NCBI GenBank assembly: GCA_003054695.1
Contig: QAZA01000050.1
Location: 248,001 to 312,000 of the forward strand
DNA: 64,000 nucleotides
Direction of reading: 5' to 3'
Source: Verrucomicrobia bacterium LW23
Lineage (GTDB): Bacteria; Verrucomicrobiota; Verrucomicrobiia; Methylacidiphilales; UBA1321
In this document: one piece after another, positions 1-64,000 of the stretch
How positions within the stretch are numbered: the first letter of the stretch is position 1
How the letters are laid out: each line of letters begins with the position of its first letter
Made by a program: the position numbers and the translations under genes
The notes under the pieces: generated by a model
Databases searched by the model: none
Seen by the model: the letters and a program-made list of their open reading frames with translations, nothing else
Told to the model about the DNA's origin: nothing

Positions 1-191
1 GTACAGTCCCCAAATGGACGGACATCCAGCCCTTTATCGACGACCCGGACGTTGCTAAAAGCAACGGTAAGGACCGCCTGGGCAACCCTTACGACCTCGG
101 CGAATACCCCCGGCGCGCCGCCGACGTCTCCACGGCAACCAAGGCCGCGTATCCCGAAGAGTCGCGCAGCCGTGCCTTTTGGACTCAGTAA
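1..191 (+). CDS. C-terminal fragment of a pseudopilin-like protein (cut by window start)
   Basis: Reading frame 3 is open from the window edge and encodes 62 residues ending in TAA at 189-191. The fragment contains KDRLGNPYDLG and ends in AFWTQ. That resembles the C-terminal half of type II secretion or type IV pilin-like proteins, where a D..GNPY motif is common. The N-terminal methylation helix would lie outside the window, so the assignment is tentative. It does show that the next gene cannot start upstream of about position 192, because a long upstream extension of that gene's frame would overlap this one. Confidence 0.5.
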   Translation, partial: TVPKWTDIQPFIDDPDVAKSNGKDRLGNPYDLGEYPRRAADVSTATKAAYPEESRSRAFWTQ

Positions 192-228
192 GTGCTTCCG
201 CACCTGCCAGTTGCGTATTTGCGAAACC

Positions 229-1605
229 ATGACCGCCTTCCTCCCCTCGTACGGCATTAACGTACGCCGCCCCGCTTCAGCAGGGCTCACCGCCGCCCGC
301 GGCGACGGTATCAGCGACGACGCGCCCGCGCTTCAGCAGGCGCTCGACATTGCCGCGTCCGTCCGCGGTGCCGATCACCTCGTCGTCCTCCCGGCCGGCC
401 AGTACAAGATCGGCACAACCCTGCGCATCCACTCCAACACGCGCCTCCAGCTGCATCCCCTTGCGCGCGTGTTTCTTGCAGATGGCGCGGGCGTGAACCA
501 GAACGTCCATCTCATCACCAACGCCGGCTCGCGCGCCGCGGCCGATACGGGCACCGCCTCCGGAAATACTGCAGGGGCGGACGAGAACATTGAGATCGAA
601 GGTGGCATCTGGGACGGCAACAATCCGGCCAATCCGCGTGGCCCCGACGCCCCCGGCAGCTACACAGGCGTCGCGCTTAACTTCCGCAATGTCAATGGCT
701 TGTGCATTGCGGGGACACGCGATGTCCCTCTGCGCATTTGCGAGGCCGAGAGCTACAATATCCGCATTTCGGACATCCGTAACTTCACCATCCAGGACGT
801 GCGTTTCGAAGCCCGGCACATTCGCCGCAACCAGGACGGCATCCACTTTTGCGGCGGCTGCGAGGACGGAACCGTGCGACGCATCCGAACCGGCGGAATG
901 AAATGCACAAACGACGACCTCATCGCGTTTGTGGCGGACGACGCCATGCAGCGCGCGCAGAATCTCGGCGGCACCTGCGGCCCCATTCGTCGCGTCACCG
1001 TCGATGACGTCACCTCCGACGACTGCCACAGCTTTGTGCGTCTTGGCAGCGTATGGTCCACAATCGCAGACGTTTCCATCAGCAACGTGCGCGGCGGTTT
1101 CCGCTGCAACGCGGTAAATGCGGACGCCCTGCGCTACTGCGCCGTCCCCGTCTTCGACGCCACGGACCCGCAGTTTGCCAGCGGCGTGGGCCTGCTGGAG
1201 AACGTGACTCTCAGCGACTTTGATGTGTATCGCACGGAAGGTGCTCAGCCTGTGCTACTTCTGGAGACGCGGATGCGCAATTTCCGTATTCGTAACTTCC
1301 GCCGCGACGTTGCGCGCGACCTCGACCCAATCGGAAGCCCCACGGTCCGCATGCGTGGCATTGTTTCGCATAACGTTGTACTGGAAGGACTTGCCAAAGA
1401 AGATCTACCCTCGGCTCTCCCCTCTCCATCCGTCATGGCCCTTGCCTCGACAAACAACACCATCCGCTTTCGTCTGGAAACCGCGCTGGCGGAGTACGAC
1501 AGCCTCATGACGCATGCCTCCGAAATTGCACGACTCAGCGTGCCTTCGTGCCAGATGACTTCTGTCCCTGGCGAAGAGCTTCGGGATGGTAAGTATTTGA
1601 AGTAG
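229..1605 (+). CDS. Right-handed beta-helix (pectate lyase 3 / GH28-like) protein
   Basis: A 458-residue protein if started at ATG 229 (MTAFLPSYGINVRR). The frame stays open to position 52, but that part overlaps the upstream gene and looks non-coding. The N-terminus carries GDGISDDAPALQQALD followed by LPAGQYKIG, the signature of pectate-lyase-3 and GH28-type beta-helices, with repeated short strands after it (ITNVxx-like turns). These folds bind or cleave pectin-like polysaccharides. No signal peptide is evident from this start. I cannot assign catalytic aspartates with confidence, so the substrate is unknown. A copy of the GGGACA palindrome lies in frame at 709-733 and encodes AGTRDVPL. 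Confidence 0.7.
   Translation: MTAFLPSYGINVRRPASAGLTAARGDGISDDAPALQQALDIAASVRGADHLVVLPAGQYKIGTTLRIHSNTRLQLHPLARVFLADGAGVNQNVHLITNAGSRAAADTGTASGNTAGADENIEIEGGIWDGNNPANPRGPDAPGSYTGVALNFRNVNGLCIAGTRDVPLRICEAESYNIRISDIRNFTIQDVRFEARHIRRNQDGIHFCGGCEDGTVRRIRTGGMKCTNDDLIAFVADDAMQRAQNLGGTCGPIRRVTVDDVTSDDCHSFVRLGSVWSTIADVSISNVRGGFRCNAVNADALRYCAVPVFDATDPQFASGVGLLENVTLSDFDVYRTEGAQPVLLLETRMRNFRIRNFRRDVARDLDPIGSPTVRMRGIVSHNVVLEGLAKEDLPSALPSPSVMALASTNNTIRFRLETALAEYDSLMTHASEIARLSVPSCQMTSVPGEELRDGKYLK
709..733. repeat. GGGACA palindrome copy 1, in frame inside the beta-helix gene
   Basis: GGGACA at 712-717 is mirrored by TGTCCC at 723-728 across a five-base centre, with GC-rich flanks. It encodes AGTRDVPL in the host protein, the same peptide pattern (A/P-G-T-x-x-V-P) as copies inside other genes. 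Confidence 0.6.
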
Positions 1606-1621
1606 TCGGGGATATCTCCGT

Positions 1622-1680
1622 GCAGGGACATAACTTGTCCCTGCGGTTACAAGGCGCCAGGGACATTAATTGTCCCTGCC
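1622..1680. repeat. Two GGGACA palindromes in tandem, intergenic
   Basis: Just after the beta-helix gene, positions 1622-1644 and 1658-1678 each hold CAGGGACA and TGTCCCTG arms around a five-base centre. The second copy is perfect over eight base pairs. The spacing is 13 bases. They could fold into two small stem-loops in the 3' untranslated region. Their relation to copies inside genes is described in the findings. Confidence 0.8.
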
Positions 1681-1735
1681 TGCGATCCCGTGCGGACCAG
1701 TACAGTTCTCCCCAAACTTTGTGATATCTTGTGAA

Positions 1736-1764
1736 TTGTATCGCCCGCGCTCCTGATTTATACT
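1736..1764 (+). promoter_or_regulatory. Candidate sigma-70-type promoter of alr
   Basis: TTGTAT at 1736-1741 and TATACT at 1759-1764 are separated by 17 bases, 57 bases upstream of the alr ATG. The -10 hexamer matches five of six consensus bases. This is a pattern match only. Confidence 0.4.
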
Positions 1765-1821
1765 AAAGGCGAAAACGTAAAAAACGCCGCAACTTTTCGA
1801 TCTCGCGGCGCCCCTTTCGCC

Positions 1822-3153
1822 ATGTTATCCCCCTCCCTACCGCGCCGCTGCTGGGCCGAGATTGACGGTAAAGCGTTGCGCCACAACATCCGCACCCTGC
1901 GCGCCCACGTCGCGCCCGGCACCCGCATTCTGGCGCCGGTCAAGGCCAACGCCTACGGCCACGGCATCGTGCCGATCGCGCGCGAGTTGGCCCATGCGGG
2001 GGTCGAGTGGCTTGGCACCGCCAGCGTTGCAGAGGCCGTGCAGCTGCGCGAAGCCGGCATCGCCATCCCCATCCTCATGCTGGGCGCCGCACTGCGCGAA
2101 GAAATGGACGCCGCGGTGCGCATGGATATCCACATCACCCTCAGCAGCGCCCGCGAGGCAAGCTGGCTGAGCGAAGCCGCCGCACTTGCCTCGGCCGACC
2201 TCTGTGAACCCATCACAGGTAAAGCGCACCTTAAGGTGGATACCGGCATGGGCCGCCTTGGCGTGTGGCACGAGGATACCCTATTGCAGCTGAAGGAGAT
2301 ACGTGCGCTGGACAACATTGTGCTTGCAGGCGTGATGACCCATTTCGCATCCTCGGATTCCGACCCGGAGCTCTCCCGCCTGCAATGGGCGCTTTTTCAG
2401 GAGCAAGTCACCGCAATCCGTTCCGCCGCACTTGCCGCCACGACGTCGCAAGGCATTGTCGTTCAACCTCTTATCCACGCATCCAACAGCGGCGCCATTG
2501 TCAACGGCCTGGGCACTTCGCTCGATCTTATCCGGCCCGGCATCGTCATGTACGGCGCGTACGGGGATACCCCCTGGAATGGCGGCAACTGGGCGGCGAC
2601 GGAGCTGCACCGCGTGCTCTCGTGGAAGGCGCGCGTTACGTTGCTGCGCGATGTCCCTGCAGGGCGAACTCTCTCCTACGGAGCCACTTACACCTTACCG
2701 ACCGCGGAGCGCATTGCCACCGTCTCGGCCGGCTATGGCGATGGCTACCATCGCGCGGGCTCCGGCAACGCCCACGTGCTGGTGCGCGGCGTGCGCTGCC
2801 CTGTGCGAGGCCGCGTGACGATGGATCAAATTCTGGTGGATGTCTCTGCCGTGGAGGGTGTTACCGAAGGAGACGAAGTGGTGCTTGTAGGCCGCCAGGG
2901 CGATCAGGAAATCACTGCCGCCGAAGTCGCCGCATGGTCGCAAACCATTAGTTACGAAGTACTTACAAGTCTAAGTCCGCGCGTACCCCGCGTCTACCTG
3001 GATTTCGAATCGATCCGCGAGGGCGAGGAAGTGTGGCAAGCCACGTGCCAGTCGGAGTTCTCCCGCTCCCCTCAGCAGCTTCGGCAGGCGCCCGAGCTTC
3101 GCAGCAGCGGCGCGGACAGAAGGGCCGCCGAGAAGCGTTTTGCCCGTTCGTAA
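1822..3153 (+). CDS. alr: Alanine racemase
   Basis: A PLP enzyme that interconverts L- and D-alanine for peptidoglycan. The PLP lysine is Lys41 in PVKANAYGHG, at the end of the first barrel strand. The C-terminal beta domain has the catalytic tyrosine region LSYGATY (Tyr286), then GYGDGY and RVTMDQILVDVS. The 443-residue length exceeds the usual 360-390 because of a roughly 50-residue polar tail after the family's normal end (YLDFESIREG). The tail may be genuine or read-through into poorly conserved sequence. lspA follows downstream in the same direction, so both envelope genes may be co-transcribed. Confidence 0.93.
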   Translation: MLSPSLPRRCWAEIDGKALRHNIRTLRAHVAPGTRILAPVKANAYGHGIVPIARELAHAGVEWLGTASVAEAVQLREAGIAIPILMLGAALREEMDAAVRMDIHITLSSAREASWLSEAAALASADLCEPITGKAHLKVDTGMGRLGVWHEDTLLQLKEIRALDNIVLAGVMTHFASSDSDPELSRLQWALFQEQVTAIRSAALAATTSQGIVVQPLIHASNSGAIVNGLGTSLDLIRPGIVMYGAYGDTPWNGGNWAATELHRVLSWKARVTLLRDVPAGRTLSYGATYTLPTAERIATVSAGYGDGYHRAGSGNAHVLVRGVRCPVRGRVTMDQILVDVSAVEGVTEGDEVVLVGRQGDQEITAAEVAAWSQTISYEVLTSLSPRVPRVYLDFESIREGEEVWQATCQSEFSRSPQQLRQAPELRSSGADRRAAEKRFARS

Positions 3154-3233
3154 GCTCCGCGTCATGCCGCATAGCGCAACTCCTGGCCATTTTTCCTTTG
3201 CCGGCGGCGCGGCACGCTATAAATTATCCCGAT

Positions 3234-3857
3234 ATGTCTGCGTCTCCGTCCTCGCCCTCGACTGACCCGATTTCCGAGATTCCGCCTCAGGGCGCGGCGC
3301 CGGTTGTGCCGCCCAGGCGCATGCCTCGAGGGCTTTTCTACGGACTTCTTGCCGGACTCTACGTGCTTGATCAGGCTACCAAATACTGGGCAGAATATAC
3401 GCTGTCGACATTCGAGCCCCAGCCCTCCATCCAGTTGATCCCGGGCTTTTTCTCCCTGCACTATGTGCAGAATAGGGGCGTGGCGTTTGGATTTATGGCG
3501 GACCAGACACTCGCCATGGTGGTGATCTCCGTTCTTCTGCTGGCGGCCGGTATCTACTACGCCACCGTGCTGGACTGGAACCGGCTGGAAACCAACGTAG
3601 CCGGGGCGATGCTTCTTTCCGGTGCTTTGGGAAATATCACGGACAGAGTGATTTACGGCTACGTCATCGACTTTTTCCACGTCTACATTGGCACTACTTT
3701 CGACTACCCGGTGTTTAACGTCGCAGATTCAGCCATCTGCCTGTCAGTCGGCTATATCTTTTTGCGGCAGTTGGGGTTATGGGAAAAGAGCGAAGCCTCG
3801 GCTCCTCCGCCTCCCTCGTGCGAGCCGGCGGCGAACGGGTTCACCAAGACCTTGTAA
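3234..3857 (+). CDS. lspA: Lipoprotein signal peptidase II
   Basis: A 207-residue membrane aspartyl protease that removes signal peptides from prolipoproteins. I chose ATG 3234 (MSASPSSPST) because the longer frame runs into the end of alr. About 30 proline- and serine-rich residues precede the first membrane helix (FYGLLAGLYVLDQATKYW). The catalytic aspartates are Asp137 in GNITDRV and Asp165 in FNVADSAI. VIDFF is also present. The TAA stop codon coincides with one end of a MITE-like palindrome, so the native 3' end may have been altered by insertion. Confidence 0.93.
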   Translation: MSASPSSPSTDPISEIPPQGAAPVVPPRRMPRGLFYGLLAGLYVLDQATKYWAEYTLSTFEPQPSIQLIPGFFSLHYVQNRGVAFGFMADQTLAMVVISVLLLAAGIYYATVLDWNRLETNVAGAMLLSGALGNITDRVIYGYVIDFFHVYIGTTFDYPVFNVADSAICLSVGYIFLRQLGLWEKSEASAPPPPSCEPAANGFTKTL

Positions 3858-4022
3858 GACCAATTATCGGAATAAACCGGTACATTGGCGGGACGCTTTT
3901 GAGCGAGGGCGGCGTTGAGTCTTCGGTCATGCATTTTTCAAATGCACTCCCTCAGCCTCGCCTTGCCCTCATCTCAAAATCGTCTCCACCAATGTACCGG
4001 TTTATTCCGATAATTGGTCTAA
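3855..4022. mobile_element. MITE-like 162-bp palindromic element with TAA duplication
   Basis: Positions 3858-3888 and 3989-4019 are perfect 31-bp inverted repeats. Each is flanked by TAA (3855-3857 and 4020-4022), consistent with a 3-bp target duplication. The interior continues as an imperfect inverted repeat (for example ACGCTTTTGAG against ACGATTTTGAG on the other arm) to a central TGCATTT-TTC-AAATGCA hairpin at 3930-3946. There is no coding capacity. A TNA-type duplication fits elements mobilised by some IS5-group transposases, but no transposase is present here. The left TAA is also the lspA stop codon. Confidence 0.75.
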
Positions 4023-4041
4023 GTCGATTTGCATCAACTGT

Positions 4042-4602
4042 TTACGCAGTGCCTTTCACATCACAGCGCAAAATTCCGCCCTGGCGAATCGTCGCGCGCA
4101 GTCCGCCCCGGCCTTTAAGGAACGCCTCCGCGCCGGGGGCGACAGCCTGATCCATCCACGCGCAGGGTTTGCACTCGCTGGTGCCGCGGAAAATACAGCC
4201 CTGAATGCGGAAGTATTTGTCGATCAACGCATTAAGATCGAGCCCTAGCGTAATGACATTGCGGCGATAGATGGAAGGCGGCAGGTGAGAAACACCGAGG
4301 CTATCGCAGATCTCGTCGTGTATCTCCTTGGCAAAGAACGTGATCTGGCCCTTGTAGTCCGGCTTGTACTTGAAGAAGCGGTCGCCGACCAGCCCCGCCC
4401 CGGCAACGCATTCTACCTCCGTTACCTGCCGGATCTCCGAGGTCCCAGGCATTTGCCCCCATCTCCCGAAGTAGTTGTGGCCCGGGGAGATATAGATGGC
4501 GGCAATATGCCCGGCGGGAATCTCAACGAGGGGCGGAGCGGCTGCGCCTTCCCCTGCGGCCGCGGCATCGGTTTCGGTAAGGAATGGGAAGGAACCCTGC
4601 AT
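4042..4602 (-). CDS. MOSC domain protein
   Basis: A 186-residue protein resembling stand-alone MOSC (molybdenum cofactor sulfurase C-terminal) domains, which bind sulfur or molybdopterin-type ligands. Visible family features are GHNYFGR near the start, GLVGDRFF, EIHDEIC, RRNVIT, and the cysteine-containing FRGTSECKPCAWM. It lies 78 bases downstream of sucA on the same strand. The gap holds a GC-rich hairpin, so it may or may not be co-transcribed. mobA and moeA elsewhere in the window show that the organism makes molybdenum cofactor. The biochemical role is unknown. Confidence 0.75.
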   Translation of the reverse strand: MQGSFPFLTETDAAAAGEGAAAPPLVEIPAGHIAAIYISPGHNYFGRWGQMPGTSEIRQVTEVECVAGAGLVGDRFFKYKPDYKGQITFFAKEIHDEICDSLGVSHLPPSIYRRNVITLGLDLNALIDKYFRIQGCIFRGTSECKPCAWMDQAVAPGAEAFLKGRGGLRATIRQGGILRCDVKGTA

Positions 4603-4614
4603 GGCAATGGGGCG

Positions 4615-4640
4615 CCGCCTCCGCCCGGGCTTGGAGGCGG
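4615..4640 (-). terminator. GC-rich hairpin between sucA and the MOSC gene
   Basis: CCGCCTCC at 4615-4622 and GGAGGCGG at 4633-4640 form an 8-bp stem with a 10-base loop, just after the sucA stop on the minus strand. No T-tract follows, so it may only attenuate transcription or protect an mRNA end. Confidence 0.35.
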
Positions 4641-4680
4641 GGGCGGGGCGTTGCTGTTGGGAGCCAACCGGCTACGCCGA

Positions 4681-7584
4681 TCAGGCGCGGAAGGCCTGCT
4701 CGACGAGGTCGATCTGCTCCAGCTTGCTGATGCCGAGCGAACCCGTTGCGGGGCTGGCACTTGCATCGCGGCCGGCGTAGATGATCTCCTGGCCGAAAAC
4801 GCGGCGCAGCTGCGGCTCAATGTAGGTCCAAGCGCCCATGTTCTGCGACTCTTCCTGGCACCAGACAATCTTCTCAAACCGTTGGCCGGCAAGGATTTCC
4901 CTGAGCTTGGCCTCGTGGAACGGATAGAGCTGCTCGAAGCGAAGCACCATTGTGTCCTCCACCTTTTTGTCGACGCGATAGTCGTCGATGTCGTAGAAGA
5001 CTTTGCCGGAGCAAAGCACGAGCTTCTTTGCACTCTTGAGTTCGCCCGCGCGCGGGTCGGCCAGTATCTCCTGGAAGCAGCCTTTGCTGAATTCGGAGAT
5101 ATCGGAGACGCAGTGTTTGTCGCGCAGCAGGCGCTTGGGGGACATGACGACCAGCGGCTTGCGAATCTTCCTAAGGCCCTGGCGGCGAAGGAGATGGAAG
5201 AAGCTGGCGGGCGTGGTGCAGTTGGTAACCTGGATGTTATCCTCGGCGCAGGATTGCAGGTAGCGCTCCAGGCGGGCGCTGGAGTGTTCGGGGCCCTGGC
5301 CCTCGTAGCCGTGCGGCAGCAGCAGGACGATGGCGGAGTTGACGCCCCATTTGGACTCGGAGCTGGTGATGTACTGATCGATCATCACCTGAGCACCATT
5401 ACCAAAGTCGCCGAACTGGGCCTCCCACAGGCACAGCATGTTGGGGTAGTCGAGCGAGTAGCCGAAGTCGAAACCGAGGACGGCGTACTCCGAGAGCGGG
5501 CTGTTGTAGCAGCAGAAGCTGGCCTGATCTTCGGAGATATTCTTGAGCGGCACATAGCGCTCACGCGTACGCGTATCGTACAGCACGGAGTGGCGCTGGG
5601 TAAAGGTGCCGCGGCGGCTGTCCTGGCCGGAGAGGCGCACGGGCACGCCCTCGTACAGCAGGGTGCCGAAGGCGAGGGCCTCGCCCATGGACCAGTCGAC
5701 GGGCGTTTTGCCTTCCACCATCTGCCGTCGGCGCTCGAGGAACTTGAGGAGCTTTGGGTTGGCGTGGAAGCCGACGGGGGGCAGGTTCGTGAGGTTAAGG
5801 CCGACTTTCTGCACAACTTCGGGAAGTGCCGCGCTTTCAAAGGCTTCCAGCAGCTGCGGGGTGGCCAGCGGCTTGCGGATGGACGGGGCCATGCCCTGCA
5901 CCATTGCCTTGGATTCAGCGAGCGCATCGGTCAGCTTTTGCTCGAATTTGGCGTGGTAGGAGGCGGCTTCGGCTTCGGTCATTTCGCCGGCGGCAATCAG
6001 CTCCTTCAGGTAAATCTCGCTGATCTTGGGGTGATCGTCGATGGCGGAGTACATGACGGGCTGGGTAAAGTCGGGCTCTTCGCCCTCGTTGTGGCCCAGG
6101 CGGCGGTAGCAGACGAGATCGACGACGACCTCTCTCTTGAAGCGCTGGCGGAACTCGAAGGCGAGCTCCATGACGTAGACGGCGGCCTGCGGGTCATCGC
6201 CGTTGACGTGGAAGATCGGGGCGCCCAGCATCTTGGCGACAGCCGTGCAGTAGTCGGTGCTGCGGCCGTCCTGCGGCAGGGTGGTGAAGCCGATCTGGTT
6301 GTTGATAATGACGTGGACAGTGCCGCCGGTCTGATAGCCTTCCAGCTGCGACATGTTCAGCGTTTCCATCACCACGCCCTGGCCTGCAAACGCGGCGTCG
6401 CCGTGCAGCAGTATGGGCAGCACTTTGCCACGCTCCTTGGTATCGTTAAGGAGGCGTTGCCAGGCGCGGGCTTTGCCCTGCACCACGGGGCCGACGGCCT
6501 CCAGGTGGCTGGGGTTGGGCGCCAGGCTGATGCCGACGCGAGAGCCGTCGCTGGTGAGCTGGGTGGCCTCGAAGCCCATGTGGTACTTCACGTCGCCGTC
6601 GCCCTGCACGGCTTGCGGGGAGTAGTTTTCGGCAAACTCGCTAAAGATAAACTTGTAGTTTTTGCCCAGGATGTTGGCCAGCACGTTAAGGCGGCCGCGG
6701 TGGGCCATACCCATCACAATCTGGCTTACGCCCATGCTGGGGCACATCTCGACGACGGCGTCGAGCATGGGGATCAGCGTCTCGCCGCCTTCCAGGGAAA
6801 AGCGCTTTTGGCCGACGTAACGGGTGTGGAGGAAGCGCTCAAACAGCTCGCCTTCCATCACGTGGTTAAGAATGCGCTTCTTTTTGGCGGGGGAGAAGTT
6901 GGGGTGGTTGCGGCACTTCTCCATCTTGTCGCGCAGCCAGCGGCGCATGGTAAAGTCATGCATGTGCATGTACTCCACGCCGACGGTGTCGCAATAGGTT
7001 TCCTGGACGATCTCGACGATCTCCTTCAGCTTGCGGTCGCCGCCGCCGGCCAGGGTGCCGCTGTCAAATGTCGTGTCGTAATCTTCGGGCCCCAGCTTAA
7101 AGTTGGATAGCTCCAGGTAGGGGATGGATTTGGTGTTGAAACCGAGTGGATCGAGCTTGGCAATGTAGTGGCCGCTGGTACGGTAGGCAAAGAGCAGGTT
7201 GTAGAGATGGGCCTGCTTGGCGCGGTGGGAGAGCGCTTCGACGCTGGGCGTAACGAAATCCGCGGGGCCATGCGTGATAACGCCATTGGCGCCGGTGCCG
7301 TTGGTGGATCCGCCGGCGCCATTGCCGGGGGCGGCCTCGCCGGGGCGCGGGGGCGGGGGCTGGGTGCAGCCAAGCTCAAAGCCCTCGAAGAAGTGGCGCC
7401 AGGATTCTTCGACGCTTTCGGGATAATTCCGCCACTGGTTGTACATCACTTCCAGCAGGTCGGTATGGTCCCCGTTGGCGGCGCTGCCAAGCGCAGCGTT
7501 GCCGTTGGGGGTCGCCCGGCCGCCGAACTGCTGGAGGTCGACAGTGGGAGAAGACGAACGATCATTCATGATTCTTGACATCAT
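4681..7584 (-). CDS. sucA: 2-oxoglutarate dehydrogenase E1 component
   Basis: A 967-residue thiamine-diphosphate decarboxylase subunit of the TCA-cycle 2-oxoglutarate dehydrogenase complex. The N-terminus has the E1o motif YNQWRNYPESVEESWRHFFEGF. The core shows MAHRGRLNVLANIL, GDAAFAGQGVVMETLNMS and INNQIGFTT (thiamine/Mg site), RLGHNEGEEPDFTQP, and the C-terminal WCQEESQNMGAW. The length is close to the usual 930-950. The start is uncertain among ATGs at 7584, 7581 and 7569. sucB and lpd are not adjacent. A 941-codon ORF on the opposite strand is a composition shadow. Confidence 0.95.
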   Translation of the reverse strand: MMSRIMNDRSSSPTVDLQQFGGRATPNGNAALGSAANGDHTDLLEVMYNQWRNYPESVEESWRHFFEGFELGCTQPPPPRPGEAAPGNGAGGSTNGTGANGVITHGPADFVTPSVEALSHRAKQAHLYNLLFAYRTSGHYIAKLDPLGFNTKSIPYLELSNFKLGPEDYDTTFDSGTLAGGGDRKLKEIVEIVQETYCDTVGVEYMHMHDFTMRRWLRDKMEKCRNHPNFSPAKKKRILNHVMEGELFERFLHTRYVGQKRFSLEGGETLIPMLDAVVEMCPSMGVSQIVMGMAHRGRLNVLANILGKNYKFIFSEFAENYSPQAVQGDGDVKYHMGFEATQLTSDGSRVGISLAPNPSHLEAVGPVVQGKARAWQRLLNDTKERGKVLPILLHGDAAFAGQGVVMETLNMSQLEGYQTGGTVHVIINNQIGFTTLPQDGRSTDYCTAVAKMLGAPIFHVNGDDPQAAVYVMELAFEFRQRFKREVVVDLVCYRRLGHNEGEEPDFTQPVMYSAIDDHPKISEIYLKELIAAGEMTEAEAASYHAKFEQKLTDALAESKAMVQGMAPSIRKPLATPQLLEAFESAALPEVVQKVGLNLTNLPPVGFHANPKLLKFLERRRQMVEGKTPVDWSMGEALAFGTLLYEGVPVRLSGQDSRRGTFTQRHSVLYDTRTRERYVPLKNISEDQASFCCYNSPLSEYAVLGFDFGYSLDYPNMLCLWEAQFGDFGNGAQVMIDQYITSSESKWGVNSAIVLLLPHGYEGQGPEHSSARLERYLQSCAEDNIQVTNCTTPASFFHLLRRQGLRKIRKPLVVMSPKRLLRDKHCVSDISEFSKGCFQEILADPRAGELKSAKKLVLCSGKVFYDIDDYRVDKKVEDTMVLRFEQLYPFHEAKLREILAGQRFEKIVWCQEESQNMGAWTYIEPQLRRVFGQEIIYAGRDASASPATGSLGISKLEQIDLVEQAFRA

Positions 7585-7742
7585 AATGGTAAAATTGCAT
7601 TTCGGCTAGAAGACATGTGGGGGGAAACCATAAAAATTAGGGGCGGTTTTATGAGGGAGGCTCATCATTAGACACACTGATTACGGACAGTCAAACGCAC
7701 AGAAGCACGTGCATTATTAGATAACCAAATGTAAATAAATCG

Positions 7743-8252
7743 ATGGCAAACGCTTATGATGTCACCATCCGCCCCTACCGGGAGGGGGACCACGTGGCCG
7801 TGGCGGAAACGTTTACGCGCGCCATCCACGAGATCGGCATCGAGGCTTATACCCGTGCACAGTGCCTGGCATGGTCCGACATCCGGCCGAACCCCGACTA
7901 CTGGCGCGAGCGCTGCGAGCGGATGCGCCCGTGGATTGCCGAGGCCTGCGGGCCGCCTCCGGAGGTCGCCGCGTTCCTCGAGCTGGAGCCGGACGGCCAC
8001 ATCCACTGCGCCTACACGCACCCCGATTTCGCCAGGCGCGGTGTCATGACAACGCTTGCCTCCCACGCCGTGGCGCACTGCCGCGCCGCGGGCCTTCCCC
8101 GCGTTTACGTAGAGGCCAGCCTGCACATGCGCCCGCTGATGCACAAGCTGGGCTTTGCGGTTACGGAGGAGCGGATGGCGGAGATTCGGGGGGAAAGGCT
8201 GCGGAATTTTCGGATGGAGCTGGTGCTGCAGGGGAGTGGCAGGTCAAATTGA
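7743..8252 (+). CDS. GNAT family N-acetyltransferase
   Basis: A 169-residue acetyl-CoA-dependent acetyltransferase. The acetyl-CoA-binding motif A appears as HPDFARRGVMTTLASHAVAHC, preceded by a strand (HIHCAYT) and followed by YVEASLHMRPLMHKLGF, typical of the C-terminal half of the fold. The N-terminal IRPYREGDHVAVAETF fits the family. The substrate cannot be predicted. It is divergent from sucA across 158 AT-richer bases that should hold both promoters. Confidence 0.85.
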   Translation: MANAYDVTIRPYREGDHVAVAETFTRAIHEIGIEAYTRAQCLAWSDIRPNPDYWRERCERMRPWIAEACGPPPEVAAFLELEPDGHIHCAYTHPDFARRGVMTTLASHAVAHCRAAGLPRVYVEASLHMRPLMHKLGFAVTEERMAEIRGERLRNFRMELVLQGSGRSN

Positions 8253-8612
8253 CATTTCATTTGGGGGGGCGACATTTCCGCTTTCCGCGATTCCCCCTGG
8301 CGATCTTTCCGTCCCTGGCGTTAAAAATCCCCTCCCCATACATTCAATCAGTCTTTAATGCCAAGGAAGGAAAGATCGCCAGGGGCTGTCGACATCCACC
8401 CTCTCAGAGTTAGTGAAACGCCAACTCCGGTTTCCCCGTAGGGTACGTTGCGGGGGACGAGATACGGAAAGGGCCAGTGAGGGCGTTTACTCAACTGACC
8501 ACAGATGTCTAGAGATATGAATCTCGACAGCCTCCGGATTCTTCGACAGCAAATCTTCAAATCGCGACGCTTTTTTGTCGAAATCTGCAGCAGTGCTATG
8601 TAGAGTGCTTAT
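8253..8612. repeat. Intergenic stretch with hairpin repeat family (copy A)
   Basis: No gene is seen. Positions 8293-8325 and 8355-8385 form a long imperfect inverted repeat built on CTGGCGATCTTTCC and GGAAAGATCGCCAG. A tail GGCTGTCGACAT follows at 8384-8395. The same hairpin and tail recur on the far side of the cellulase gene at 10278-10503. A small hairpin CGACGCTTTTTTGTCG is near 8566-8581. The rest shows nothing recognisable. Confidence 0.65.
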
Positions 8613-9902
8613 GTGCCTATCTTACAGCATTCGCAGTCGTTGTACCCCGGGGCTTTCGGGGCGTTGTTCAGAAGCGCTTTATTTGCGGCGCTTTATGTGG
8701 GGATGGGGGTATGCTGCTTTTCGGAGCAGGCGCCCGGGGCCGGGGGATCCGCCACAAATACGGCGCCGCCGGTTCCGCAGTCTCCTCCCGCTCCGCTCCC
8801 CGTTGTGCTCACCAGGCCGGGCGAGGACGAGCATGTGTGGCTGCGGGTTAAAGGGCGGCATATCGTGACATCGCCGCTGGCGGAGGGCGGGGAGCGGCCG
8901 TTTATTGCGTGCGGCATTGGGTATTGCCGGGACGTGATTATCAAGGCGCAGGATGAGGAGGTAATGAAGTTTTGCAGGGCCAAACATCTCAACACGGTGC
9001 GGCTCTCCTTTTACACGCGGTTTTTCAATAACAAAAAGGATAAGCCGATCGATATCGACGAGCATATCCGTACCTTCATTGCGCCTGTCGTCTCCGCGGC
9101 GCGCCGGCACAAGCTGTACGTTATTCTCGACGACCACGGCTACCTCTCCGCCGAGATTAACGAGGAGACCGCGCGCGATAAGCAGAAGGCGCGCCAGTGG
9201 GAGGAGCCGGATATCGCCGCATGGACGGCCGCCTGGGTCAAGGTGGCGCAGTATTTCAAGGACGAGCCCTACATCCTGGGCTACGAGCTGATGAACGAGC
9301 CGCACGACATCCCCGCCGAGGACGCCCGCGCCAAGCTCACCCGCTGCCTCAAGGCGGTGCGCGAGGTGGATCAGCGCCACATCATCCTGCTCAGCAATCA
9401 CAACTGGAGCCACTCGCGCGCCATGGAAAAATGCTGGGGCCCCGTCGCCACCACCGTGGACGCCCCGCACAATAACGTCGCCTTTACCTTCCACGACTAC
9501 CCCGAGGACGACCACCCGTGGAAGGTACAGCGCAACGTTACGGAGTTTATGCAAAAGCATAACGTGCCGGTCATGTGCACCGAATTCGGCGCCACGCACT
9601 GGAACAAGAGCGAGACGGTGTGCCGCGAGTTCCAGGCCGGCATGCTGGCCATGTGCGCCAAAAACGACATCGGCTGGATGATCTGGGCGCTTAAACGCCT
9701 GGAGGACAACCCCCGCGCCCCTTACAACGAAGTGGACAAAACCGGCCTCGGCCCGCCCAAAGTGTTCGACTCTTGCCCCTACAGCGATCTCTGGCCGCCG
9801 GTGGCGCGCATCATGGCCAGCTCATTTCCGAAGCTGCCGGCGCCGGCCGCCGCAACGCCTTCGCCCGAACCAGAGCCGGCCGAGGCCGGGACGGCAAAAT
9901 AG
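8613..9902 (+). CDS. Secreted GH5-family glycoside hydrolase (cellulase-like)
   Basis: A 429-residue beta-glycanase with an N-terminal hydrophobic segment (about residues 13-35) suggesting export, then a proline-rich linker. The GH5 fold is visible: LNTVRLSFYTRFF, KLYVILDDHGY, the acid/base Glu229 in YELMNEPHD, and the nucleophile Glu324 in VMCTEFGATHW. The C-terminus is Pro/Glu/Ala-rich. The start is uncertain: codon 8613 is GTG, and an ATG two bases upstream is out of frame. Likely substrates are beta-1,4-glucan or mannan. Related hairpin repeats lie on both sides of this gene. Confidence 0.85.
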   Translation: MPILQHSQSLYPGAFGALFRSALFAALYVGMGVCCFSEQAPGAGGSATNTAPPVPQSPPAPLPVVLTRPGEDEHVWLRVKGRHIVTSPLAEGGERPFIACGIGYCRDVIIKAQDEEVMKFCRAKHLNTVRLSFYTRFFNNKKDKPIDIDEHIRTFIAPVVSAARRHKLYVILDDHGYLSAEINEETARDKQKARQWEEPDIAAWTAAWVKVAQYFKDEPYILGYELMNEPHDIPAEDARAKLTRCLKAVREVDQRHIILLSNHNWSHSRAMEKCWGPVATTVDAPHNNVAFTFHDYPEDDHPWKVQRNVTEFMQKHNVPVMCTEFGATHWNKSETVCREFQAGMLAMCAKNDIGWMIWALKRLEDNPRAPYNEVDKTGLGPPKVFDSCPYSDLWPPVARIMASSFPKLPAPAAATPSPEPEPAEAGTAK

Positions 9903-10280
9903 GCGCGTCAGAGCCCCATCCCGCCTTGCTCTAGCGCAAAATCGACGCCCTGCAGAGCGTCAACAATCTGCTACTATCGTGGCGAATATGCCCCTTTTCC
10001 CTCCGTGTATTCCGTGGTGAATAGCTCCCCTTTTTAAACGGAGAGGCAACCACGGATGACACGGCTTGCACGGAGGGATGGAGAGATCCTGGCGTGAAAT
10101 TCGAGATGCCCTTTGCTTCCGACGTGGCAATCTTTCCGTCCTTGAGGCTGTCGACATTTGGCCTCCTCCCCCTTTACCCCCTTAGAGCGAGACATCTGCG
10201 AAGCCGTACTGCAGTTCGGAGGAGAATGTCTCGCTCTAAGGGGGGACGTAAGGAAGGTTGAACATCGTGGAAGCGACCCT

Positions 10281-10371
10281 CTTGGCGAAACTTTCCGCCC
10301 TTGGCGATGTTAACTGAAGGTCCGTAGATCCAAGGCAGATAGTATCGCCAAGGCCGGAAAGTTTCGCCAAG
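10281..10371. repeat. Hairpin repeat copy B, 28-bp arms
   Basis: The left arm at 10281-10308 (CTTGGCGAAACTTTCCGCCC onward) and the right arm at 10344-10371 are reverse complements over 28 bases with one mismatch, around a 35-base loop. It shares the TTGGCGA-N3-TTTCCG core with copies A and C. Confidence 0.75.
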
Positions 10372-10395
10372 GGGATGCAGCGGAAATGTCGACAG

Positions 10396-10471
10396 CCTCT
10401 TGGCGTTATAACTCCGTTCGATGGAAGGCGAGGGGAATTTTAACACCAAGGGCGGAAATATCGCCAAGAGG
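10396..10471. repeat. Hairpin repeat copy C (reverse orientation)
   Basis: The ends are CCTCTTGGCG and CGCCAAGAGG. Read in reverse complement, it aligns with copy A through TGGCGATNTTTCCG, then GTTAAAA, then CCCCTC. Upstream is the complement of the GAGGCTGTCGACATTT box. Confidence 0.65.
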
Positions 10472-10708
10472 GGACGGCCGAACGTGGAAATGTCATCAGC
10501 CTCTAAGTTGTACAGGTTATTGCGACTGCTGAGACGAGCACGTAATCCAGAGTAAAGTTTCCCTTCCCTCCGCCTACGCATTCCTACTGGCCATGCGGCG
10601 CGGCGGCGTGTAGATTGCGGGAAGTGCCCGGGGGTGACGTCCATGCCCAGCCTCCTCGGGACTCCACTCTCGACTCTATTTCCCTTCTCCCACACGCTCA
10701 CGCCCCCC

Positions 10709-11029
10709 ATGACGACGCGCCGCCCTATCAGCTCCGAGGATCTGGCCTCGCTGCGTTCCGCGCAGGAAGGCCTGGAGTTGGTATCGAAACTGCTGGACGA
10801 GACTACCAAGCGCTACCTGGCGCGGCTGCACGAGGAGCTGGACGACATCCGCGCCACCCTGGCCGAAGCGGAGCAGTCCGCCATGTCCGCCGCGCGCCGA
10901 CGCCGCCTGAGCCAGCTGCTGGAGATGCTGTCTCAAGTGGAGTTCCACCCGGAGAAGGGGCGCCGCAAGGAGCTCAAGAAGATCGACGAACTGATTGGCG
11001 AACTTCAGGACGTTTTGGGGCAGTGGTAA
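10709..11029 (+). CDS. Small helical (coiled-coil) protein of unknown function
   Basis: 106 residues from ATG 10709 (MTTRRPISSEDLASL). An in-frame ATG at 10634 would add 25 unconvincing residues. The sequence is almost entirely predicted helix with heptad-like leucines (LELVSKLLDETTKRYLARLHEEL…), strongly charged, and without membrane segments or cysteines. I do not recognise a family. It lies 45 bases upstream of the Ppx/GppA phosphatase on the same strand and may be co-transcribed with it. Confidence 0.6.
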   Translation: MTTRRPISSEDLASLRSAQEGLELVSKLLDETTKRYLARLHEELDDIRATLAEAEQSAMSAARRRRLSQLLEMLSQVEFHPEKGRRKELKKIDELIGELQDVLGQW

Positions 11030-11074
11030 GGGAGACAAACTTACGCCCAGGCAAGCCAAGAGAGAGCCACACGT

Positions 11075-12208
11075 ATGTCACACGCGAATGCACAGACACC
11101 ACCCGCCGCGCCTGCCGATCTCGCAGCAAGTGCTTTGCCTCCAGAGCCTTCCGCCGCGGCGCTGCTGAGCGCGGAGCCCCATGCCGGCGATCCCATCGCC
11201 GCGGCCACCCCGGCACTGGGGACACGCGCGGCCGCCTTTGATATCGGCAGCAACTCCGTAAAGCTCCTGATTGGCGAAGCCCTGCCCCCTGGCGCCGTGA
11301 CATCCGGCATGCCCCAGGGCGGTGAGTGGAAGGTGGTGGCTGAGGAAAGCATCGGCACCCGCCTGGCCGAGGATCTCATCCACTGCGGCGTGCTGAAGCA
11401 GGAGGCGATGGACCGCACCTACGACGCCCTCGCGCGCCTGCTCTCCATCGCCGAAGCCAACGGCGCCACCCGCCGTGCCGCGGTTGCCACCAGTGCCGTG
11501 CGGGACAGCAGCAACCGCAAGGCGTTTCTCAAGCGAGCCTCGGAGGTGCTGGGCTGCCAGGTCCGGCTCCTCTCCGGCGATGAAGAGGCCGAGACCACCT
11601 ACCTGGGCGTCGCGTCCGATCCCCACTGGCACCCGCGCGGCCTGTTTATGACGGAGATTGGCGGCGGCAGCGCCCAATGGGTGCAGGGCAGCACGCTGGG
11701 CATCGAGCAAAAACTGAGCCTCCCTCTCGGGGCCGTCCGCCTGCGCGAGCGCTTTATCGAGCACCACCCCGTGGGGCAGGAAGGCCTGCAGCGCCTGCTG
11801 GGTACCCTGCACGCCCAGCTGCAGCCCGCCCTGGCTTATTACACGCTGGGCGACCGCCTGTTTGTCGGCACCGGCGGCGTCGCCACCACCCTCGCGGCCA
11901 TTGACCTCAGCCTCGACACCTACGACCCATCCAAAACCGACCATTTTGTGATGACGCGCCACGAACTGGCCTCGCATCTGGACCGCCTCTCCAGCCTCAC
12001 CATGGATCAACTGCGGCGGGTTCCCGGCCTGCCCCTCAAGCGCACGGACCTCATCATCCCCGGCGGCGCCGTGCTCTACGTAACGATGGAAATAATTGGC
12101 GCGCACTCCGTTACAGCAAGCGTACGCGGCCTGCGCTACGGCCTTATGCGCCAGCTGCTGGGCCCCGTTACCACGCCCGACACCGCCGCGCAGGGCGCCG
12201 CCCCATAG
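11075..12208 (+). CDS. Ppx/GppA family phosphatase
   Basis: A 377-residue member of the sugar-kinase/Hsp70/actin fold that hydrolyses polyphosphate or pppGpp. The phosphate-binding loop AAFDIGSNSVKLLIGE starts at about residue 49 after a low-complexity Ala/Pro-rich leader. AVATSAVRDSSNRKAFL, LSGDEEAETTYLGV, EIGGGSAQWVQG and GTGGVATTLAA follow in the order expected of the family. It lacks the C-terminal HD domain of long exopolyphosphatases. Sequence alone does not decide between exopolyphosphatase and guanosine pentaphosphatase. Confidence 0.88.
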   Translation: MSHANAQTPPAAPADLAASALPPEPSAAALLSAEPHAGDPIAAATPALGTRAAAFDIGSNSVKLLIGEALPPGAVTSGMPQGGEWKVVAEESIGTRLAEDLIHCGVLKQEAMDRTYDALARLLSIAEANGATRRAAVATSAVRDSSNRKAFLKRASEVLGCQVRLLSGDEEAETTYLGVASDPHWHPRGLFMTEIGGGSAQWVQGSTLGIEQKLSLPLGAVRLRERFIEHHPVGQEGLQRLLGTLHAQLQPALAYYTLGDRLFVGTGGVATTLAAIDLSLDTYDPSKTDHFVMTRHELASHLDRLSSLTMDQLRRVPGLPLKRTDLIIPGGAVLYVTMEIIGAHSVTASVRGLRYGLMRQLLGPVTTPDTAAQGAAP

Positions 12209-12567
12209 CCGGTGGGATGCGGGCGCAAGGCAAGTCTGTGCAAGATCTTTCTCTAGTTGAAATTCACGGCTTGTCATTCTGCCACAGTCACGGCAAACTT
12301 TTCTGCAAGGATGGCGACTGCAAACTGACGCGATACGTCGCGGCAACGCGCTGTCACGCCTGACGCAGCTGAAGGCTCACGAGCGGCAACCGGAGTCCGG
12401 CCAACGGGTAACTCCCCCGGCTTATGGCGACGGATAGGGGACGGAAAAGCCTGAAACCCCGCTCCTCTACCCACGGGCGTGGCCGGCTGCGGATGGCGAT
12501 GACTGCCGGGAGATATTCCTTCAATCGCAGCCCATTGCCCTGTTTTCTTTCTGACGCAAAGGATGCC
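12209..12567 (+). other. Intergenic stretch between ppx-like and FHA genes
   Basis: There is no convincing gene in 359 bases. The part before the FHA gene is GC-rich and could fold, but I cannot match it to a known riboswitch. AAAGGA at 12558-12563 is a suitable ribosome binding site for the GTG at 12568. Confidence 0.4.
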
Positions 12568-13725
12568 GTGATCTTTAAACTTCGCCACCAAAAAACACAG
12601 CAGGCCATTCCCGTTCCACCGGGCGTACACGTTATCGGCCGGGATGATCAGGCCGATCTCCGCTTCGAAGACATCTCCATCAGCCGCCGCCACGCCCGCC
12701 TTACCAACGAGAATAATCTCATCCTGGTGGAGGACCTTGGCTCATCCAACGGCACCACCATTCGCGGGCAAAAGATATCCGCCCCTGTGGAGCTGAAGTT
12801 TGGCGATGTCGTCGACTTTGGCAACGCGTCCTTTCGTATCGAGCCCGAGGTGGTCGGCGAGATCTCGTCCTCGCCCCCGCCCGCCCTCAAACGCGGCCTC
12901 CAGCCTGTGGCGGTCCAGCCCAGCCTGAACCGCCAGACGGCCAAGCTGGAGCTGCCCCCCGCCTCCGGCGAGATTCCCCAGCCCCGCGCCCGCGTGGTAG
13001 CGGCGGCCCCCGTGCCGGAGGAGCCGCCCGTGTCGTCCTCCCGCGCGTCTCGCCGCATCGAGCTCCCACCCGCCGGCGAGAGCGGCCCGGTCTTCAACCC
13101 CAAGCCGCCCAGCTCCACTACGCCCAAGTCATCCGTGCCCGGTGTCGCAGGCCCCAACCTGGCTCCCGTGCCCAACCGCATGGAGGCGCTGCTGCCCAAA
13201 CTCTCCGGCCCCATGCCGGTGCCGAGCAAAACGCACCCGCCCATGCCCAACCCGGCGCTGGCCGCAGCCACGGCCGCCCCGGCTTCGCCCGCTGCACAAG
13301 TGCAGCTGCCCCTGGCGCCCCAGCAAGCGGAGGAGGAAGAAGATCCCGTGCCGGATCAGCAAAACGTGCGCACCGAGTACATCAACAACCCGGTGCCCCG
13401 CGCCCAGGGGCAAGGAGCGGCCTTCCCCCTTGCCGGCGGGCTTCCTCCCGAGCGCAACCCTTTCGCCGTCGCGGCACAAAAAAGCAAAGAGGCAGCCGCC
13501 GCCCAGCAACAGCTGGCTCCCCAGGCACCAGCGGATGCCGGCAGCGCGCCCGCCCTCGTCAACATGGTACCGGGAGGGCAGCAAAAGCAAGGCTGGCTGT
13601 CCGAGCGTCAGCAACTGCCTCTATGGCTCGTCGTCGGCCTGGCCTTCGGCACTGGCGTCAGCGTGGGCATCGTCATGGGTATCATCATCGTGCGCCTGCT
13701 GGTGCAAAACTCCAACCTCACCTAG
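12568..13725 (+). CDS. FHA-domain membrane protein
   Basis: 385 residues from GTG 12568, chosen because AAAGGA precedes it at good spacing and the FHA strand starts at once. The frame continues upstream to 12424 without recognisable sequence. The phosphothreonine-binding FHA domain is at about residues 1-85, with Arg25 (GRD), Ser39-Arg40-x-His42 and Asn61-Gly62. A proline- and alanine-rich linker of roughly 250 residues follows. One C-terminal membrane helix (LPLWLVVGLAFGTGVSVGIV) ends the protein. This layout suggests a tail-anchored protein presenting the FHA domain in the cytoplasm to a Ser/Thr-kinase target. No kinase is in the window. Confidence 0.85.
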   Translation: MIFKLRHQKTQQAIPVPPGVHVIGRDDQADLRFEDISISRRHARLTNENNLILVEDLGSSNGTTIRGQKISAPVELKFGDVVDFGNASFRIEPEVVGEISSSPPPALKRGLQPVAVQPSLNRQTAKLELPPASGEIPQPRARVVAAAPVPEEPPVSSSRASRRIELPPAGESGPVFNPKPPSSTTPKSSVPGVAGPNLAPVPNRMEALLPKLSGPMPVPSKTHPPMPNPALAAATAAPASPAAQVQLPLAPQQAEEEEDPVPDQQNVRTEYINNPVPRAQGQGAAFPLAGGLPPERNPFAVAAQKSKEAAAAQQQLAPQAPADAGSAPALVNMVPGGQQKQGWLSERQQLPLWLVVGLAFGTGVSVGIVMGIIIVRLLVQNSNLT

Positions 13726-13759
13726 GAGCGCTTCGCTCGCTCCACACAAGTCGTACCAC

Positions 13760-13779
13760 GCGACCGCCACCGCGGTCGC
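13760..13779. promoter_or_regulatory. Perfect GC hairpin just upstream of mobA
   Basis: GCGACCGC (13760-13767) and GCGGTCGC (13772-13779) form an 8-bp stem with a CACC loop, five bases before the mobA ATG. It may reduce translation or mark the end of the FHA transcript. There is no T-tract. Confidence 0.4.
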
Positions 13780-13784
13780 CACAC

Positions 13785-14462
13785 ATGGCCGACTCCTACC
13801 CCACCTTTACCGTTGTCAACGGCGCCGCCGCCACGCCGCCCACCTTCCAGGCGCTGCTGCTGGCAGGCGGCCGCTCCACCCGCATGGGCCCGGGCGCCGA
13901 CAAAGCCTTCCTGACCGACGGCGACGGCACCCCCCTCTACCTGCGCCAGCGCGCCCTGCTGCAATCCCTGCGGCCCAGCCGAATCCTCCTCTCTGCCAGG
14001 CCCGGCGTCAACTACACCTGGCCCGCCGAAGACATCCTGCTGGACGCCGCGCCCGACAACGGCCCCCTCGCGGCCATTGAGGCCCTTTCCCGCACCTGCC
14101 TGCCAGGCGATGTCCTCCCCCCTACCCTGGTCCTCGCCGTCGATCTCCCGCTCATGAGCGCCGAGCTTCTTCGTCTGCTGATCCCCCGCGAAAGCGCCAA
14201 CGCCCCCACGCAACCCGTTACCGGCAAAGTCTTTACGCTGGACGGCCGCCTCGAGCCCCTCGCCGCGCTCTATATCCCCGCCGTCCTCTACCTTGCCCAG
14301 GCCCGCTACCTCGAAGGCACGCGCGCCGTGCATTGCGTGCTGGAAGAAGCTATCGCCAAAGGACTTATGCATAGCGAGGAAGTCCCCGACGCGCTCCGCC
14401 CCTGCTTTCACAACCTCACCACCCCGGAAGACGCCGCCGCATGGACCGCCCTTTCGCCTTGA
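13785..14462 (+). CDS. mobA: Molybdenum cofactor guanylyltransferase (MobA-like NTP transferase)
   Basis: A 225-residue nucleotidyltransferase-fold protein. The GTP-binding signature LLLAGGRSTRMG-x4-K is at residues 25-40 and the metal-binding DLPLM motif near residue 120. MobA attaches GMP to molybdopterin. Close relatives such as MobA/CofC-type transferases share these motifs, so the substrate is inferred. moeA and a MOSC gene elsewhere in the window support molybdenum cofactor synthesis. ATG 13785 was chosen because upstream sequence overlaps the FHA gene's end. Confidence 0.75.
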   Translation: MADSYPTFTVVNGAAATPPTFQALLLAGGRSTRMGPGADKAFLTDGDGTPLYLRQRALLQSLRPSRILLSARPGVNYTWPAEDILLDAAPDNGPLAAIEALSRTCLPGDVLPPTLVLAVDLPLMSAELLRLLIPRESANAPTQPVTGKVFTLDGRLEPLAALYIPAVLYLAQARYLEGTRAVHCVLEEAIAKGLMHSEEVPDALRPCFHNLTTPEDAAAWTALSP

Positions 14463-14895
14463 CGACGCGCGGCCTCTACCCTACGCTACTTCGATTGTGA
14501 AGCCAGAAACGACACGCTCCCGCCACCTCCCCGCCTATGTCCCCGTCGCCGACATAGGCCCCATTATCGTGTCGATTAGCTAGGCTCTCCGGCGCGAATC
14601 TCCCCAGCCCCGGCAGAGCCCACCCCGTTTGCGGTGCCCGCCCGCCTGCGCATCCACGGCGCATCGCCCGTCAGCGCATTTGCTGACGCAAAGCCTGTCT
14701 CACAAGGCACCACCAGGCACCACCAGGAGATCTCCCGGCCGTAAAGCCTTGCGCCCCAACAGGCTGTACACCACCGGCCGCGACATCGTTTTTTCAATCT
14801 CTGTTCTTTTTCCCCACCCCCTCCATATGCCAGAATGGCGCACCCCCCCACGGCAACGCCCTTTCGCCGGCACCCCTCCCCCTCGACTGAAAGCC
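14463..14895 (+). promoter_or_regulatory. Structured 430-base leader region before cimA
   Basis: No gene is supported. It contains a nested inverted repeat: CGACACG (14510-14516) with CGTGTCG (14568-14574) encloses CCTATGTC/GACATAGG (14534-14558). A GTCAGC-GCATTT-GCTGAC hairpin lies at 14670-14687, and a direct duplication of GGCACCACCA near 14706-14725. These could be a terminator or a regulatory leader for cimA. I do not recognise a known T-box or leucine riboswitch. Confidence 0.45.
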
Positions 14896-16503
14896 ATGAA
14901 ACCGACAGTGAAACTTTACGACACCACCCTGCGCGACGGAGCCCAGGGCGAAGGCATCCACTTCTCTCTGGCCAACAAGCTCGCCATCGCGCGCCGGCTC
15001 GACGCCTTTGGTGTCCACTACATCGAGGGCGGCTGGCCCGGCTCCAACCAAAAAGACATCGAGTTTTTTGAGCAGGCCAAATCCATACGCTGGGCCCACG
15101 CCAAAATCGCCGCGTTCGGCAGCACGCGCCGCGCCAACGTGGCCGTGCAGGACGACCCGCAGGTGCGCCTCCTCCTCGAAGCCGAAGCCCCGGTCGTCAC
15201 CATCTTTGGCAAAACATGGCTCCTGCACGTGCTGGAAGTTCTGCGCACCACGCCCGAGGAAAACCTCGCGATGATCGCCGACACCGTGCGCTACCTCAAA
15301 AGCCACGGCCGCGAGGTCGTCTACGACGCTGAACACTGCTTCGACGGCTATAAGGACAGCCCCGACTACGCCATGGCATGCATGCAAGCCGCCGAGGCCG
15401 CCGGCGCCGACTACATCGTAGCCTGCGACACCAACGGCGGCACCCTGCCCCGCCAGACCGACCACGTCATCGCCGCCATGCGGGCCCGCCTCACCACCGC
15501 CCTGGGCATCCACACACACGACGACAGCGGCGTAGCCGTAGCCAACGCCCTGGCCGCCGTGGAGCAAGGCGCCACCCAGGTGCAGGGCACCATCAACGGC
15601 TTTGGCGAGCGCGTCGGCAACTGCAACCTCGTTACCGTTATGGCCAACCTGCAGCTTAAAATGGACCGCCCCGTGGTGCCGGACGCCAGCATGCGCCAGC
15701 TGCAGGACCTCGCCTTTTTCGTCGACGAAACCGCCAACCTGCGCCCCAATCCACGTGCTCCGTTCGTCGGCCAGACAGCCTTTGCCCACAAGGGCGGCAT
15801 GCACGTCAACGCCGTCAACAAAGTCGCGCGATCCTTCGAACACATTGAGCCTCAATCGGTTGGCAATCGCCAGCGAGTCCTCGTCGGCGAACTTGCCGGC
15901 CGCACCAACGTCATGCTCAAAGCGCGGGAACTCAACATACCCCTGGAAGAGAAGAGCGATGTCACCCGCGACATTTTAAATCAGGTCAAGGCCCTGGAAG
16001 CCGAAGGCTACGAGTTTGAAGGCGCCGACAGCTCCTTTGAACTATTGATGCGCAAGGCCTTACAACATCACAAGAATTACTTCGAGCTGCTGGAATACCA
16101 CGTCGGCATCGTCAACAACCCGCAATACGGCTACACCGATTGCGAAGCCACGATCAAGCTCCAGGTCAACGGCGAGCGCTTTTTTGAGGTGGCCGAAGGC
16201 GACGGCCCCGTCAACGCACTCGACGCCGCCCTGCGTAAAGCGTTGGTACGCAGCTACCCCGGCCTGGAGGCGCTTCGCCTCACGGACTACAAAGTGCGCA
16301 TCCTCGACTCCGCCTCCGGCACCGCAGCCCGCACCCGCGTCCTTATCGACTCCACCGACGGCACCAAATCCTGGACCACCGTTGGCGTCTCGGACAACAT
16401 CATTGAAGCAAGCTGGCGCGCACTTCGCGACAGCGTGGAGTACTTCCTCCTCAAAAACGAGGCCTCCACCGCCGCAGAGCCAGCGCTGACGGCTGCAGCT
16501 TAA
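14896..16503 (+). CDS. cimA: (R)-citramalate synthase
   Basis: A 535-residue HMGL-like aldolase that condenses pyruvate and acetyl-CoA into citramalate for threonine-independent isoleucine synthesis. The start MKPTVKLYDTTLRDGAQGEG carries the DTTLRDG metal-site motif. YIEGGWPGSN, IHTHDDSGVAVANAL, NGFGERVGNCNLV and the KGGMHVNAV segment match the citramalate/isopropylmalate synthase family. The C-terminal regulatory LeuA-dimer domain is present (residues about 400-520). The GGWPGSN and FGKTWLLHV features favour the CimA clade over LeuA. The longer upstream frame is not convincing. Confidence 0.88.
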   Translation: MKPTVKLYDTTLRDGAQGEGIHFSLANKLAIARRLDAFGVHYIEGGWPGSNQKDIEFFEQAKSIRWAHAKIAAFGSTRRANVAVQDDPQVRLLLEAEAPVVTIFGKTWLLHVLEVLRTTPEENLAMIADTVRYLKSHGREVVYDAEHCFDGYKDSPDYAMACMQAAEAAGADYIVACDTNGGTLPRQTDHVIAAMRARLTTALGIHTHDDSGVAVANALAAVEQGATQVQGTINGFGERVGNCNLVTVMANLQLKMDRPVVPDASMRQLQDLAFFVDETANLRPNPRAPFVGQTAFAHKGGMHVNAVNKVARSFEHIEPQSVGNRQRVLVGELAGRTNVMLKARELNIPLEEKSDVTRDILNQVKALEAEGYEFEGADSSFELLMRKALQHHKNYFELLEYHVGIVNNPQYGYTDCEATIKLQVNGERFFEVAEGDGPVNALDAALRKALVRSYPGLEALRLTDYKVRILDSASGTAARTRVLIDSTDGTKSWTTVGVSDNIIEASWRALRDSVEYFLLKNEASTAAEPALTAAA

Positions 16504-16507
16504 GTCA

Positions 16508-17383
16508 TTATAGCTCAGCACGATACGGCACGGAGTCCGCCGCTCCGCGCCGTGTCACGCTAATTGCCGCCGCGCGGCACGCCACCTCCAGACACTGACG
16601 CACAGGTTTCCCCTGAGCCACACCGGCCAGAAAATAGCCGATAAACGTATCGCCGGCCGCCGTCGTATCCACGGCATCCACCTTAAGCGCAGGCACTTGC
16701 AGCGACGCCTCGGCGTCTTCGTAACGCACGCCTTTGGAGCCAAGAGTCAACACAAGGCGCAACCCCGGCCAACGGGCCCTCAGCGCAACGGTAGCCGCAT
16801 CGGTATCCGCCGCATCGGCCAGTTCCATCGCTTCTCCTTCATTGACAAAGAGATAGTCCACGCAATCCCCCGGAATGTCCCTGCGGGAAGGCGACATTGG
16901 CGCCGGATTGTACGCCACAATAGCCCCTAGCTTGCGCGCGAGCGCCAGCGCTTCCGATACCCAGGCCGTCTCGTTCTGCGCCAGAAAGATGTCGCCAGGA
17001 CGCAAAGCCTTGCTCATCAGCGACATAAGCTCCTCGCGATCCATCGCCGTATTGGCTCCACCATGGATGATGATCGCATTCTGCCCCGAAGCATCTACCT
17101 GGATGATCGCGTGGCCCGTAGGCTCCTGCGAAGTTCCAAGATATTGCACATCAACACCTTCGGCCTTCAGCATATCGCGAAGCCAGCCACCATCCTCCCC
17201 TACCAGCCCCAGATGGCACACACTGGCCCCCGCCCTGGCCAATGCCACGGACTGGTTGAATCCCTTACCGCCCGCTCCACGCGTAAGTGACTGGCTGGCA
17301 AGTGTTTCCCCAGGACTCACAAAATGAGGCACCCCGTAGACGATATCGATATTGATCGACCCAAGATTGAGAATGGAAGGCAT
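16508..17383 (-). CDS. PfkB-family carbohydrate kinase (ribokinase-like)
   Basis: 291 residues from ATG 17383 (MPSILNLGSINIDIVYGV). The N-terminal RGAGGKGFNQSVALARAGA is the substrate-binding PfkB signature 1. The C-terminal DTTAAGDTFIGYF is signature 2 with the catalytic aspartate in AAGDTF. NPAPM and LTLGSKGVRY also match ribokinase. It probably phosphorylates ribose or a related sugar. It sits convergent with cimA and 61 bases downstream of the SGNH hydrolase gene. Confidence 0.85.
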   Translation of the reverse strand: MPSILNLGSINIDIVYGVPHFVSPGETLASQSLTRGAGGKGFNQSVALARAGASVCHLGLVGEDGGWLRDMLKAEGVDVQYLGTSQEPTGHAIIQVDASGQNAIIIHGGANTAMDREELMSLMSKALRPGDIFLAQNETAWVSEALALARKLGAIVAYNPAPMSPSRRDIPGDCVDYLFVNEGEAMELADAADTDAATVALRARWPGLRLVLTLGSKGVRYEDAEASLQVPALKVDAVDTTAAGDTFIGYFLAGVAQGKPVRQCLEVACRAAAISVTRRGAADSVPYRAEL

Positions 17384-17444
17384 GTCAGGCACTAGTGCGA
17401 TGCAATTTTTTGTCACATTGGCACCGCCCCACCCACACGCAAGC

Positions 17445-19718
17445 TTATTCCACGCGAACCATAAAGGGCATGGCATCCCCCTTCTTCCCAATCCTCACCA
17501 CCCCAAACCAGCGCGTATTCCAGGGATGCCCGATATCCGACCACTGCAAATGCGTCACCTTCTTGTCCCCGCCCACGTGCGTCCACCAAAAGGTGAAGCC
17601 GAGATCGCCCGAGGCCGGCCAGGCCGTCTGCCCCATAACTTCATACGGCACAAAGATTTCCAACTGAAGCCCGCCATCCGCAACTTTGCTCGCCGACTGG
17701 CAGACGGGCAACTTCGGTGATGTCTCGCCAGAACGAACGCGCACACCCGGAAACTTCGGGAAGTCACCGCTGACCCAGAAGTACTCGCCAGGCGAGCCCA
17801 AAAGCTCGGGCGCCCGTGGATCGAAAAAGAGCGTAAACCTGTCACGCTCAACGCTTCCCGAGCATCGGATCGCCATGTACATCCCCCCTTTCCCCGCACG
17901 AATCGCAAACTTAAGCATGCACTCTTCCGGCGACGTCCGGAAATCCTGCGGCCCGCGGATCCAACGCGCATGATCCGGATCGCCCAATGTGCTCCACGTC
18001 ACTTCATTCCATTCCGAGAGATCCCCGTCAATCTTAACAACATCCTCATTATCAACGCGTTGAGCGAGTGCATAGCGCGTGTACCAAAGGCGCGCGAAGG
18101 CAGGAATCTCGGCAGTGTTGCCTGAAGCCGGACTTTTTGTGTCGAACTTTTTGAACAGCAACATGTTACCACTCTCGCGCTCAACCGGGATATTGACACG
18201 AAAAAGCTCCCTCGCCCCCTCGTCTCCCGCCTCACCTCTCATCCCAACTGGCACATCCACAACATGTTGCACAGCATTCCAACGCCGGCGTTCAAACCCG
18301 GCCCTGGGAGTCAAAGGAGCAGGCACACCCACGACTCTTGTTTTTCCGTCCACCGTGGCTGCAACCGCAATCATCCCGCGCTCAGCTGCAAATTCTCTGC
18401 CTTCCGGGCTATCCATAAGCTTCTCATTTGCAGCGAGTTCCGGCCATGCAAGGACATGGCTTGTCCCTGGTACTTGCCGAAGCGGTTTACGATCGGGAAA
18501 CGCGACGTATTCAACTGGCTCGTGAGTCCTAACTTTCTCCAAACCAAACACTTCCGTAATTACACCTCCATCCTTCCAGCGGCTCACCGCCTTGAGATCC
18601 CGCAGCGCAGCCGGCAAAGGCGCCTCCTCCGGGCCGCCCAATGTCGCCAGCACAGCGCGCGCCATGGCGAGATGGCCGAGAATGTTGGGATGGATCGTAT
18701 CGCCCGCCATCGGGTTTGCGGACTCCAGCATGGAGTGCATTGGCTTGCTGTAGCTGGGCGGAAAGTAGGCCCGCATCCGTTCCGCACTGCCCGCCAACGT
18801 CGCGCCCCCCTCGCCCCACACGGCCTGGAACGTCTCAGCGCAAGGCAGGGACATCTTATGTCCCAGGATGCGGAGTTCCGTCGCAAAACCCAGGGTGCGA
18901 AAGACATAGGACGGAGCGTTGGGCTCCTCACCCGGCTTTCCCTTAGGAAAGACATCGATATGAGGCGTGGGCTGAAGCAGAAGAACATCCGCCTTCAGCT
19001 CTTCCCGGAATCGCTCTGCAAGTACCTTATAGTGTTCAAGATATGCGTCCAGCGATACTCCGCCGGCCTGATCATTCAGCCCGTACATGATCATCGCCAG
19101 ATGCGGAGGCTCCGTTGCAACCTCGGAGCTCCATGTCCGCGCCGTCGCGTCGATGGAACGTCCTGAATGAGCGCGCCTTACGATACGGATCGCCGTCGGG
19201 CGATCCAGCGCCCGCGACAGGAGCTTTGCCAAGATCTCCGGATAATGGCCGGTGGCCGTTACCGAATCGCCGTAAGCTCCTATTACATAGGGAGATCCGC
19301 CAAGAAGCGCCGAGGCGGTCTGGGGCAGCGCTTTACGGACCCGTTCTACATCTAACTTCTCTGGCGGACGGATCGCCAGAAAGCGATACTCCTCGCCACC
19401 CGTAAACTTAAGGATATGAACACCTTCCGACACAGGCGCCAACTCAAAGCCTCCTGTTAGGTCCAACAACGCCCTACGCTGGCCCTTGCCCTCCAACCCG
19501 TTTATTGTCAGAAGCTTAAGTTCGTACTCAATCTCCGTCGAAGGAGTCCCGCCTTTCGGAGATATACCTCCGGCCTTCTCATCGGTAAAAACAATTGTTG
19601 GCAGCGGTTTCTCCTTGGGAGGGGCAGCGGAGACATGGTATGTCCCTGCCAGCACAAAGAAGGCAGCCATCCGGCCAACTGCGAGTAAGGGGCGAGTGAA
19701 AGCAGCTAATGCGGCCAT
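17445..19718 (-). CDS. Secreted SGNH/GDSL hydrolase with C-terminal CBM9-like domain
   Basis: About 757 residues from ATG 19718. The frame is open to a GTG at 19793 that nearly abuts sbcD. An N-terminal hydrophobic segment (AFFVLAGTYHVSA) suggests export. The SGNH catalytic blocks are GAYGDSVT (nucleophile Ser), MIMYGLNDQ (GxND) and the histidine in HPNILGHLAMA. The last 200 residues (KIDGDLSEWNEV…) resemble the CBM9-like carbohydrate-binding module seen in secreted esterases. It is likely a polysaccharide deacetylase or lipase-like esterase. Three GGGACA palindromes lie in frame inside it, one of them in the signal region. Confidence 0.75.
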   Translation of the reverse strand: MAALAAFTRPLLAVGRMAAFFVLAGTYHVSAAPPKEKPLPTIVFTDEKAGGISPKGGTPSTEIEYELKLLTINGLEGKGQRRALLDLTGGFELAPVSEGVHILKFTGGEEYRFLAIRPPEKLDVERVRKALPQTASALLGGSPYVIGAYGDSVTATGHYPEILAKLLSRALDRPTAIRIVRRAHSGRSIDATARTWSSEVATEPPHLAMIMYGLNDQAGGVSLDAYLEHYKVLAERFREELKADVLLLQPTPHIDVFPKGKPGEEPNAPSYVFRTLGFATELRILGHKMSLPCAETFQAVWGEGGATLAGSAERMRAYFPPSYSKPMHSMLESANPMAGDTIHPNILGHLAMARAVLATLGGPEEAPLPAALRDLKAVSRWKDGGVITEVFGLEKVRTHEPVEYVAFPDRKPLRQVPGTSHVLAWPELAANEKLMDSPEGREFAAERGMIAVAATVDGKTRVVGVPAPLTPRAGFERRRWNAVQHVVDVPVGMRGEAGDEGARELFRVNIPVERESGNMLLFKKFDTKSPASGNTAEIPAFARLWYTRYALAQRVDNEDVVKIDGDLSEWNEVTWSTLGDPDHARWIRGPQDFRTSPEECMLKFAIRAGKGGMYMAIRCSGSVERDRFTLFFDPRAPELLGSPGEYFWVSGDFPKFPGVRVRSGETSPKLPVCQSASKVADGGLQLEIFVPYEVMGQTAWPASGDLGFTFWWTHVGGDKKVTHLQWSDIGHPWNTRWFGVVRIGKKGDAMPFMVRVE
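18448..18470. repeat. GGGACA palindrome inside the SGNH gene (copy a)
   Basis: AGGACA and TGTCCCTGG arms. On the coding (minus) strand it encodes VPGTSHVLA, the A/P-G-T-x-x-V reading frame. Confidence 0.6.
18845..18867. repeat. GGGACA palindrome inside the SGNH gene (copy b)
   Basis: CAGGGACA and TGTCCCAGG arms. It is read in a different frame from copy a, giving LGHKMSLP. Confidence 0.6.
19627..19650. repeat. GGGACA palindrome in the SGNH signal region (copy c)
   Basis: GGAGACA and TGTCCCTGCC arms, encoding AGTYHVSA immediately before the putative mature protein. Confidence 0.55.
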
Positions 19719-19795
19719 AAGGGCATTCACTCTACACGCCTTGCCATCTCCGATCGATGCATACACATTGCATACGCGTATAGGTATTGCCACGT

Positions 19796-21079
19796 CTAGC
19801 GCGCGGCCGCCTGCCGATGCTTTTCCAACAGCTCGGCAAACGTAAGGCGCAGGCGCTGCACATCTTCGCTATCCGCCACAAGTCCTTCATCTGCCAGCTT
19901 TTGCGTAAACACATCCTCCGGCGTCAACTCGTGAAGATCGATGCGCATCTCCGCAAATGCAGGCTGTTCTACCGGGGTCAGCGCTTCGATCCTGCGCCGA
20001 CGAAGAATGCGCAACGCCTTTCCCGCAAGCGCCGTATCCAGGCTGGCATCAACCACTTGCGGGGCAAGATCGCTTTCCACGCGCACGTCCGCCCAGGCCT
20101 CGAGTTCGCCATCTGTGGGCTGGAATCCACGTATCGCCTCGCACACCTCGTTGAGGGTGCCACTCCAGCGCAACAGACGGCGCCAGGTGGGAACGGCAAT
20201 GCTACGGATGTGGATTGTGGCTTCCGTACCGCGGTGTGCGTCAGCGCGAAGGGTGTCGAGCAAGACGACCTGTTTGTGATCCTCCGCCTCGCTGAAACTC
20301 AGCGGAATCGGTGAACCAGAATACCGTATATGTTCTTTGTTACCAACTGTTTGCGCCCGGTGAATATGCCCAAGCGCGACGTAGTGGAAGCCCGAAACAC
20401 CTCCGGCCTGGCTCTCCTCTGGGGAGGGGTCTGACAAGTCAGCCCCGCTCACCAGATCGCCGGCCCCCAGATGAATCTCTCGCTCGCCCTCGCCGGTAGC
20501 GGTCCCGCTAACCGTCAGATGCCCCGTAGCGATGACCGGCACGCCCGCCTGCCGGTAACCGTTGCTTGCCGCGCGCAGGGCCGCGTAATGGGCAAGAAGC
20601 CCCGCCCTAAGTCTCTGCCGCACATCGCGTTGCGTCTCCGCAACGGCACTGCGGCGCAGGTCGCCCTCGCGAAGGAAAGGGCACGCGCACAGCACAACCT
20701 CGGGCTCCTGGGCGCTGGGCCAGCGGATGAGCGACTCGCGCGGATCATCCGCCGCAACGCCGTGCACGTGAATGCGGCCGAGGGAGCGGAGCAAATCGCG
20801 CGGGGCATTGAGCATCTGGCCGCTGTCATGGTTGCCGCCAATAATCAACGCATGGCATTGCAGGGCAATAACTTCGCCAAGAAAGTCGTAATACTGCCGC
20901 AGCGCAGACTGGGGCGGATTGGCGCAATCGAACACATCGCCCGCAATGATGATCCCCTCAACTCGTTCGGTACGAATCACTTCCAGAAGCCAGCGCAGCA
21001 GGAGCCCGTGCTCCTGCGTGCGATCCTGGCCGTACATGAACTGGCCGAGATGGAGATCTGCGGTATGTAGCAGCCTCAC
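19796..21079 (-). CDS. sbcD: SbcD-type DNA exonuclease subunit / metallophosphoesterase
   Basis: A 427-residue Mre11/SbcD-family nuclease with GTG start. Metal-binding motifs are HTADLHLG, IAGDVFD, IGGNHDSGQM, ATGHLTVSG and VALGHIHR, in the correct order. SbcD processes hairpin and cruciform DNA with the SbcC ATPase. No sbcC lies beside it here, which is unusual, so the YhaO-like subgroup is an alternative. It starts six bases after the rbfA stop, suggesting coupling. A hairpin nuclease gene in a window rich in palindromes is worth noting but proves nothing. Confidence 0.85.
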   Translation of the reverse strand: MRLLHTADLHLGQFMYGQDRTQEHGLLLRWLLEVIRTERVEGIIIAGDVFDCANPPQSALRQYYDFLGEVIALQCHALIIGGNHDSGQMLNAPRDLLRSLGRIHVHGVAADDPRESLIRWPSAQEPEVVLCACPFLREGDLRRSAVAETQRDVRQRLRAGLLAHYAALRAASNGYRQAGVPVIATGHLTVSGTATGEGEREIHLGAGDLVSGADLSDPSPEESQAGGVSGFHYVALGHIHRAQTVGNKEHIRYSGSPIPLSFSEAEDHKQVVLLDTLRADAHRGTEATIHIRSIAVPTWRRLLRWSGTLNEVCEAIRGFQPTDGELEAWADVRVESDLAPQVVDASLDTALAGKALRILRRRRIEALTPVEQPAFAEMRIDLHELTPEDVFTQKLADEGLVADSEDVQRLRLTFAELLEKHRQAAAR

Positions 21080-21085
21080 AAGGAC

Positions 21086-21499
21086 TTAGCGGCGGGGGTC
21101 CTCGTCTTCGTCGGCTTCGGGCGCAACGTTTACGGAGTCGGGCGCAACAGTGGCGGGCACCAGCAGGTCAATCTCGCGCATAATGCCAATCACGCGATCG
21201 CCCCGCTCCATCGCTTCGTCAAAACGGAAGACGAGCTGCGGCGTGGCTTTCGTCACCATCTTGCGGCCAATGATGCTCTGCCATTCGCGGCGGTACTTAT
21301 GAAGTACCGAAAGGACGTAGTCACGGTCCAGCTCCGGGTCCAGTACGGACACAAAAACGGTGGACTGCTTGAGGTCCGTCGTCGTATCGACGCCGGAGAT
21401 AGTGACGAGAACTCCTTCCAGCTCAATGGCTTTGGTGATGAGGCCGCTGAGTTCCTTACGTACGATTTCCGATACCCGGATGGTGCGTCTGGTGGACAT
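21086..21499 (-). CDS. rbfA: Ribosome-binding factor A
   Basis: A 137-residue KH-like protein needed for late 30S maturation and 16S 5' processing. MSTRRTIRVSEIVRKELSGL, the TDLKQSTVFVSVL segment and the C-terminal RFDEAMERGDRV match RbfA. The last 25 residues are acidic. A ribosome binding site GAGGAAC lies about nine bases upstream on the minus strand and is partly complementary to GTTCCT further upstream, so it may be sequestered in a hairpin. truB and infB are not adjacent. Confidence 0.9.
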   Translation of the reverse strand: MSTRRTIRVSEIVRKELSGLITKAIELEGVLVTISGVDTTTDLKQSTVFVSVLDPELDRDYVLSVLHKYRREWQSIIGRKMVTKATPQLVFRFDEAMERGDRVIGIMREIDLLVPATVAPDSVNVAPEADEDEDPRR

Positions 21500-21901
21500 A
21501 AAAGTAGTTCCTCAAATGATAAAAGAAGGAACCTCCCGAACTCAACAGGCGGGACATGAACCTTCAGAAAAAACGTGGGAAAGAACCTTTCTTTTCTATA
21601 CTTTAAGATAAATGGCCGGACGGTGCAAGAAAGTCGGGGAAATGTTTTGCATTTGGCTACCATCGAGAGTGTTTGGCATGTTGCAACCCGTTTCACGGCA
21701 GATAGTTACGCTGGTTCTGCGGCTTGCGCGGAACTTTTGCGCCGGCAAGTAACCGCTTCGCATTGCGCGACGTCTGCTTTCGGTATGACGCCGAGATGCC
21801 TTGCAATCACCCCGACCGCCTGGCTTACCCTGGCGCCTGCGGGCGAACTCGCAGAACCACGCCCACGCCCCCTCGGCAACACCCGCACAAACAGCTTTGC
21901 T
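21500..21901. promoter_or_regulatory. Divergent intergenic region between rbfA and the ECF sigma gene
   Basis: About 400 bases without a credible gene. It holds the rbfA leader (hairpin arms 21507-21512 and 21527-21532) and a good -10 hexamer TATACT at 21597-21602 facing right, without a clear -35. The sigma-gene frame is open upstream of ATG 21902, but its sequence looks non-coding. Confidence 0.4.
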
Positions 21902-22519
21902 ATGACGAATGCGCACGATGCAGCAACGCGCCATACGGCCGAGGTGGAGGCCTGTCTGGCGCGTGTGCGGCGGGGAGACGACGGCGCGGGCAATGAGCTG
22001 GTGGAACTGCTTTACCCGCAGGTCATCCGCATAGCGCGGGCGCACCTGCCGAGGGCGATGAGCGAGGAAGATCTTGCGCAGGAGGTGTTTATGAAGATTT
22101 TTGCGAAGCTGGACCAGTTTCGTGGCGACACGGCCCCTTTTGAGCACTGGATCGCGCGAATCGCTCATAATACTTGCCTGGATTTTTTGCGGATGCAAAA
22201 GCGGCGCCCGGAATTGCGCTATGCGGACCTGGAAGAGAATGAAGTTGAGGTACTTATGAACGAGCACTCGATCCGTGAGCGCACGCACGAGGCAGCTCCG
22301 GAGGAGCTTGCCGCCCGGGAGATTCTGGAAAAGCTGTTTGCCACCTTGTCCCCCGCCGATCAGATGATCCTGCGGATGTTGGACTTACAACAGCTTGCCG
22401 TGGCTGAAATCTGCCAGCAAACAGGGTGGAACGCCTCGCTGATCAAGGTGCGAGCGTGGCGAGCCAGGCGAAAGCTTCAGGCAACATGCAGAAAACTTCA
22501 GGCTGAGGGCCAATTGTAA
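21902..22519 (+). CDS. ECF-type RNA polymerase sigma factor
   Basis: 205 residues from ATG 21902. Region 2 is seen in ELLYPQVIRIARAHLPRAMSEEDLAQEVFMKIFAKLDQFRGD and HWIARIAHNTCLDFLR. Region 4 has LSPADQMILRMLDLQQLAVAEICQQTGW…KVRAWRARRKL. Such factors redirect transcription to envelope-stress genes. The TAA stop overlaps the next ATG by one base, so the two are translationally coupled. The next gene is the natural anti-sigma candidate. Confidence 0.9.
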   Translation: MTNAHDAATRHTAEVEACLARVRRGDDGAGNELVELLYPQVIRIARAHLPRAMSEEDLAQEVFMKIFAKLDQFRGDTAPFEHWIARIAHNTCLDFLRMQKRRPELRYADLEENEVEVLMNEHSIRERTHEAAPEELAAREILEKLFATLSPADQMILRMLDLQQLAVAEICQQTGWNASLIKVRAWRARRKLQATCRKLQAEGQL

Positions 22520-22905
22520 TGAACACTTCCGATAACATGAGTCAACAACGCCAAGCCAAAGATCGCGACCCGGCAGACACGTATCATCGCCTGGTAAAAC
22601 TGGCGCGAAGGGCGGAGGCTTCTTCTGAGAGCAGCCATGCCGACAAGGCTCCCCCCTTCTTCGCAGCCCGTGTTATGGCGCGCGTGCAGGCGCAGCGCAA
22701 GGTGGACCGCGTGAAGCGCGTATCTCCCTGGGAGATAGTGGGTTGGAAGGCTGTGTGGGCTTCCCTTGCCGTCGTGGCGCTAGTCTCCGTTTGGGCAGGC
22801 CCTGATGCGCTGGCCTTTAACCATGCCCCAGGGGAAATCGACCTCTTTACAACCGGATTGGAAGCGATCGAAGACGCCCGATTCTCCGGCCTGGAGCTGC
22901 TTTAA
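22519..22905 (+). CDS. Small single-pass membrane protein, candidate anti-sigma factor
   Basis: 128 residues overlapping the sigma gene by one base. A polar N-terminal half (about 75 residues, containing PPFFAARVMARVQAQ) precedes one membrane helix (VWASLAVVALVSVWAG, about residues 80-97) and a 30-residue outside tail. No zinc-binding HxxxCxxC motif is present, so it is not a canonical ZAS anti-sigma factor. The function is inferred from coupling and topology. Confidence 0.65.
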   Translation: MNTSDNMSQQRQAKDRDPADTYHRLVKLARRAEASSESSHADKAPPFFAARVMARVQAQRKVDRVKRVSPWEIVGWKAVWASLAVVALVSVWAGPDALAFNHAPGEIDLFTTGLEAIEDARFSGLELL

Positions 22906-22963
22906 CGCGAGGACTGACAAACTTGCAGGCAACATGCGGTGAACATTTATCCTATTACACACC

Positions 22964-23461
22964 ATGACTGATGTAACTCCCTCCCCTGAAGCTGCTTCCG
23001 TTGCGTCTTCCACCCCAAAGGAGATGCCTCCTTCACCATCCTTTGTTAAGCGCTTGTTTACCCTGGACAAAGCATGGAAGGTGGTCCTCCTGTTGCTTTT
23101 TGTGTTCTGCGCGGGCGGCTTTTGCGGAGCCGCCATTGTGGGGAGAATTGTGCAGAACGCTGCACAACGAGCGCTCAATCCAGCTTTGCAGACAGACCTG
23201 GTCCTCTCCCGCCTGAAATCGCAGTTAAAGCTTTCGGATCAACAAATTGGCGAGATTCGGCCGATCCTGGCCAAGATGCTGGGTAACCTGCAGCGCACCC
23301 TGGACGACACGCGGGAAAAGTCCCGCGCGGAGATCGGCTCCGGGTTGCTTGAACTAAACGAAAAGTTAACTCCTGAGCAACAGGAAGCGTTGATGAAACG
23401 CCTGCAAACGTGGCAGAAGCGCGTGCAGGCCTTTCGCGATCGCGTATCGCCGGGGCCTTAG
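22964..23461 (+). CDS. Membrane-anchored Spy/CpxP-like protein
   Basis: 165 residues. An N-terminal cytoplasmic stretch is followed by a membrane helix (VVLLLLFVFCAGGFCGAAIVG) and a helical periplasmic domain. The latter contains LKLSDQQIGEIRPILAKMLG and LTPEQQEALMKRLQTW, resembling the paired helical motifs of Spy/CpxP-type (LTxxQ) envelope chaperones or sensors. Placement directly after sigma and its coupled membrane protein fits an envelope-stress module. Confidence 0.65.
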   Translation: MTDVTPSPEAASVASSTPKEMPPSPSFVKRLFTLDKAWKVVLLLLFVFCAGGFCGAAIVGRIVQNAAQRALNPALQTDLVLSRLKSQLKLSDQQIGEIRPILAKMLGNLQRTLDDTREKSRAEIGSGLLELNEKLTPEQQEALMKRLQTWQKRVQAFRDRVSPGP

Positions 23462-23574
23462 TAGCGGCGTGTTTTGATGGAGAAAGCAAGGCATTTTGCG
23501 TTGCATCTTGCCCGATTGCGACCATATTGCCGTTACTCCCTTTGCCTTGGTGGACCAGAGGCACAGGCATTGCT

Positions 23575-24255
23575 ATGCGAAATCTCCGCCTATTCTTTGC
23601 AACTTTCTGTGTCTGTAGCTTTTATGCATTTTTCATCGGCCATGCATCGGCAACCTCACCCAAGCCTTACGCTCCGCAGGAAGGGGACGTCCTTTTCCAA
23701 CCGCTGCCGCTTAACGAGCTGGCCGCGGCGATAGAGGGCGTCACGCAGTCGCGCCTCTCCCATTGCGGGGCGGTTGTTTCGGAGAACGGGTCCTGGCAGG
23801 TCATTGAGGCGACAAGTGGCGGCGTGCGGCAAACGCCTCTGGCTCTGTGGCTTGTGCGTGGGCGAAAGGGCAGCGTTATTGCCATGCGGCCCGACGCCAG
23901 ATACGCGGGGAAAATCCCCGAGTTTATAGCCGCGATGAAGTCCTACATTGGAAAGCCGTACGATTACCGCTACCAGATGTCCGATGACGCCATCTACTGT
24001 TCGGAGCTTGTGTACAAGGGTTTCAAGACGGCAACCGGCGAGGAAATGGGGCGTCTGCAGAAGCTGGGGGACATGAACTGGCGGCCCCACGCAAGGTTTA
24101 TTGTGCAGATGGAGGGCGGCCCGGTGCCGAAGGAGCGCGAGATGATAACGCCGATCGGTCTCTCCAAAGCGCCGCAGTTGAAGGAAGTTTACCGTAGCGG
24201 CACGGAGCTGGATCCCGTTGTGGATGAAACGGTTGCAACGCCCGCGGCACGATAG
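23575..24255 (+). CDS. Secreted YiiX-like permuted papain-fold hydrolase
   Basis: 226 residues from ATG 23575. An N-terminal signal peptide (LFFATFCVCSFYAFFIGHASA) precedes GDVLFQPLP. The permuted NlpC/P60 (YiiX/DUF830) core shows SRLSHCGAVV with catalytic His63, VIEA (Glu79), and AIYCSELVYKGF with the nucleophile Cys142. YGKPYDYRY-like spacing (YIGKPYDYRYQMSDD) is typical. It probably acts on an amide or ester in the envelope. Substrates of this family are poorly known. Confidence 0.78.
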   Translation: MRNLRLFFATFCVCSFYAFFIGHASATSPKPYAPQEGDVLFQPLPLNELAAAIEGVTQSRLSHCGAVVSENGSWQVIEATSGGVRQTPLALWLVRGRKGSVIAMRPDARYAGKIPEFIAAMKSYIGKPYDYRYQMSDDAIYCSELVYKGFKTATGEEMGRLQKLGDMNWRPHARFIVQMEGGPVPKEREMITPIGLSKAPQLKEVYRSGTELDPVVDETVATPAAR

Positions 24256-24446
24256 TGCGACATTTGTGCAATCGCCTTGCATTATTGCGCAGTTTGCGTA
24301 AAGTCGACACTTTGTTTCCGTGCGCGATGTGTCGGTGCGTGCGGAAGTTCCTCCACTCTATCCATTTAGACATCTTTTTCACACGCCGCTGCCCGTCGGG
24401 TAAACCCTCCCTCAGGATATTCTGCAGTTCAGTCGGCCTCGCTGTC

Positions 24447-25733
24447 ATGCATCACTTCTCACTTCAAGGTGGCGACCTCTTTGTCGAAGGTTGCCGGATT
24501 TCGGACATCGCCAGAGAGCACGGGACGCCGCTCTACGTTTACTCGGCGGCCACCATTACGGATAATTACGACGCGCTGGCCACGGCCCTGGCGCCGCTCG
24601 ATCCGATGATTTGCTTTGCGATGAAGGCAAACTCCACGCTGGGCGTGCTGAGCCTGCTGGCGCGGCGCGGCTGCGGATTCGACCTGGTAAGCGGAGGCGA
24701 GCTGTTTCGCGTAAAACAGGCGGGCGGCGCGCCCCACCGTTGCACGTTTGCGGGCGTGGGCAAGACGCGCGCGGAGATTGAGGCAGCCATACTGGCCGGC
24801 GTGTATAGCTTTAATGCAGAGAGCGTTGCGGAGCTTGAGGCTATCAATCATATCTCCGGCGAAATGAAGCAGCGCGCCCCCGTGGCCATTCGCGTCAACC
24901 CCAACGTGGATGCCGGTACGCACGCCAAAATCACCACGGGCACGTACGAGAACAAGTTTGGCATCGCCTTTGAGGAGATCGCCTCGCTGTACGAGTACGC
25001 GGCGACAAGCCTGAAGAATCTGGAGCTGCGCGGCGTGCAAATGCATATCGGATCGCAAATTACCGAGACGGGTCCGTTTGTGAAGGCGATCCAGAAGATG
25101 CTACCGCTGGTTTCGGAACTTAAGCGTAAGCACAACATCCAGTTCTTTGATATCGGCGGCGGCATGGGCATCGTCTACAAGGACGCCCTGGCCAGCGGCA
25201 AGCCGGACTGGTGGAAGGCAAATCCGCAGCAGATGACCCCGGCCATGTACGCCGCAGCCATCATCCCGCTGCTCAAGGACCTGGGCCTGAAGATCCTGAT
25301 CGAACCCGGCCGCTTCCTTACCGGCAACGCCGGCGTGCTTGTAACGGACGTACTTTACGTCAAGAACACGGGCGCCAAGAACTTCGTGATTGTTGACGCG
25401 GCGATGAACGACCTGATCCGCCCCGCCTTTTACGACTCGTACCACGAGATCATCCCGCTAGTGGCAAGCGAAGGCAAGGGCAAGCTGGTGCCTACCGACG
25501 TTGTGGGCCCCGTTTGCGAGAGCGGCGATTACTTTACCAAGGACAGGCTGCTGCCCGTCCTGAAGGCCGGCGACAAGATCGCGCTGATGAGCGCCGGCGC
25601 CTACGGTTTTGTGATGTCCTCCAACTACAACACGCGCCCGCGCCCTGCGGAAATTCTCGTAAAGGGCAACAAGGCGACGATTGTGCGCAAGCGTGAAAAG
25701 TTCGAGGACCTCGTACGCGGCGAGACTGTCTAG
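24447..25733 (+). CDS. lysA: Diaminopimelate decarboxylase
   Basis: 428 residues from ATG 24447. It converts meso-diaminopimelate to L-lysine with PLP bound to Lys60 (CFAMKANSTLGVL). Other features are GFDLVSGGEL, HIGSQIT, DIGGGMGIVY, EPGRFLTGNAG and the active-site Cys357 in GPVCESGD. The end YNTRPRPAEILV is the expected C-terminus. The 190-base leader shows no recognisable lysine riboswitch. The longer upstream frame is unconvincing. Confidence 0.93.
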   Translation: MHHFSLQGGDLFVEGCRISDIAREHGTPLYVYSAATITDNYDALATALAPLDPMICFAMKANSTLGVLSLLARRGCGFDLVSGGELFRVKQAGGAPHRCTFAGVGKTRAEIEAAILAGVYSFNAESVAELEAINHISGEMKQRAPVAIRVNPNVDAGTHAKITTGTYENKFGIAFEEIASLYEYAATSLKNLELRGVQMHIGSQITETGPFVKAIQKMLPLVSELKRKHNIQFFDIGGGMGIVYKDALASGKPDWWKANPQQMTPAMYAAAIIPLLKDLGLKILIEPGRFLTGNAGVLVTDVLYVKNTGAKNFVIVDAAMNDLIRPAFYDSYHEIIPLVASEGKGKLVPTDVVGPVCESGDYFTKDRLLPVLKAGDKIALMSAGAYGFVMSSNYNTRPRPAEILVKGNKATIVRKREKFEDLVRGETV

Positions 25734-25808
25734 GGCGCGGACCGATTGACAGCGGCGCTGTCCGTCGCTTTCGCCGGGCGGCGGACGCACCAGAAACAAG
25801 CTCGCTCG

Positions 25809-26963
25809 CTAACTCTCACGGTATAAGTAAGATACATCCACCGGCGATACAACGCGCATGCCTTCGGTCGAGGTCAGTGTTATATAGCCTTCCGGAACAG
25901 GCTCGATCGACGCCACACGGGTAAAGCCTTGCGGAATCGCCGCGACACCCTGTATGTAGTTGATAGACAACGGGGTATCGGAATCCAGCTGAAGCGCGGT
26001 GGGGTATCCCTGCTCGTTCACCTCATTGGGCCGCGCGCTCTCCGCCAGGCCGTAGTGGAAGTACGACGTGACGTCTTCCAGCCCCATCACCCGCTCGTGC
26101 CGTTTGCTCCAGGGTGCGTAGTGGCGACCGCCGTTGGATATCCAGAACACAGTGCTGCGCAGCGTGCGGGGATCCTTAAGCGTGTACCACACGTAGCCTT
26201 CCTGGGGAAAAGCCACCGCCAGCCACGCAAAGTTGTCGCTGGCCTGATGCACAAACATCACCAGGTCCTCAAAGCCCGCGCGCGCCGGGTAGGCCGTGAG
26301 ATCCGCCGAACCCCCGTCCGCCATCGGCACGTCGGCCAGGCTGGTAAACGTCGCGCCGGTCTTCAGGCTGCTGAAACCGCCTTTTGCCGGGTCCTCAAAC
26401 AGTTGCGGCGCCACCTGCCCGTACAGCAAGGGGCTGGAGCTGATGAGGCCGCTGCCGGGCGCCTCCGGAAACTTAAGCATGGCGTGGTGGCCCAGGTTCA
26501 TCGGCCCGCCTGCGCGGGAAAGTACATGCTGCGAGTAGACAACCGTCTCGCCCTCACGCAGTTGTATATACTTGTCCACTCGCCCTTCGCGCACCTGCGT
26601 CTCCAGCGAAAGGTGGAGCATCACCCGGCTTTTACCCAGGTTAAGTGAGGTCAGCGACTCAAACTCCCACGGCAGGTTTGCTACCTCGCCATGCGGTGGA
26701 TGCTTTTCGTCACCGTAGGTCGTGTCGTTGCCGCCAAACGGCGCGCAGAAAAAATCGCCCCGCAGCACACGGAGAATCGCCGGCGTCTCCTCGGACAACG
26801 CCTCCTCCGCCCACGGCGCCACCGAGTAGGGGGCAACTCTACGGTCGTCCGGCAGCGTAAATGTGACAGGGCCGAGGTGACCGCCCAGCTGCGTTACGGC
26901 AACCTCCACCTTGTCCGAGCCAAACACCCAGCCTGGCTGACCTGAAATGACTTTGGTATCCAT
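25809..26963 (-). CDS. Galactose-mutarotase-like (aldose epimerase superfamily) protein
   Basis: 384 residues from ATG 26963. A GTG at 26984 would add seven. Beta-sandwich-like sequence with VTQLGGHLGPVTF near the start and PFGGNDTTYGDEKHPPHGEVANLPWEF, where the HGEV..LPW arrangement recalls the catalytic-histidine region of mutarotases. It lacks an obvious signal peptide. It is divergent from the beta-mannosidase gene, consistent with sugar handling. The precise activity is unknown. Confidence 0.6.
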   Translation of the reverse strand: MDTKVISGQPGWVFGSDKVEVAVTQLGGHLGPVTFTLPDDRRVAPYSVAPWAEEALSEETPAILRVLRGDFFCAPFGGNDTTYGDEKHPPHGEVANLPWEFESLTSLNLGKSRVMLHLSLETQVREGRVDKYIQLREGETVVYSQHVLSRAGGPMNLGHHAMLKFPEAPGSGLISSSPLLYGQVAPQLFEDPAKGGFSSLKTGATFTSLADVPMADGGSADLTAYPARAGFEDLVMFVHQASDNFAWLAVAFPQEGYVWYTLKDPRTLRSTVFWISNGGRHYAPWSKRHERVMGLEDVTSYFHYGLAESARPNEVNEQGYPTALQLDSDTPLSINYIQGVAAIPQGFTRVASIEPVPEGYITLTSTEGMRVVSPVDVSYLYRES

Positions 26964-27222
26964 TGATATTGAAGCAGGAGTCACTTACGTGGATCGCAGA
27001 AACGACCCGTTGCAATAATATAAAGGCTCGCGCCACTGTACACGAACAGTTTTTGCAACATAAAGCACCATTTTGCCCCAGCGCCCGGTCTCGGGCGTCT
27101 CTATAGCAATGATAGCCAATCGCGACTCGACATGTACCTCAACCCGCGTCATCATCGCCGCTCACCCGCTCCGCCCCGCCATAACCCGGCGCCGAGTCAA
27201 GGCACTCCCCTTCTAACCTTAT

Positions 27223-29238
27223 ATGCCGCAAGATATTACGGAAGCAGAGGCTTCCGCCCAGCTCGTTTCGCCCAGGTCCCGCCGGGACGTCGATCTACGC
27301 ACCCTCCCCTGGACAGTGGCCGGCTACATGCCCACATCCTGGACGGGAAAATCGATGGAAGTTGGCTTTGCGCTGGAGCCGGAAGTTGCACCCGTACCCG
27401 CGCAAGTCCCTGGCTCCGTGCAACATGCATTGCGTAGGGCTGGCATGCTGCCTGACTGGCTGGAGGGGCTCAACTCCCGCGCTTGCGAGTGGGTGGAAAA
27501 CCGCGACTGGATGTTCTCCGCCCCCCTGCCAGACGACATGTTTGTGGAAAGGGCGAGCGGCACAACCTATCAACTGAACTTTGGCGGCCTGGATGGAAAC
27601 GGCGTTATCGTGTTCAACAAGAAACAGATAGCTACGTTCGACAACGCGTACATCCCGCTTTCCGTGGATATTACCGAGCACCTGCTGGAGGCCGGCAATC
27701 GCCTCCATATCATCTTCTTTGTCTCGCCGCGCTGGCTGGGCCAGGTGGGCTACACATCGCAAATGAAGGACTGGAAGCCACGCTTTAACTATGGATGGGA
27801 CTGGATGCAGCGTATCGTGCAAGTCGGTGCGTGGGAACCTGTTATGCTTAGCGTCACCCCCCGCGCAGCCATCTCCGGGTTACGGCTGAGAAGCCGCGTT
27901 GAGGAAGATTTGAGGACGGGCCATGTGTGGATAAAGGCCAACGCCACCAACGAATGCGGAGAGACGCTTCGCATCGATATCGAAGGACCGGAAGGCGAGG
28001 CAGGGACATGGGATGTCCCTGCCGAGAAGCTGAGGGAGGGACACGAAATGTCCCTGGCAAACGTCCAACTCTGGTGGCCCAACGGAAGTGGCGCACAACC
28101 TCTTTATAGCGTTACAGTTACGCTAATTGGTAAAGGAGGCGCCACGCTTGACGTTCAGTCGCTCCGTACAGGCTTTAAGCGAATTGAGTGGAAACCTTGC
28201 CAGGGGGCTGTGCCCGAGGCAGATCCATGGATTTGCGTGGTCAACGGCAAGCCGATCTTCCTGCAAGGCATTAACTGGACGCCCATATCCGCAACCTTTG
28301 CGGACATTGCTGATGGGGACTACGACAAACTCATTGGCCTTTATAAGACCATGGGTGCCAACATCTTCCGCGTATGGGGCGGAGCCTTTCTCGAGCGCGC
28401 GCACTTCTTCGATCTGTGTGATCGGCATGGGATCCTCATCTGGCAGGAGTTTCCCCTTTCCTCATCCGGTCACGAAAACTGGCCGCACGAAGACGAGCCG
28501 AGCATGCAAGTGCTGGTGCGTGTCGCGCAGTCATATATCACTCGGCGCCAACACCATGCATCGCTTCTCATGTGGTGCGGCGGTAACGAGCTTCAGGGCT
28601 CGCCCGACGGCGGCAAAACCGGTACCGGCCTCCCAGTAACGCTCAATCACCCGCTCATGCAGCGTTGGCAAGCCCTTGTGGCGCAAGAAGATCCAGGGCG
28701 CCGCTTCGTGCCGTCCTCGTCGTCCGGCCCCCGCTTCATGGCCTTTCCCGAGAGCTTTGGCAAAGGCCTCCACTGGGACGTGCACGGCCCCTGGCGCGCC
28801 GCCGGCGACACGGACGCCGCGACCGACGACTACTGGCGTAACGACGACTCCCTGTTTCGCTCGGAACTGGGCGCACCGGGCGCGTCTTCCGCCGCCATCA
28901 TCCGCCGCTACTCCGGCGGGCTCCCCGTAACCCCCGGCACCATGGAGAACCCCGTGTGGCGCCGTTTCTCCTGGTGGCTGGAATGGGACACATTTATCCG
29001 CGAAGCAGGGCGCCAACCGCTTGACCTAGAGGACTTTGTGCAGTGGAGCCAGCAGCGCCAGGCGCGCCTGCTACGGCAAGCCGTGGGCCGGTGCAAAGAG
29101 CGCTTCCCCGCCATCGGCGGCTGCATCCTGTGGATGGGCCACGACTCATTCCCTTGCGCCACAAACACTTCCATCATCGATTTTCACGGGGAACTCAAGC
29201 CTGCGGGGGAAGCTGTCGCCGAAGTCTGGCGATCGTGA
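27223..29238 (+). CDS. GH2-family beta-mannosidase
   Basis: A 671-residue enzyme that removes mannose from oligosaccharide ends. The N-terminal domain contains NRDWMFSAPL and FNGLD-like FGGLDGNGVIVFN. The barrel shows LWWPNGSGAQPLY and INWTPISATF. The acid/base is Glu456 in MWCGGNELQG and the nucleophile Glu548 in RSELGAPG. Typical GH2 mannosidases are about 820 residues, so the C-terminal accessory domains are reduced. There is no signal peptide, so it is probably cytoplasmic. Two GGGACA palindromes at 28000-28057 are in frame, just before the conserved LWWPNG. Confidence 0.87.
   Translation: MPQDITEAEASAQLVSPRSRRDVDLRTLPWTVAGYMPTSWTGKSMEVGFALEPEVAPVPAQVPGSVQHALRRAGMLPDWLEGLNSRACEWVENRDWMFSAPLPDDMFVERASGTTYQLNFGGLDGNGVIVFNKKQIATFDNAYIPLSVDITEHLLEAGNRLHIIFFVSPRWLGQVGYTSQMKDWKPRFNYGWDWMQRIVQVGAWEPVMLSVTPRAAISGLRLRSRVEEDLRTGHVWIKANATNECGETLRIDIEGPEGEAGTWDVPAEKLREGHEMSLANVQLWWPNGSGAQPLYSVTVTLIGKGGATLDVQSLRTGFKRIEWKPCQGAVPEADPWICVVNGKPIFLQGINWTPISATFADIADGDYDKLIGLYKTMGANIFRVWGGAFLERAHFFDLCDRHGILIWQEFPLSSSGHENWPHEDEPSMQVLVRVAQSYITRRQHHASLLMWCGGNELQGSPDGGKTGTGLPVTLNHPLMQRWQALVAQEDPGRRFVPSSSSGPRFMAFPESFGKGLHWDVHGPWRAAGDTDAATDDYWRNDDSLFRSELGAPGASSAAIIRRYSGGLPVTPGTMENPVWRRFSWWLEWDTFIREAGRQPLDLEDFVQWSQQRQARLLRQAVGRCKERFPAIGGCILWMGHDSFPCATNTSIIDFHGELKPAGEAVAEVWRS
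28000..28057. repeat. Two GGGACA palindromes inside the beta-mannosidase gene
   Basis: Copies at 28000-28022 (near-perfect, CAGGGACA-TGGGA-TGTCCCTG) and 28037-28057 are 14 bases apart. They are read in different frames, giving AGTWDVPA and EGHEMSLA. Confidence 0.8.
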
Positions 29239-29409
29239 TTTCTGCAAAAGCGGTGCAGGCAACATCCTGCAGCGCAGGTAAATACATCGACAAAATCCTA
29301 TTTTGCGCGACAAATGCATAACACTATGCCTAAACTCGCGGCACCCTCACGATTTCCGGTTGAAATCTCCTCTCAAATGGCGGAAGATCTGTAAGGAGCT
29401 CAAAACACT

Positions 29410-29907
29410 ATGCAGTGCGAATTTTGTAAATCAGAAGAAGCCACGGTCCATTTGACGCAGATCATCAACGGCAAGATGAGCAAAGTTGATCTCTGCGCTA
29501 AATGCGAGAAGGAGAAAGGTGTGGCCGACCCGACAGGATTTTCGCTCGCCGACATGCTGCTTGGCCTGGGCTCCGCCGAAGAAATGAAGAACGGCAACCA
29601 TAACCAGGAGCCCGTGTGCCCCCTGTGTGGCTTCACGCAGCCCGACTTTAAGAAGACCGCGCGCCTAGGCTGCAGCCAGTGCTACAACACCTTTAGCAAG
29701 GGGCTGGAAGGCATCCTCAAAGACATGCACCGCGGCACCACGCATAAGGGCAAAGTGCCCCGCCGTTTTGCGCGCGCCCAGATTATGGCCACCAAACTTA
29801 AGGATTTGCAGGACGAACTCTCCCTTGCCGTGCAGGAGGAGAACTACGAGCAAGCTGCGTCTCTCCGCGACCAGATTTTGCAGCTGGAATCCGAGCTGAA
29901 GAGCTGA
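29410..29907 (+). CDS. McsA-like zinc-finger protein with UVR motif
   Basis: 165 residues. Two pairs of CxxC near the start (CEFC, CAKC) and two later (CPLC, CSQC) form zinc sites as in McsA. The C-terminal UVR-type helix pair LKDLQDELSLAVQEENYEQAASLRDQILQLE ends the protein. In Firmicutes McsA activates the arginine kinase McsB, but no mcsB, ctsR or clpC is adjacent, so the role here is unknown. A good ribosome binding site AAGGAG lies upstream. Confidence 0.8.
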   Translation: MQCEFCKSEEATVHLTQIINGKMSKVDLCAKCEKEKGVADPTGFSLADMLLGLGSAEEMKNGNHNQEPVCPLCGFTQPDFKKTARLGCSQCYNTFSKGLEGILKDMHRGTTHKGKVPRRFARAQIMATKLKDLQDELSLAVQEENYEQAASLRDQILQLESELKS

Positions 29908-29963
29908 CGCCCCGCAACCCCCGCCGCCTCCGCGGTACGGGAGGCGGCGGCGTCGGTAGCGGC

Positions 29964-30911
29964 TTAGCGCAGGGCCAGCAGGGCGCGCAGCTTGTCGAAG
30001 GATTCCGTCCAGCCCTTCATCATCACGGGCTTTATGTTGTGGAATGTCTTTCGTTCCGCCTCTGTGCTTTCGCCATACACTTCCCACATAACCGTTACCC
30101 TTGCTTCTCCGGCATCTTCTTCTGCAAAGGTAACAAGTGTACGTAACGTACCGGGATAGGGATCAGCCATAGGGTGCCTTGCGAAATTGCCATTCTTATC
30201 GCAAAAGCTCTGCGTATATTCCAATAGATACGGCGGACAGATCTTACGATAGTGAAGCTTCCAAAACTTGCTGTTTCCATCGGACGTTGTCATTTCCCAC
30301 ATGGCTGTCCCCCCTTCCCTGACAGATGCTTCGATAAAATGCATACGGCATCCGGCCGGGCCTAACCATTGTGCAAAAAGTTCCGGAGTTACCCACATTT
30401 CAAACAGTTTCTCCACGCTGGTGGAGAAGGAATGGTTGATAATAAAGATATCCCTTCCTTCTGTTTCCATCTCCAGATATTCGCCCAGGCGATCCCATGT
30501 GGAGTTACCGTTAGCCAGCCGGATAAACTCCTTCATCGCTTTCGCTTCTTCTTCCGTAGGTAACGCAAAGGAAAGTGTAAGCAACGTCTTGTTGCCCTGC
30601 TCTTCAAATGTTGCGGTAACCGTAAAAAGCTTCTGCCGTTCCTCATTACCTCCATGATCGTAGACAAGCTTCTTGTAGTCTACTATCTCGTGATAGGTAG
30701 TTATGTTTGGATAATCCGTGCCATCCGGGCCGTGCATGGTATATATCCATTTGCCGCCGGATCGAAAATCTTTACAATGCGTAGTAAGTGTAAAGCCACG
30801 GGGCCCCCACCATTTCGCCACATGCTTAAGGTCTGTCCATACCTCCCACACCAGTTTGACGGGTGCATTGTATAGACGTATGATCGGAATCTCATTTGGC
30901 TTTGCGGGCAT
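29964..30911 (-). CDS. Tandem AHSA1/SRPBCC-domain protein
   Basis: 315 residues with two START-like AHSA1 domains: one at about 1-150 (APVKLVWEVWTDLKHVAKWWGPRGFT) and one at about 155-310 (TSVEKLFEMWVTPELFAQWLGPAG). Both show the W-W/LGP-x motif typical of this family. These domains bind hydrophobic ligands. The start overlaps the ArsR gene's end by 20 bases, so the pair is co-translated. ArsR–AHSA1 pairs are common in bacteria. The double domain is less common. Confidence 0.82.
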   Translation of the reverse strand: MPAKPNEIPIIRLYNAPVKLVWEVWTDLKHVAKWWGPRGFTLTTHCKDFRSGGKWIYTMHGPDGTDYPNITTYHEIVDYKKLVYDHGGNEERQKLFTVTATFEEQGNKTLLTLSFALPTEEEAKAMKEFIRLANGNSTWDRLGEYLEMETEGRDIFIINHSFSTSVEKLFEMWVTPELFAQWLGPAGCRMHFIEASVREGGTAMWEMTTSDGNSKFWKLHYRKICPPYLLEYTQSFCDKNGNFARHPMADPYPGTLRTLVTFAEEDAGEARVTVMWEVYGESTEAERKTFHNIKPVMMKGWTESFDKLRALLALR

Positions 30912-31290
30912 GACGCTTTCCTTTGGGTTTAGGCAAATCCCTGGGTTCTTCCTTATCGCGCTGCACTGCCTCCTGAAGCTCCTTCAAATAGTCGTCCAGC
31001 CGATCCAGGCTCTCCCAGATCTGCCTATATTGCTCCATCCAGTCGGTCGCCTCTCGAAGCGGATCGACGCGAAGGGAGCACGTGCGCCACTGAGCGGACT
31101 TTGTCTTTTGAATAAGCCCCGCGTTCTCCAGCACCTTCAGGTGTTTGGTAACCGCAGGCAGGCTCATGGTCTCCAGGAAGGGCCTCGCCAGTTCCGTCAC
31201 GTTCGACTCCCCGTTCGAGAGGCGAGCGAGTATGGCGCGGCGGGTGGGGTCTGCCAGCGCTGCGAATGTTGTGCTGAGTGGATCCCCCAT
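30892..31290 (-). CDS. ArsR-family transcriptional regulator
   Basis: 132 residues. The winged helix shows FAALADPTRRAILARLSNGE, the recognition helix SLPAVTKHLKVLENAGLI and the wing KTKSAQWRTCSL. No cysteine metal site is evident. The C-terminus is basic. It is likely autoregulatory and controls the downstream AHSA1 gene. A perfect palindrome lies 13 bases upstream. Confidence 0.88.
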   Translation of the reverse strand: MGDPLSTTFAALADPTRRAILARLSNGESNVTELARPFLETMSLPAVTKHLKVLENAGLIQKTKSAQWRTCSLRVDPLREATDWMEQYRQIWESLDRLDDYLKELQEAVQRDKEEPRDLPKPKGKRHARKAK

Positions 31291-31302
31291 ATTTCACCTA
31301 TC

Positions 31303-31314
31303 GGTTAATTAACC
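31303..31314. promoter_or_regulatory. Candidate ArsR operator
   Basis: GGTTAATTAACC is a perfect 12-bp palindrome, 13 bases upstream of the regulator's ATG, in an AT-rich patch. This is a plausible binding site for the ArsR-family homodimer, by position and symmetry only. Confidence 0.5.
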
Positions 31315-31380
31315 ACAAAGTAAATTACAAGCTTGCAGAGTCAAGCTTCTATTTTGTCCACGACCAACCACAACCCCAAC

Positions 31381-32577
31381 TCAAGACGTCTTAAGCCACT
31401 GCACCGCAGCATCTTGTGGAATTGATCCCGTATTCGCCGGCACGCGAAGCAGCGCGTTTGCCCGCGCCAGGCTGGCCGTGTGGCCCGAGGAGTTCCACGG
31501 CAACGCCTCTATCTCCGCTGCGCCCCCTGCTGCGCTCCATCGCCAACGTGCAGGCCAGTATGTTTCGCGGGAGTTGGCGGCATCCTTCAGCTCCTCGGAC
31601 AACATCCCCGGCAACAGCGCATCTCCTTCGCAGCCAAAACCTTGCATAACACGTAAAGCGGGCAAGATGAACCGGTGGAACACGGCGAAGTGGGAGACAG
31701 GATTGCCCGGAATGCCAAAGGCGAGCTGGTGCCCGCGCGTTGCAAATAGCAGCGGCTTGCCAGGGCGCACATCAACCTGTTGAAAGTGCGCGAGAAAGCC
31801 CAGCTCGCGTAGTGTGGCCGCCGCATAATCGTAGTCCCCCACGCTGGCGCCTCCGGAGAAGAGCAACATGTCGAAGCTGCTGGGTTCCAACAACTTGGCG
31901 CCATGCAAGGCGGCCTCGGGCGTATCGCGCACACGAGTTTGCGCCACGATTTCGCCCCCGGCCTGTCCCACCAGGCTTCGCACCAGAATCGCGTTGGAAT
32001 CGCGAATCTGCCCTGGCATTGGAAGTTGTTCCGGCCCAACCACTTCGTTACCGGAGCTTACATGAAAAACGCGCGGCCGGCGGGTAACCATGGGCCAGAC
32101 TTCTCCCGCTGTCGCTAGGATCGCGAGCTCGCCGGGGCCCAGTAACGTGCCGGTCGCAAGCAAGGTATCGCCCAGGCGCGCGTCCTCCCCCCGCCGGCGT
32201 ACGAAGCTTGGCTTCGGCCTCTTTGCAATGCGCACGCAACCGTCAACATGCTCCACAAGTTCCTGCGGGATAACACGATCCGCCCCTTCAGGGAGCGCGG
32301 CCCCGGTAAATATGCGCGCTGCCTGGCCTGGACAGAGTGCGACATCCGGTAGCCCACCCGGCTGTATGGTTGAGACGACGCGAAATTCTGTCGCAGGGTC
32401 ACCGGCCGCGATGGCATAGCCATCCATGGCCGAGCGATCGAACGCAGGTTGATCCTGATCTGCGACCAGGGGTTGCCGCAACACGCGGCCCGCTGCCTCC
32501 TCTAATGCAACCTGCTCAGGAGGAAGAGGATGCGAGTGCGAATGAATGATTTCCAGCGCTTCGGTTACGGAGATCAC
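31381..32577 (-). CDS. moeA: Molybdopterin molybdenumtransferase
   Basis: A 398-residue enzyme that inserts molybdate into adenylated molybdopterin. Diagnostic segments are PAFDRSAMDGYA, IFTGAALPEGADRVI, GNEVV, LFSGGASVGDYDY, RPGKPLLFA and FGIPGNPVSHFAVF. It appears to begin at GTG 32577 (MISVTEALEII). It lies alone, separated from mobA by about 17 kb and from other moa genes outside the window. Confidence 0.93.
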   Translation of the reverse strand: MISVTEALEIIHSHSHPLPPEQVALEEAAGRVLRQPLVADQDQPAFDRSAMDGYAIAAGDPATEFRVVSTIQPGGLPDVALCPGQAARIFTGAALPEGADRVIPQELVEHVDGCVRIAKRPKPSFVRRRGEDARLGDTLLATGTLLGPGELAILATAGEVWPMVTRRPRVFHVSSGNEVVGPEQLPMPGQIRDSNAILVRSLVGQAGGEIVAQTRVRDTPEAALHGAKLLEPSSFDMLLFSGGASVGDYDYAAATLRELGFLAHFQQVDVRPGKPLLFATRGHQLAFGIPGNPVSHFAVFHRFILPALRVMQGFGCEGDALLPGMLSEELKDAANSRETYWPARWRWSAAGGAAEIEALPWNSSGHTASLARANALLRVPANTGSIPQDAAVQWLKTS

Positions 32578-32649
32578 ACAGACATGCTACGGGGCGCAAG
32601 GGATCGCGCAATGCAATTATTGCACAGCGGCTGCCTTATGCTCACACGA

Positions 32650-33258
32650 TCAGTCTGTTAATTCTACGTGCCAGTAGGAGAAATCGAGGAAATGCTTCCA
32701 GGAATCCTCACCACGGCGGGCAAAATGCATTTGCAACAGCGGGCGCCATTTAGGGCGAACGGGCTTGCGCATCAGGCGCATTCCGGCCTCCGCAGGGGTG
32801 CGGTTTGCTTTGCGGCTGTTGCACTCAATGCAGCTGCAAACAATGTTCTCCCAAGTAGTTGCGCCGCCCCGATCGCGCGGAACGACATGGTCCAGGTTCA
32901 TATCCTTGCGATCAAATTTACCTCCGCAATACTGGCACGTATGGTTGTCGCGCTCAAAGATATTGTGGCGGGTGAACTTGATCTCCTTTTTCGGCAGGCG
33001 GTCGAAAAAGAGCAGGAGAATCACCTTCGGCACTCGCATTTTGAAGGTGATGGTAGTGACCACATCATCGCCATGATACTGGCGCGATACGTCACTCCAC
33101 TGGTCGAAGTTAAGGGTTTGGAAAGCGCCTTCGGTATTCTCCACAACCTGGGCGTGGCCCTGGTACAGGAGCGTGACTGCGCGTCTGGCGGAGCAGATGT
33201 TAACGGCTTGCCAGAGCCGGTTGAGGACGAGCACGTGCTGGTTAAGAATCGCTTCCAT
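32650..33258 (-). CDS. HNH endonuclease-domain protein
   Basis: 202 residues. An N-terminal module (LVLNRLWQAVNICSARRAVTLLYQG) is followed by an HNH zinc-finger domain at about 108-155: CQYCGGKF, DHVVPRDRGG, WENIVCSCIECN. This type of stand-alone HNH protein is widespread in Planctomycetes/Verrucomicrobia-group and other bacteria. Its function is unknown. A restriction or repair role is possible. Confidence 0.8.
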   Translation of the reverse strand: MEAILNQHVLVLNRLWQAVNICSARRAVTLLYQGHAQVVENTEGAFQTLNFDQWSDVSRQYHGDDVVTTITFKMRVPKVILLLFFDRLPKKEIKFTRHNIFERDNHTCQYCGGKFDRKDMNLDHVVPRDRGGATTWENIVCSCIECNSRKANRTPAEAGMRLMRKPVRPKWRPLLQMHFARRGEDSWKHFLDFSYWHVELTD

Positions 33259-33456
33259 GTTTAACAGACAGGAGGAGCGGCCGAACCATGCCAGCGTGGT
33301 CCGGCTTTGGTGGTGGGTGTGGGAGACTTATGTGGAAGCTGGCAGTAGCAACACGGCTCAGTCTAATAGCAGGGCTTGACCTATCTGTCAATGCGGTTGT
33401 GTAATAAATTTAGCTTTTTTTGATGCGACACCGATTGAATCGCGGCATTCAAGCAT

Positions 33457-36105
33457 TCAGCGCTCTACAACGGCAAGCGGCCCAAGGGTAACGCCCAGTT
33501 TATTCTCGGCCTGAATCGACGTAAACAGCTCACCTGGAGTGCTTTGCCCCGCCAGCAGGGACTGATAGCCGCGAATGACGCGCTCAGCCCTTGCTTTGTC
33601 CTCCAGCAAAAGCTCCACGCGAAAGCGGCGCACGCCAAGGCTGCGGAACTCTGCAAGGTAGCCGGCGCCACTCTGGGATCGGCCGTGGTAAACCGTGTTG
33701 CGGCAACCCACGTCGGCCTTGACAGGATGCTCCATGCCAACGCGGTCGCGGATCTCCACGTGATGGGTATCGCAGGGGCGCCCGCAATTGGTGTAATCCG
33801 TTCCGCTGGAAAGGAATGCGGCAAAAACGCAATGCTCCATGTGGAACATCGGCATGTGCTGATGCAGCGTGATCTCGAACCAGCCGGCCGGGGCGGCGGC
33901 GACAAGGTGCCCCACCTGCACGGCGTTGAGGTCGTACGATACGGTGACGGCGCCGAGGCCTTCGCGCATGAGGATGGCGGCCGTGAGCGGATTGGCAACG
34001 TTGAGGGAGAAATCGCCGATGCGCTCGAGCGGGCTGGCGCGGAAGTAGTCGAGCGCACCCAGGTTGCGGATGAGGACGCCGTCGGGCTCGGCGCCTTCGA
34101 TAAGGCGGAAATAGCCTTGTTCGCCAGCCTTCTGGATGCGAGGAGTTGCCAGGTAGACGCGCGTTTTAGTTGCTGGTGCAGAGGCATTTGCGTCGCGAAC
34201 GACGGCAACGGCGTCCTTATAGCGGCGGATGTCCTCAAAATCGCAGTAAATACTTGCCACTCCACATGTTAGCGCTGTCTGCACCTGGTCCGGCGTACGG
34301 CACAGCACGCTGAGATGGGGAGGTGCGACGGAGAGGGCGGCAAGTTTGCTGTCCAGCTTCACGTCGGGGAAGGCGCTGGCGGCTATGCGGCGCCAGGATG
34401 CCGTTTCTACGACTGCAGCGGGGGGCGAGGCGCTCGCGTTGGCGCGCTTTCCTTTGCTGGTTGCCAACTGGCCCGTCAGTGCCTCAGCTGCCGCGCGTCG
34501 GAGACGGTTCAGCTCGCTGACGGGGAGGATGAGGCCCGCGGGCAGTGTCGATTCGACGGAGGCAGAGACAAAGGATGTCCCTCCCAGCCTACCCAGTTGC
34601 GCTGCAAGCACTTCTGCCGTGAGCGGGCGTTGAAGCGCTGGTTGAAGAGGCATGGTGGAGGCACCCGTCCATTGCAGGCTGGGACGGTCCACAACACTGG
34701 CAGTCAGCGTAAGGGGCTGCCCGTCAGTGCCTTGCACACGCCAGTGGAGCGCAAGGGGACGGGGCGGGAGTTCGCACTCGAAGGTGCGGCGGAGTTCGCG
34801 ATTGAGGCGGGGATCGTCCGTCTTGAAGATGCGATCTCCAGGGCGGATTCTGGCGAAATCGATGCGGCCGTTCTCGAAGAAAAGGCGATTGCCGCGAATC
34901 TCGTAGACGCGTCCGCCAGTTTCGTTTTCGGTGTCGCCGCCGCTTTCAAATACAACGCCATCGCCCGGCGCCAGCTGGGCGATGTCGCTTACCTCGATGT
35001 TATTGCGTCCCAGCGACTTAACTGTGCCGAGAAGTGCGCCGCGCTTTTTGCCGTACCGAGCATGCACCAGCTCCTGGTGGTTGACGCCCTGCATCCAGCC
35101 CCGGTAGAGGCCACGGGAGAAGGCCATCTCCAGCATATAGCGATCGCGTTCAGGCAGCGTGTAGGTCGGTTCGGCTGATGCAGGGACACGGGATGTCCCG
35201 GGGACATGAGATGTCTCAGGGACATGTATTGTCCCTGGCACATCGCTTTGCAGGGCAGCCCAGGCGGAATCAATGGCGCGGCGGTAGACCTGGCAGACGG
35301 CGGAAACGTATTCGGGCGTTTTCAGGCGGCCTTCGATCTTGAAGCTACGGATACCCAGTTTCATCAGTGCGGGAATCTCTTCGGCCGCTGCAAGATCTTG
35401 CGGTGAAAGGAGATAGCGCTTATCGCCCAGATCGCGGTGCTCGCCGTCCACAATCATCTCGTAGGGCATGCGGCATGCCTGCGCGCACTCGCCGCGATTG
35501 GCGCTGCGCTGCCCAAGCGCCTCGCTGGTAAGGCATTGGCCGGAGTATGCGACGCACAGCGCGCCGTGCACGAAGATCTCGATGGGAAGGCCGGGTTGGG
35601 CGGGATCACCCTCACTTCCCGTGTAGGGAACGAACTTGGCAAGCTCGCGCAGGGAGAGCTCGCGGGCCAACACAACTCGTTCCACGCCAAGGCGTTTTGC
35701 AAAAGCCACGCCTTCCGGGGAGGTAAGCGTCATTTGCGTGCTGGCATGGATTTTGAGGTTGGGCACGGCGCGCTGGGCCATCAGCGCCAGGCCAAGATCC
35801 TGGATGATAGCGGCGTCAACTTCACTCTCTTCCATCAGGCGCAGTTGCGCCAGGGCCGCGTCCAGTTCATCCGTAAAGATGAGCACGTTGAAGGTAGCGT
35901 AGCCCTTTACGCCGTGGCTGTGGAGAAACTCCATCAGCTTCGGAAGATCCTCTGCCGTAAAGTTTTCCGCACGCATGCGGGCGTTGAACTTTGGCATGCC
36001 AAAGTAGATGGCGTCCGCCCCGTTGGCAACTGCGGCGCGTGCGCAATCCCAGGTGCCCGCGGGTGCAAGTAGCTCGGGCTTATGGATTAAGGTGGGCTGA
36101 GACAT
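33457..36105 (-). CDS. Long U32-family (RlhA-like) protein
   Basis: 882 residues from ATG 36105 (MSQPTLIHKPELLAPAG). The frame runs on to 36243 in unconvincing sequence. The N-terminal U32 barrel has NGADAIYFGMPKFNAR and the conserved cysteine block HGALCVAYSGQC…NRGECAQACRMPYEM. A DUF3656-like middle region follows, and the C-terminal extension contains MEHCVFAAFLSSG and NCGRPCDTHHVEIRDR. E. coli RlhA, which hydroxylates 23S rRNA C2501, shares the first half. The extra cysteines suggest an iron-sulfur site. The activity is inferred. In-frame GGGACA palindromes occur at 34562-34584 and 35180-35239. Confidence 0.78.
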   Translation of the reverse strand: MSQPTLIHKPELLAPAGTWDCARAAVANGADAIYFGMPKFNARMRAENFTAEDLPKLMEFLHSHGVKGYATFNVLIFTDELDAALAQLRLMEESEVDAAIIQDLGLALMAQRAVPNLKIHASTQMTLTSPEGVAFAKRLGVERVVLARELSLRELAKFVPYTGSEGDPAQPGLPIEIFVHGALCVAYSGQCLTSEALGQRSANRGECAQACRMPYEMIVDGEHRDLGDKRYLLSPQDLAAAEEIPALMKLGIRSFKIEGRLKTPEYVSAVCQVYRRAIDSAWAALQSDVPGTIHVPETSHVPGTSRVPASAEPTYTLPERDRYMLEMAFSRGLYRGWMQGVNHQELVHARYGKKRGALLGTVKSLGRNNIEVSDIAQLAPGDGVVFESGGDTENETGGRVYEIRGNRLFFENGRIDFARIRPGDRIFKTDDPRLNRELRRTFECELPPRPLALHWRVQGTDGQPLTLTASVVDRPSLQWTGASTMPLQPALQRPLTAEVLAAQLGRLGGTSFVSASVESTLPAGLILPVSELNRLRRAAAEALTGQLATSKGKRANASASPPAAVVETASWRRIAASAFPDVKLDSKLAALSVAPPHLSVLCRTPDQVQTALTCGVASIYCDFEDIRRYKDAVAVVRDANASAPATKTRVYLATPRIQKAGEQGYFRLIEGAEPDGVLIRNLGALDYFRASPLERIGDFSLNVANPLTAAILMREGLGAVTVSYDLNAVQVGHLVAAAPAGWFEITLHQHMPMFHMEHCVFAAFLSSGTDYTNCGRPCDTHHVEIRDRVGMEHPVKADVGCRNTVYHGRSQSGAGYLAEFRSLGVRRFRVELLLEDKARAERVIRGYQSLLAGQSTPGELFTSIQAENKLGVTLGPLAVVER
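34562..34584. repeat. Degenerate GGGACA palindrome inside the U32 gene
   Basis: AGAGACA and TGTCCCTCC arms, encoding LGGTSFVSA on the minus strand. Confidence 0.45.
35180..35239. repeat. Triple tandem GGGACA palindrome inside the U32 gene
   Basis: Three units lie head to tail: 35181-35199, 35200-35217 and 35218-35238. Together they encode 20 residues reading VPGT-IHVPET-SHVPGT-SRVP on the coding strand, between the U32 core and the TYTLPERDRY segment. The units differ slightly, so this is not slippage of one recent copy. Confidence 0.8.
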
Positions 36106-36348
36106 AGCGGGCTGGGCGATGGAAAAAGGAGAACGGCAGCGGCGACAAAGCCGAAAAGTAATCGCTCGCGGGACACGCGGCGAAGGCGTCAGGGCGCGAG
36201 GTGTCGAGCCCCTTACTTTAGGCTTTCTCGTCGCGCGCTGCAATCCCGTAATGGGGGGAAGTGGCGCATCCCTCTAAATCGTGATACCACCGATATGGAT
36301 GTCGCCACCAGGCGGCCACCCCGCCAGCCCCGCTTGGTTCCTCGGACG

Positions 36349-36543
36349 CTATTTGGCGATTTCCATGCCACCCCACAGCGCCGGGATCAGCTCCGCCTCG
36401 CTTGGGATGTCGCTGACGAGGCCGGACGCCTTGTTGCTCCAGTAGGCGCGTTGCAGCGTCTCCTGCCCGTTGCCGCGCAGCACGCCCACGTCCAGCTTGT
36501 AAGTCTTGCCGGGTTCGGGGCGAAAGTTCAATAGGCTCAGGGG
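36349..36543 (-). pseudogene. Remnant of a CBM9-like carbohydrate-binding protein (C-terminal 60 residues only)
   Basis: The last about 65 codons of an open frame (NFRPEPGKTYKLDVGVLRG, then a run containing QRAYWSNKASGLVSDIPSEAE and ending LWGGMEIAK) resemble the C-terminal end of CBM9-like domains in secreted enzymes. Upstream sequence in the same frame (36544-36834) shows no matching domain. There is no plausible start, so I read this as the decayed 3' end of a lost gene. A frame shadow is unlikely because of the continuous, conserved-looking motif. Confidence 0.6.
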
Positions 36544-36894
36544 GCCCGCGGGTAAAAACGGGGCGGAGGCACAAAGATAGGAAAGATAGGATTGCACTAT
36601 GATTGATCCGGGCTTCTCCCGCAATCTCATACACATACCATACAGCCGATAATCGCAATGGCACCGCCCTCCCCTCACCCGCAAATATTCCCCTCTCCGG
36701 ACATTGCGCTTGGATCGAAAGTGATCCATCTTGCCGAACCGACCGGCTTGAGGAACTCCGCTGCCCTTGTTGTCTCCCGGGCAACAGGTCGTGCAGTAGA
36801 AAAAACATCGCGTGCCCTCTTCGTCACAATACATTTGTCACATCACAGGTTGACTTGCCGGTGCGTTTCCCTTAAACCACTTGCCGTGAACGTC
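36544..36894 (+). other. Intergenic stretch between the remnant and the cyclophilin gene
   Basis: About 350 bases without a supported gene. The region is AT-richer around 36590-36650 and 36810-36850, which may hold the cyclophilin promoter. An in-frame ATG at 36658 exists but lacks coding character before 36895. Confidence 0.35.
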
Positions 36895-37998
36895 ATGGAT
36901 TTCTCCCACTCTCTCGCTCACCTCCCAGGCGTGCGCCCGGCCTTTGCCGCGCTTGCAGCTATGGCCGCCATGGTTCTGCTGACCACCGGCGCCCTGGCCC
37001 AGATGGAGGATCGCCCCATACCCATGCCGCCCGCGGGTGAAACCACGCCAGGCAGCGCCGGCGATCCCGCTCCCGTCACCCCGCCGCCGACGACGCCGCC
37101 CCCGCTCTCCACGGAGACGCCTTCCACGCCGTCCACCACTGCCGAGCTTCCGCCGACGCCCCCCTCGCCCGCGCCGCCCACGACGCCGGAGCCCGCACCT
37201 TCGGCCCCCGCGCCGGCCCCTGCGCCCGATCCGGCCGCCAGCATCCCGGACAAGGAGAATCTGCTGTTTCTTAACACCACCGTGGGTCGCATTGTCATCC
37301 ATATGCGGCCGGACCTGGCGCCGCAGCATGTCGAGCGCATCAAGGCGCTTGTGCGCAGTAAGTTTTACGACGGCAAAGTGTTCCATCGCGTCATCGAGAA
37401 CTTTGTGGCGCAGGGTGGCGATCCGCTCGGCAACGGTCGCGGCGGCTCCGGCCAGCGGCTCCCCGGGGAATTCACCAACACACCGTTTATCCGCGGCACC
37501 GTTGGCATGGCGCGCATTCCGGACGACGTGAACAGCGCGGACTCCCAGTTCTTTATCTGCTTTGTGCCGCTGCCGGACCTGGACGGCAAATATACCGTGT
37601 GGGGCGAAGTGGTTGCCGGCATGGAGGTTGCCGAAGCGCTGGCCAAGGGTGATCCGCCCGTGAAGGCCGACGCGATCTCCAACGCCGAGCTGCCTTGGGA
37701 CAAGCCGCCCGCGCCCGTTGCCAAAGCCAAGGAGGAGAAAGACCCCAAGGACAAAAAGGCCAAGCCAGGCGACAAGTCCAAGATTGCCGCCACCGAATCC
37801 ACCGACGCGCCCAAAACGGACAAGCCCGAGAAGGACAAAAAGGATAAGGAAAAGGATAAGAAGACCGCCGACAGCATCCCCGTTGCACAGCCGGTAACGG
37901 CGGAAAAGAAGGACGAAAAGAAAAAGTCAATTTCGACGCCCCGCCCCTCGGGAAGCAACTCCAAGACAACCACGTCGTCCAACAGCAAGGGGCGCTAA
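36895..37998 (+). CDS. Secreted cyclophilin-type peptidyl-prolyl isomerase
   Basis: 367 residues from ATG 36895. A signal peptide (AALAAMAAMVLLTTGALA) is cut about ALA/QMED. A Pro/Thr-rich linker (about 35-115) precedes the cyclophilin domain (about 120-265): GRIVIHMRPDLAPQHVE, FYDGKVFHRVIENFVAQGGDP, NTPFIRGTVGMAR and SADSQFFICFVPLPDLDGKYTVWGEV. The catalytic Arg is in FHRV and the substrate-pocket Gln in AQGGDP. The C-terminus is a Lys/Glu/Asp-rich tail of about 110 residues, unusual for the family. It acts on folding of exported proteins. Confidence 0.9.
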   Translation: MDFSHSLAHLPGVRPAFAALAAMAAMVLLTTGALAQMEDRPIPMPPAGETTPGSAGDPAPVTPPPTTPPPLSTETPSTPSTTAELPPTPPSPAPPTTPEPAPSAPAPAPAPDPAASIPDKENLLFLNTTVGRIVIHMRPDLAPQHVERIKALVRSKFYDGKVFHRVIENFVAQGGDPLGNGRGGSGQRLPGEFTNTPFIRGTVGMARIPDDVNSADSQFFICFVPLPDLDGKYTVWGEVVAGMEVAEALAKGDPPVKADAISNAELPWDKPPAPVAKAKEEKDPKDKKAKPGDKSKIAATESTDAPKTDKPEKDKKDKEKDKKTADSIPVAQPVTAEKKDEKKKSISTPRPSGSNSKTTTSSNSKGR

Positions 37999-38052
37999 AC
38001 CGCCGAGCCCGGATTTGCAGGCATCCTGCCAATCCACACAGGCAGTTGCGCC

Positions 38053-39552
38053 TCACAAGTGCGTAAACGCCTGGGCCTGTTGGGGATCTGCATACAGGAA
38101 CGCCTGGTGAAATAACGGCTCGGGCCGATGCCGCCCCACCAGATCCAGCTGGCCGGTGCCAGTCACCGGCAGGGCGCGGCCATCCCGCGCGGGGTCCGCA
38201 TGCCGGTCAAACCAGCGGTCCACGCTCGCGGTCAGTTCGTCTATCTCATTGCCGTGCAACATGCTGGCAATGAGATTGTGCTCCTCGTCGGGATCGCTCA
38301 GCACATCGTAAAACTCGTTCGGGCCATCCGGGTGGCGCAGCACCAGCTTGCGGGAAAGCGTGCGGATCATGCGCATCGGGCCGTACTCGTCAAACAGCAC
38401 CACGTTATCGCAGCCGCTTGCGGAGGTATCGCCATCCTGCCACAGGTCCAGGCACGAGCGGCCGGGCAGACCGGTGGGAATCAGGTGCCGCATGCCGAGA
38501 AAATCGAGCAGCGTAGGCATAAAATCGTAGTGGCTGAAGAGACTGTGCGCCACCCAACCCTCCGCCACACGGTAGGGGCACGCGGCAATAAACGGCACGC
38601 GCACAGATGTATCATACATGTTGGCCGGGTACGTGGCGTTTCCCTTGCCCCACAGGCCGTGGTGGCCCATATTCATCCCGTTGTCGCCGGTAAACACAAC
38701 CAGCGTAGTGTCTGTAAGATCCTGCTCCTCAAGAACATCCAGAAGGCGGCCAATACCCGCGTCCATGGCGGTAATGGCCGCGTAGTAGCCGCTCAGCAAC
38801 TCGCGCCGACGCTCCGGCGTGGTGCCGCAGGGCGCGGTTTTAATCTGCAACGGGTGCGGCGGCAGATCGGGAACGGACCGAAACGCGCACTGGCTCTCGT
38901 ACTCTTGAAACAGAGCGGCGGGATGCTGGCCGCGATCCCAGGGGCTGTGGGGAGCTGTGTAGTGAACACCAAGATAAAAGGGATTGCCTTCGCGTTGCTG
39001 CGCCCTCAAAAAGTCGAGCGCGTGATCCGTTATCACATCCGTCACGTATCGCTCCTCCGCATACTCGCTGCCGTCCTCGCGAATCATCGGCGCGCCGTAG
39101 TAATCGCCGCCGCCCCTCCCGTGGGCATGCCAGAACGTGTGGCCTTTGTGGGCCACCGTGGCCCGCCCCAAATGCCACTTGCCGCTAAGGCCGCACGTAT
39201 AGCCTTGCGACGCAAGAATTTCCGTGTAAGTCGGCAGGCCCTCCAGGTAATCAATCAGCGCGCCGTCGGCCGACTCCGACCGGCTATTGCCGCGCCGAAT
39301 CCAGTCGTGCACGCCGTGCTGGCTGGGGATGCGGCCGGTGAGTAGCGAGGCCCGCGCGGGCGAGCACACGGGCGAGGCACAAAATGTGTTCGTCAGCAAA
39401 ATGCCCCGGGCGGCAAGTTTGTCCAGATTCGGCGTGCGCACCTCCGCGTTGCCGGCACAGCCCAGCGCCCAGGCTCCCATGTCGTCGGCCAGGATAAACA
39501 AGACATTGATTCCAGGCGACTTATAGAGCGAGGGCGGTTCGAATGGATTCAT
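38053..39552 (-). CDS. Arylsulfatase-family sulfatase
   Basis: 499 residues from ATG 39552 (MNPFEPPSLYKSPGINVLF). The formylglycine motif is VCSPARASLLTGR with cysteine at position 1 (CxPxR). Metal-binding features are ILADDMG, FTGDNGMNMGHHG and KWHLGRATVAHKG. Cys-type enzymes need a maturase, which is not in this window. There is no signal peptide in this start. It probably desulfates carbohydrate or aryl sulfates, fitting the glycan-degradation theme. Confidence 0.9.
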   Translation of the reverse strand: MNPFEPPSLYKSPGINVLFILADDMGAWALGCAGNAEVRTPNLDKLAARGILLTNTFCASPVCSPARASLLTGRIPSQHGVHDWIRRGNSRSESADGALIDYLEGLPTYTEILASQGYTCGLSGKWHLGRATVAHKGHTFWHAHGRGGGDYYGAPMIREDGSEYAEERYVTDVITDHALDFLRAQQREGNPFYLGVHYTAPHSPWDRGQHPAALFQEYESQCAFRSVPDLPPHPLQIKTAPCGTTPERRRELLSGYYAAITAMDAGIGRLLDVLEEQDLTDTTLVVFTGDNGMNMGHHGLWGKGNATYPANMYDTSVRVPFIAACPYRVAEGWVAHSLFSHYDFMPTLLDFLGMRHLIPTGLPGRSCLDLWQDGDTSASGCDNVVLFDEYGPMRMIRTLSRKLVLRHPDGPNEFYDVLSDPDEEHNLIASMLHGNEIDELTASVDRWFDRHADPARDGRALPVTGTGQLDLVGRHRPEPLFHQAFLYADPQQAQAFTHL

Positions 39553-39621
39553 GGGCACAGCAAAAGTGACAATTCCGGGGCAACGGGGTGTGGAGGACGT
39601 TGCCTCAGTATAACACACTTC

Positions 39622-40137
39622 TTAACTTTTACCATCATTCTGTTTCTTCTGCCGCGCTCGATTGTAATGATGTCGTCGCCGAAACTTGTCCTGGCGTCGC
39701 GATTTGGGCGCGCCAGCCGCCGCCCGGTTTTCCAGCTCGCGCCGCATCGGCGCCGCCTCCCCAGCGGCCTGACCACCGGTCGCCTCCAGCTCGCGCTGCG
39801 CCTCGCCGCGATCGCCCCGCCGGCGCTTCGCCCCGCTGGAAAACTCCAGCTCCGCGGTCGGCATGGGGATGCCCATCCACGCGTTCAGCGGGCTCCAGCA
39901 AAACACCGCCTCGGCCAGCGCCGCCACCGAGAGCACAAAGATGGCGCCGAGAATGGCCCAGTGGACGCTGAAGGCGGCCAGGCCCACGCCCAGATTAAAC
40001 AGCAGCAATCCGATAGTGATCCTGAGAATACGCCCATAAGTATCCAGGTTGCGCGCAAAAAAGCGGGGGTCAGCCGGCACGGCGCGACGAGCGGAATTCT
40101 TCCTGCGGGGAGATCGGGAGCTTGTGGGCGATGTCAT
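39622..40137 (-). CDS. DUF2892-like membrane protein
   Basis: 171 residues. A basic N-terminus and the segment FARNLDTYGRILRITIGLLLFNLGVG, followed by a second helix WAILGAIFVLSVAALAEAVF and CWSPLNAWMG, match the two-helix DUF2892 family often fused to or near rhodanese domains. The C-terminal 80 residues are basic and Arg-rich with low complexity. It lies 32 bases downstream of pncB. Function unknown. Confidence 0.65.
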   Translation of the reverse strand: MTSPTSSRSPRRKNSARRAVPADPRFFARNLDTYGRILRITIGLLLFNLGVGLAAFSVHWAILGAIFVLSVAALAEAVFCWSPLNAWMGIPMPTAELEFSSGAKRRRGDRGEAQRELEATGGQAAGEAAPMRRELENRAAAGAPKSRRQDKFRRRHHYNRARQKKQNDGKS

Positions 40138-40169
40138 GGGAGAGCGAGAGGGAGCGTGGCGCGCCCGTT

Positions 40170-41654
40170 TTACAGCGATGCCTCGCGGCGGGCTTTGCGA
40201 ACAAGCTCCGTGCGCAAGTCGTGCAGGAGCGGCTCCAGCCCCACAAAATACTTTTGCGGGTTAAGAAAGCGCCGCACCGAGGCGGGGAAGCCGGCGATTT
40301 GCGCGCGCGTGCGCTCGCGGCTGGCGGGCAGAGGCGGCGGCGTGTAAACCCGTTTGCCGGCCCGGAAGATCGGCACCAGAAGGTCCTCGTACGTGGCCTC
40401 GGCAGGGAAAAATTTCTCGGCCGTGATGTCGAACGGATCGATCGCACGGTTCTCCGCTGGCGCTCCATCTTCTTCATTATAAAGCACATCGCCAATATAC
40501 TCACCGTTCAGGCTCCAGCGCCGCACCTGCTGCACGCCGGGGGTGGAGATTTTGACGGCGGTTTCGGAGACCTTCACTTTATAGCGCCACTCCTCGCCAG
40601 GCGAGCGGATAGCGCCGAGCTTAAAGACGCCACCCATGGCGGGCTGATCGTAGGCGGTGACGAGTTTGGTACCGACGCCCCAGACGCTTATTTGAGCACC
40701 CTGATCTTTTAAGCTGGCGATAATATGTTCATCCAGATCGTTGCTCGCCACTATCGCGGCGTTCGGGAAACCGGCCTCGTCCAGCATCTTGCGCGCCGCG
40801 ATGCTCAGCGTCGACAAATCGCCCGAATCGAGCCGTACGCCCGCAAGCTCAAAGCCTTTGCTGCGAAGGTCCAGCCCCACTTCAATCGCGTGGCGCACGC
40901 CCTGAATCGTGTCGTACGTATCGACCAGCAGCGTGCAGTTGTTGGACATGGCGCCGGCGTACGCCGCGAACGCCTCCTTTTCCGAAGCGAACGACATGAC
41001 CCAGCTATGCGCATGCGTGCCCTTTACCGGTATGCCGAAGAGTTTGCCGGCCAACACGTTAGATGTCGCGACACATCCACCGATGTAGGCCGCCCGGCTG
41101 GCGGCAAGCGCGCCGTCGGTGCCCTGCGCACGGCGCAGGCCAAACTCCAGCACCGGCTCGCCGCGCGCCGCCTCGCACACGCGCACCGCTTTGGTACCGA
41201 TCAGCGTCTGGAAATTCACGATATTCAGCAGCGCCGTCTCGACAATCTGCGCGGTAATCAGCGGCCCTTTCACGCGGATGAGCGGCTGCTGCGGAAACAC
41301 GAAGGTGCCTTCGGGGATCGCGTCCACATCGCAATCAAAGCGCAGATCGCGCAGATAGCTCAGAAAGTCCTTCTCAAACAACGGCTTGCCATCGGTGCCC
41401 GGGATGGTGCCCAGGTACGCCACGTCACTGTCGTCAAAGCGAAAGTTCTCGAGCGAACGCACCGCATCGCCCAGGCCGCACGCCAGGCTAAAGCCGCTGC
41501 CAAACGGATTATTGCGAAAGTGCAGGTGAAAGACGGCCTCCTTGTGGTGCGTACCGGTCTTCCAGTAACCATAGGCCATGGTAAGCTGATAGAGATCGGT
41601 CAGCAGAGTAGAGGTCAAACGTTCTTCACCGGTCGCGGCGTAAGGTAAGGTCAT
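40170..41654 (-). CDS. pncB: Nicotinate phosphoribosyltransferase
   Basis: A 494-residue enzyme that joins nicotinate to PRPP for NAD salvage. STLLTDLYQLTMAYGYWKTG, AVFHLHFRNNPFGSGF, EFGLRRAQGTDGALAASRAAYIGG, GTHAHSWVM and GVRLDSGDL match the long bacterial PncB clade. The C-terminus ELVRKARREASL is typical. The adjacent DUF2892 gene may be in the same transcript. Confidence 0.93.
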   Translation of the reverse strand: MTLPYAATGEERLTSTLLTDLYQLTMAYGYWKTGTHHKEAVFHLHFRNNPFGSGFSLACGLGDAVRSLENFRFDDSDVAYLGTIPGTDGKPLFEKDFLSYLRDLRFDCDVDAIPEGTFVFPQQPLIRVKGPLITAQIVETALLNIVNFQTLIGTKAVRVCEAARGEPVLEFGLRRAQGTDGALAASRAAYIGGCVATSNVLAGKLFGIPVKGTHAHSWVMSFASEKEAFAAYAGAMSNNCTLLVDTYDTIQGVRHAIEVGLDLRSKGFELAGVRLDSGDLSTLSIAARKMLDEAGFPNAAIVASNDLDEHIIASLKDQGAQISVWGVGTKLVTAYDQPAMGGVFKLGAIRSPGEEWRYKVKVSETAVKISTPGVQQVRRWSLNGEYIGDVLYNEEDGAPAENRAIDPFDITAEKFFPAEATYEDLLVPIFRAGKRVYTPPPLPASRERTRAQIAGFPASVRRFLNPQKYFVGLEPLLHDLRTELVRKARREASL

Positions 41655-41821
41655 GGGGTAAAGCGAGTGGATGGCGAAACAGGGATTACGCGGATCGGAC
41701 GGACGGAAGTCAAAAATTTTCTGCCCGGAAGTTGATGGCGCCCGGGCAGGCGCCCCGCCCGCCGGCCCGATGGGCGGCGATGCCAGTTGCCATTCACGAA
41801 TCTCTGCGCTAGAGTCCCAGC

Positions 41822-42541
41822 GTGTTGCGAAAGTTGATCACGTGGAAAATGCTAAGGCGTATCCTCCTTACAGGGGGTGCCCTCGTGCTTGCCAGCGTTG
41901 CGTTTGTTATCTCGTGCAACGTGTGGATCCGCGAGACGGCCTCGCCTCACGTTGTACACGAGCTCGATAAAGTGCCCTTTAACGAGGTAGGGCTGGTGCT
42001 GGGCACGGCGCCGAGCCTTCGCGACGGCCGGCCCAACATGTATTTTCGCAATCGCGTGGAGGCCGCCGCGCGCCTGTACCATGCCGGCAAGGTCAAACGC
42101 CTGCTGCTTAGCGGCGACAACAGCCGGCCGGACTACAACGAGCCCGACCAGATGCGCCGCAGCCTGCAGGAGCTGGGCGTGCCGCCCGTGGCCATGGATA
42201 TGGACGGCGCCGGCCTTCGCACGCTGGACAGCGTTGTGCGCGCGCGCGACGTCTTCAAGACGACGAAGTTTACCATCATTACCGACGAATTTCACACCTA
42301 CCGCAGCGTGTTTACGGCTATCCGCCACGGGCTGGATGTCGTCGCGTATCCATCGGAGGAGATCCCCCCGGCAGCCTCGATGCGCACCCGGTTTCGCGAG
42401 TACATCGCCAACTCGTGGGCGATTCTCGATCTGTACGTCTTTAACACCACGCCGCGCGTTACCATCAGGCGGGAGGCCTTGCCGCCGCCGATGGCCGGGA
42501 CCGTTGACAGCACCCTGTCGGAAGCCGCTGCGCGCCAATAA
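41822..42541 (+). CDS. SanA/YdcF-like DUF218 membrane protein
   Basis: 239 residues. The frame begins at GTG 41822, with an ATG at 41849 as alternative. One N-terminal membrane helix (GALVLASVAFVISCNVWI) precedes the DUF218 domain: GLVLGTAPSLRDGRPNMYFRNRVEAAARLYHAGKVKRLLLSGDN. The acidic residues typical of this envelope-linked family are seen there and in ITDEFHTYRSVF. SanA affects envelope permeability in enterobacteria. Function here is inferred. Confidence 0.8.
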   Translation: MLRKLITWKMLRRILLTGGALVLASVAFVISCNVWIRETASPHVVHELDKVPFNEVGLVLGTAPSLRDGRPNMYFRNRVEAAARLYHAGKVKRLLLSGDNSRPDYNEPDQMRRSLQELGVPPVAMDMDGAGLRTLDSVVRARDVFKTTKFTIITDEFHTYRSVFTAIRHGLDVVAYPSEEIPPAASMRTRFREYIANSWAILDLYVFNTTPRVTIRREALPPPMAGTVDSTLSEAAARQ

Positions 42542-42601
42542 GCTGCGCCGTGCGCGCAAGCGCAACGTGCGTGCCATGGGATGCGGGGACGGATGCCCGG
42601 G

Positions 42602-44119
42602 TTAGGATGTGGCAGGCTGCAGAACCGCGTTGGTGGCCGCGGGCGACGGCGCGGCGGCAGGAGCCGGCGGAGTCGTCGGCACGGGCCTGACCTCCGGAGC
42701 GGGCGGGGTGTTGATGCCGCCTTCGGTTATCGGGATGGGAGAGCCTTTCTGGAATGCCTTTTTCCACTGGGTGTAGCGGGCCTGGTAGGGCTGGTGGGTT
42801 TTCAGGCGGCCGTGGTGGTCCGAGCCGGGCATAACGAGGAGTTCCTTAGGGCCTTTGAGTGCGTTGTATGTAGCCACGATGCCCGTCGGGCGCGAAGTCT
42901 CGTCGATAAGCCCCACCGAGACGAGGCTGGGGCAGGTGACGCGCGAGGCAAAATTAAGGGCGTCCACGTAGCCGGCCGTCGTTTTCACCTTCGCCATGTC
43001 GCGGTCTTTGGGCGCCCAGGGGGCCAGCCAGTAGGGGAAACTTGTGGCGCGTGGCGACGCGGCCAGGGGCGCGGAAAAGTCCGAACCCGCCGGCACCAGC
43101 ACCATCAGCCCCGTCACTTTGGGGAAAAGCGCGGCGGTGGCGAAGGATTGCATGCCGCCCTGGGAGTCGCCGGTTACCACAAACACCTTGCCGTCCCAGT
43201 CGGGGCGCGAGGCCAGGTACTCCGCGGCGCGCACGCAGCGCAGGTACATGCGGACAAAGTAGCACTCGTCGCGGTTCTCGCTGCCCTTAAAGATGTAATC
43301 CTTGAGGGCGCCGGCCTTTTGCGCATCGTAAAACTCTTTCGGCTCGTCAATCGGCAGGTCGTGGGCCGAAATGTTGAGCACCAGCCAGCCGGGCGCCGCG
43401 TTGGCCGCGGGCTTCAACTTATCGAGAGGATAAACGCCGGCGTACTGCAAAATCAGCAGGGCGGGAAATTTGTCGCCTTTTTTGGGGCGGGCCAGCTGGC
43501 CCTGCACGTGGGTGCCGCCGACGTTGTCCAGGCGCACTTTAAACATCTCAACGTCCTCGACGCCCTTCAGATCCTTCAGCTTTTCGGGGTCGATTGGCGT
43601 CACTTCCGGGTTCATCGGCACCGTGGCCAGCTCGGCCAGCTTCCCTTTCCAGAACGCGTCGAAGTCGGCCGGCTCCGGTACCGAGGGCCCAATCTCGTGG
43701 GGCGCGATAAGGGCGCCGCCGATGGAAAGTGGCTTCTTGCCAAGGTCGACGTTGTTTGAGTCATCCGGCTGTATCACCAGCGTCAGCACGCAGGACTCTG
43801 TGACGGACGCCGTGACGGTGGCGGGCGCGGCGGAAACATCGACGACGCCCTTACCCACTTCCGTAACCCCGTCGCGCTGAATGACATAGCGCAACGCGGA
43901 AAGCTTGCTGCGATCCCCCGAATGCACATCCACCTTCCACGTTACTGTATCGCCCTTGCCGTACACCGCGTCCGCGCGATCCTGCTTTGCGGTGACGACG
44001 GTGGGAGGCAGGGGCTCCCGTGCTGTGACGCTGTGCGTAAGCACGGCAGCAAGGACAACGAAGGCGGCGGCAGCGGCGGCAAGCACGCGAGGAAACGACA
44101 AGGGAGAGAGCAATTGCAT
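42602..44119 (-). CDS. Secreted CE7/AXE1-family acetyl esterase
   Basis: 505 residues. A signal-type N-terminus (LAAAAAAFVVLAAVLTHSVTA) is followed by a beta-domain and an alpha/beta-hydrolase. The catalytic set is Ser in VTGDSQGG, Asp in SVGLIDETSRP and His in GSDHHG, which match acetyl-xylan esterase / cephalosporin C deacetylase (CE7). The C-terminus is proline-rich with low complexity. It likely removes acetyl groups from xylan outside the cytoplasm. Confidence 0.85.
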   Translation of the reverse strand: MQLLSPLSFPRVLAAAAAAFVVLAAVLTHSVTAREPLPPTVVTAKQDRADAVYGKGDTVTWKVDVHSGDRSKLSALRYVIQRDGVTEVGKGVVDVSAAPATVTASVTESCVLTLVIQPDDSNNVDLGKKPLSIGGALIAPHEIGPSVPEPADFDAFWKGKLAELATVPMNPEVTPIDPEKLKDLKGVEDVEMFKVRLDNVGGTHVQGQLARPKKGDKFPALLILQYAGVYPLDKLKPAANAAPGWLVLNISAHDLPIDEPKEFYDAQKAGALKDYIFKGSENRDECYFVRMYLRCVRAAEYLASRPDWDGKVFVVTGDSQGGMQSFATAALFPKVTGLMVLVPAGSDFSAPLAASPRATSFPYWLAPWAPKDRDMAKVKTTAGYVDALNFASRVTCPSLVSVGLIDETSRPTGIVATYNALKGPKELLVMPGSDHHGRLKTHQPYQARYTQWKKAFQKGSPIPITEGGINTPPAPEVRPVPTTPPAPAAAPSPAATNAVLQPATS

Positions 44120-44479
44120 CAGGCTGGGGCAGAAGAAGTTGCAGTGATCTGTGGGAGAACCACACTGGGCGCGACGGCGAGTGATTCCCGTTCACCGTTG
44201 TAGCTACGGATGTTGTTGCAGCAATCCCAATCGCAATCAAACAGTTGAACAGTCAAGTTAAGCGACCAGCAACCGCCCAATCTTGCTTGAGTGGCGAACG
44301 CAGGTCATGTACTGTACAGAAGTGGGTGCTGGAACTTCCGATGCAACACAATGGTGCAGATGTACCACGACGAGGCTCCAGCAATACTCGGGATATCCTT
44401 AGCAAAAGCTTGCGCCGGACATACTTTTCCCCTTATCCTGCACCCCCGCCGATCGCTCGCCCAGCTTCAGGAGAGACTG
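44120..44479 (+). other. Intergenic region before the small membrane protein
   Basis: 360 bases, no gene supported. It is AT-richer around 44230-44320 with a plausible but unproved TTGCGC-N18-TATCCT promoter near 44412-44441. The sequence CAGGAGAGACTG provides a ribosome binding site for ATG 44480. Confidence 0.35.
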
Positions 44480-44887
44480 ATGAACGCTGAGACAAAGAAA
44501 CCCGACGCCCCTCAAACACCCGATACGCCAGGAACACCCGCCCCCGCTGCGGACTCCGCGGACGGCGGGAAAACGCATTATCACCCGATTCACCCGCGCA
44601 TGCGCGTGCCCTACATGATCGGGGGCTGGCTGTTTGTTGTCTTTTCGCTACTCGTTCTCTTTCTGCGCATTGTGGATCCCGAGCCGGATAAAGCGGGCCG
44701 CACGCTGCTGGTCATCGCCACCACCATATTTGCGGGCTACCTGCTCTACACGGCCAACACGGAGATCCGACAGGTCGATTCGCGCCACTCGGGCATCCAG
44801 TTCTGGATCTCCCTGGGCGCTGCCTGCGGGTTTGTCTCCCTGGCCCTGTGCGTCGCCTGGGTACTGGCGCGCTTTATCACCGCCTGA
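44480..44887 (+). CDS. Small membrane protein of unknown function
   Basis: 135 residues from ATG 44480, supported by AGGAGA upstream. A Pro-rich 40-residue cytoplasmic start precedes three predicted helices (GGWLFVVFSLLVLFLRIV, LLVIATTIFAGYLLY, GAACGFVSLALCVAWVLARF). I do not recognise a family. It is convergent with the GYF-domain gene. Confidence 0.65.
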   Translation: MNAETKKPDAPQTPDTPGTPAPAADSADGGKTHYHPIHPRMRVPYMIGGWLFVVFSLLVLFLRIVDPEPDKAGRTLLVIATTIFAGYLLYTANTEIRQVDSRHSGIQFWISLGAACGFVSLALCVAWVLARFITA

Positions 44888-44946
44888 AGCACGGCAGGCA
44901 TGCGCCGCGCCGCAAGGGCATGGGAGGCAATGCAACCAGCGCCGCA

Positions 44947-46839
44947 TCAATCCGTTACAAACGATACGCTACGGATGGAAGGGCGTTGGGCCGAGAAGAC
45001 TTGGGTGCGCGTAAACTGCGGCCACTTTGTTGCCGGGTCCGCCGCTTTTTCCGGCGCGCAAAACAGGTACAGCCGTTCCAACACCGCGCCGCCTCCCGGG
45101 GAGCCGTCGTCGCGCTCCGTAACGTACACGGTACCGGGGTAGCGGCCCGTGGCGGTGTACGCCTCCTTGACAGTAAAGGCCTGGCCAAAGAGGAGGAGTT
45201 GCCGGCCCTGAATCTCCGCAAAGTAAAGCCCGGCGGGAAACTGCTGGATCTCGCGCCCCGTGCCGTCAATCGAGGCATAGGCATAGACAAAGCCGCTGGT
45301 GCGACCGCCCGCGGGGCCATCGCCGCCGTGGGCCCGGCGGATGTCGCGAAGCCCAAAGCCAGCCAGCTCCTGCTCGACGGCCTGACCCGCGCCCCCCGTA
45401 CGCCCCGCCTGCGACGGCGTTGCGCCGGCGCCCGGCGTCGCCGCGCCCGGAGAAAGCGCCACACCGGCGCCCCCCTGCGGCGCGCCGTCGGAAGCAGCGG
45501 GCTGCGGATCGGCGGCAGGGCCCGGCGTCGTTCCCCCTGAGGCCAGCGCCCCGCCCTGGGGGGCTGACGCGCCCGGCGAAACGCCAGTGCCACCGCTGCC
45601 AGAGAGCCCCGGCATCATCGCCGCCATCAGCCCCGCGCCCACAAGCGCGCCGGCCAGCAAAAACAGCCAGCGCCCGGAGCCACCCGTGGGCTGGGCCTTG
45701 GCCTGCAGGCCGGTGGTATGGATCGCCACCCAATCCGAGCTGTGGGGGAAACGCACGTGATCGTCACCGTCCAGATTGCCGCCGCGCAGCGCCTCAAGCA
45801 CTTCGTCCTCGCTAAGCGGCCCCACCGCATTGCCGGAGGCATCGGCGGCCAGCCGCACGTAAAAGCCTGCGGTATCGACACTTGCGCCATCGGAAGCTGG
45901 CGTCTGGCCCAAGGCTGCGTCGCCGCCCCCGCCGCCGGCAAGCGGGACGAACGTGGAATCCGGCCGCAGCACGCCCTGCTCGAGAAGCTCGCCGACCGGA
46001 TGCCAGTCCTCCATGCCGTCCTGCCAGTACAGGACGGTCCGGTCGATCTCAATCATGTTCCACATTTGCTGCAGATCGCCCGCCGTAAACGGGCCTTTGC
46101 CTTCCTCCTCAATCACCACATAGTAGCGCGGCACGTCCTCGGCATTAAACGCGTAGCGGCCGGGATCGTCCCACGAGCGCCGCAGGTTCGACTTCCTGAT
46201 ACCGTCAGGACCGTCGGCAGCCCCAGAATCCACCGCAGAAGCCGTTGGCGCCGAAGATGTTAGGGAGGCTTCGGGGACCAATGAGGCCGACGCCGCTACC
46301 GGCGAAGCCTTTGCGTCCGCCGACTGGGCCTCTGACCTGGCCGTCTGCTTTGCGGCCGCCGTTTCGGCGGACTTCTGTTGCTGAAGCTGCTGCGCCTTTG
46401 CGTCGGGTGCTGCCCCGACGCCTTCCGGCCCGTTGCCCGGCACTGGTTTGCCGGTCATCATGGCCAGCAGCGCATCCATCGCAAGTGCCTTGCCGCATGA
46501 CGGGCACACCTTCTTCGCTTCGCCAATGGGGAGCTCCACCGAGCAATGGGGGCAAAAGCGGGTAATCTCCGGCGCTTTGCTCAGGGCCGTCGACACAACT
46601 GCCGCCTTCGTCGCCGTCCCGGTGCTTCCCTGGCCGGAGGCCGGGGTGGCTGAGAGCGCCGTTTCGCTGCTGGTAATCGCCTCCTTGCCCAGGGTGTACG
46701 GAATGCCAAGCAGGGGCGAGCCTAGAAGCGTTACATAGAAGCAATCAATGCCCTCATGGCCCCTGCGCCGCGCAAAAATGGCTGCCGCCACAGCGCAGAT
46801 AAAACAGATCGTTAAGTACCACCCCAGAAATTGTTGCAC
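44947..46839 (-). CDS. Zinc-ribbon and double GYF_2-domain membrane protein
   Basis: About 630 residues from GTG 46839. A further in-frame start at 46887 would overlap the upstream gene. The layout is a membrane helix (GWYLTICFICAVAAAIF), a zinc ribbon (CPHCSVELPIGEAKKVCPSCGKAL), an Ala/Gln-rich linker, one GYF_2 domain (YYVVIEEEGKGPFTAGDLQQMW…VLYWQDGMEDW), a second GYF_2-like domain (FYVRLAADASGNAVGPLSEDEV), a membrane helix (WLFLLAGALVGAGLMAAMM), a Gly/Pro-rich linker and a C-terminal domain. GYF domains bind proline-rich peptides. It follows the PBP1C-like gene by about five bases, so it is likely translated from the same mRNA. Confidence 0.72.
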   Translation of the reverse strand: MQQFLGWYLTICFICAVAAAIFARRRGHEGIDCFYVTLLGSPLLGIPYTLGKEAITSSETALSATPASGQGSTGTATKAAVVSTALSKAPEITRFCPHCSVELPIGEAKKVCPSCGKALAMDALLAMMTGKPVPGNGPEGVGAAPDAKAQQLQQQKSAETAAAKQTARSEAQSADAKASPVAASASLVPEASLTSSAPTASAVDSGAADGPDGIRKSNLRRSWDDPGRYAFNAEDVPRYYVVIEEEGKGPFTAGDLQQMWNMIEIDRTVLYWQDGMEDWHPVGELLEQGVLRPDSTFVPLAGGGGGDAALGQTPASDGASVDTAGFYVRLAADASGNAVGPLSEDEVLEALRGGNLDGDDHVRFPHSSDWVAIHTTGLQAKAQPTGGSGRWLFLLAGALVGAGLMAAMMPGLSGSGGTGVSPGASAPQGGALASGGTTPGPAADPQPAASDGAPQGGAGVALSPGAATPGAGATPSQAGRTGGAGQAVEQELAGFGLRDIRRAHGGDGPAGGRTSGFVYAYASIDGTGREIQQFPAGLYFAEIQGRQLLLFGQAFTVKEAYTATGRYPGTVYVTERDDGSPGGGAVLERLYLFCAPEKAADPATKWPQFTRTQVFSAQRPSIRSVSFVTD

Positions 46840-46843
46840 GCAC

Positions 46844-49057
46844 CTATTGTGCCCCAAAAACGGACGGCTGCCAAGTGCCCTTGCCATAACGACTCACCCC
46901 GGCACTCGCTACCGCATGGCCCGACCCCGGCGCGCTCCTCGCCTCGGGGCCGGTGCCTGGCAAAAAGTACTCCTGAAAGCGAAGGGGCGCCGCCGGCTGA
47001 GACAGCGGCATGGTCGAGAGATCCCCGCCAAAAGGCTCCGGACTGCCCGCCCACAGGCGCGGCCCCGCCACGTCGCCATTGCCGGCCGGGGTTGCGCCGG
47101 TATGCGCCAAGGAAACATCCCGCACCTGCAGGACGGCGGGAACCACGCCGGCGATGGCAACAGGCGGCTGAAGCGCTCCGTCGCGTGGCAGCAGGCGCAG
47201 GGCAACCTCGCGCGCCATCGCTGAGGCGGCGGCAAACGCGGTCTCCGGCACAAGCGCGCTGCCATCCACATTGCCCACCCACACGGCTACCGTGTGCCGC
47301 CCGGTTATCGCCACCGCCCAGGCGTCGCCGTTGCCGGGGGAGATCGACGCGAACTCCGGCAGATAGGGCCGCTCCGCAGTAAACGCGCGGGTGCCGCGGC
47401 CCGGGCTTCGCGCCAGCATATCCAGCACCAGCAGGGCTGAGCCCCGGCCGATCATGTGCTCGGCATGGGGTACGGCCACGGGCACCGCCGCAGAAGATCC
47501 TGAAGCCGTGCGGGTTACGGTGCCATCAAGTGGATCAGCTCCGTCTCCTGAGGGCAGCCGGGCAGGCGCCGCGCCCGGCGCAAATGTTTGCCGATACCGC
47601 ACCGGAAGCCGAACGCCGCCGCGCGCCAGGCCGCCGCAGGTGGAGGCGAGGTCAATGAGGCGTACGGGCGTCTTGCCAGCCTCCAGCTGGGCCTCCATCG
47701 TTTGCTCTCCTGTACGATCCAGCCCACGCAAGCCCCACAGACGCAACCGGTTAACGCACGCATCCGCCCCCGCCAGGCGGATGACGGACAAAGCCGGCTG
47801 TGGCAGTGCGCGCCGAAGGGCCTCGCGGCTGAAAACGCCGGATGCCGGCGCTTGGACGGCAGGCGCGGTGCCGGATGCCGGCACGGCCGCCTCCGCAGCG
47901 GGCGTGGCGTCGGAGATCAGCGGCAGTTGCGTGGCGGCCGTAATGAGTCGGCGGTCGATCGCCTCGGCATACAGCAGCGGATAGAGCATGGCGCCGCTGG
48001 GGCGCTCCAGCAGGCAGCCGTTGACCATGCCGTCGGGCGCGGTGTAATCCGGGCTGCCGGCCATCGCGGATACGCCGCCCGTGTCGTTGTCCAGAATAAC
48101 CGCCGCCGCCTGCCTGGCGCCTGCCTTGGCAAGGCGCGCAAGCCACTCGCGCACAACGCCTTCCGCCAATGGCTGCACGTCCAGGTCCAGCATCGTGGGG
48201 ATTACCGTGGTGCCCGCCGTCGGCACCTGGTCGGCCACCAGGGCGTCGGCAAAATGCGGCGCCGGGTGGGGGGGCTCCGGCTTGCGGATGGCCGGCGGAT
48301 GCGCCACCAACCGTGCCGCCTCCGTATCCGTAACAACGCCAAGCTTTTGCAAGCGGGCAACGGCCCGGCGGTAGCGGACGAGCGCGGCCTGCGGATTGCG
48401 CCACGGATTGTACCGGGTAGGCGCCTGGGGGAGGCCCGCGAGGAGAATCGCCTCGGCCAGCGTCAGCTCGCGCGGCGTTTTATCGAAGTAGGCGCGCGCG
48501 GCGGCCGCGGGCCCGACGCGGCGGTTGCCATAGTGGCTGCGATTCAGGTACTCCTCCAGAATGCGCTCCTTGGTCCACGTCCGCTCCAGGCGCATGGCGG
48601 CGCACATTTCATATATTTTACTGGAAAACAAACGCCCTTCGCGCCGGCTGGCCAGTTTAACCACCTGCTGGGAGATCGTGGACGCGCCCGAGATAATGCG
48701 CCCGTGCGCTATGTTCCGCACCGCGGAGCCGGCGATGGAGCTCCAGTCCAGCCCACCGTGCGAGTAGTAGCGGTGATCCTCCAGCGCCACCGTAACGGCC
48801 GGCAGCCAGTCGCCCATGTCGCGCAGGGCCAGCGGCTCCGTCGCGCGCGCCTCCGCCACCGTAATGCGGGCGAAGGGGCGGCCTCGCACATCCAGCAGCT
48901 CAATAATCCCCGGCGACGGGTTGTCGAGATCCCCCGGCAGCGGCGCAAAATAGACAATGCATGCCACTGCCAGCGCCACGGCCCACAGCCCCACCCGAAG
49001 CCAGGGGCGGCGCCGCCATTGCTCGCGCGCGGTCGAGATCCAGTGGCACGGATTCAT
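46844..49057 (-). CDS. PBP1C-like glycosyltransferase with degenerate transpeptidase domain
   Basis: 737 residues. An N-terminal membrane helix (GLWAVALAVACIVYFAPL) precedes the GT51 domain (about 60-240) with Glu93 in EDHRYYSHGG and GASTISQQVVK. The transpeptidase domain begins near 300. Where PBP1C has STLK, this protein has A356-M-L-Y359 in RPSGAMLYPLLY. The SxN segment reads ALP and the KTG region is replaced by ASISPGNGDAWAV. The GT should work and the crosslinking site should not. The gene is coupled to the GYF-domain gene. Confidence 0.8.
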   Translation of the reverse strand: MNPCHWISTAREQWRRRPWLRVGLWAVALAVACIVYFAPLPGDLDNPSPGIIELLDVRGRPFARITVAEARATEPLALRDMGDWLPAVTVALEDHRYYSHGGLDWSSIAGSAVRNIAHGRIISGASTISQQVVKLASRREGRLFSSKIYEMCAAMRLERTWTKERILEEYLNRSHYGNRRVGPAAAARAYFDKTPRELTLAEAILLAGLPQAPTRYNPWRNPQAALVRYRRAVARLQKLGVVTDTEAARLVAHPPAIRKPEPPHPAPHFADALVADQVPTAGTTVIPTMLDLDVQPLAEGVVREWLARLAKAGARQAAAVILDNDTGGVSAMAGSPDYTAPDGMVNGCLLERPSGAMLYPLLYAEAIDRRLITAATQLPLISDATPAAEAAVPASGTAPAVQAPASGVFSREALRRALPQPALSVIRLAGADACVNRLRLWGLRGLDRTGEQTMEAQLEAGKTPVRLIDLASTCGGLARGGVRLPVRYRQTFAPGAAPARLPSGDGADPLDGTVTRTASGSSAAVPVAVPHAEHMIGRGSALLVLDMLARSPGRGTRAFTAERPYLPEFASISPGNGDAWAVAITGRHTVAVWVGNVDGSALVPETAFAAASAMAREVALRLLPRDGALQPPVAIAGVVPAVLQVRDVSLAHTGATPAGNGDVAGPRLWAGSPEPFGGDLSTMPLSQPAAPLRFQEYFLPGTGPEARSAPGSGHAVASAGVSRYGKGTWQPSVFGAQ

Positions 49058-49335
49058 GATGAAGCAAATAGCATTGCGCCGCTTGCGCGCGCCGGGTCGT
49101 GCCGGACCGCGTACGTAAACCGGGCCGGATCCATTACGTACGTCAATAATAATCTACGCGCAGAAAGGGCGCGATATTGTAGCCCATCCCGGCGCGCTGC
49201 GCCACGCTGATGTGAAGAGATGGAAAGAAATTTCCGATCGGAAGACGCGGCCAGCCCTGGCGGCGGGGACAGACCGCGTCTCTGAGGCAGAATCAGTCAG
49301 ACGGGGAGACTCTTCAGCTCTCCCACCTAGCGCTT

Positions 49336-51297
49336 TCAGGCCTCGGTCACCACACCGCGATCGGGCTGGATCTCCCAGCAGTCGCTGCGGAACGGACTGG
49401 CGGGCAACCCCTGATGGTTGGCCAGGTTGCAGCCCAGCGGGTTATCCGCCCAGGCGTAGCGCACCGCGACGGGCCGGGGCACGGCATCGCTGCGCACCAC
49501 AACGGTAGATCCGGTCACCTCCGCCAGCGCTGGGTGGAACACACGATCGTCGCCCGCCACAAAAAAAGTGCGCAGAGGAGCCCCATCCGTGGTGGATAAA
49601 CCGTCCTCGGCGTGGTGGAAATCGACGGTGACACGGCCATCCTCCCCAAAGCTAAAACCGCGAGCTGCAGGCGGCGGGTAACATGTTGCATCCCCGTAGG
49701 TTATACGCAACGCTGTGTTGGCCAGCCGCAAGCCTACAGGCATTTTATCCTTGGGGTGGATATCTTTTTCCTCGCCAACGTCAATAGTCACCGCAAGGCC
49801 AGTATCCGCAAGGCCCTCGTGCGCCCACAGCTGGCTTTCGCGCAGTCGCGCCCACTTGCTGCTTTGCTGGTGCTCCATCGGCGCCATGTAGTTGGGCAGC
49901 TGCACGGTGTAGAACGCCATGCGCGGCATGCCCCAGTGGCGGCGCCAGTCCAGAATCAGCTCGCGAAGCAACCCGCCATACAGATCATGCTGCGACGCGT
50001 TGCTCTCGCCCTGATACCAGATGGCGCCCTTGAGCGCGTAGGGGATCAGCGGGCGGATCATGTTGTCGAACAGAATGTGCGGAGAGTTCTGCTCGCCATG
50101 GCCCATAATGTGCGTCTCGCGCACCTGGCCCAGATTGTGCTCCACCGCATAGCGCCACCCGCCGGCCAGGGGGATCGCCTCTTCGGGCGCGTCAACGGGA
50201 TGCACCTTCATGCTCTGCGCGGGGCCGCGCAGGCCGCCGTCGTGCACAAAAGAAAACGCGCGCACGGCAATGCTGAGCGTGCCGCCTGTGCCAAGTACTG
50301 CGGCAGGGACAACGTACTTGCGCTCGACGTTCCACCACTGCTCCTCGCGCCCCTTGCCCGTGCGGCCCACTTCCTGCCCATTCACATAAGTAATGTCCTG
50401 CTTATCAACGGTGCCGATGCGCAGCGAAAGCTCGCGCCCGGCCCACGCCGCGGGCACCGTAACAGTGCGGCGGAACCACAGCACACCGCTGAATTCCAGG
50501 CCCGCGTACTGCCAGGTGGTCGGCAGGTCCATCACCGGCCACGCGGTGTCATCAAAAGCGGCGGATGCCCAGCCCTTCTCCACGCCCGTGTTGCCTGGGT
50601 CGGTCGGCAGCGTACTCACACGGCCGTCCTCGCCGGTCTTGATCATCGTATCCCAGCGCGATTCGCCCCACGCCGCGCTCTCGTACGTGGCCAGCCAGTC
50701 CTGCACCGGAGTGTGCATGGCCAGCGCCGAACGGCTAAGCCAGGCCTGGATAAACGTGCCGCCCCAGGCGCTGCTCAGCACGCCGATCGGCACGCCCAGC
50801 GCCTTGTGCAAACGGCGCGCAAAGGCAAATGCCACGGCGGAAAACATCAGTACAGATTCGGGCGTCGCGTTCTCCCAGCGCGCCTCCACTGTGGATTGCG
50901 GCCCCAGTACCGCCGTGCGCGGCACATTAAAGAAGCGGATCTCCGGGTACTCCGCGGATTTCACATCGTCCTCCACCACCGGCAGGCTCGCCGCCATCGT
51001 CCAGCCCATGTTGGACTGGCCCGACGCCAGCCATACCTCGCCCACCAGAATATTCTGGAGAGTCACGCGATCGCCGCTTTCCGAGGCCTCCACCACCAGG
51101 CTGTGCGGCCCGCCTGCCGCCAGGGGCGGCAGCCGGAGAAGGAACTCGCCATGCGCGTTGCTGATGCAACAGGCGACATTGCCGGCGATAGAAGCCTTGA
51201 CGATAGCGTTGGGGGCGGTCCATCCCCACACAGGCAGCGTCTGATCGCGCTGCAAAACGGCGTTATCCTGAAAGGGCGAAGCTAGTTGAAGACTCAT
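49336..51297 (-). CDS. Sialate O-acetylesterase-family carbohydrate esterase
   Basis: 653 residues. Family motifs are PVWGWTAP, GEVWLASGQSNMGW with the catalytic serine, GVLSSAWGGTFIQAW and GAIWYQGESNA. A beta-sandwich domain (about 260-360) is inserted. There is no signal peptide in this start. These esterases remove acetyl groups from sialic acids or from plant-glycan side chains, so the substrate is open. Upstream of its ATG (51298-51592) no gene is seen. Confidence 0.87.
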   Translation of the reverse strand: MSLQLASPFQDNAVLQRDQTLPVWGWTAPNAIVKASIAGNVACCISNAHGEFLLRLPPLAAGGPHSLVVEASESGDRVTLQNILVGEVWLASGQSNMGWTMAASLPVVEDDVKSAEYPEIRFFNVPRTAVLGPQSTVEARWENATPESVLMFSAVAFAFARRLHKALGVPIGVLSSAWGGTFIQAWLSRSALAMHTPVQDWLATYESAAWGESRWDTMIKTGEDGRVSTLPTDPGNTGVEKGWASAAFDDTAWPVMDLPTTWQYAGLEFSGVLWFRRTVTVPAAWAGRELSLRIGTVDKQDITYVNGQEVGRTGKGREEQWWNVERKYVVPAAVLGTGGTLSIAVRAFSFVHDGGLRGPAQSMKVHPVDAPEEAIPLAGGWRYAVEHNLGQVRETHIMGHGEQNSPHILFDNMIRPLIPYALKGAIWYQGESNASQHDLYGGLLRELILDWRRHWGMPRMAFYTVQLPNYMAPMEHQQSSKWARLRESQLWAHEGLADTGLAVTIDVGEEKDIHPKDKMPVGLRLANTALRITYGDATCYPPPAARGFSFGEDGRVTVDFHHAEDGLSTTDGAPLRTFFVAGDDRVFHPALAEVTGSTVVVRSDAVPRPVAVRYAWADNPLGCNLANHQGLPASPFRSDCWEIQPDRGVVTEA

Positions 51298-51592
51298 GAG
51301 TTAGGGTTGCGGGGCGGTCGCCGCCAGACGGAAAAGGTTGCGCCAAAGGCAGCGACCGCGCCCTCAATTCGCGTCGGAAATCCGGAAAAAGTTCATTGCC
51401 CAATGCAATGCCGGCCGAAGGTTGGGATAGGTTTTATTCCAACGCTGGCGAAATGGAAAGCATGGCGTCAATAATTCCTGTCATATACCGCTGGGACTTG
51501 TCCCACGCGAAGCGGCCCTCCGTGCACGTGCCCACATCTGTGAAGCCGTGCAACCGGGCCCGCGGCAAAACGCAGGCCAGGGAGCAAACGCC
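51298..51592. other. Intergenic region with small hairpins
   Basis: GTTGGGAT/ATTCCAAC at 51421-51443 forms an 8-bp hairpin. TGGGAC-TT-GTCCCA at 51492-51505 is a compact palindrome resembling the GGGACA family but lacking its CAT arms. Otherwise nothing is recognisable. Confidence 0.4.
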
Positions 51593-52771
51593 CTACGCCG
51601 TGGCGGGGCGCCGGTTGGCGTAGCTGACGATCAGGACAATGGCGCCGATAATTGCACCCATCCCCAACAGCAGCAACGGGATACCGATCATCGGACGCAC
51701 CGCCACCCAGGCAATGGCGATGGTCAGCAGCGAAAGGCCGGACGCGATGATGAAGCAGATGATGCCCGTACCAAAGCCCACGATGCCTCCAAAGAAGGGC
51801 ACCACATCGGCAAGCACCGTCAGAGGCGAGACAATCATGTTCAGCCCGACAAGCATGAGGATAAAGCCGATCGCGCGCAAAATCCAGGTCATCATGTTAT
51901 TTTCGGACTGAAGATTCTTGATGACCTCCGCCTTGCTTAGCAGACCGGGGTAGAGCACCTCAAAGTCCTTGCCGGCGCCCGCGTGCCAGGGCTTGAAACT
52001 GCCATTCTCCTGCTGCGCCATGACAGTCACGTCCCCCTCGGGCACCACCGAAAACTTGATGCGCACATCGCCAATGGCGGGCGTCGAAGGGTTGCGGCCC
52101 TTGTAAAAGCCGCCCTCGCTTACCTTAAGCCCATGCTTAACGTCGGCCGGTACAGCTGCAAGTTGTTCCGCACCAACGTTAAACGGCACAAAATTGCGCA
52201 TTGAATCGCGCAGCGCAGGGCTCAACTCAAACTCACCCAGCGAGGCTCCAGCCACCGTCGTGGTGGTGGAAGAATAGGAGAGCCGCTCCGGGTTTGCCTT
52301 GTTGTCCCGCGCGTCCTTGCTGTGGAACTTGGACGAATCGTTGTATTCCTCGTCCCATTTCTTTTCATAGCTGTAGGTGGTCACCGTCTTCTCGCTGCCG
52401 CCGAGTTCTTTCTCCTTCTTCGTCGATTTTTCCTCCACCCACTGATACATCTCAACTGTCCGCTTCAGCCGAATGGCGCTGATGGAAATACCAAAGACAT
52501 CATCCTTAACCTCTTCGTCCGGAACGGCTTTGCCCTTCACGACGACCAGTTTGCCGTTGTTTCCGTCCTCCACTTTATCCGCGGAAACTTCGATCGCGCT
52601 GGAATCGGCCTCAAGGATCGAATTGGCGGTGATCACCGAGTTATATTCATTCCAGCCCAGCACACAAAAGGATATGCCAAACAGGATAAACCCGAAAAAC
52701 ACGCCTTTGATAGACGAACCAATGCGTGAGAACCAGGATTCGCTCGAAACTTCTGAATAGCCGTCGGACAC
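51593..52771 (-). CDS. TMEM43 (LUMA) family membrane protein
   Basis: 392 residues, GTG start with GGAGA upstream. The N-terminal helix (GVFFGFILFGISFCVLGWNE) is followed by EYNSV-like WNEYNSVITANSILEADSSAIEV and a large soluble domain. Three or four C-terminal helices follow (ILRAIGFILMLVGLNMIVSPLTVLAD and FFGGIVGFGTGIICFIIASG…). This order matches TMEM43/LUMA, a nuclear-envelope protein in animals with poorly understood bacterial relatives. The bacterial function is unknown. Confidence 0.85.
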   Translation of the reverse strand: MSDGYSEVSSESWFSRIGSSIKGVFFGFILFGISFCVLGWNEYNSVITANSILEADSSAIEVSADKVEDGNNGKLVVVKGKAVPDEEVKDDVFGISISAIRLKRTVEMYQWVEEKSTKKEKELGGSEKTVTTYSYEKKWDEEYNDSSKFHSKDARDNKANPERLSYSSTTTTVAGASLGEFELSPALRDSMRNFVPFNVGAEQLAAVPADVKHGLKVSEGGFYKGRNPSTPAIGDVRIKFSVVPEGDVTVMAQQENGSFKPWHAGAGKDFEVLYPGLLSKAEVIKNLQSENNMMTWILRAIGFILMLVGLNMIVSPLTVLADVVPFFGGIVGFGTGIICFIIASGLSLLTIAIAWVAVRPMIGIPLLLLGMGAIIGAIVLIVSYANRRPATA

Positions 52772-53143
52772 GCGGGTCTCCCAGGGTTAAAAGTCGATGC
52801 GTAGCGAAAGCGGAACAAGCCCTTCGCCCCGTTCACCCCCTCATCGCACATGGACGTGGGCATGAAGTGGAATTACTGATCACCTGACTAGCTAAACGCG
52901 GGAACATCGTCAAGCGAAAATCGACCAAAAAAACGCTCGAAACTGACATCTCGGAGCTGACGATCATTTTCGCCTATAATCTTTCCTTTTATTCATTGAC
53001 ATTACCCGCCCATTTCGTAGTCTCATCTTTCCCGGCCACTTCCCGCGATGAACGCAGGTGTGTGCCGGCAAACAACATTTTTACTGACGGGCGCCGCTTT
53101 TCAGCATTGCAGGCGCCCTGTGGAATCGAGGTGAATTAGACAC
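52772..53143 (+). promoter_or_regulatory. rpsU upstream region with promoter and leader hairpin
   Basis: No gene is seen. TATAAT at 52975-52980 is a perfect -10 box without a good -35. Another TTGACA is at 52996-53001. GGGCGCC (53089-53095) and GGCGCCC (53112-53118) form a hairpin 25 bases before the rpsU start. GAGGTGA at 53128-53134 is the ribosome binding site. Confidence 0.5.
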
Positions 53144-53332
53144 GTGAGCGAAGTTCGACTGAAAAAAGGTGAGTCCGTAGACAAGGCGCTGCGCCGGCTG
53201 AAGAAAAAGCTGGACCGTGAAGGTACCCTGCGCGAAGCCCGCGTCCGCCGCAACTACGAGAAGCCCAGCGAGAAAAAGCGTCGCAAGGCCAAGGAGCCTA
53301 AACTGAACTACTGGGGCAGCTTCTCCCTTTAA
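53144..53332 (+). CDS. rpsU: 30S ribosomal protein S21
   Basis: 62 residues, GTG start with a strong GAGGTGA site. [47 protein letters not shown] is the S21 core, rich in Arg and Lys. The tail ([10 protein letters not shown]) is less basic than in E. coli. It is needed for translation initiation. A hairpin downstream may end the transcript. Confidence 0.93.
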
Positions 53333-53448
53333 TCTCGGATGACGTTGCGGATAAATAACTTACAGCAATCACTGTAGTTCAGGGAACAACGGGCCTCCTG
53401 GTCCCTTGCCCCGCCGCAAACGTCGCCTCAGCATTGTCTCCCTCCCGC

Positions 53449-53496
53449 AAAGCCCGATACCGCAGGAAGTTAACCTTCCCCAGCGGATCGGGCTTT
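53449..53496 (+). terminator. Strong hairpin after rpsU
   Basis: AAAGCCCGAT (53449-53458) pairs with ATCGGGCTTT (53487-53496), extended by CCGC/GCGG and GGAAG/CTTCC inside. It resembles a rho-independent terminator, although the T-run after it is short. It lies 116 bases after the rpsU stop and 71 before the next start, so it could also be a leader hairpin. Confidence 0.6.
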
Positions 53497-53567
53497 GCCA
53501 TGCCTGGACTTTTCTCCAGGTACCTGCATATCAACGGGATGCATGCGCTGCATCCACACACTACGCC

Positions 53568-54521
53568 ATGAGCAGCAGCATCGCCCGCCCTCCCCTCGCC
53601 TGCTCAACCTCCTGGAACTGCGCCGCCCATTCCGACGGCTCCAGCATCATCCGCCAGATCCGCGCCCTCGGCTTTGCCTCCGCGGAAATCTCCTCTGGCG
53701 TGCGCCCCGAATGCTGGCCTGGCATCGAGCATGCGGCCGCGCACGGCGCTACCCGCATCGTGGCCATCCACAGGCATCAGCCGCCGCGCTCCCTGCTCGG
53801 CACCCCGTTGCCGCAACTTACCGATGCCTCCCCCGCCCTGCGCGCGCGCGCCGCTGCAGATTACCGGGATTGCATCCGCCGCGCCGCCGCCCTGGCCTTC
53901 CCCGGGCAGCCCGCGCCGATCGTTATCCTGGCGCTCGGCTACGGCTCCCGGCGGGTTGTCACGCCGCAGCTGGAGGCGTGGTACCGGCGCGGTGAGCTGC
54001 TGAGCCGCCGCTACGTGGCGGCGAAAATTGAGGCAACGCGAGATCGCAAGGCCGCCTATCCCGCTCTGTGGCAACGCGTTAAGGAGATGCTCGATCCGAT
54101 CGTCGATCTGGCCGGCGAACTCCGCGTGCGCCTGGCGCTGGAAACGGGCGCGATGTTCGAGAACTTTCCGCACGAGGACGAGATGGATGCGGTGCTCGAC
54201 GCCTACCCCGCCACCGTCCTGGGCTACTGGCACGATTTTGGCAGCGCGGCGCGCAAGGAATTTCTCGGCTGGCACACGCACGAGGAGACGCTGCGCCGCC
54301 GCCGCGATCGCCTGATCGGCTGCCATGTGCACGATTGCCGCGCCCCCTCCGAAGATCACTTGCCACTGGGGCACGGAGAGATTAATTTCAGCCTCCTCGT
54401 CCCCATGCTGCCCCCGCAGTGCTTGCCCGTTCTTGAGCCAGGAGCGGGCGCCACGGAGGAGCAGCTTATTGCCAGCCGCAATCGCTGGTCTGCCCTATGC
54501 AACTCTTACGCAAATACTTAG
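53568..54521 (+). CDS. Xylose isomerase-like TIM-barrel protein
   Basis: 317 residues from ATG 53568 (MSSSIARPPLAC). It has the AP-endonuclease-2/sugar-isomerase fold. Likely metal ligands are Glu in RLALETGAM, Asp in YWHDFGSA, His in GCHVHDCR and Glu in GHGEINF. The sequence HSDGSSIIRQIRALGFASAEIS is the expected first strand and helix. It probably isomerises or epimerises a sugar or polyol. The substrate is unknown. The 3' end overlaps the flippase gene by 25 bases, so the two are coupled. Confidence 0.75.
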   Translation: MSSSIARPPLACSTSWNCAAHSDGSSIIRQIRALGFASAEISSGVRPECWPGIEHAAAHGATRIVAIHRHQPPRSLLGTPLPQLTDASPALRARAAADYRDCIRRAAALAFPGQPAPIVILALGYGSRRVVTPQLEAWYRRGELLSRRYVAAKIEATRDRKAAYPALWQRVKEMLDPIVDLAGELRVRLALETGAMFENFPHEDEMDAVLDAYPATVLGYWHDFGSAARKEFLGWHTHEETLRRRRDRLIGCHVHDCRAPSEDHLPLGHGEINFSLLVPMLPPQCLPVLEPGAGATEEQLIASRNRWSALCNSYANT

Positions 54522-55513
54522 GCCTTCTTGTACGCATTGTCATTTCGGTAGGCATCCTCGCCGTCCTTGCCACCAAAATCGACTGGGCAAAAATGGGTGT
54601 AATTGCACAAACGCTCGATTTCAGCTGGATCGGCCTCGCCTTTCTCTTTTACCTGCCGGTGATTCTTCTCACCGCCTGGCGTTGGCAAATACTTGCACGC
54701 GTGCAGGATATAAAGATGACCTTCCGCCAGGCGGTGGAGCTGGGCATGGTGGGGCAGTTCTTTAACTCCTTTTTGCTGGGCGCCACAGGCGGCGATGTCG
54801 TCAAAATTTACTACGCCACGCAGGCCGCCCCTTCCCGCCGTACCGCCGCGGCATTGTCCGTCATCATCGACCGCGTCCTTGGCCTGTTTGCATTACTCAT
54901 TATGGCCGTGGTGTTTACGGCGGTGCATTACCAGCTCCTGGTCAGTACGCCCCGCACCAAAATAGCGGTCTATTCCATCCTGCTGATCTCCGCCGGGGCC
55001 GTCGGGGCCGTCGCTTTTTCGCTGGTGGGCAAGCCCATCCAGAAGTGGTTTGAGGCGAGGGGCTGGTGGACGCGCATCCCCATGCACGGGCTGCTGGAGA
55101 AGCTCATTCACGCCTACGATCGCTTTGCAAAGGCCTGGACTACAATACTTTGGACGATGCCGATCAGCTTCCTCAGCCACGCGTTCAACCTGGCGCTGGC
55201 CTATTTTGTCATCCGCGCGCTGCACCAACAGCCGCCCGTGTGGGAGTTCATGTCGACTCTGCCGATCATGATGACGCTGGCGGCCATCCCCATCAGCATC
55301 TCGGGTTTTGGCGTTCGCGAAGGCCTTGCTGTCATCTTTCTCGCTCTCTTTGGCATCAGCGAGGAACATGCAATTGCCTTCGGGCTGCTTTCCTTCATGG
55401 TCAGCCTGGCCTGGAACCTGATTGGCGGCATTGTTTACCTGCGCTACTCCACGCCAATCACGGAGCAGGAGGCGCAGGCAATAGATAAAATGGAAAAGCA
55501 GGCGCTTGACTAA
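54497..55513 (+). CDS. UPF0104 / lysylphosphatidylglycerol-synthase-TM flippase-like protein
   Basis: 338 residues with about eight predicted helices. Family motifs are LTAWRWQILARVQ, GMVGQFFNSFLLGATGGDVVKIYY and SVIIDRVLGLFALL. These integral proteins resemble the flippase half of MprF and of glycolipid transporters. No catalytic aminoacyl-transfer domain is attached. It presumably moves or anchors a lipid in the inner membrane. The exact lipid is unknown. Confidence 0.83.
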   Translation: MQLLRKYLGLLVRIVISVGILAVLATKIDWAKMGVIAQTLDFSWIGLAFLFYLPVILLTAWRWQILARVQDIKMTFRQAVELGMVGQFFNSFLLGATGGDVVKIYYATQAAPSRRTAAALSVIIDRVLGLFALLIMAVVFTAVHYQLLVSTPRTKIAVYSILLISAGAVGAVAFSLVGKPIQKWFEARGWWTRIPMHGLLEKLIHAYDRFAKAWTTILWTMPISFLSHAFNLALAYFVIRALHQQPPVWEFMSTLPIMMTLAAIPISISGFGVREGLAVIFLALFGISEEHAIAFGLLSFMVSLAWNLIGGIVYLRYSTPITEQEAQAIDKMEKQALD

Positions 55514-55554
55514 GCGCCCGCTCGGGTTAAGTACAAGGCAATCAGTGCTTTACG

Positions 55555-55908
55555 TTAGCTGATGCCCCAGTGGTAAATCGAATCCTCCAGAGCCTGCACA
55601 ATAACGGTGCCGGCGCCCACGCGGGGGCATACCTCGCCCGCGCGTACAATCAGGTCTTCGCCCTGCGGGGTGGTGATCCACAGTTCCCCTGCTTCGCATT
55701 GCAACCGCAGGGATTTACGCGAAGGAACCTCGCACACGGAGATGTGCTCGCGGCGCAGGTGCCGACGGTGCAGCGGCTCCGGTCGCCATGACGGCGCGGC
55801 GGGTACCTCCATGGGGGCGGCCGCAATGGCAATGCCTTCCGGAGAAGCGGCGCGCTTTGCAGAGGAGGAACGTGTCAGCCAGGAACCGACAATACCGAGC
55901 GTTGTCAT
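55555..55908 (-). CDS. DUF2917-like small beta protein
   Basis: 117 residues. The C-terminal half (LRLQCEAGELWITTPQGEDLIVRAGEVCPRVGAGTVIVQALEDS) matches the short beta-rich DUF2917 pattern (WITxxGxxxD…xxGE). The N-terminal half is basic and variable. It is downstream of the CheW gene on the same strand, with a 171-base gap. Function unknown. Confidence 0.65.
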   Translation of the reverse strand: MTTLGIVGSWLTRSSSAKRAASPEGIAIAAAPMEVPAAPSWRPEPLHRRHLRREHISVCEVPSRKSLRLQCEAGELWITTPQGEDLIVRAGEVCPRVGAGTVIVQALEDSIYHWGIS

Positions 55909-56079
55909 AGTAGATTTATTTTCGTCGATTCCAGCGAAAACGCCAGAGTCAGAGTCAACGAAAAAGAACCATAACAGTTCGATTTACTTCCGCAGGTTCT
56001 GCGAACTGTAATGTATGCACACGCTTTTGCGTGGAATACCTGCTAAGCCCATGATTAGAAAGCCCTTAATAGTGCCAGA

Positions 56080-56559
56080 CTACTCCGAAAAACAGTGCGT
56101 CATGATGAGGCGCAGCCGCTGAACAAGGTGATCCAGCTCAATCACACGGAAGGTGTGATCCTCAAACTCCATAGGTGGGTGCAGCAGAGATACTTCCGGC
56201 AACCGGGGATCGAGCGGTTCGGCCTCGTCGGGCAAGCGCACTGTATCGACACGCAATGCGCGCACGCCAAACGTAAAGTCCTCGTACTGAAGGATAAGGA
56301 AACGGTCGTCCTGCCCTGATACAACAGGCGTCGCCGGCGGGGCGCCATTGTCATCGGCTTCGGCCACAAAGTCGCCCTGCAAAACAGATTCCAGGGCGTA
56401 GACGCTGACGATTTCGCTGCGCAGATTAATGGCGCCCAGCAGACACTCCGGCCCCAGAGGAACCAGTGCAAGTGGCTGTACGGGAAGCACTTCCTTTACA
56501 GCGGAGAGGTCGACCCCACAAGTGTGGCCGTGCAGTTGGAGCAGGCAGTAGGACCGCAT
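56080..56559 (-). CDS. CheW-like adaptor protein
   Basis: 159 residues. CheW-type features are CLLQLHGHTCGVDLSAVKEVLP near the start, LVPLGPECLLGAINLRSEIVSVYALESVL and the C-terminal LDPRLPEVSLLHPPMEFEDHTFRVIELDHLV. It would link receptors to a CheA kinase. Neither is in the window. It sits 39 bases downstream of the CheY-like gene in the same direction. Confidence 0.82.
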   Translation of the reverse strand: MRSYCLLQLHGHTCGVDLSAVKEVLPVQPLALVPLGPECLLGAINLRSEIVSVYALESVLQGDFVAEADDNGAPPATPVVSGQDDRFLILQYEDFTFGVRALRVDTVRLPDEAEPLDPRLPEVSLLHPPMEFEDHTFRVIELDHLVQRLRLIMTHCFSE

Positions 56560-56598
56560 GGTATGTGGGCGAGGTGGGCGAAGGCGTGCGGTAAGGAA

Positions 56599-56964
56599 TC
56601 AGGCGGCGAGATGGCGACGGATGACGGCCAGTAACACGCTGGGCTGGAAGGGTTTATCCACGTAGTCCGCAGCCCCTTGTTTCATCCCCCAAAAGCGGTC
56701 TGCCTCCGTATTCTTGCTGCTGACGAGAATGATCGGGATGTGGGCGGTTGCCGCATTTTTCTTGAGCCGGCGGCATGTGGCAAAGCCATCCTGCCCCGGC
56801 ATAACTATGTCCAGCAGAATAAGATCCGGCAATTGTGCCGCAGCCATCTGTTCGCCGGCTTTGCCGTCCTGCGCCGTCAGGCATTCATGCCCATCCTTTT
56901 TTGCCGTCAGGGCAAGCATCTGCGCGTCGCTGGCGATATCATCGATGATAAGGATCTTTGCCAT
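56599..56964 (-). CDS. CheY-like single-domain response regulator
   Basis: 121 residues, receiver domain only. The acidic pocket is IDD at the start, the phosphoacceptor Asp is in LILLDIVMPGQDG, the switch Ser/Thr is in ILVSSKN and the conserved Lys is in YVDKPFQP. It resembles PilH/CheY-type regulators. It lies between the DUF4388 regulator and CheW, consistent with a Pil-Chp-like chemosensory cluster. Confidence 0.88.
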   Translation of the reverse strand: MAKILIIDDIASDAQMLALTAKKDGHECLTAQDGKAGEQMAAAQLPDLILLDIVMPGQDGFATCRRLKKNAATAHIPIILVSSKNTEADRFWGMKQGAADYVDKPFQPSVLLAVIRRHLAA

Positions 56965-56997
56965 AGCTTAACTTATTGTTGCCCAGAGTTTTACGTC

Positions 56998-58212
56998 TTA
57001 CACCTGCCCGCGCAGAGCAGCTGCCGGCCAATAGTCAAAAATCTCCAACGCCAGCATGCTGAAGAGGATCTGTTGCCCCGCTTCAATCGGAATCCCCAGC
57101 AGCTCAACGATTTCCGCAAGCGTGTTGGTGCCGTTTACCTGGCTTACAAACGCGATTTCGTCGTCGTTAAGCGGGATGTGCTGGATGCGCTCGTAGCCGC
57201 GCCGCGTGTAGACCGGGATGCCGGTGAAATCGCCCCACGCGTGGGCTGTAAGTGCTTCTTCCCCAACGAATCGCAGCGTTTCAATGCTCCACTCGTCCAT
57301 GGCCAGCGGAGGGCCGGCGTTGGCGGTGACAAAATCGGGAAGCTCGGGCAGCGAGCGAAAGGCGAAGGTGATCTGCCCGCCGGTCCACACGCGGGAAAAG
57401 AGGCGGATGCTGTGCTCGAAACAGATTTCCGGCACGATCGCCTGGTCAATCAGGCCACGTGCGCCCAGCAGGTGAAACAGAGGCGCTCCATTCTCCCCCT
57501 GCAACGGCATAAGTGTCTCCAGCATAGCAGCTTGCGCGTCGTCAAACACAAAGCTTGTATTGGCCAGGTAGGCCTTGGCATCGCGCGTGGTTACCAACGC
57601 AATGTGGCCCTGGCGAACGTAGGCAAGGACGGGTGAGGGCTTGATGTCCAGCTGCAGTACACCTGTAAGTGCTTCATCCTCAACGCCTCGCAGCGCATCG
57701 GAGAGGCTGAAGTAGGCAGTAGAGCCGCTGAAAACCGTGCGCTCGGCCGCGCCGCCCGCCTCTGGTGCAGAGGGGGCAATCGCCGCGGCCGCCGGGGTGC
57801 CGTTGGCGCCGCTGCCCTCGCCGTCAGCCTTCGCGGCCCGCTCGCGCAGCACGTACTTGACAGTCGCGCTAAGTAGTTCCGGCGTAAAGGGTTTGGCGAT
57901 GCTTTTGCGGATGTTCCTGTACTCACTCTCCGCCTTCTTGATTTGCGCGGAATTGCTGCTCATCAGCACCACGGGCGTATCCGCCGTGGCGGGATCGCTC
58001 AGCAGCCGCGCACATACTTCGTCGCCCTTAAAATCGGGCAGAATGTAGTCCAGCAGAATGAGTTCCGGCAATTCGCCCTTAGCAAGCGAGAGCCCTTCGG
58101 CGCCGTCTTTTGCGGTAATGACAACGTAATCACTGGCATTCTTGGCCAGGCTGTTTGCGATAAACTTGCGCAGCGTCAGGCTATCGTCGATCGCCAGGAT
58201 TTTGCTCGGCAT
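56998..58212 (-). CDS. Response regulator with DUF4388 domain
   Basis: 404 residues. The N-terminal receiver (about 1-130) has LAIDDSLTLRKFI, phosphoacceptor Asp in LILLDYILPDFKGDE, LMSSNSAQ and IAKPFTPELL. A linker rich in Ala and Gly follows. The C-terminal part (FSGSTAYFSLSDALRGVEDEALTGVLQLD…) resembles the DUF4388/PatA-type regulator domain found in motility systems such as Myxococcus and cyanobacteria. It is probably the PilG-like output component. Confidence 0.8.
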   Translation of the reverse strand: MPSKILAIDDSLTLRKFIANSLAKNASDYVVITAKDGAEGLSLAKGELPELILLDYILPDFKGDEVCARLLSDPATADTPVVLMSSNSAQIKKAESEYRNIRKSIAKPFTPELLSATVKYVLRERAAKADGEGSGANGTPAAAAIAPSAPEAGGAAERTVFSGSTAYFSLSDALRGVEDEALTGVLQLDIKPSPVLAYVRQGHIALVTTRDAKAYLANTSFVFDDAQAAMLETLMPLQGENGAPLFHLLGARGLIDQAIVPEICFEHSIRLFSRVWTGGQITFAFRSLPELPDFVTANAGPPLAMDEWSIETLRFVGEEALTAHAWGDFTGIPVYTRRGYERIQHIPLNDDEIAFVSQVNGTNTLAEIVELLGIPIEAGQQILFSMLALEIFDYWPAAALRGQV

Positions 58213-58243
58213 GTGGATGTTCTAGAGGCTGGCGCCGATAATT

Positions 58244-58885
58244 TCAAGCGATCGTATGCGGGGAGGCACCGCTTTTGCCATCGGGCTGAGCGACGATTTC
58301 CGGTTCGATGGACGGCGCCAGGGGCTCCGAGAAGTGTGTTTCGGTATACCGGGCCATCAGCCACAGCACATCGGAGAGCCGGTTCAGGTACTGCACAACA
58401 AGGCGTATATGGCTATTGTGCAAGGGGTTAGCATCGTTGCCCGCACTGTCCAAAAAGGACCACACGACAAGCCGCTCCGCCCGGCGGCATACAGTGCGCG
58501 CTACATCCAGGGAGGCCGCGGCAAGCGTATCGCCAGGCGTCGCCCAGCCGTCAAAACGAATGCGCTTCGACTCAAAATGAGCCACCAGGGCGTCCAGCTG
58601 GTGCAGCATTTCCGGCGTCAGCTTGGGGTAGTGGCTTTTGTTGTAGCGCTCGGTGTCCTCCGCGGCAATGGCCAGCTGCCCCATCAGCGCCACCAGGTTG
58701 CGCTGGATGACCAGGAGCTTGGCTCGCATATCCGGGCTGGGGCTGGTGGCCCGCGCCATGCCCAGGGACGAGTTCAGTTCGTCGACAGTGCCGTAGGTTT
58801 CGACGGCCGGGTGGGCTTTGGAGACGCGGCGGTTGTAAAGCAAACCAGTCGTACCTTCGTCGCCGGTGCGGGTGCTGATGGACAT
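58244..58885 (-). CDS. PduO-type cob(I)alamin adenosyltransferase
   Basis: 213 residues from ATG 58885 (MSISTRTGDEGTTGLLYNRRV). It transfers adenosine from ATP to cob(I)alamin. The ATP-binding TRTGDEGTTGLL, the five-helix bundle and the DVARTVCRRAERLV and YLNRLSDVLWLMAR motifs are diagnostic. The gap to the DUF4388 gene is 31 bases, but the functions look unrelated. Cobalamin use is inferred from this gene only. Confidence 0.88.
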   Translation of the reverse strand: MSISTRTGDEGTTGLLYNRRVSKAHPAVETYGTVDELNSSLGMARATSPSPDMRAKLLVIQRNLVALMGQLAIAAEDTERYNKSHYPKLTPEMLHQLDALVAHFESKRIRFDGWATPGDTLAAASLDVARTVCRRAERLVVWSFLDSAGNDANPLHNSHIRLVVQYLNRLSDVLWLMARYTETHFSEPLAPSIEPEIVAQPDGKSGASPHTIA

Positions 58886-58972
58886 AGTGGAGGGGGTAGT
58901 CCATCGGAGCATACGTGAAAGTTGGCAGGACGTACAGCGGGAGATGTGCCGGGCCCGATACTTTCTTACCTA

Positions 58973-59989
58973 TCAGTCCATAACCACGACAGACTCCCCT
59001 ATCGGCGCCTCAGCAGGCTCGCCGGTCCCAGTCCCCGCACCGGTGGAAGGTGCCGCAGCCGCGCCGGCAGGCGCCTGGCGGGGTACGACTTCCCGCGTCT
59101 CAATCACGGAGACCTCCCGGCACAGGCCGAGAAAGCTTTGCTCCAGCATGCGCAGCGGCCGGTTTGCCTCGTAGGCCACCACCCAGCGGCGCTTGAGCGG
59201 CCGCGTGCCGGGGCTGATCGCCACCAGGGAGCCCTCCGCAAGCTCCTTGCGGGCCGTCCATGGCGCCAGGAGGCCGACGCCCAGGCCCAGCTTGACGAGC
59301 TCCTTGATGACCTCCGAGCTGGCCACCTCGATCACCGGGCCCAGCCGGGCCCCGGCACGCAGAAGGTATTGCTCGATAAGGCGATACGTGGAGCTGGTGC
59401 GGCTGGTAAGGATGCACGGCTCGCGATGCACATCGGCCGGCTCCACCCGCGAGCGCCGCGCCCAGGGGTGGCTGGGCGCGACCATAAAGAGAACCTGGTC
59501 ATCAAAAATAGGCGTGGATTTAAGATTGGGGCCCAGGATGCCGCCCACCATAATGGCCAGGTCCACCGTCCCCTGCTCCAGCGCGGTGACGGCAGTGGAG
59601 GTATCGCCCACCTGCACACGGATTTGGCACAGGGGAAAGCAGTCATGAAACTCACGAATAATGCCGGGCAACAAATGCTGCGCCGTGGAATACGAAAAGG
59701 CCACACGCAGTTCGCCGCGGTCCACATGCTCCAGCGAGCTAAGGTCCTCTTCAGCGCGGCGAAGGCGCTCCAGGATTCCCTCCGCATGGTTGCGAAGCCG
59801 GTGTCCCGCCGGGGTCAGTCTGATCTTTTTGCCACTTCTGTACAAAAGAGGACAGCCCAGTTCGTCCTCCAGCGCACGCATGGCGTGGCTGATGGCGGAC
59901 TGGGTAAGATGGAGCTGGCGGCCGGCCAGGGTGAAGCTCCCACTTTGGGCGAGCGCAAGAAAGGCTCTGAGTTGACGCGGGTCAAGCAT
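58973..59989 (-). CDS. LysR-family transcriptional regulator
   Basis: 338 residues. The helix-turn-helix is LDPRQLRAFLALAQSGSFTLAGRQLHLTQSAISHAMRALEDELG. The periplasmic-binding-protein-like effector domain follows (about 95-300), with ending extended by an Ala/Pro/Gly-rich tail. It is divergent from an NrtA/NasS-like gene, so it may regulate it, as Cbb/Cys/Nac-type regulators do. The effector is unknown. Confidence 0.9.
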   Translation of the reverse strand: MLDPRQLRAFLALAQSGSFTLAGRQLHLTQSAISHAMRALEDELGCPLLYRSGKKIRLTPAGHRLRNHAEGILERLRRAEEDLSSLEHVDRGELRVAFSYSTAQHLLPGIIREFHDCFPLCQIRVQVGDTSTAVTALEQGTVDLAIMVGGILGPNLKSTPIFDDQVLFMVAPSHPWARRSRVEPADVHREPCILTSRTSSTYRLIEQYLLRAGARLGPVIEVASSEVIKELVKLGLGVGLLAPWTARKELAEGSLVAISPGTRPLKRRWVVAYEANRPLRMLEQSFLGLCREVSVIETREVVPRQAPAGAAAAPSTGAGTGTGEPAEAPIGESVVVMD

Positions 59990-60091
59990 GTGCGGGTGTT
60001 ATGAGCGCCGTTCATGCCAATCCTTCAGAAAAATCACAGGATTTTAAAGATTCCGCTGTCGGCTGGCATTCTCACTGCTACAATTGCATCA

Positions 60092-61180
60092 ATGCATATT
60101 GCAGCAGCCCACATGTCCAGCCCACTTCGTTTGGGATACGTAGCCCTCGTCGATTGCGCCCCCCTGCTTGTCGCCCGCGAGCTGGGACTTTTTGCCAAGC
60201 GGGGCGTGGATGTGGAGCTGAGCATGCAGCCCGGCTGGGCCACGATTCGCGAGAAACTGATCTACCGCGAGCTGGAAGGCGCCCACGCCCTGGCCACCAT
60301 GGCCATTACCATGCGACTGGGCGTCGGCTGTCCGGCCACAGAGGTGGAGACGAGCCTGGTGCTGAATCTGCAGGGTAACGCTATCACTTTATCCCGAAGG
60401 CTTTGGGCCAAGGGCGTGCGCGACGGGCACTCCCTGCGCCGGCTGATTCGCAGCGAAGGAACGGGGCGGCGGATGAACCTGGGCGTGGTATCCTCCGTGT
60501 CCTCGCACCATATACTTATGCGGCGCTGGCTGCGCAGCTGCGGGATAGATCCCGACGAAGATGTGCGCCTGCTTATTGTGCCTCCCTCCCTGACGCACGA
60601 GCTGATGAGCAGCGGCTACCTGGAGGGCTACTGCGTGGGCGAGCCCTGGAACTCCGTGGCCATACTGGCCGGCGACGGCTGGTGCGCCGCAACCAGCGAA
60701 AACCTGGCACCCCTGCACCCGGAAAAAGCTCTGCTCGTCCGCAGCGAGTTTGCCGCCAGCCGCGCGGAGGAATACAACGCGATGCTCGACGCCCTGCGCG
60801 AAGCCTGCCAGTGGTGCGACTCCCCCAAAAACCGCCCCGCCCTGGTGGACATGCTCTTTGAAAGCCGCGTGCTGAACGTGCCGCGCGAGGCGCTGGAATG
60901 CGCGCTGATCGGCCCCTTTCAGATGGGCCACGGCGAATCCGTCTCCGCCGACACCTTCATCCTTTTCTCCCGCTTTGAGGCGAACCGCCCCGACGCGCAA
61001 AAAGCGCGCTGGCTTACGGAGGGCCTCGCCGAAGCGCGCATTCTCCCCTCCGACTTCGCGCGGAAGCGAGATCAGGTCCTCGCGGGCTTCCACGACGAAC
61101 CCGGCGAAGCCGTCCCACCCGTGCCGACGGAGCGCAAGGTCAAAAAATCCGTAGCGCCGAAAAAGGAATCCGGGCATTAG
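60092..61180 (+). CDS. NrtA/CmpA-like substrate-binding protein, possibly NasS-type sensor
   Basis: 362 residues from ATG 60092. The frame is open to 60014, and an ATG at 60113 is also possible. LRLGYVALVDCAPLLVARELGLFAKRGVDVEL and the PGWATIREKLIYRELEGAHALATMAITMRLGVG segment match nitrate/bicarbonate-binding NrtA/CmpA. There is no clear signal peptide from this start, and no transporter permease or ATPase is adjacent. That favours the soluble nitrate sensor NasS over a transporter component. The C-terminus is basic. Confidence 0.75.
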   Translation: MHIAAAHMSSPLRLGYVALVDCAPLLVARELGLFAKRGVDVELSMQPGWATIREKLIYRELEGAHALATMAITMRLGVGCPATEVETSLVLNLQGNAITLSRRLWAKGVRDGHSLRRLIRSEGTGRRMNLGVVSSVSSHHILMRRWLRSCGIDPDEDVRLLIVPPSLTHELMSSGYLEGYCVGEPWNSVAILAGDGWCAATSENLAPLHPEKALLVRSEFAASRAEEYNAMLDALREACQWCDSPKNRPALVDMLFESRVLNVPREALECALIGPFQMGHGESVSADTFILFSRFEANRPDAQKARWLTEGLAEARILPSDFARKRDQVLAGFHDEPGEAVPPVPTERKVKKSVAPKKESGH

Positions 61181-61241
61181 GGCCTTGCCGAGGCATAGCA
61201 CTCCGAGGAGAACGGAGCCGTTCCATAGCATAGCCCGGGGC

Positions 61242-61937
61242 TCAGTCCGGCTTGCAGGACTTCACCAACTCCCGCGCGGCGGCGACGGGGTCCGGGGCCT
61301 GGGTGATGGGGCGGCCGATGACGACGTGGTCGACGCCGAGGGCGAAGGCTTCGGTGGCGCTTAGTGTGCGCTTTTGATCATGCATATCGCGCGTGGCGGT
61401 GGCGCGGATGCCGGGCGTGACCAGGGTGAGCGGTTCGGTAAACTGGCCGCGGATCAGCTCGATTTCCTGCGGGGAACAGACAACGGCGCTCAGTCCGCTG
61501 GCCATCGCAAGGCGCGTCAGATGAAGGACTTGGCCCTGAACAGTGTGGTCGAAGCCGATCTCCTGCAGGTCGTCGCTCTCCAGGCTGGTGAGTACGGTAA
61601 CGCCAAGCAGCGTGGTGCGCGTGTTTTGCACAACGTCCAGCGCGGCAATCATCATATCAGCACCACCCATAGTGTGGATCGTCGCAAAGCGGACGTCCAG
61701 CTTGACGGCGGCGGCTACGGCATTGGCGACCGTGGCGGGGATATCATGGAACTTGAGATCAAGAAATACGTCAACCCCTTCATCTCGAATAGCTTGCACA
61801 ATGGCCGGGCCTTGCCGCGTAAAGAGCTGGCTCCCGACTTTAAAGCAGCCGATGTAATCTTTCAGGCGTCGCACCAGATCCAACGCGTACTCCGCGTCGT
61901 TCATATCCAGCGCTACAATAATCTTGTCCGTTGCCAT
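61242..61937 (-). CDS. pyrF: Orotidine 5'-phosphate decarboxylase
   Basis: 231 residues from ATG 61937 (MATDKIIVALDMNDAE). It makes UMP from OMP. The catalytic block is DLKFHDIPATVANAV with Lys and Asp, preceded by CFKVGSQLFTRQG. LVTPGIRATATRDMHDQKR and the phosphate-binding VIGRPIT close the barrel. An ATG at 61964 would add nine residues. It stands alone without other pyr genes. Confidence 0.93.
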   Translation of the reverse strand: MATDKIIVALDMNDAEYALDLVRRLKDYIGCFKVGSQLFTRQGPAIVQAIRDEGVDVFLDLKFHDIPATVANAVAAAVKLDVRFATIHTMGGADMMIAALDVVQNTRTTLLGVTVLTSLESDDLQEIGFDHTVQGQVLHLTRLAMASGLSAVVCSPQEIELIRGQFTEPLTLVTPGIRATATRDMHDQKRTLSATEAFALGVDHVVIGRPITQAPDPVAAARELVKSCKPD

Positions 61938-62244
61938 GATAAATCCCGTAAAAAGCAGGGCCACAACGACTTAGCGACAAACACCAACTCAAGGCGCCCT
62001 TATGCCATCTCGCAACAATGTACACGAGCCACGTAGCGAGTCATGCTGAAAACGCTGGGCTGAAGCGAAAAATCGCGATTCCGGAACTGGACAGGCAGGT
62101 TATGCGCCACGATTTCCGCCACAAAATAAAGGCGTCCCTGGTGATTGAATCACCGGGGACGCCTTTCTCTTACCCCTGCCAGCGGAGCCGCCCAAAACTC
62201 AGGACTCGGGCGGGCGCGGCAGAAGTTTGATGGACGGTAAGACT
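61938..62244. other. Intergenic region between pyrF and the right-end gene
   Basis: About 300 bases, no gene supported. It contains the terminator hairpin at 62128-62166 and, near pyrF, the pyrF leader. Nothing else is recognisable. Confidence 0.4.
62128..62166 (-). terminator. Rho-independent terminator of the right-end gene
   Basis: AAAGGCGTCCCTGGTGATT (62128-62146) pairs with 62148-62166 over a 16-19-bp stem with a single mismatch. On the minus strand the stem is followed by a T-rich run, 79 bases beyond the stop of the right-end gene. The sequence after it on the plus strand (TCTCTT) is also T-rich, so it may work bidirectionally. Confidence 0.8.
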
Positions 62245-64000
62245 TTACACAAGCGCGCCGACTTCTTCGTCGCGGGTAGCTTCAGCCTCAACGCTGTCGG
62301 ACTCCGAGGGAGATACGGAAGCAATCACCACGGCGGTCTCGGGCGCTTCGACGGCGGGAACGGCAGCGTGCTGCTCCACGGGCGCGGCCTGCTCGGCAAC
62401 AACTTCAGCAGCAACGGGTTCCGAAGCAGCGGGTGCTTCTTCGGCCTGGGCCTCCTGGACAGCAGCGGCAGCAACGGGCGCCGCCTGAGCGACGACAGCG
62501 GCCTTCTTCTGCTGGCCGTTGTTCTGCTGCTGGTTCTGGCCGCCGGAGTTGGGCTGCGGCGTAAAGAGGGTGCCGTTGGAGAGCTCCACGACGTAGCCTT
62601 CGTACATTAGCCAGCGCAGGTTGCGCAGGGCGTCCATCTGCTCGGCGGTGAGCTGGGGGCGGGCTTCGGCGGCGGGCGCCTGGGCTACGGCTGGAGCGGC
62701 TTCGGTGGTTGCCGCAGCGTCGGCAGCGGGCGCTTCCGCAGGGGCGGAGGCTTCCACCGCTTCGGCAGGGGCTTCGCTCGCAACCTGTTCCGTTGCAGCG
62801 GCTTCGGTAGCGGCTGGGGCCGGCGCTTCCGCGGGTGCGGCGGGGTGGACCACGGTCGCCTCATGGGCGGCGGCCTTCAGGGATTCGTCGGTGACGCCGG
62901 CGAAGTCGTGCAGGAAGGTCTGGCGGGTTGCCTTGGGGGTTACCAGCAGCCAGTCCACAATCTTGCGTACGCCAACGGCCATCGGCGTGTTGACGAGGTC
63001 GATGCGGCGGGGGCGGGCGACGCCGACGTAGGTAACGTTGTCCTTGTTGCTGAGCTTGAAGACGTGCAGGCCGTGGCGGTTAAACTCCATGCGCATCAGG
63101 TTCACCATCGAGATGGGGAAGCGCTTCTGGTCGTCAATCGTCCAGCGCACGGCGTTGCCGATTTCCTGGCTCAGGTTCTTGACGTGCTCCGGCTTGCTGA
63201 GGGTGACGGAGGAGCCGCGGTAAATCACCTCGCCCATGTGATGGGTGCGGAAGTGGGCTTCGACTTCGCCCTTGCCCTTCAGGCGGTCGTCCTCGGGGCG
63301 CTTGACGCTGACGTACTCCACGCGGGAGGACTGCTCGTCCAGCCAGGCCTTCACAAGGGCTTCATCGCGAACGGTTTTGATGCGCTGGCGGTAGGCCTCG
63401 AACGGGGTGTGGGAGAAGCGGGCAGCGTGGATGGCGCGCAGCTTGTTCTGGTAGTCGTGGTGGTTGGGCGGGCCGAGGTTGGTGCCGCTCATGCCGCACA
63501 CGGCGACGAAGGTGAAATTGCCCTTAGGTGCTTCCGTCGCAACGGTTTCCGCCGTATAGTAGGCGTCCAGATGCTTCTCGAGGATGTGGCGCACGGCCTG
63601 GGACTCGGTCAGCCAGGGCGTGTGGTCCAGGCGACAAATATAGAAGGGATTTGGCGCCTTCTCTTTAACTTCCTCCTTTGCCTCGGCGGCGGGGGCTGCC
63701 TCGTGCTTCTCGTGCTTCTCGTGCTTTGCGGCTTCCTCGCCGTGGCGGGGCTTGCGGTTGCCATGCTGCTGGTTGTTGCGGCCGGCGCCCTTCTGGGAGA
63801 TGCGGATCTGGTAGCGCTCCGGGCTTTGCAGGATAACGCCGGCGACATCAAAGATGGGATACGCGCGGGCGGACGACTTGATCTGCTGCGCGAGGGCCGC
63901 CACGCTTACGGACGTGGGGATGATGGAAACTTCCAGCTCGTCGAGAATAGCCGGGGGCTGAGGACGCTCGAAGCGGCGCTGATGGCCGTGGCCACCGTGC
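62245..64000 (-). CDS. Conserved protein of unknown function, cut by window end
   Basis: At least 585 codons. The frame is open through position 63999, so the GTG at 63903 is not the start. The visible N-terminal part reads HGGHGHQRRFERPQPP, then AILDELEVSIIPT, AQQIKSSARAYPIFDVAGVIL and SPERYQIRIS. A Lys/His/Glu-rich region follows, then a conserved region YICRLDHTPWLTESQAVRHILEKHLDAYY and several more conserved blocks (FVAVCGMSG, RMEFNRHGLHVFKLSNKDN). The C-terminal 200 residues are Ala/Glu/Pro-rich and probably disordered. I recall similar proteins in Verrucomicrobiota but know no function. Confidence 0.7.
   Translation of the reverse strand, partial: HGGHGHQRRFERPQPPAILDELEVSIIPTSVSVAALAQQIKSSARAYPIFDVAGVILQSPERYQIRISQKGAGRNNQQHGNRKPRHGEEAAKHEKHEKHEAAPAAEAKEEVKEKAPNPFYICRLDHTPWLTESQAVRHILEKHLDAYYTAETVATEAPKGNFTFVAVCGMSGTNLGPPNHHDYQNKLRAIHAARFSHTPFEAYRQRIKTVRDEALVKAWLDEQSSRVEYVSVKRPEDDRLKGKGEVEAHFRTHHMGEVIYRGSSVTLSKPEHVKNLSQEIGNAVRWTIDDQKRFPISMVNLMRMEFNRHGLHVFKLSNKDNVTYVGVARPRRIDLVNTPMAVGVRKIVDWLLVTPKATRQTFLHDFAGVTDESLKAAAHEATVVHPAAPAEAPAPAATEAAATEQVASEAPAEAVEASAPAEAPAADAAATTEAAPAVAQAPAAEARPQLTAEQMDALRNLRWLMYEGYVVELSNGTLFTPQPNSGGQNQQQNNGQQKKAAVVAQAAPVAAAAVQEAQAEEAPAASEPVAAEVVAEQAAPVEQHAAVPAVEAPETAVVIASVSPSESDSVEAEATRDEEVGALV

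Follow-up and report, generated by a model that had tools for sequence, protein, structure and literature searches.

A PBP1C-like protein of a Verrucomicrobia bacterium with a complete GT51 domain and without the three transpeptidase motifs

By definition, class A penicillin-binding proteins (PBPs) count as bifunctional, combining a GT51 glycosyltransferase (GT) domain with a transpeptidase (TP) domain. For E. coli PBP1c, a role has been proposed in situations that call for additional glycosyltransferase activity, and its overproduction together with LdtD restored labelling in a strain without PBP1b (PMC6131605). The placement of an alpha-2-macroglobulin (A2M) gene next to pbpC is likewise known from E. 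coli (PMC4498604). The PBP gene analysed here lies in the window, a 64,000-nucleotide stretch of contig QAZA01000050.1 from Verrucomicrobia bacterium LW23, whose genome (6.6 Mb, 56 contigs) is the sole one of its genus that we found; automatic annotation would call its product a PBP (Table 1). This protein shares with PBP1C (PbpC, TIGR02073) the membrane anchor, the GT51–TP order and homology over about 600 residues, but differs from it in having no TP motifs, no BiPBP_C domain and no adjacent A2M gene. Its best NCBIfam match is TIGR02073, at 290 bits and thus under the curated cut-off of 494. Common descent with PBP1C is indicated by its match to an intact PBP1C (E 1e-126, 600 residues) and by the position of the protein, which nests in the PBP1C tree. 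The GT51-only activity that we predict for it is that of the MtgA/Mgt/SgtB group (TIGR02070), but the window PBP does not belong to this group by descent or architecture: it keeps a TP-fold domain of about 350 residues, and TIGR02070 scores 104 bits on it against a cut-off of 183.

Table 1. Coordinates, in the window, of the PBP gene, its domains and motif positions, and the two adjoining genes
Feature	Position	Strand	Basis or remark
PBP1C-like protein, GT51 and pseudo-transpeptidase, 737 aa	46844..49057	-	One open frame (ORF listing), profile matches, alignment
N-terminal membrane anchor, residues ~20-40	48938..49000	-	Hydropathy peak; VGLWAVALAVACIVYFAPL
GT51 glycosyltransferase domain, intact, residues 62-235	48353..48874	-	PF00912, E 1.2e-49
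Glu93, GT51 catalytic residue	48779-48781	-	
E150, second GT51 Glu	48608-48610	-	
Pseudo-transpeptidase domain, residues ~286-640	47138..48202	-	Alignment, predicted fold; no PF00905 match
A356-M-L-Y359, at SxxK position	47981..47992	-	Alignment
A417-L-P419, at SxN position	47801..47809	-	Alignment
F569-A-S571, at KTG position	47345..47353	-	Alignment
C-terminal tail, residues 641-737, at BiPBP_C position of relatives	46847..47137	-	No Pfam match; predicted disordered, pLDDT about 30
Double zinc-ribbon/GYF_2 membrane protein, downstream gene	44947..46839	-	Two GYF_2 matches
SASA-type carbohydrate esterase, upstream gene	49336..51297	-	Pfam; at the frequent A2M place of relatives

The two catalytic halves of the protein have fared differently. 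The GT51 domain is the sole Pfam match in the protein (PF00912, 168.6 bits) and, as the initial annotation had stated, contains both Glu93 and the GASTISQQ motif; E150 is what we take to be the second catalytic Glu of GT51. In the TP domain, by contrast, alignments revealed that every catalytic residue has been replaced, with AMLY at the SxxK position, ALP at that of SLN and FAS at that of KTG. PF00905 finds no match in the protein even at E 0.1; on an intact relative it scores 69.5 bits. The flanking segments REAL, RxxDLA, DAW and HTVAVWVGNxDG can still be aligned, in agreement with the earlier proposal that all three motifs had been lost selectively from an otherwise recognizable domain next to a complete GT domain. 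The accompanying statement that the protein is not a truncation holds for the reading frame, which is full, but not for the C-terminus, where BiPBP_C (PF06832), present in the relatives run against Pfam, cannot be recognised and disorder is predicted for the last ~100 residues. Because all seven TP catalytic residues are kept in every relative readable there, chance and misalignment are, on these alignments, excluded as the source of the loss. With the nucleophilic Ser, the general-base Lys, SxN and KTG all gone, the TP domain is expected to be incapable of acylation. Given the lost TP catalysis and the complete GT domain, the natural reading of the window protein is a PBP1C that would now act only as a glycosyltransferase and whose TP domain would be vestigial or a scaffold, crosslinking being left to other enzymes; we assign this reading a probability of roughly 0.68.

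Homologues were sought among close relatives, 384 genomes of the class, 213 genomes of the best-match order and 387 genomes of the phylum; a scan of organism-named genomes gave only one locus, a distant one from Akkermansiaceae. The proteins closest to the window PBP are intact PBP1Cs, and its closest homologues, at about 41% identity, are found in a different order within its class, not in its own family or order. Both the SxxK and the SxN residues are intact in 47 of 47 class homologues, as is KTG in all 46 in which that region is present. When the TP region alone served as query across the phylum, 28 readable loci were returned, 27 of them new and every one intact. The dead TP state of the window PBP is absent from all readable homologues (~70; 47 from the class and 27 further from the phylum). 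Within this sample, comparison of the sequences indicates that it is private to the lineage and, being unique, that it arose there. Conserved loss, which the initial annotation had proposed to look for by alignment with relatives, is therefore rejected, since none of the class, order or phylum homologues read shares it. The observation named there as refuting the proposal, relatives with intact SxxK/KTG, was indeed made, though at different loci; such relatives refute a conserved loss, not the loss itself.

The surroundings of the gene were compared with those of its relatives. The downstream GYF_2 gene is probably co-transcribed and translationally coupled with the PBP gene, because its likely start, an in-frame GTG, lies only 5 nt past the PBP stop codon. 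An A2M-size gene (about 1825-1907 aa) directly precedes the PBP gene, in the same orientation, in six of ten regions with intact relatives, two of the six being identified as A2M by Pfam and the others by size, and mostly overlaps it by ~22 bp. Two of the remaining regions end at a contig edge there and two (L099 and L100) have no A2M gene. This order resembles the YfhM/ECAM–PbpC system of E. coli, whereas the window PBP gene follows the SASA esterase gene and no A2M gene adjoins it. The host genome has four A2M genes (1956-2251 aa; one on contig 17, two on contig 56 and one on contig 1), none of which has a PBP gene nearby; the nearest homologue of the partner type is the 1956-aa protein of contig 56, at ~25% identity. 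The absence of A2M is insufficient as an explanation of the TP loss, as L099 and L100 are intact and also have no adjacent A2M gene. Separately, the window encodes a TMEM43-family membrane protein in a bacterium (51593-52771, minus strand; PF07787, E 1.9e-75).

The same genome encodes another dead class A TP domain, in a 1362-aa fusion protein present in identical copies (contig 9:26088-30173, minus strand, and contig 10:119336-123421, plus strand). On these two contigs, at least about 13 kb of sequence appears identical, in inverted orientation, through a duplication that is either genuine or introduced by assembly. The fusion consists, in order, of GT51, a class A TP, PBP_dimer and an intact class B TP; no motifs remain in its first TP (GALIYP, GMPAYS), and those of its second read SVFK and KTGT. 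Its homologues are spread across the host family and extend to a few further families of the class; they are 1261-1428 aa long where contig ends do not interrupt them, and the first TP is dead in every well-aligned one. Although the replacement resembles that in the window PBP (GALIYP against GAMLYP), the fusion proteins form a separate family, with a dead state conserved among homologues and a second, intact class B TP. Descent of the window PBP from this family is rejected, given its 389 bits to intact PBP1Cs versus about 150. Because the two are separate, at least two origins of dead class A TP domains are implied. In E. coli, PBP2 stimulates the glycosyltransferase of PBP1A (PMC4632607), which makes a covalent link between class A and class B plausible. 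In the open-licence literature searched, we came across neither a comparable dead-TP class A PBP nor a class A/class B fusion, and the conserved dead TP of the fusion family is possibly a better lead than the window PBP.

The change in the window PBP is domain-selective. Among invariant positions, defined as identical in 97% or more of relatives, it keeps 29 of 30 in the GT domain, 33 of 56 in the TP domain and 3 of 8 in the C-terminus; within the TP domain, none of the eight motif residues is kept versus 33 of 48 other invariants (Fisher p = 3.5e-4). Its terminal branch has a length of 0.416 for GT and 1.905 for TP on a single fixed tree; no other tip reaches its TP/GT ratio of 4.58, the next-highest value being 2.12 and the median of relatives 0.84. 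Ala, Pro and Gly together make up 37% of its TP domain, whereas relatives average 27% and reach at most 33%. This enrichment fits decay no less than retention; the fast drift towards these residues argues mostly for relaxed constraint. GC3 along the gene is 0.74-0.83. The 4.6-fold acceleration of the TP domain, its Ala/Pro/Gly drift, the loss of BiPBP_C, the missing A2M neighbour and the other PBPs of the genome are all consistent with a gene that is becoming a pseudogene, its TP and C-terminal domains decaying freely and its GT domain more slowly or no longer mattering. We nevertheless consider this unlikely, because the GT invariants are almost all kept, and because the losses fall mainly on catalytic positions and spare structural ones. 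The actual gene also has no stop or frameshift across the ~450 codons, whereas neutral drift of codons 286-737 to 50-70% retained identity, simulated with an assumed ancestral sequence and mutation spectrum and with indels ignored, gave a mean of 2-6 stop codons and stop-free runs in 0-7% of cases. We regard this difference as moderate, not strong, evidence against decay.

It has also to be considered that, along the lines suggested in the initial annotation for peptidoglycan or a partner, the pseudo-TP domain has been re-purposed and binds peptidoglycan, stem peptides or a partner protein, for example the GYF_2 product, thereby regulating or positioning the GT domain. In the AlphaFold model, the GT domain and most of the TP core have pLDDT values close to 90, which drop to about 30 beyond residue 635; among solved structures, class A PBPs come closest. 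A PBP-like TP core is thus predicted with confidence, with the reservation that the input included 40 intact relatives, from which the predicted fold is partly inherited. This apparently kept fold core would suit re-purposing, as would the probable coupling of translation with that of a membrane-associated GYF_2 protein and the long maintenance, in the same lineage, of the dead class A TP of the fusion protein. However, the dead state of the window PBP is not conserved, its gene has no conserved neighbour and the domain drifts rapidly, which leaves re-purposing distinctly improbable. That an assembly error, frameshift or misalignment masks the motifs is scarcely credible: the assembly is a draft in many contigs, with an identical stretch on contigs 9 and 10, but three separate sites were lost by in-frame substitutions between alignable flanks, and no KTG, SxxKP or SLN-like motif was found in the other frames of the coding strand.

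For a PBP1C reduced to a monofunctional glycosyltransferase, we propose that the membrane-anchored GT51 domain, with its intact catalytic and substrate-binding residues, would polymerise lipid II into glycan strands, and that the TP domain would persist as a folded, fast-evolving part serving at most as a spacer or scaffold. The strands would be crosslinked by other enzymes, such as intact class A or class B PBPs or YkuD-type L,D-transpeptidases. The same genome encodes intact GT51–TP proteins (C24, C25 and C56), two further TP genes with strong matches (on C50 and C45) and YkuD-type genes (12 matches). A broader and rather doubtful proposal is that the lineage has repeatedly turned class A PBPs into glycan polymerases, keeping the pseudo-TP as a regulatory or docking module and drawing GT and TP activities from separate proteins or from the domains of a fusion.

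The private nature of the loss in this lineage limits the weight of the finding. A natural variant in which one half is dead separates the two activities of a class A PBP, and could reveal which non-catalytic contribution the TP domain makes to polymerisation. The window PBP would escape beta-lactams and would presumably remain susceptible to GT inhibitors such as moenomycin.
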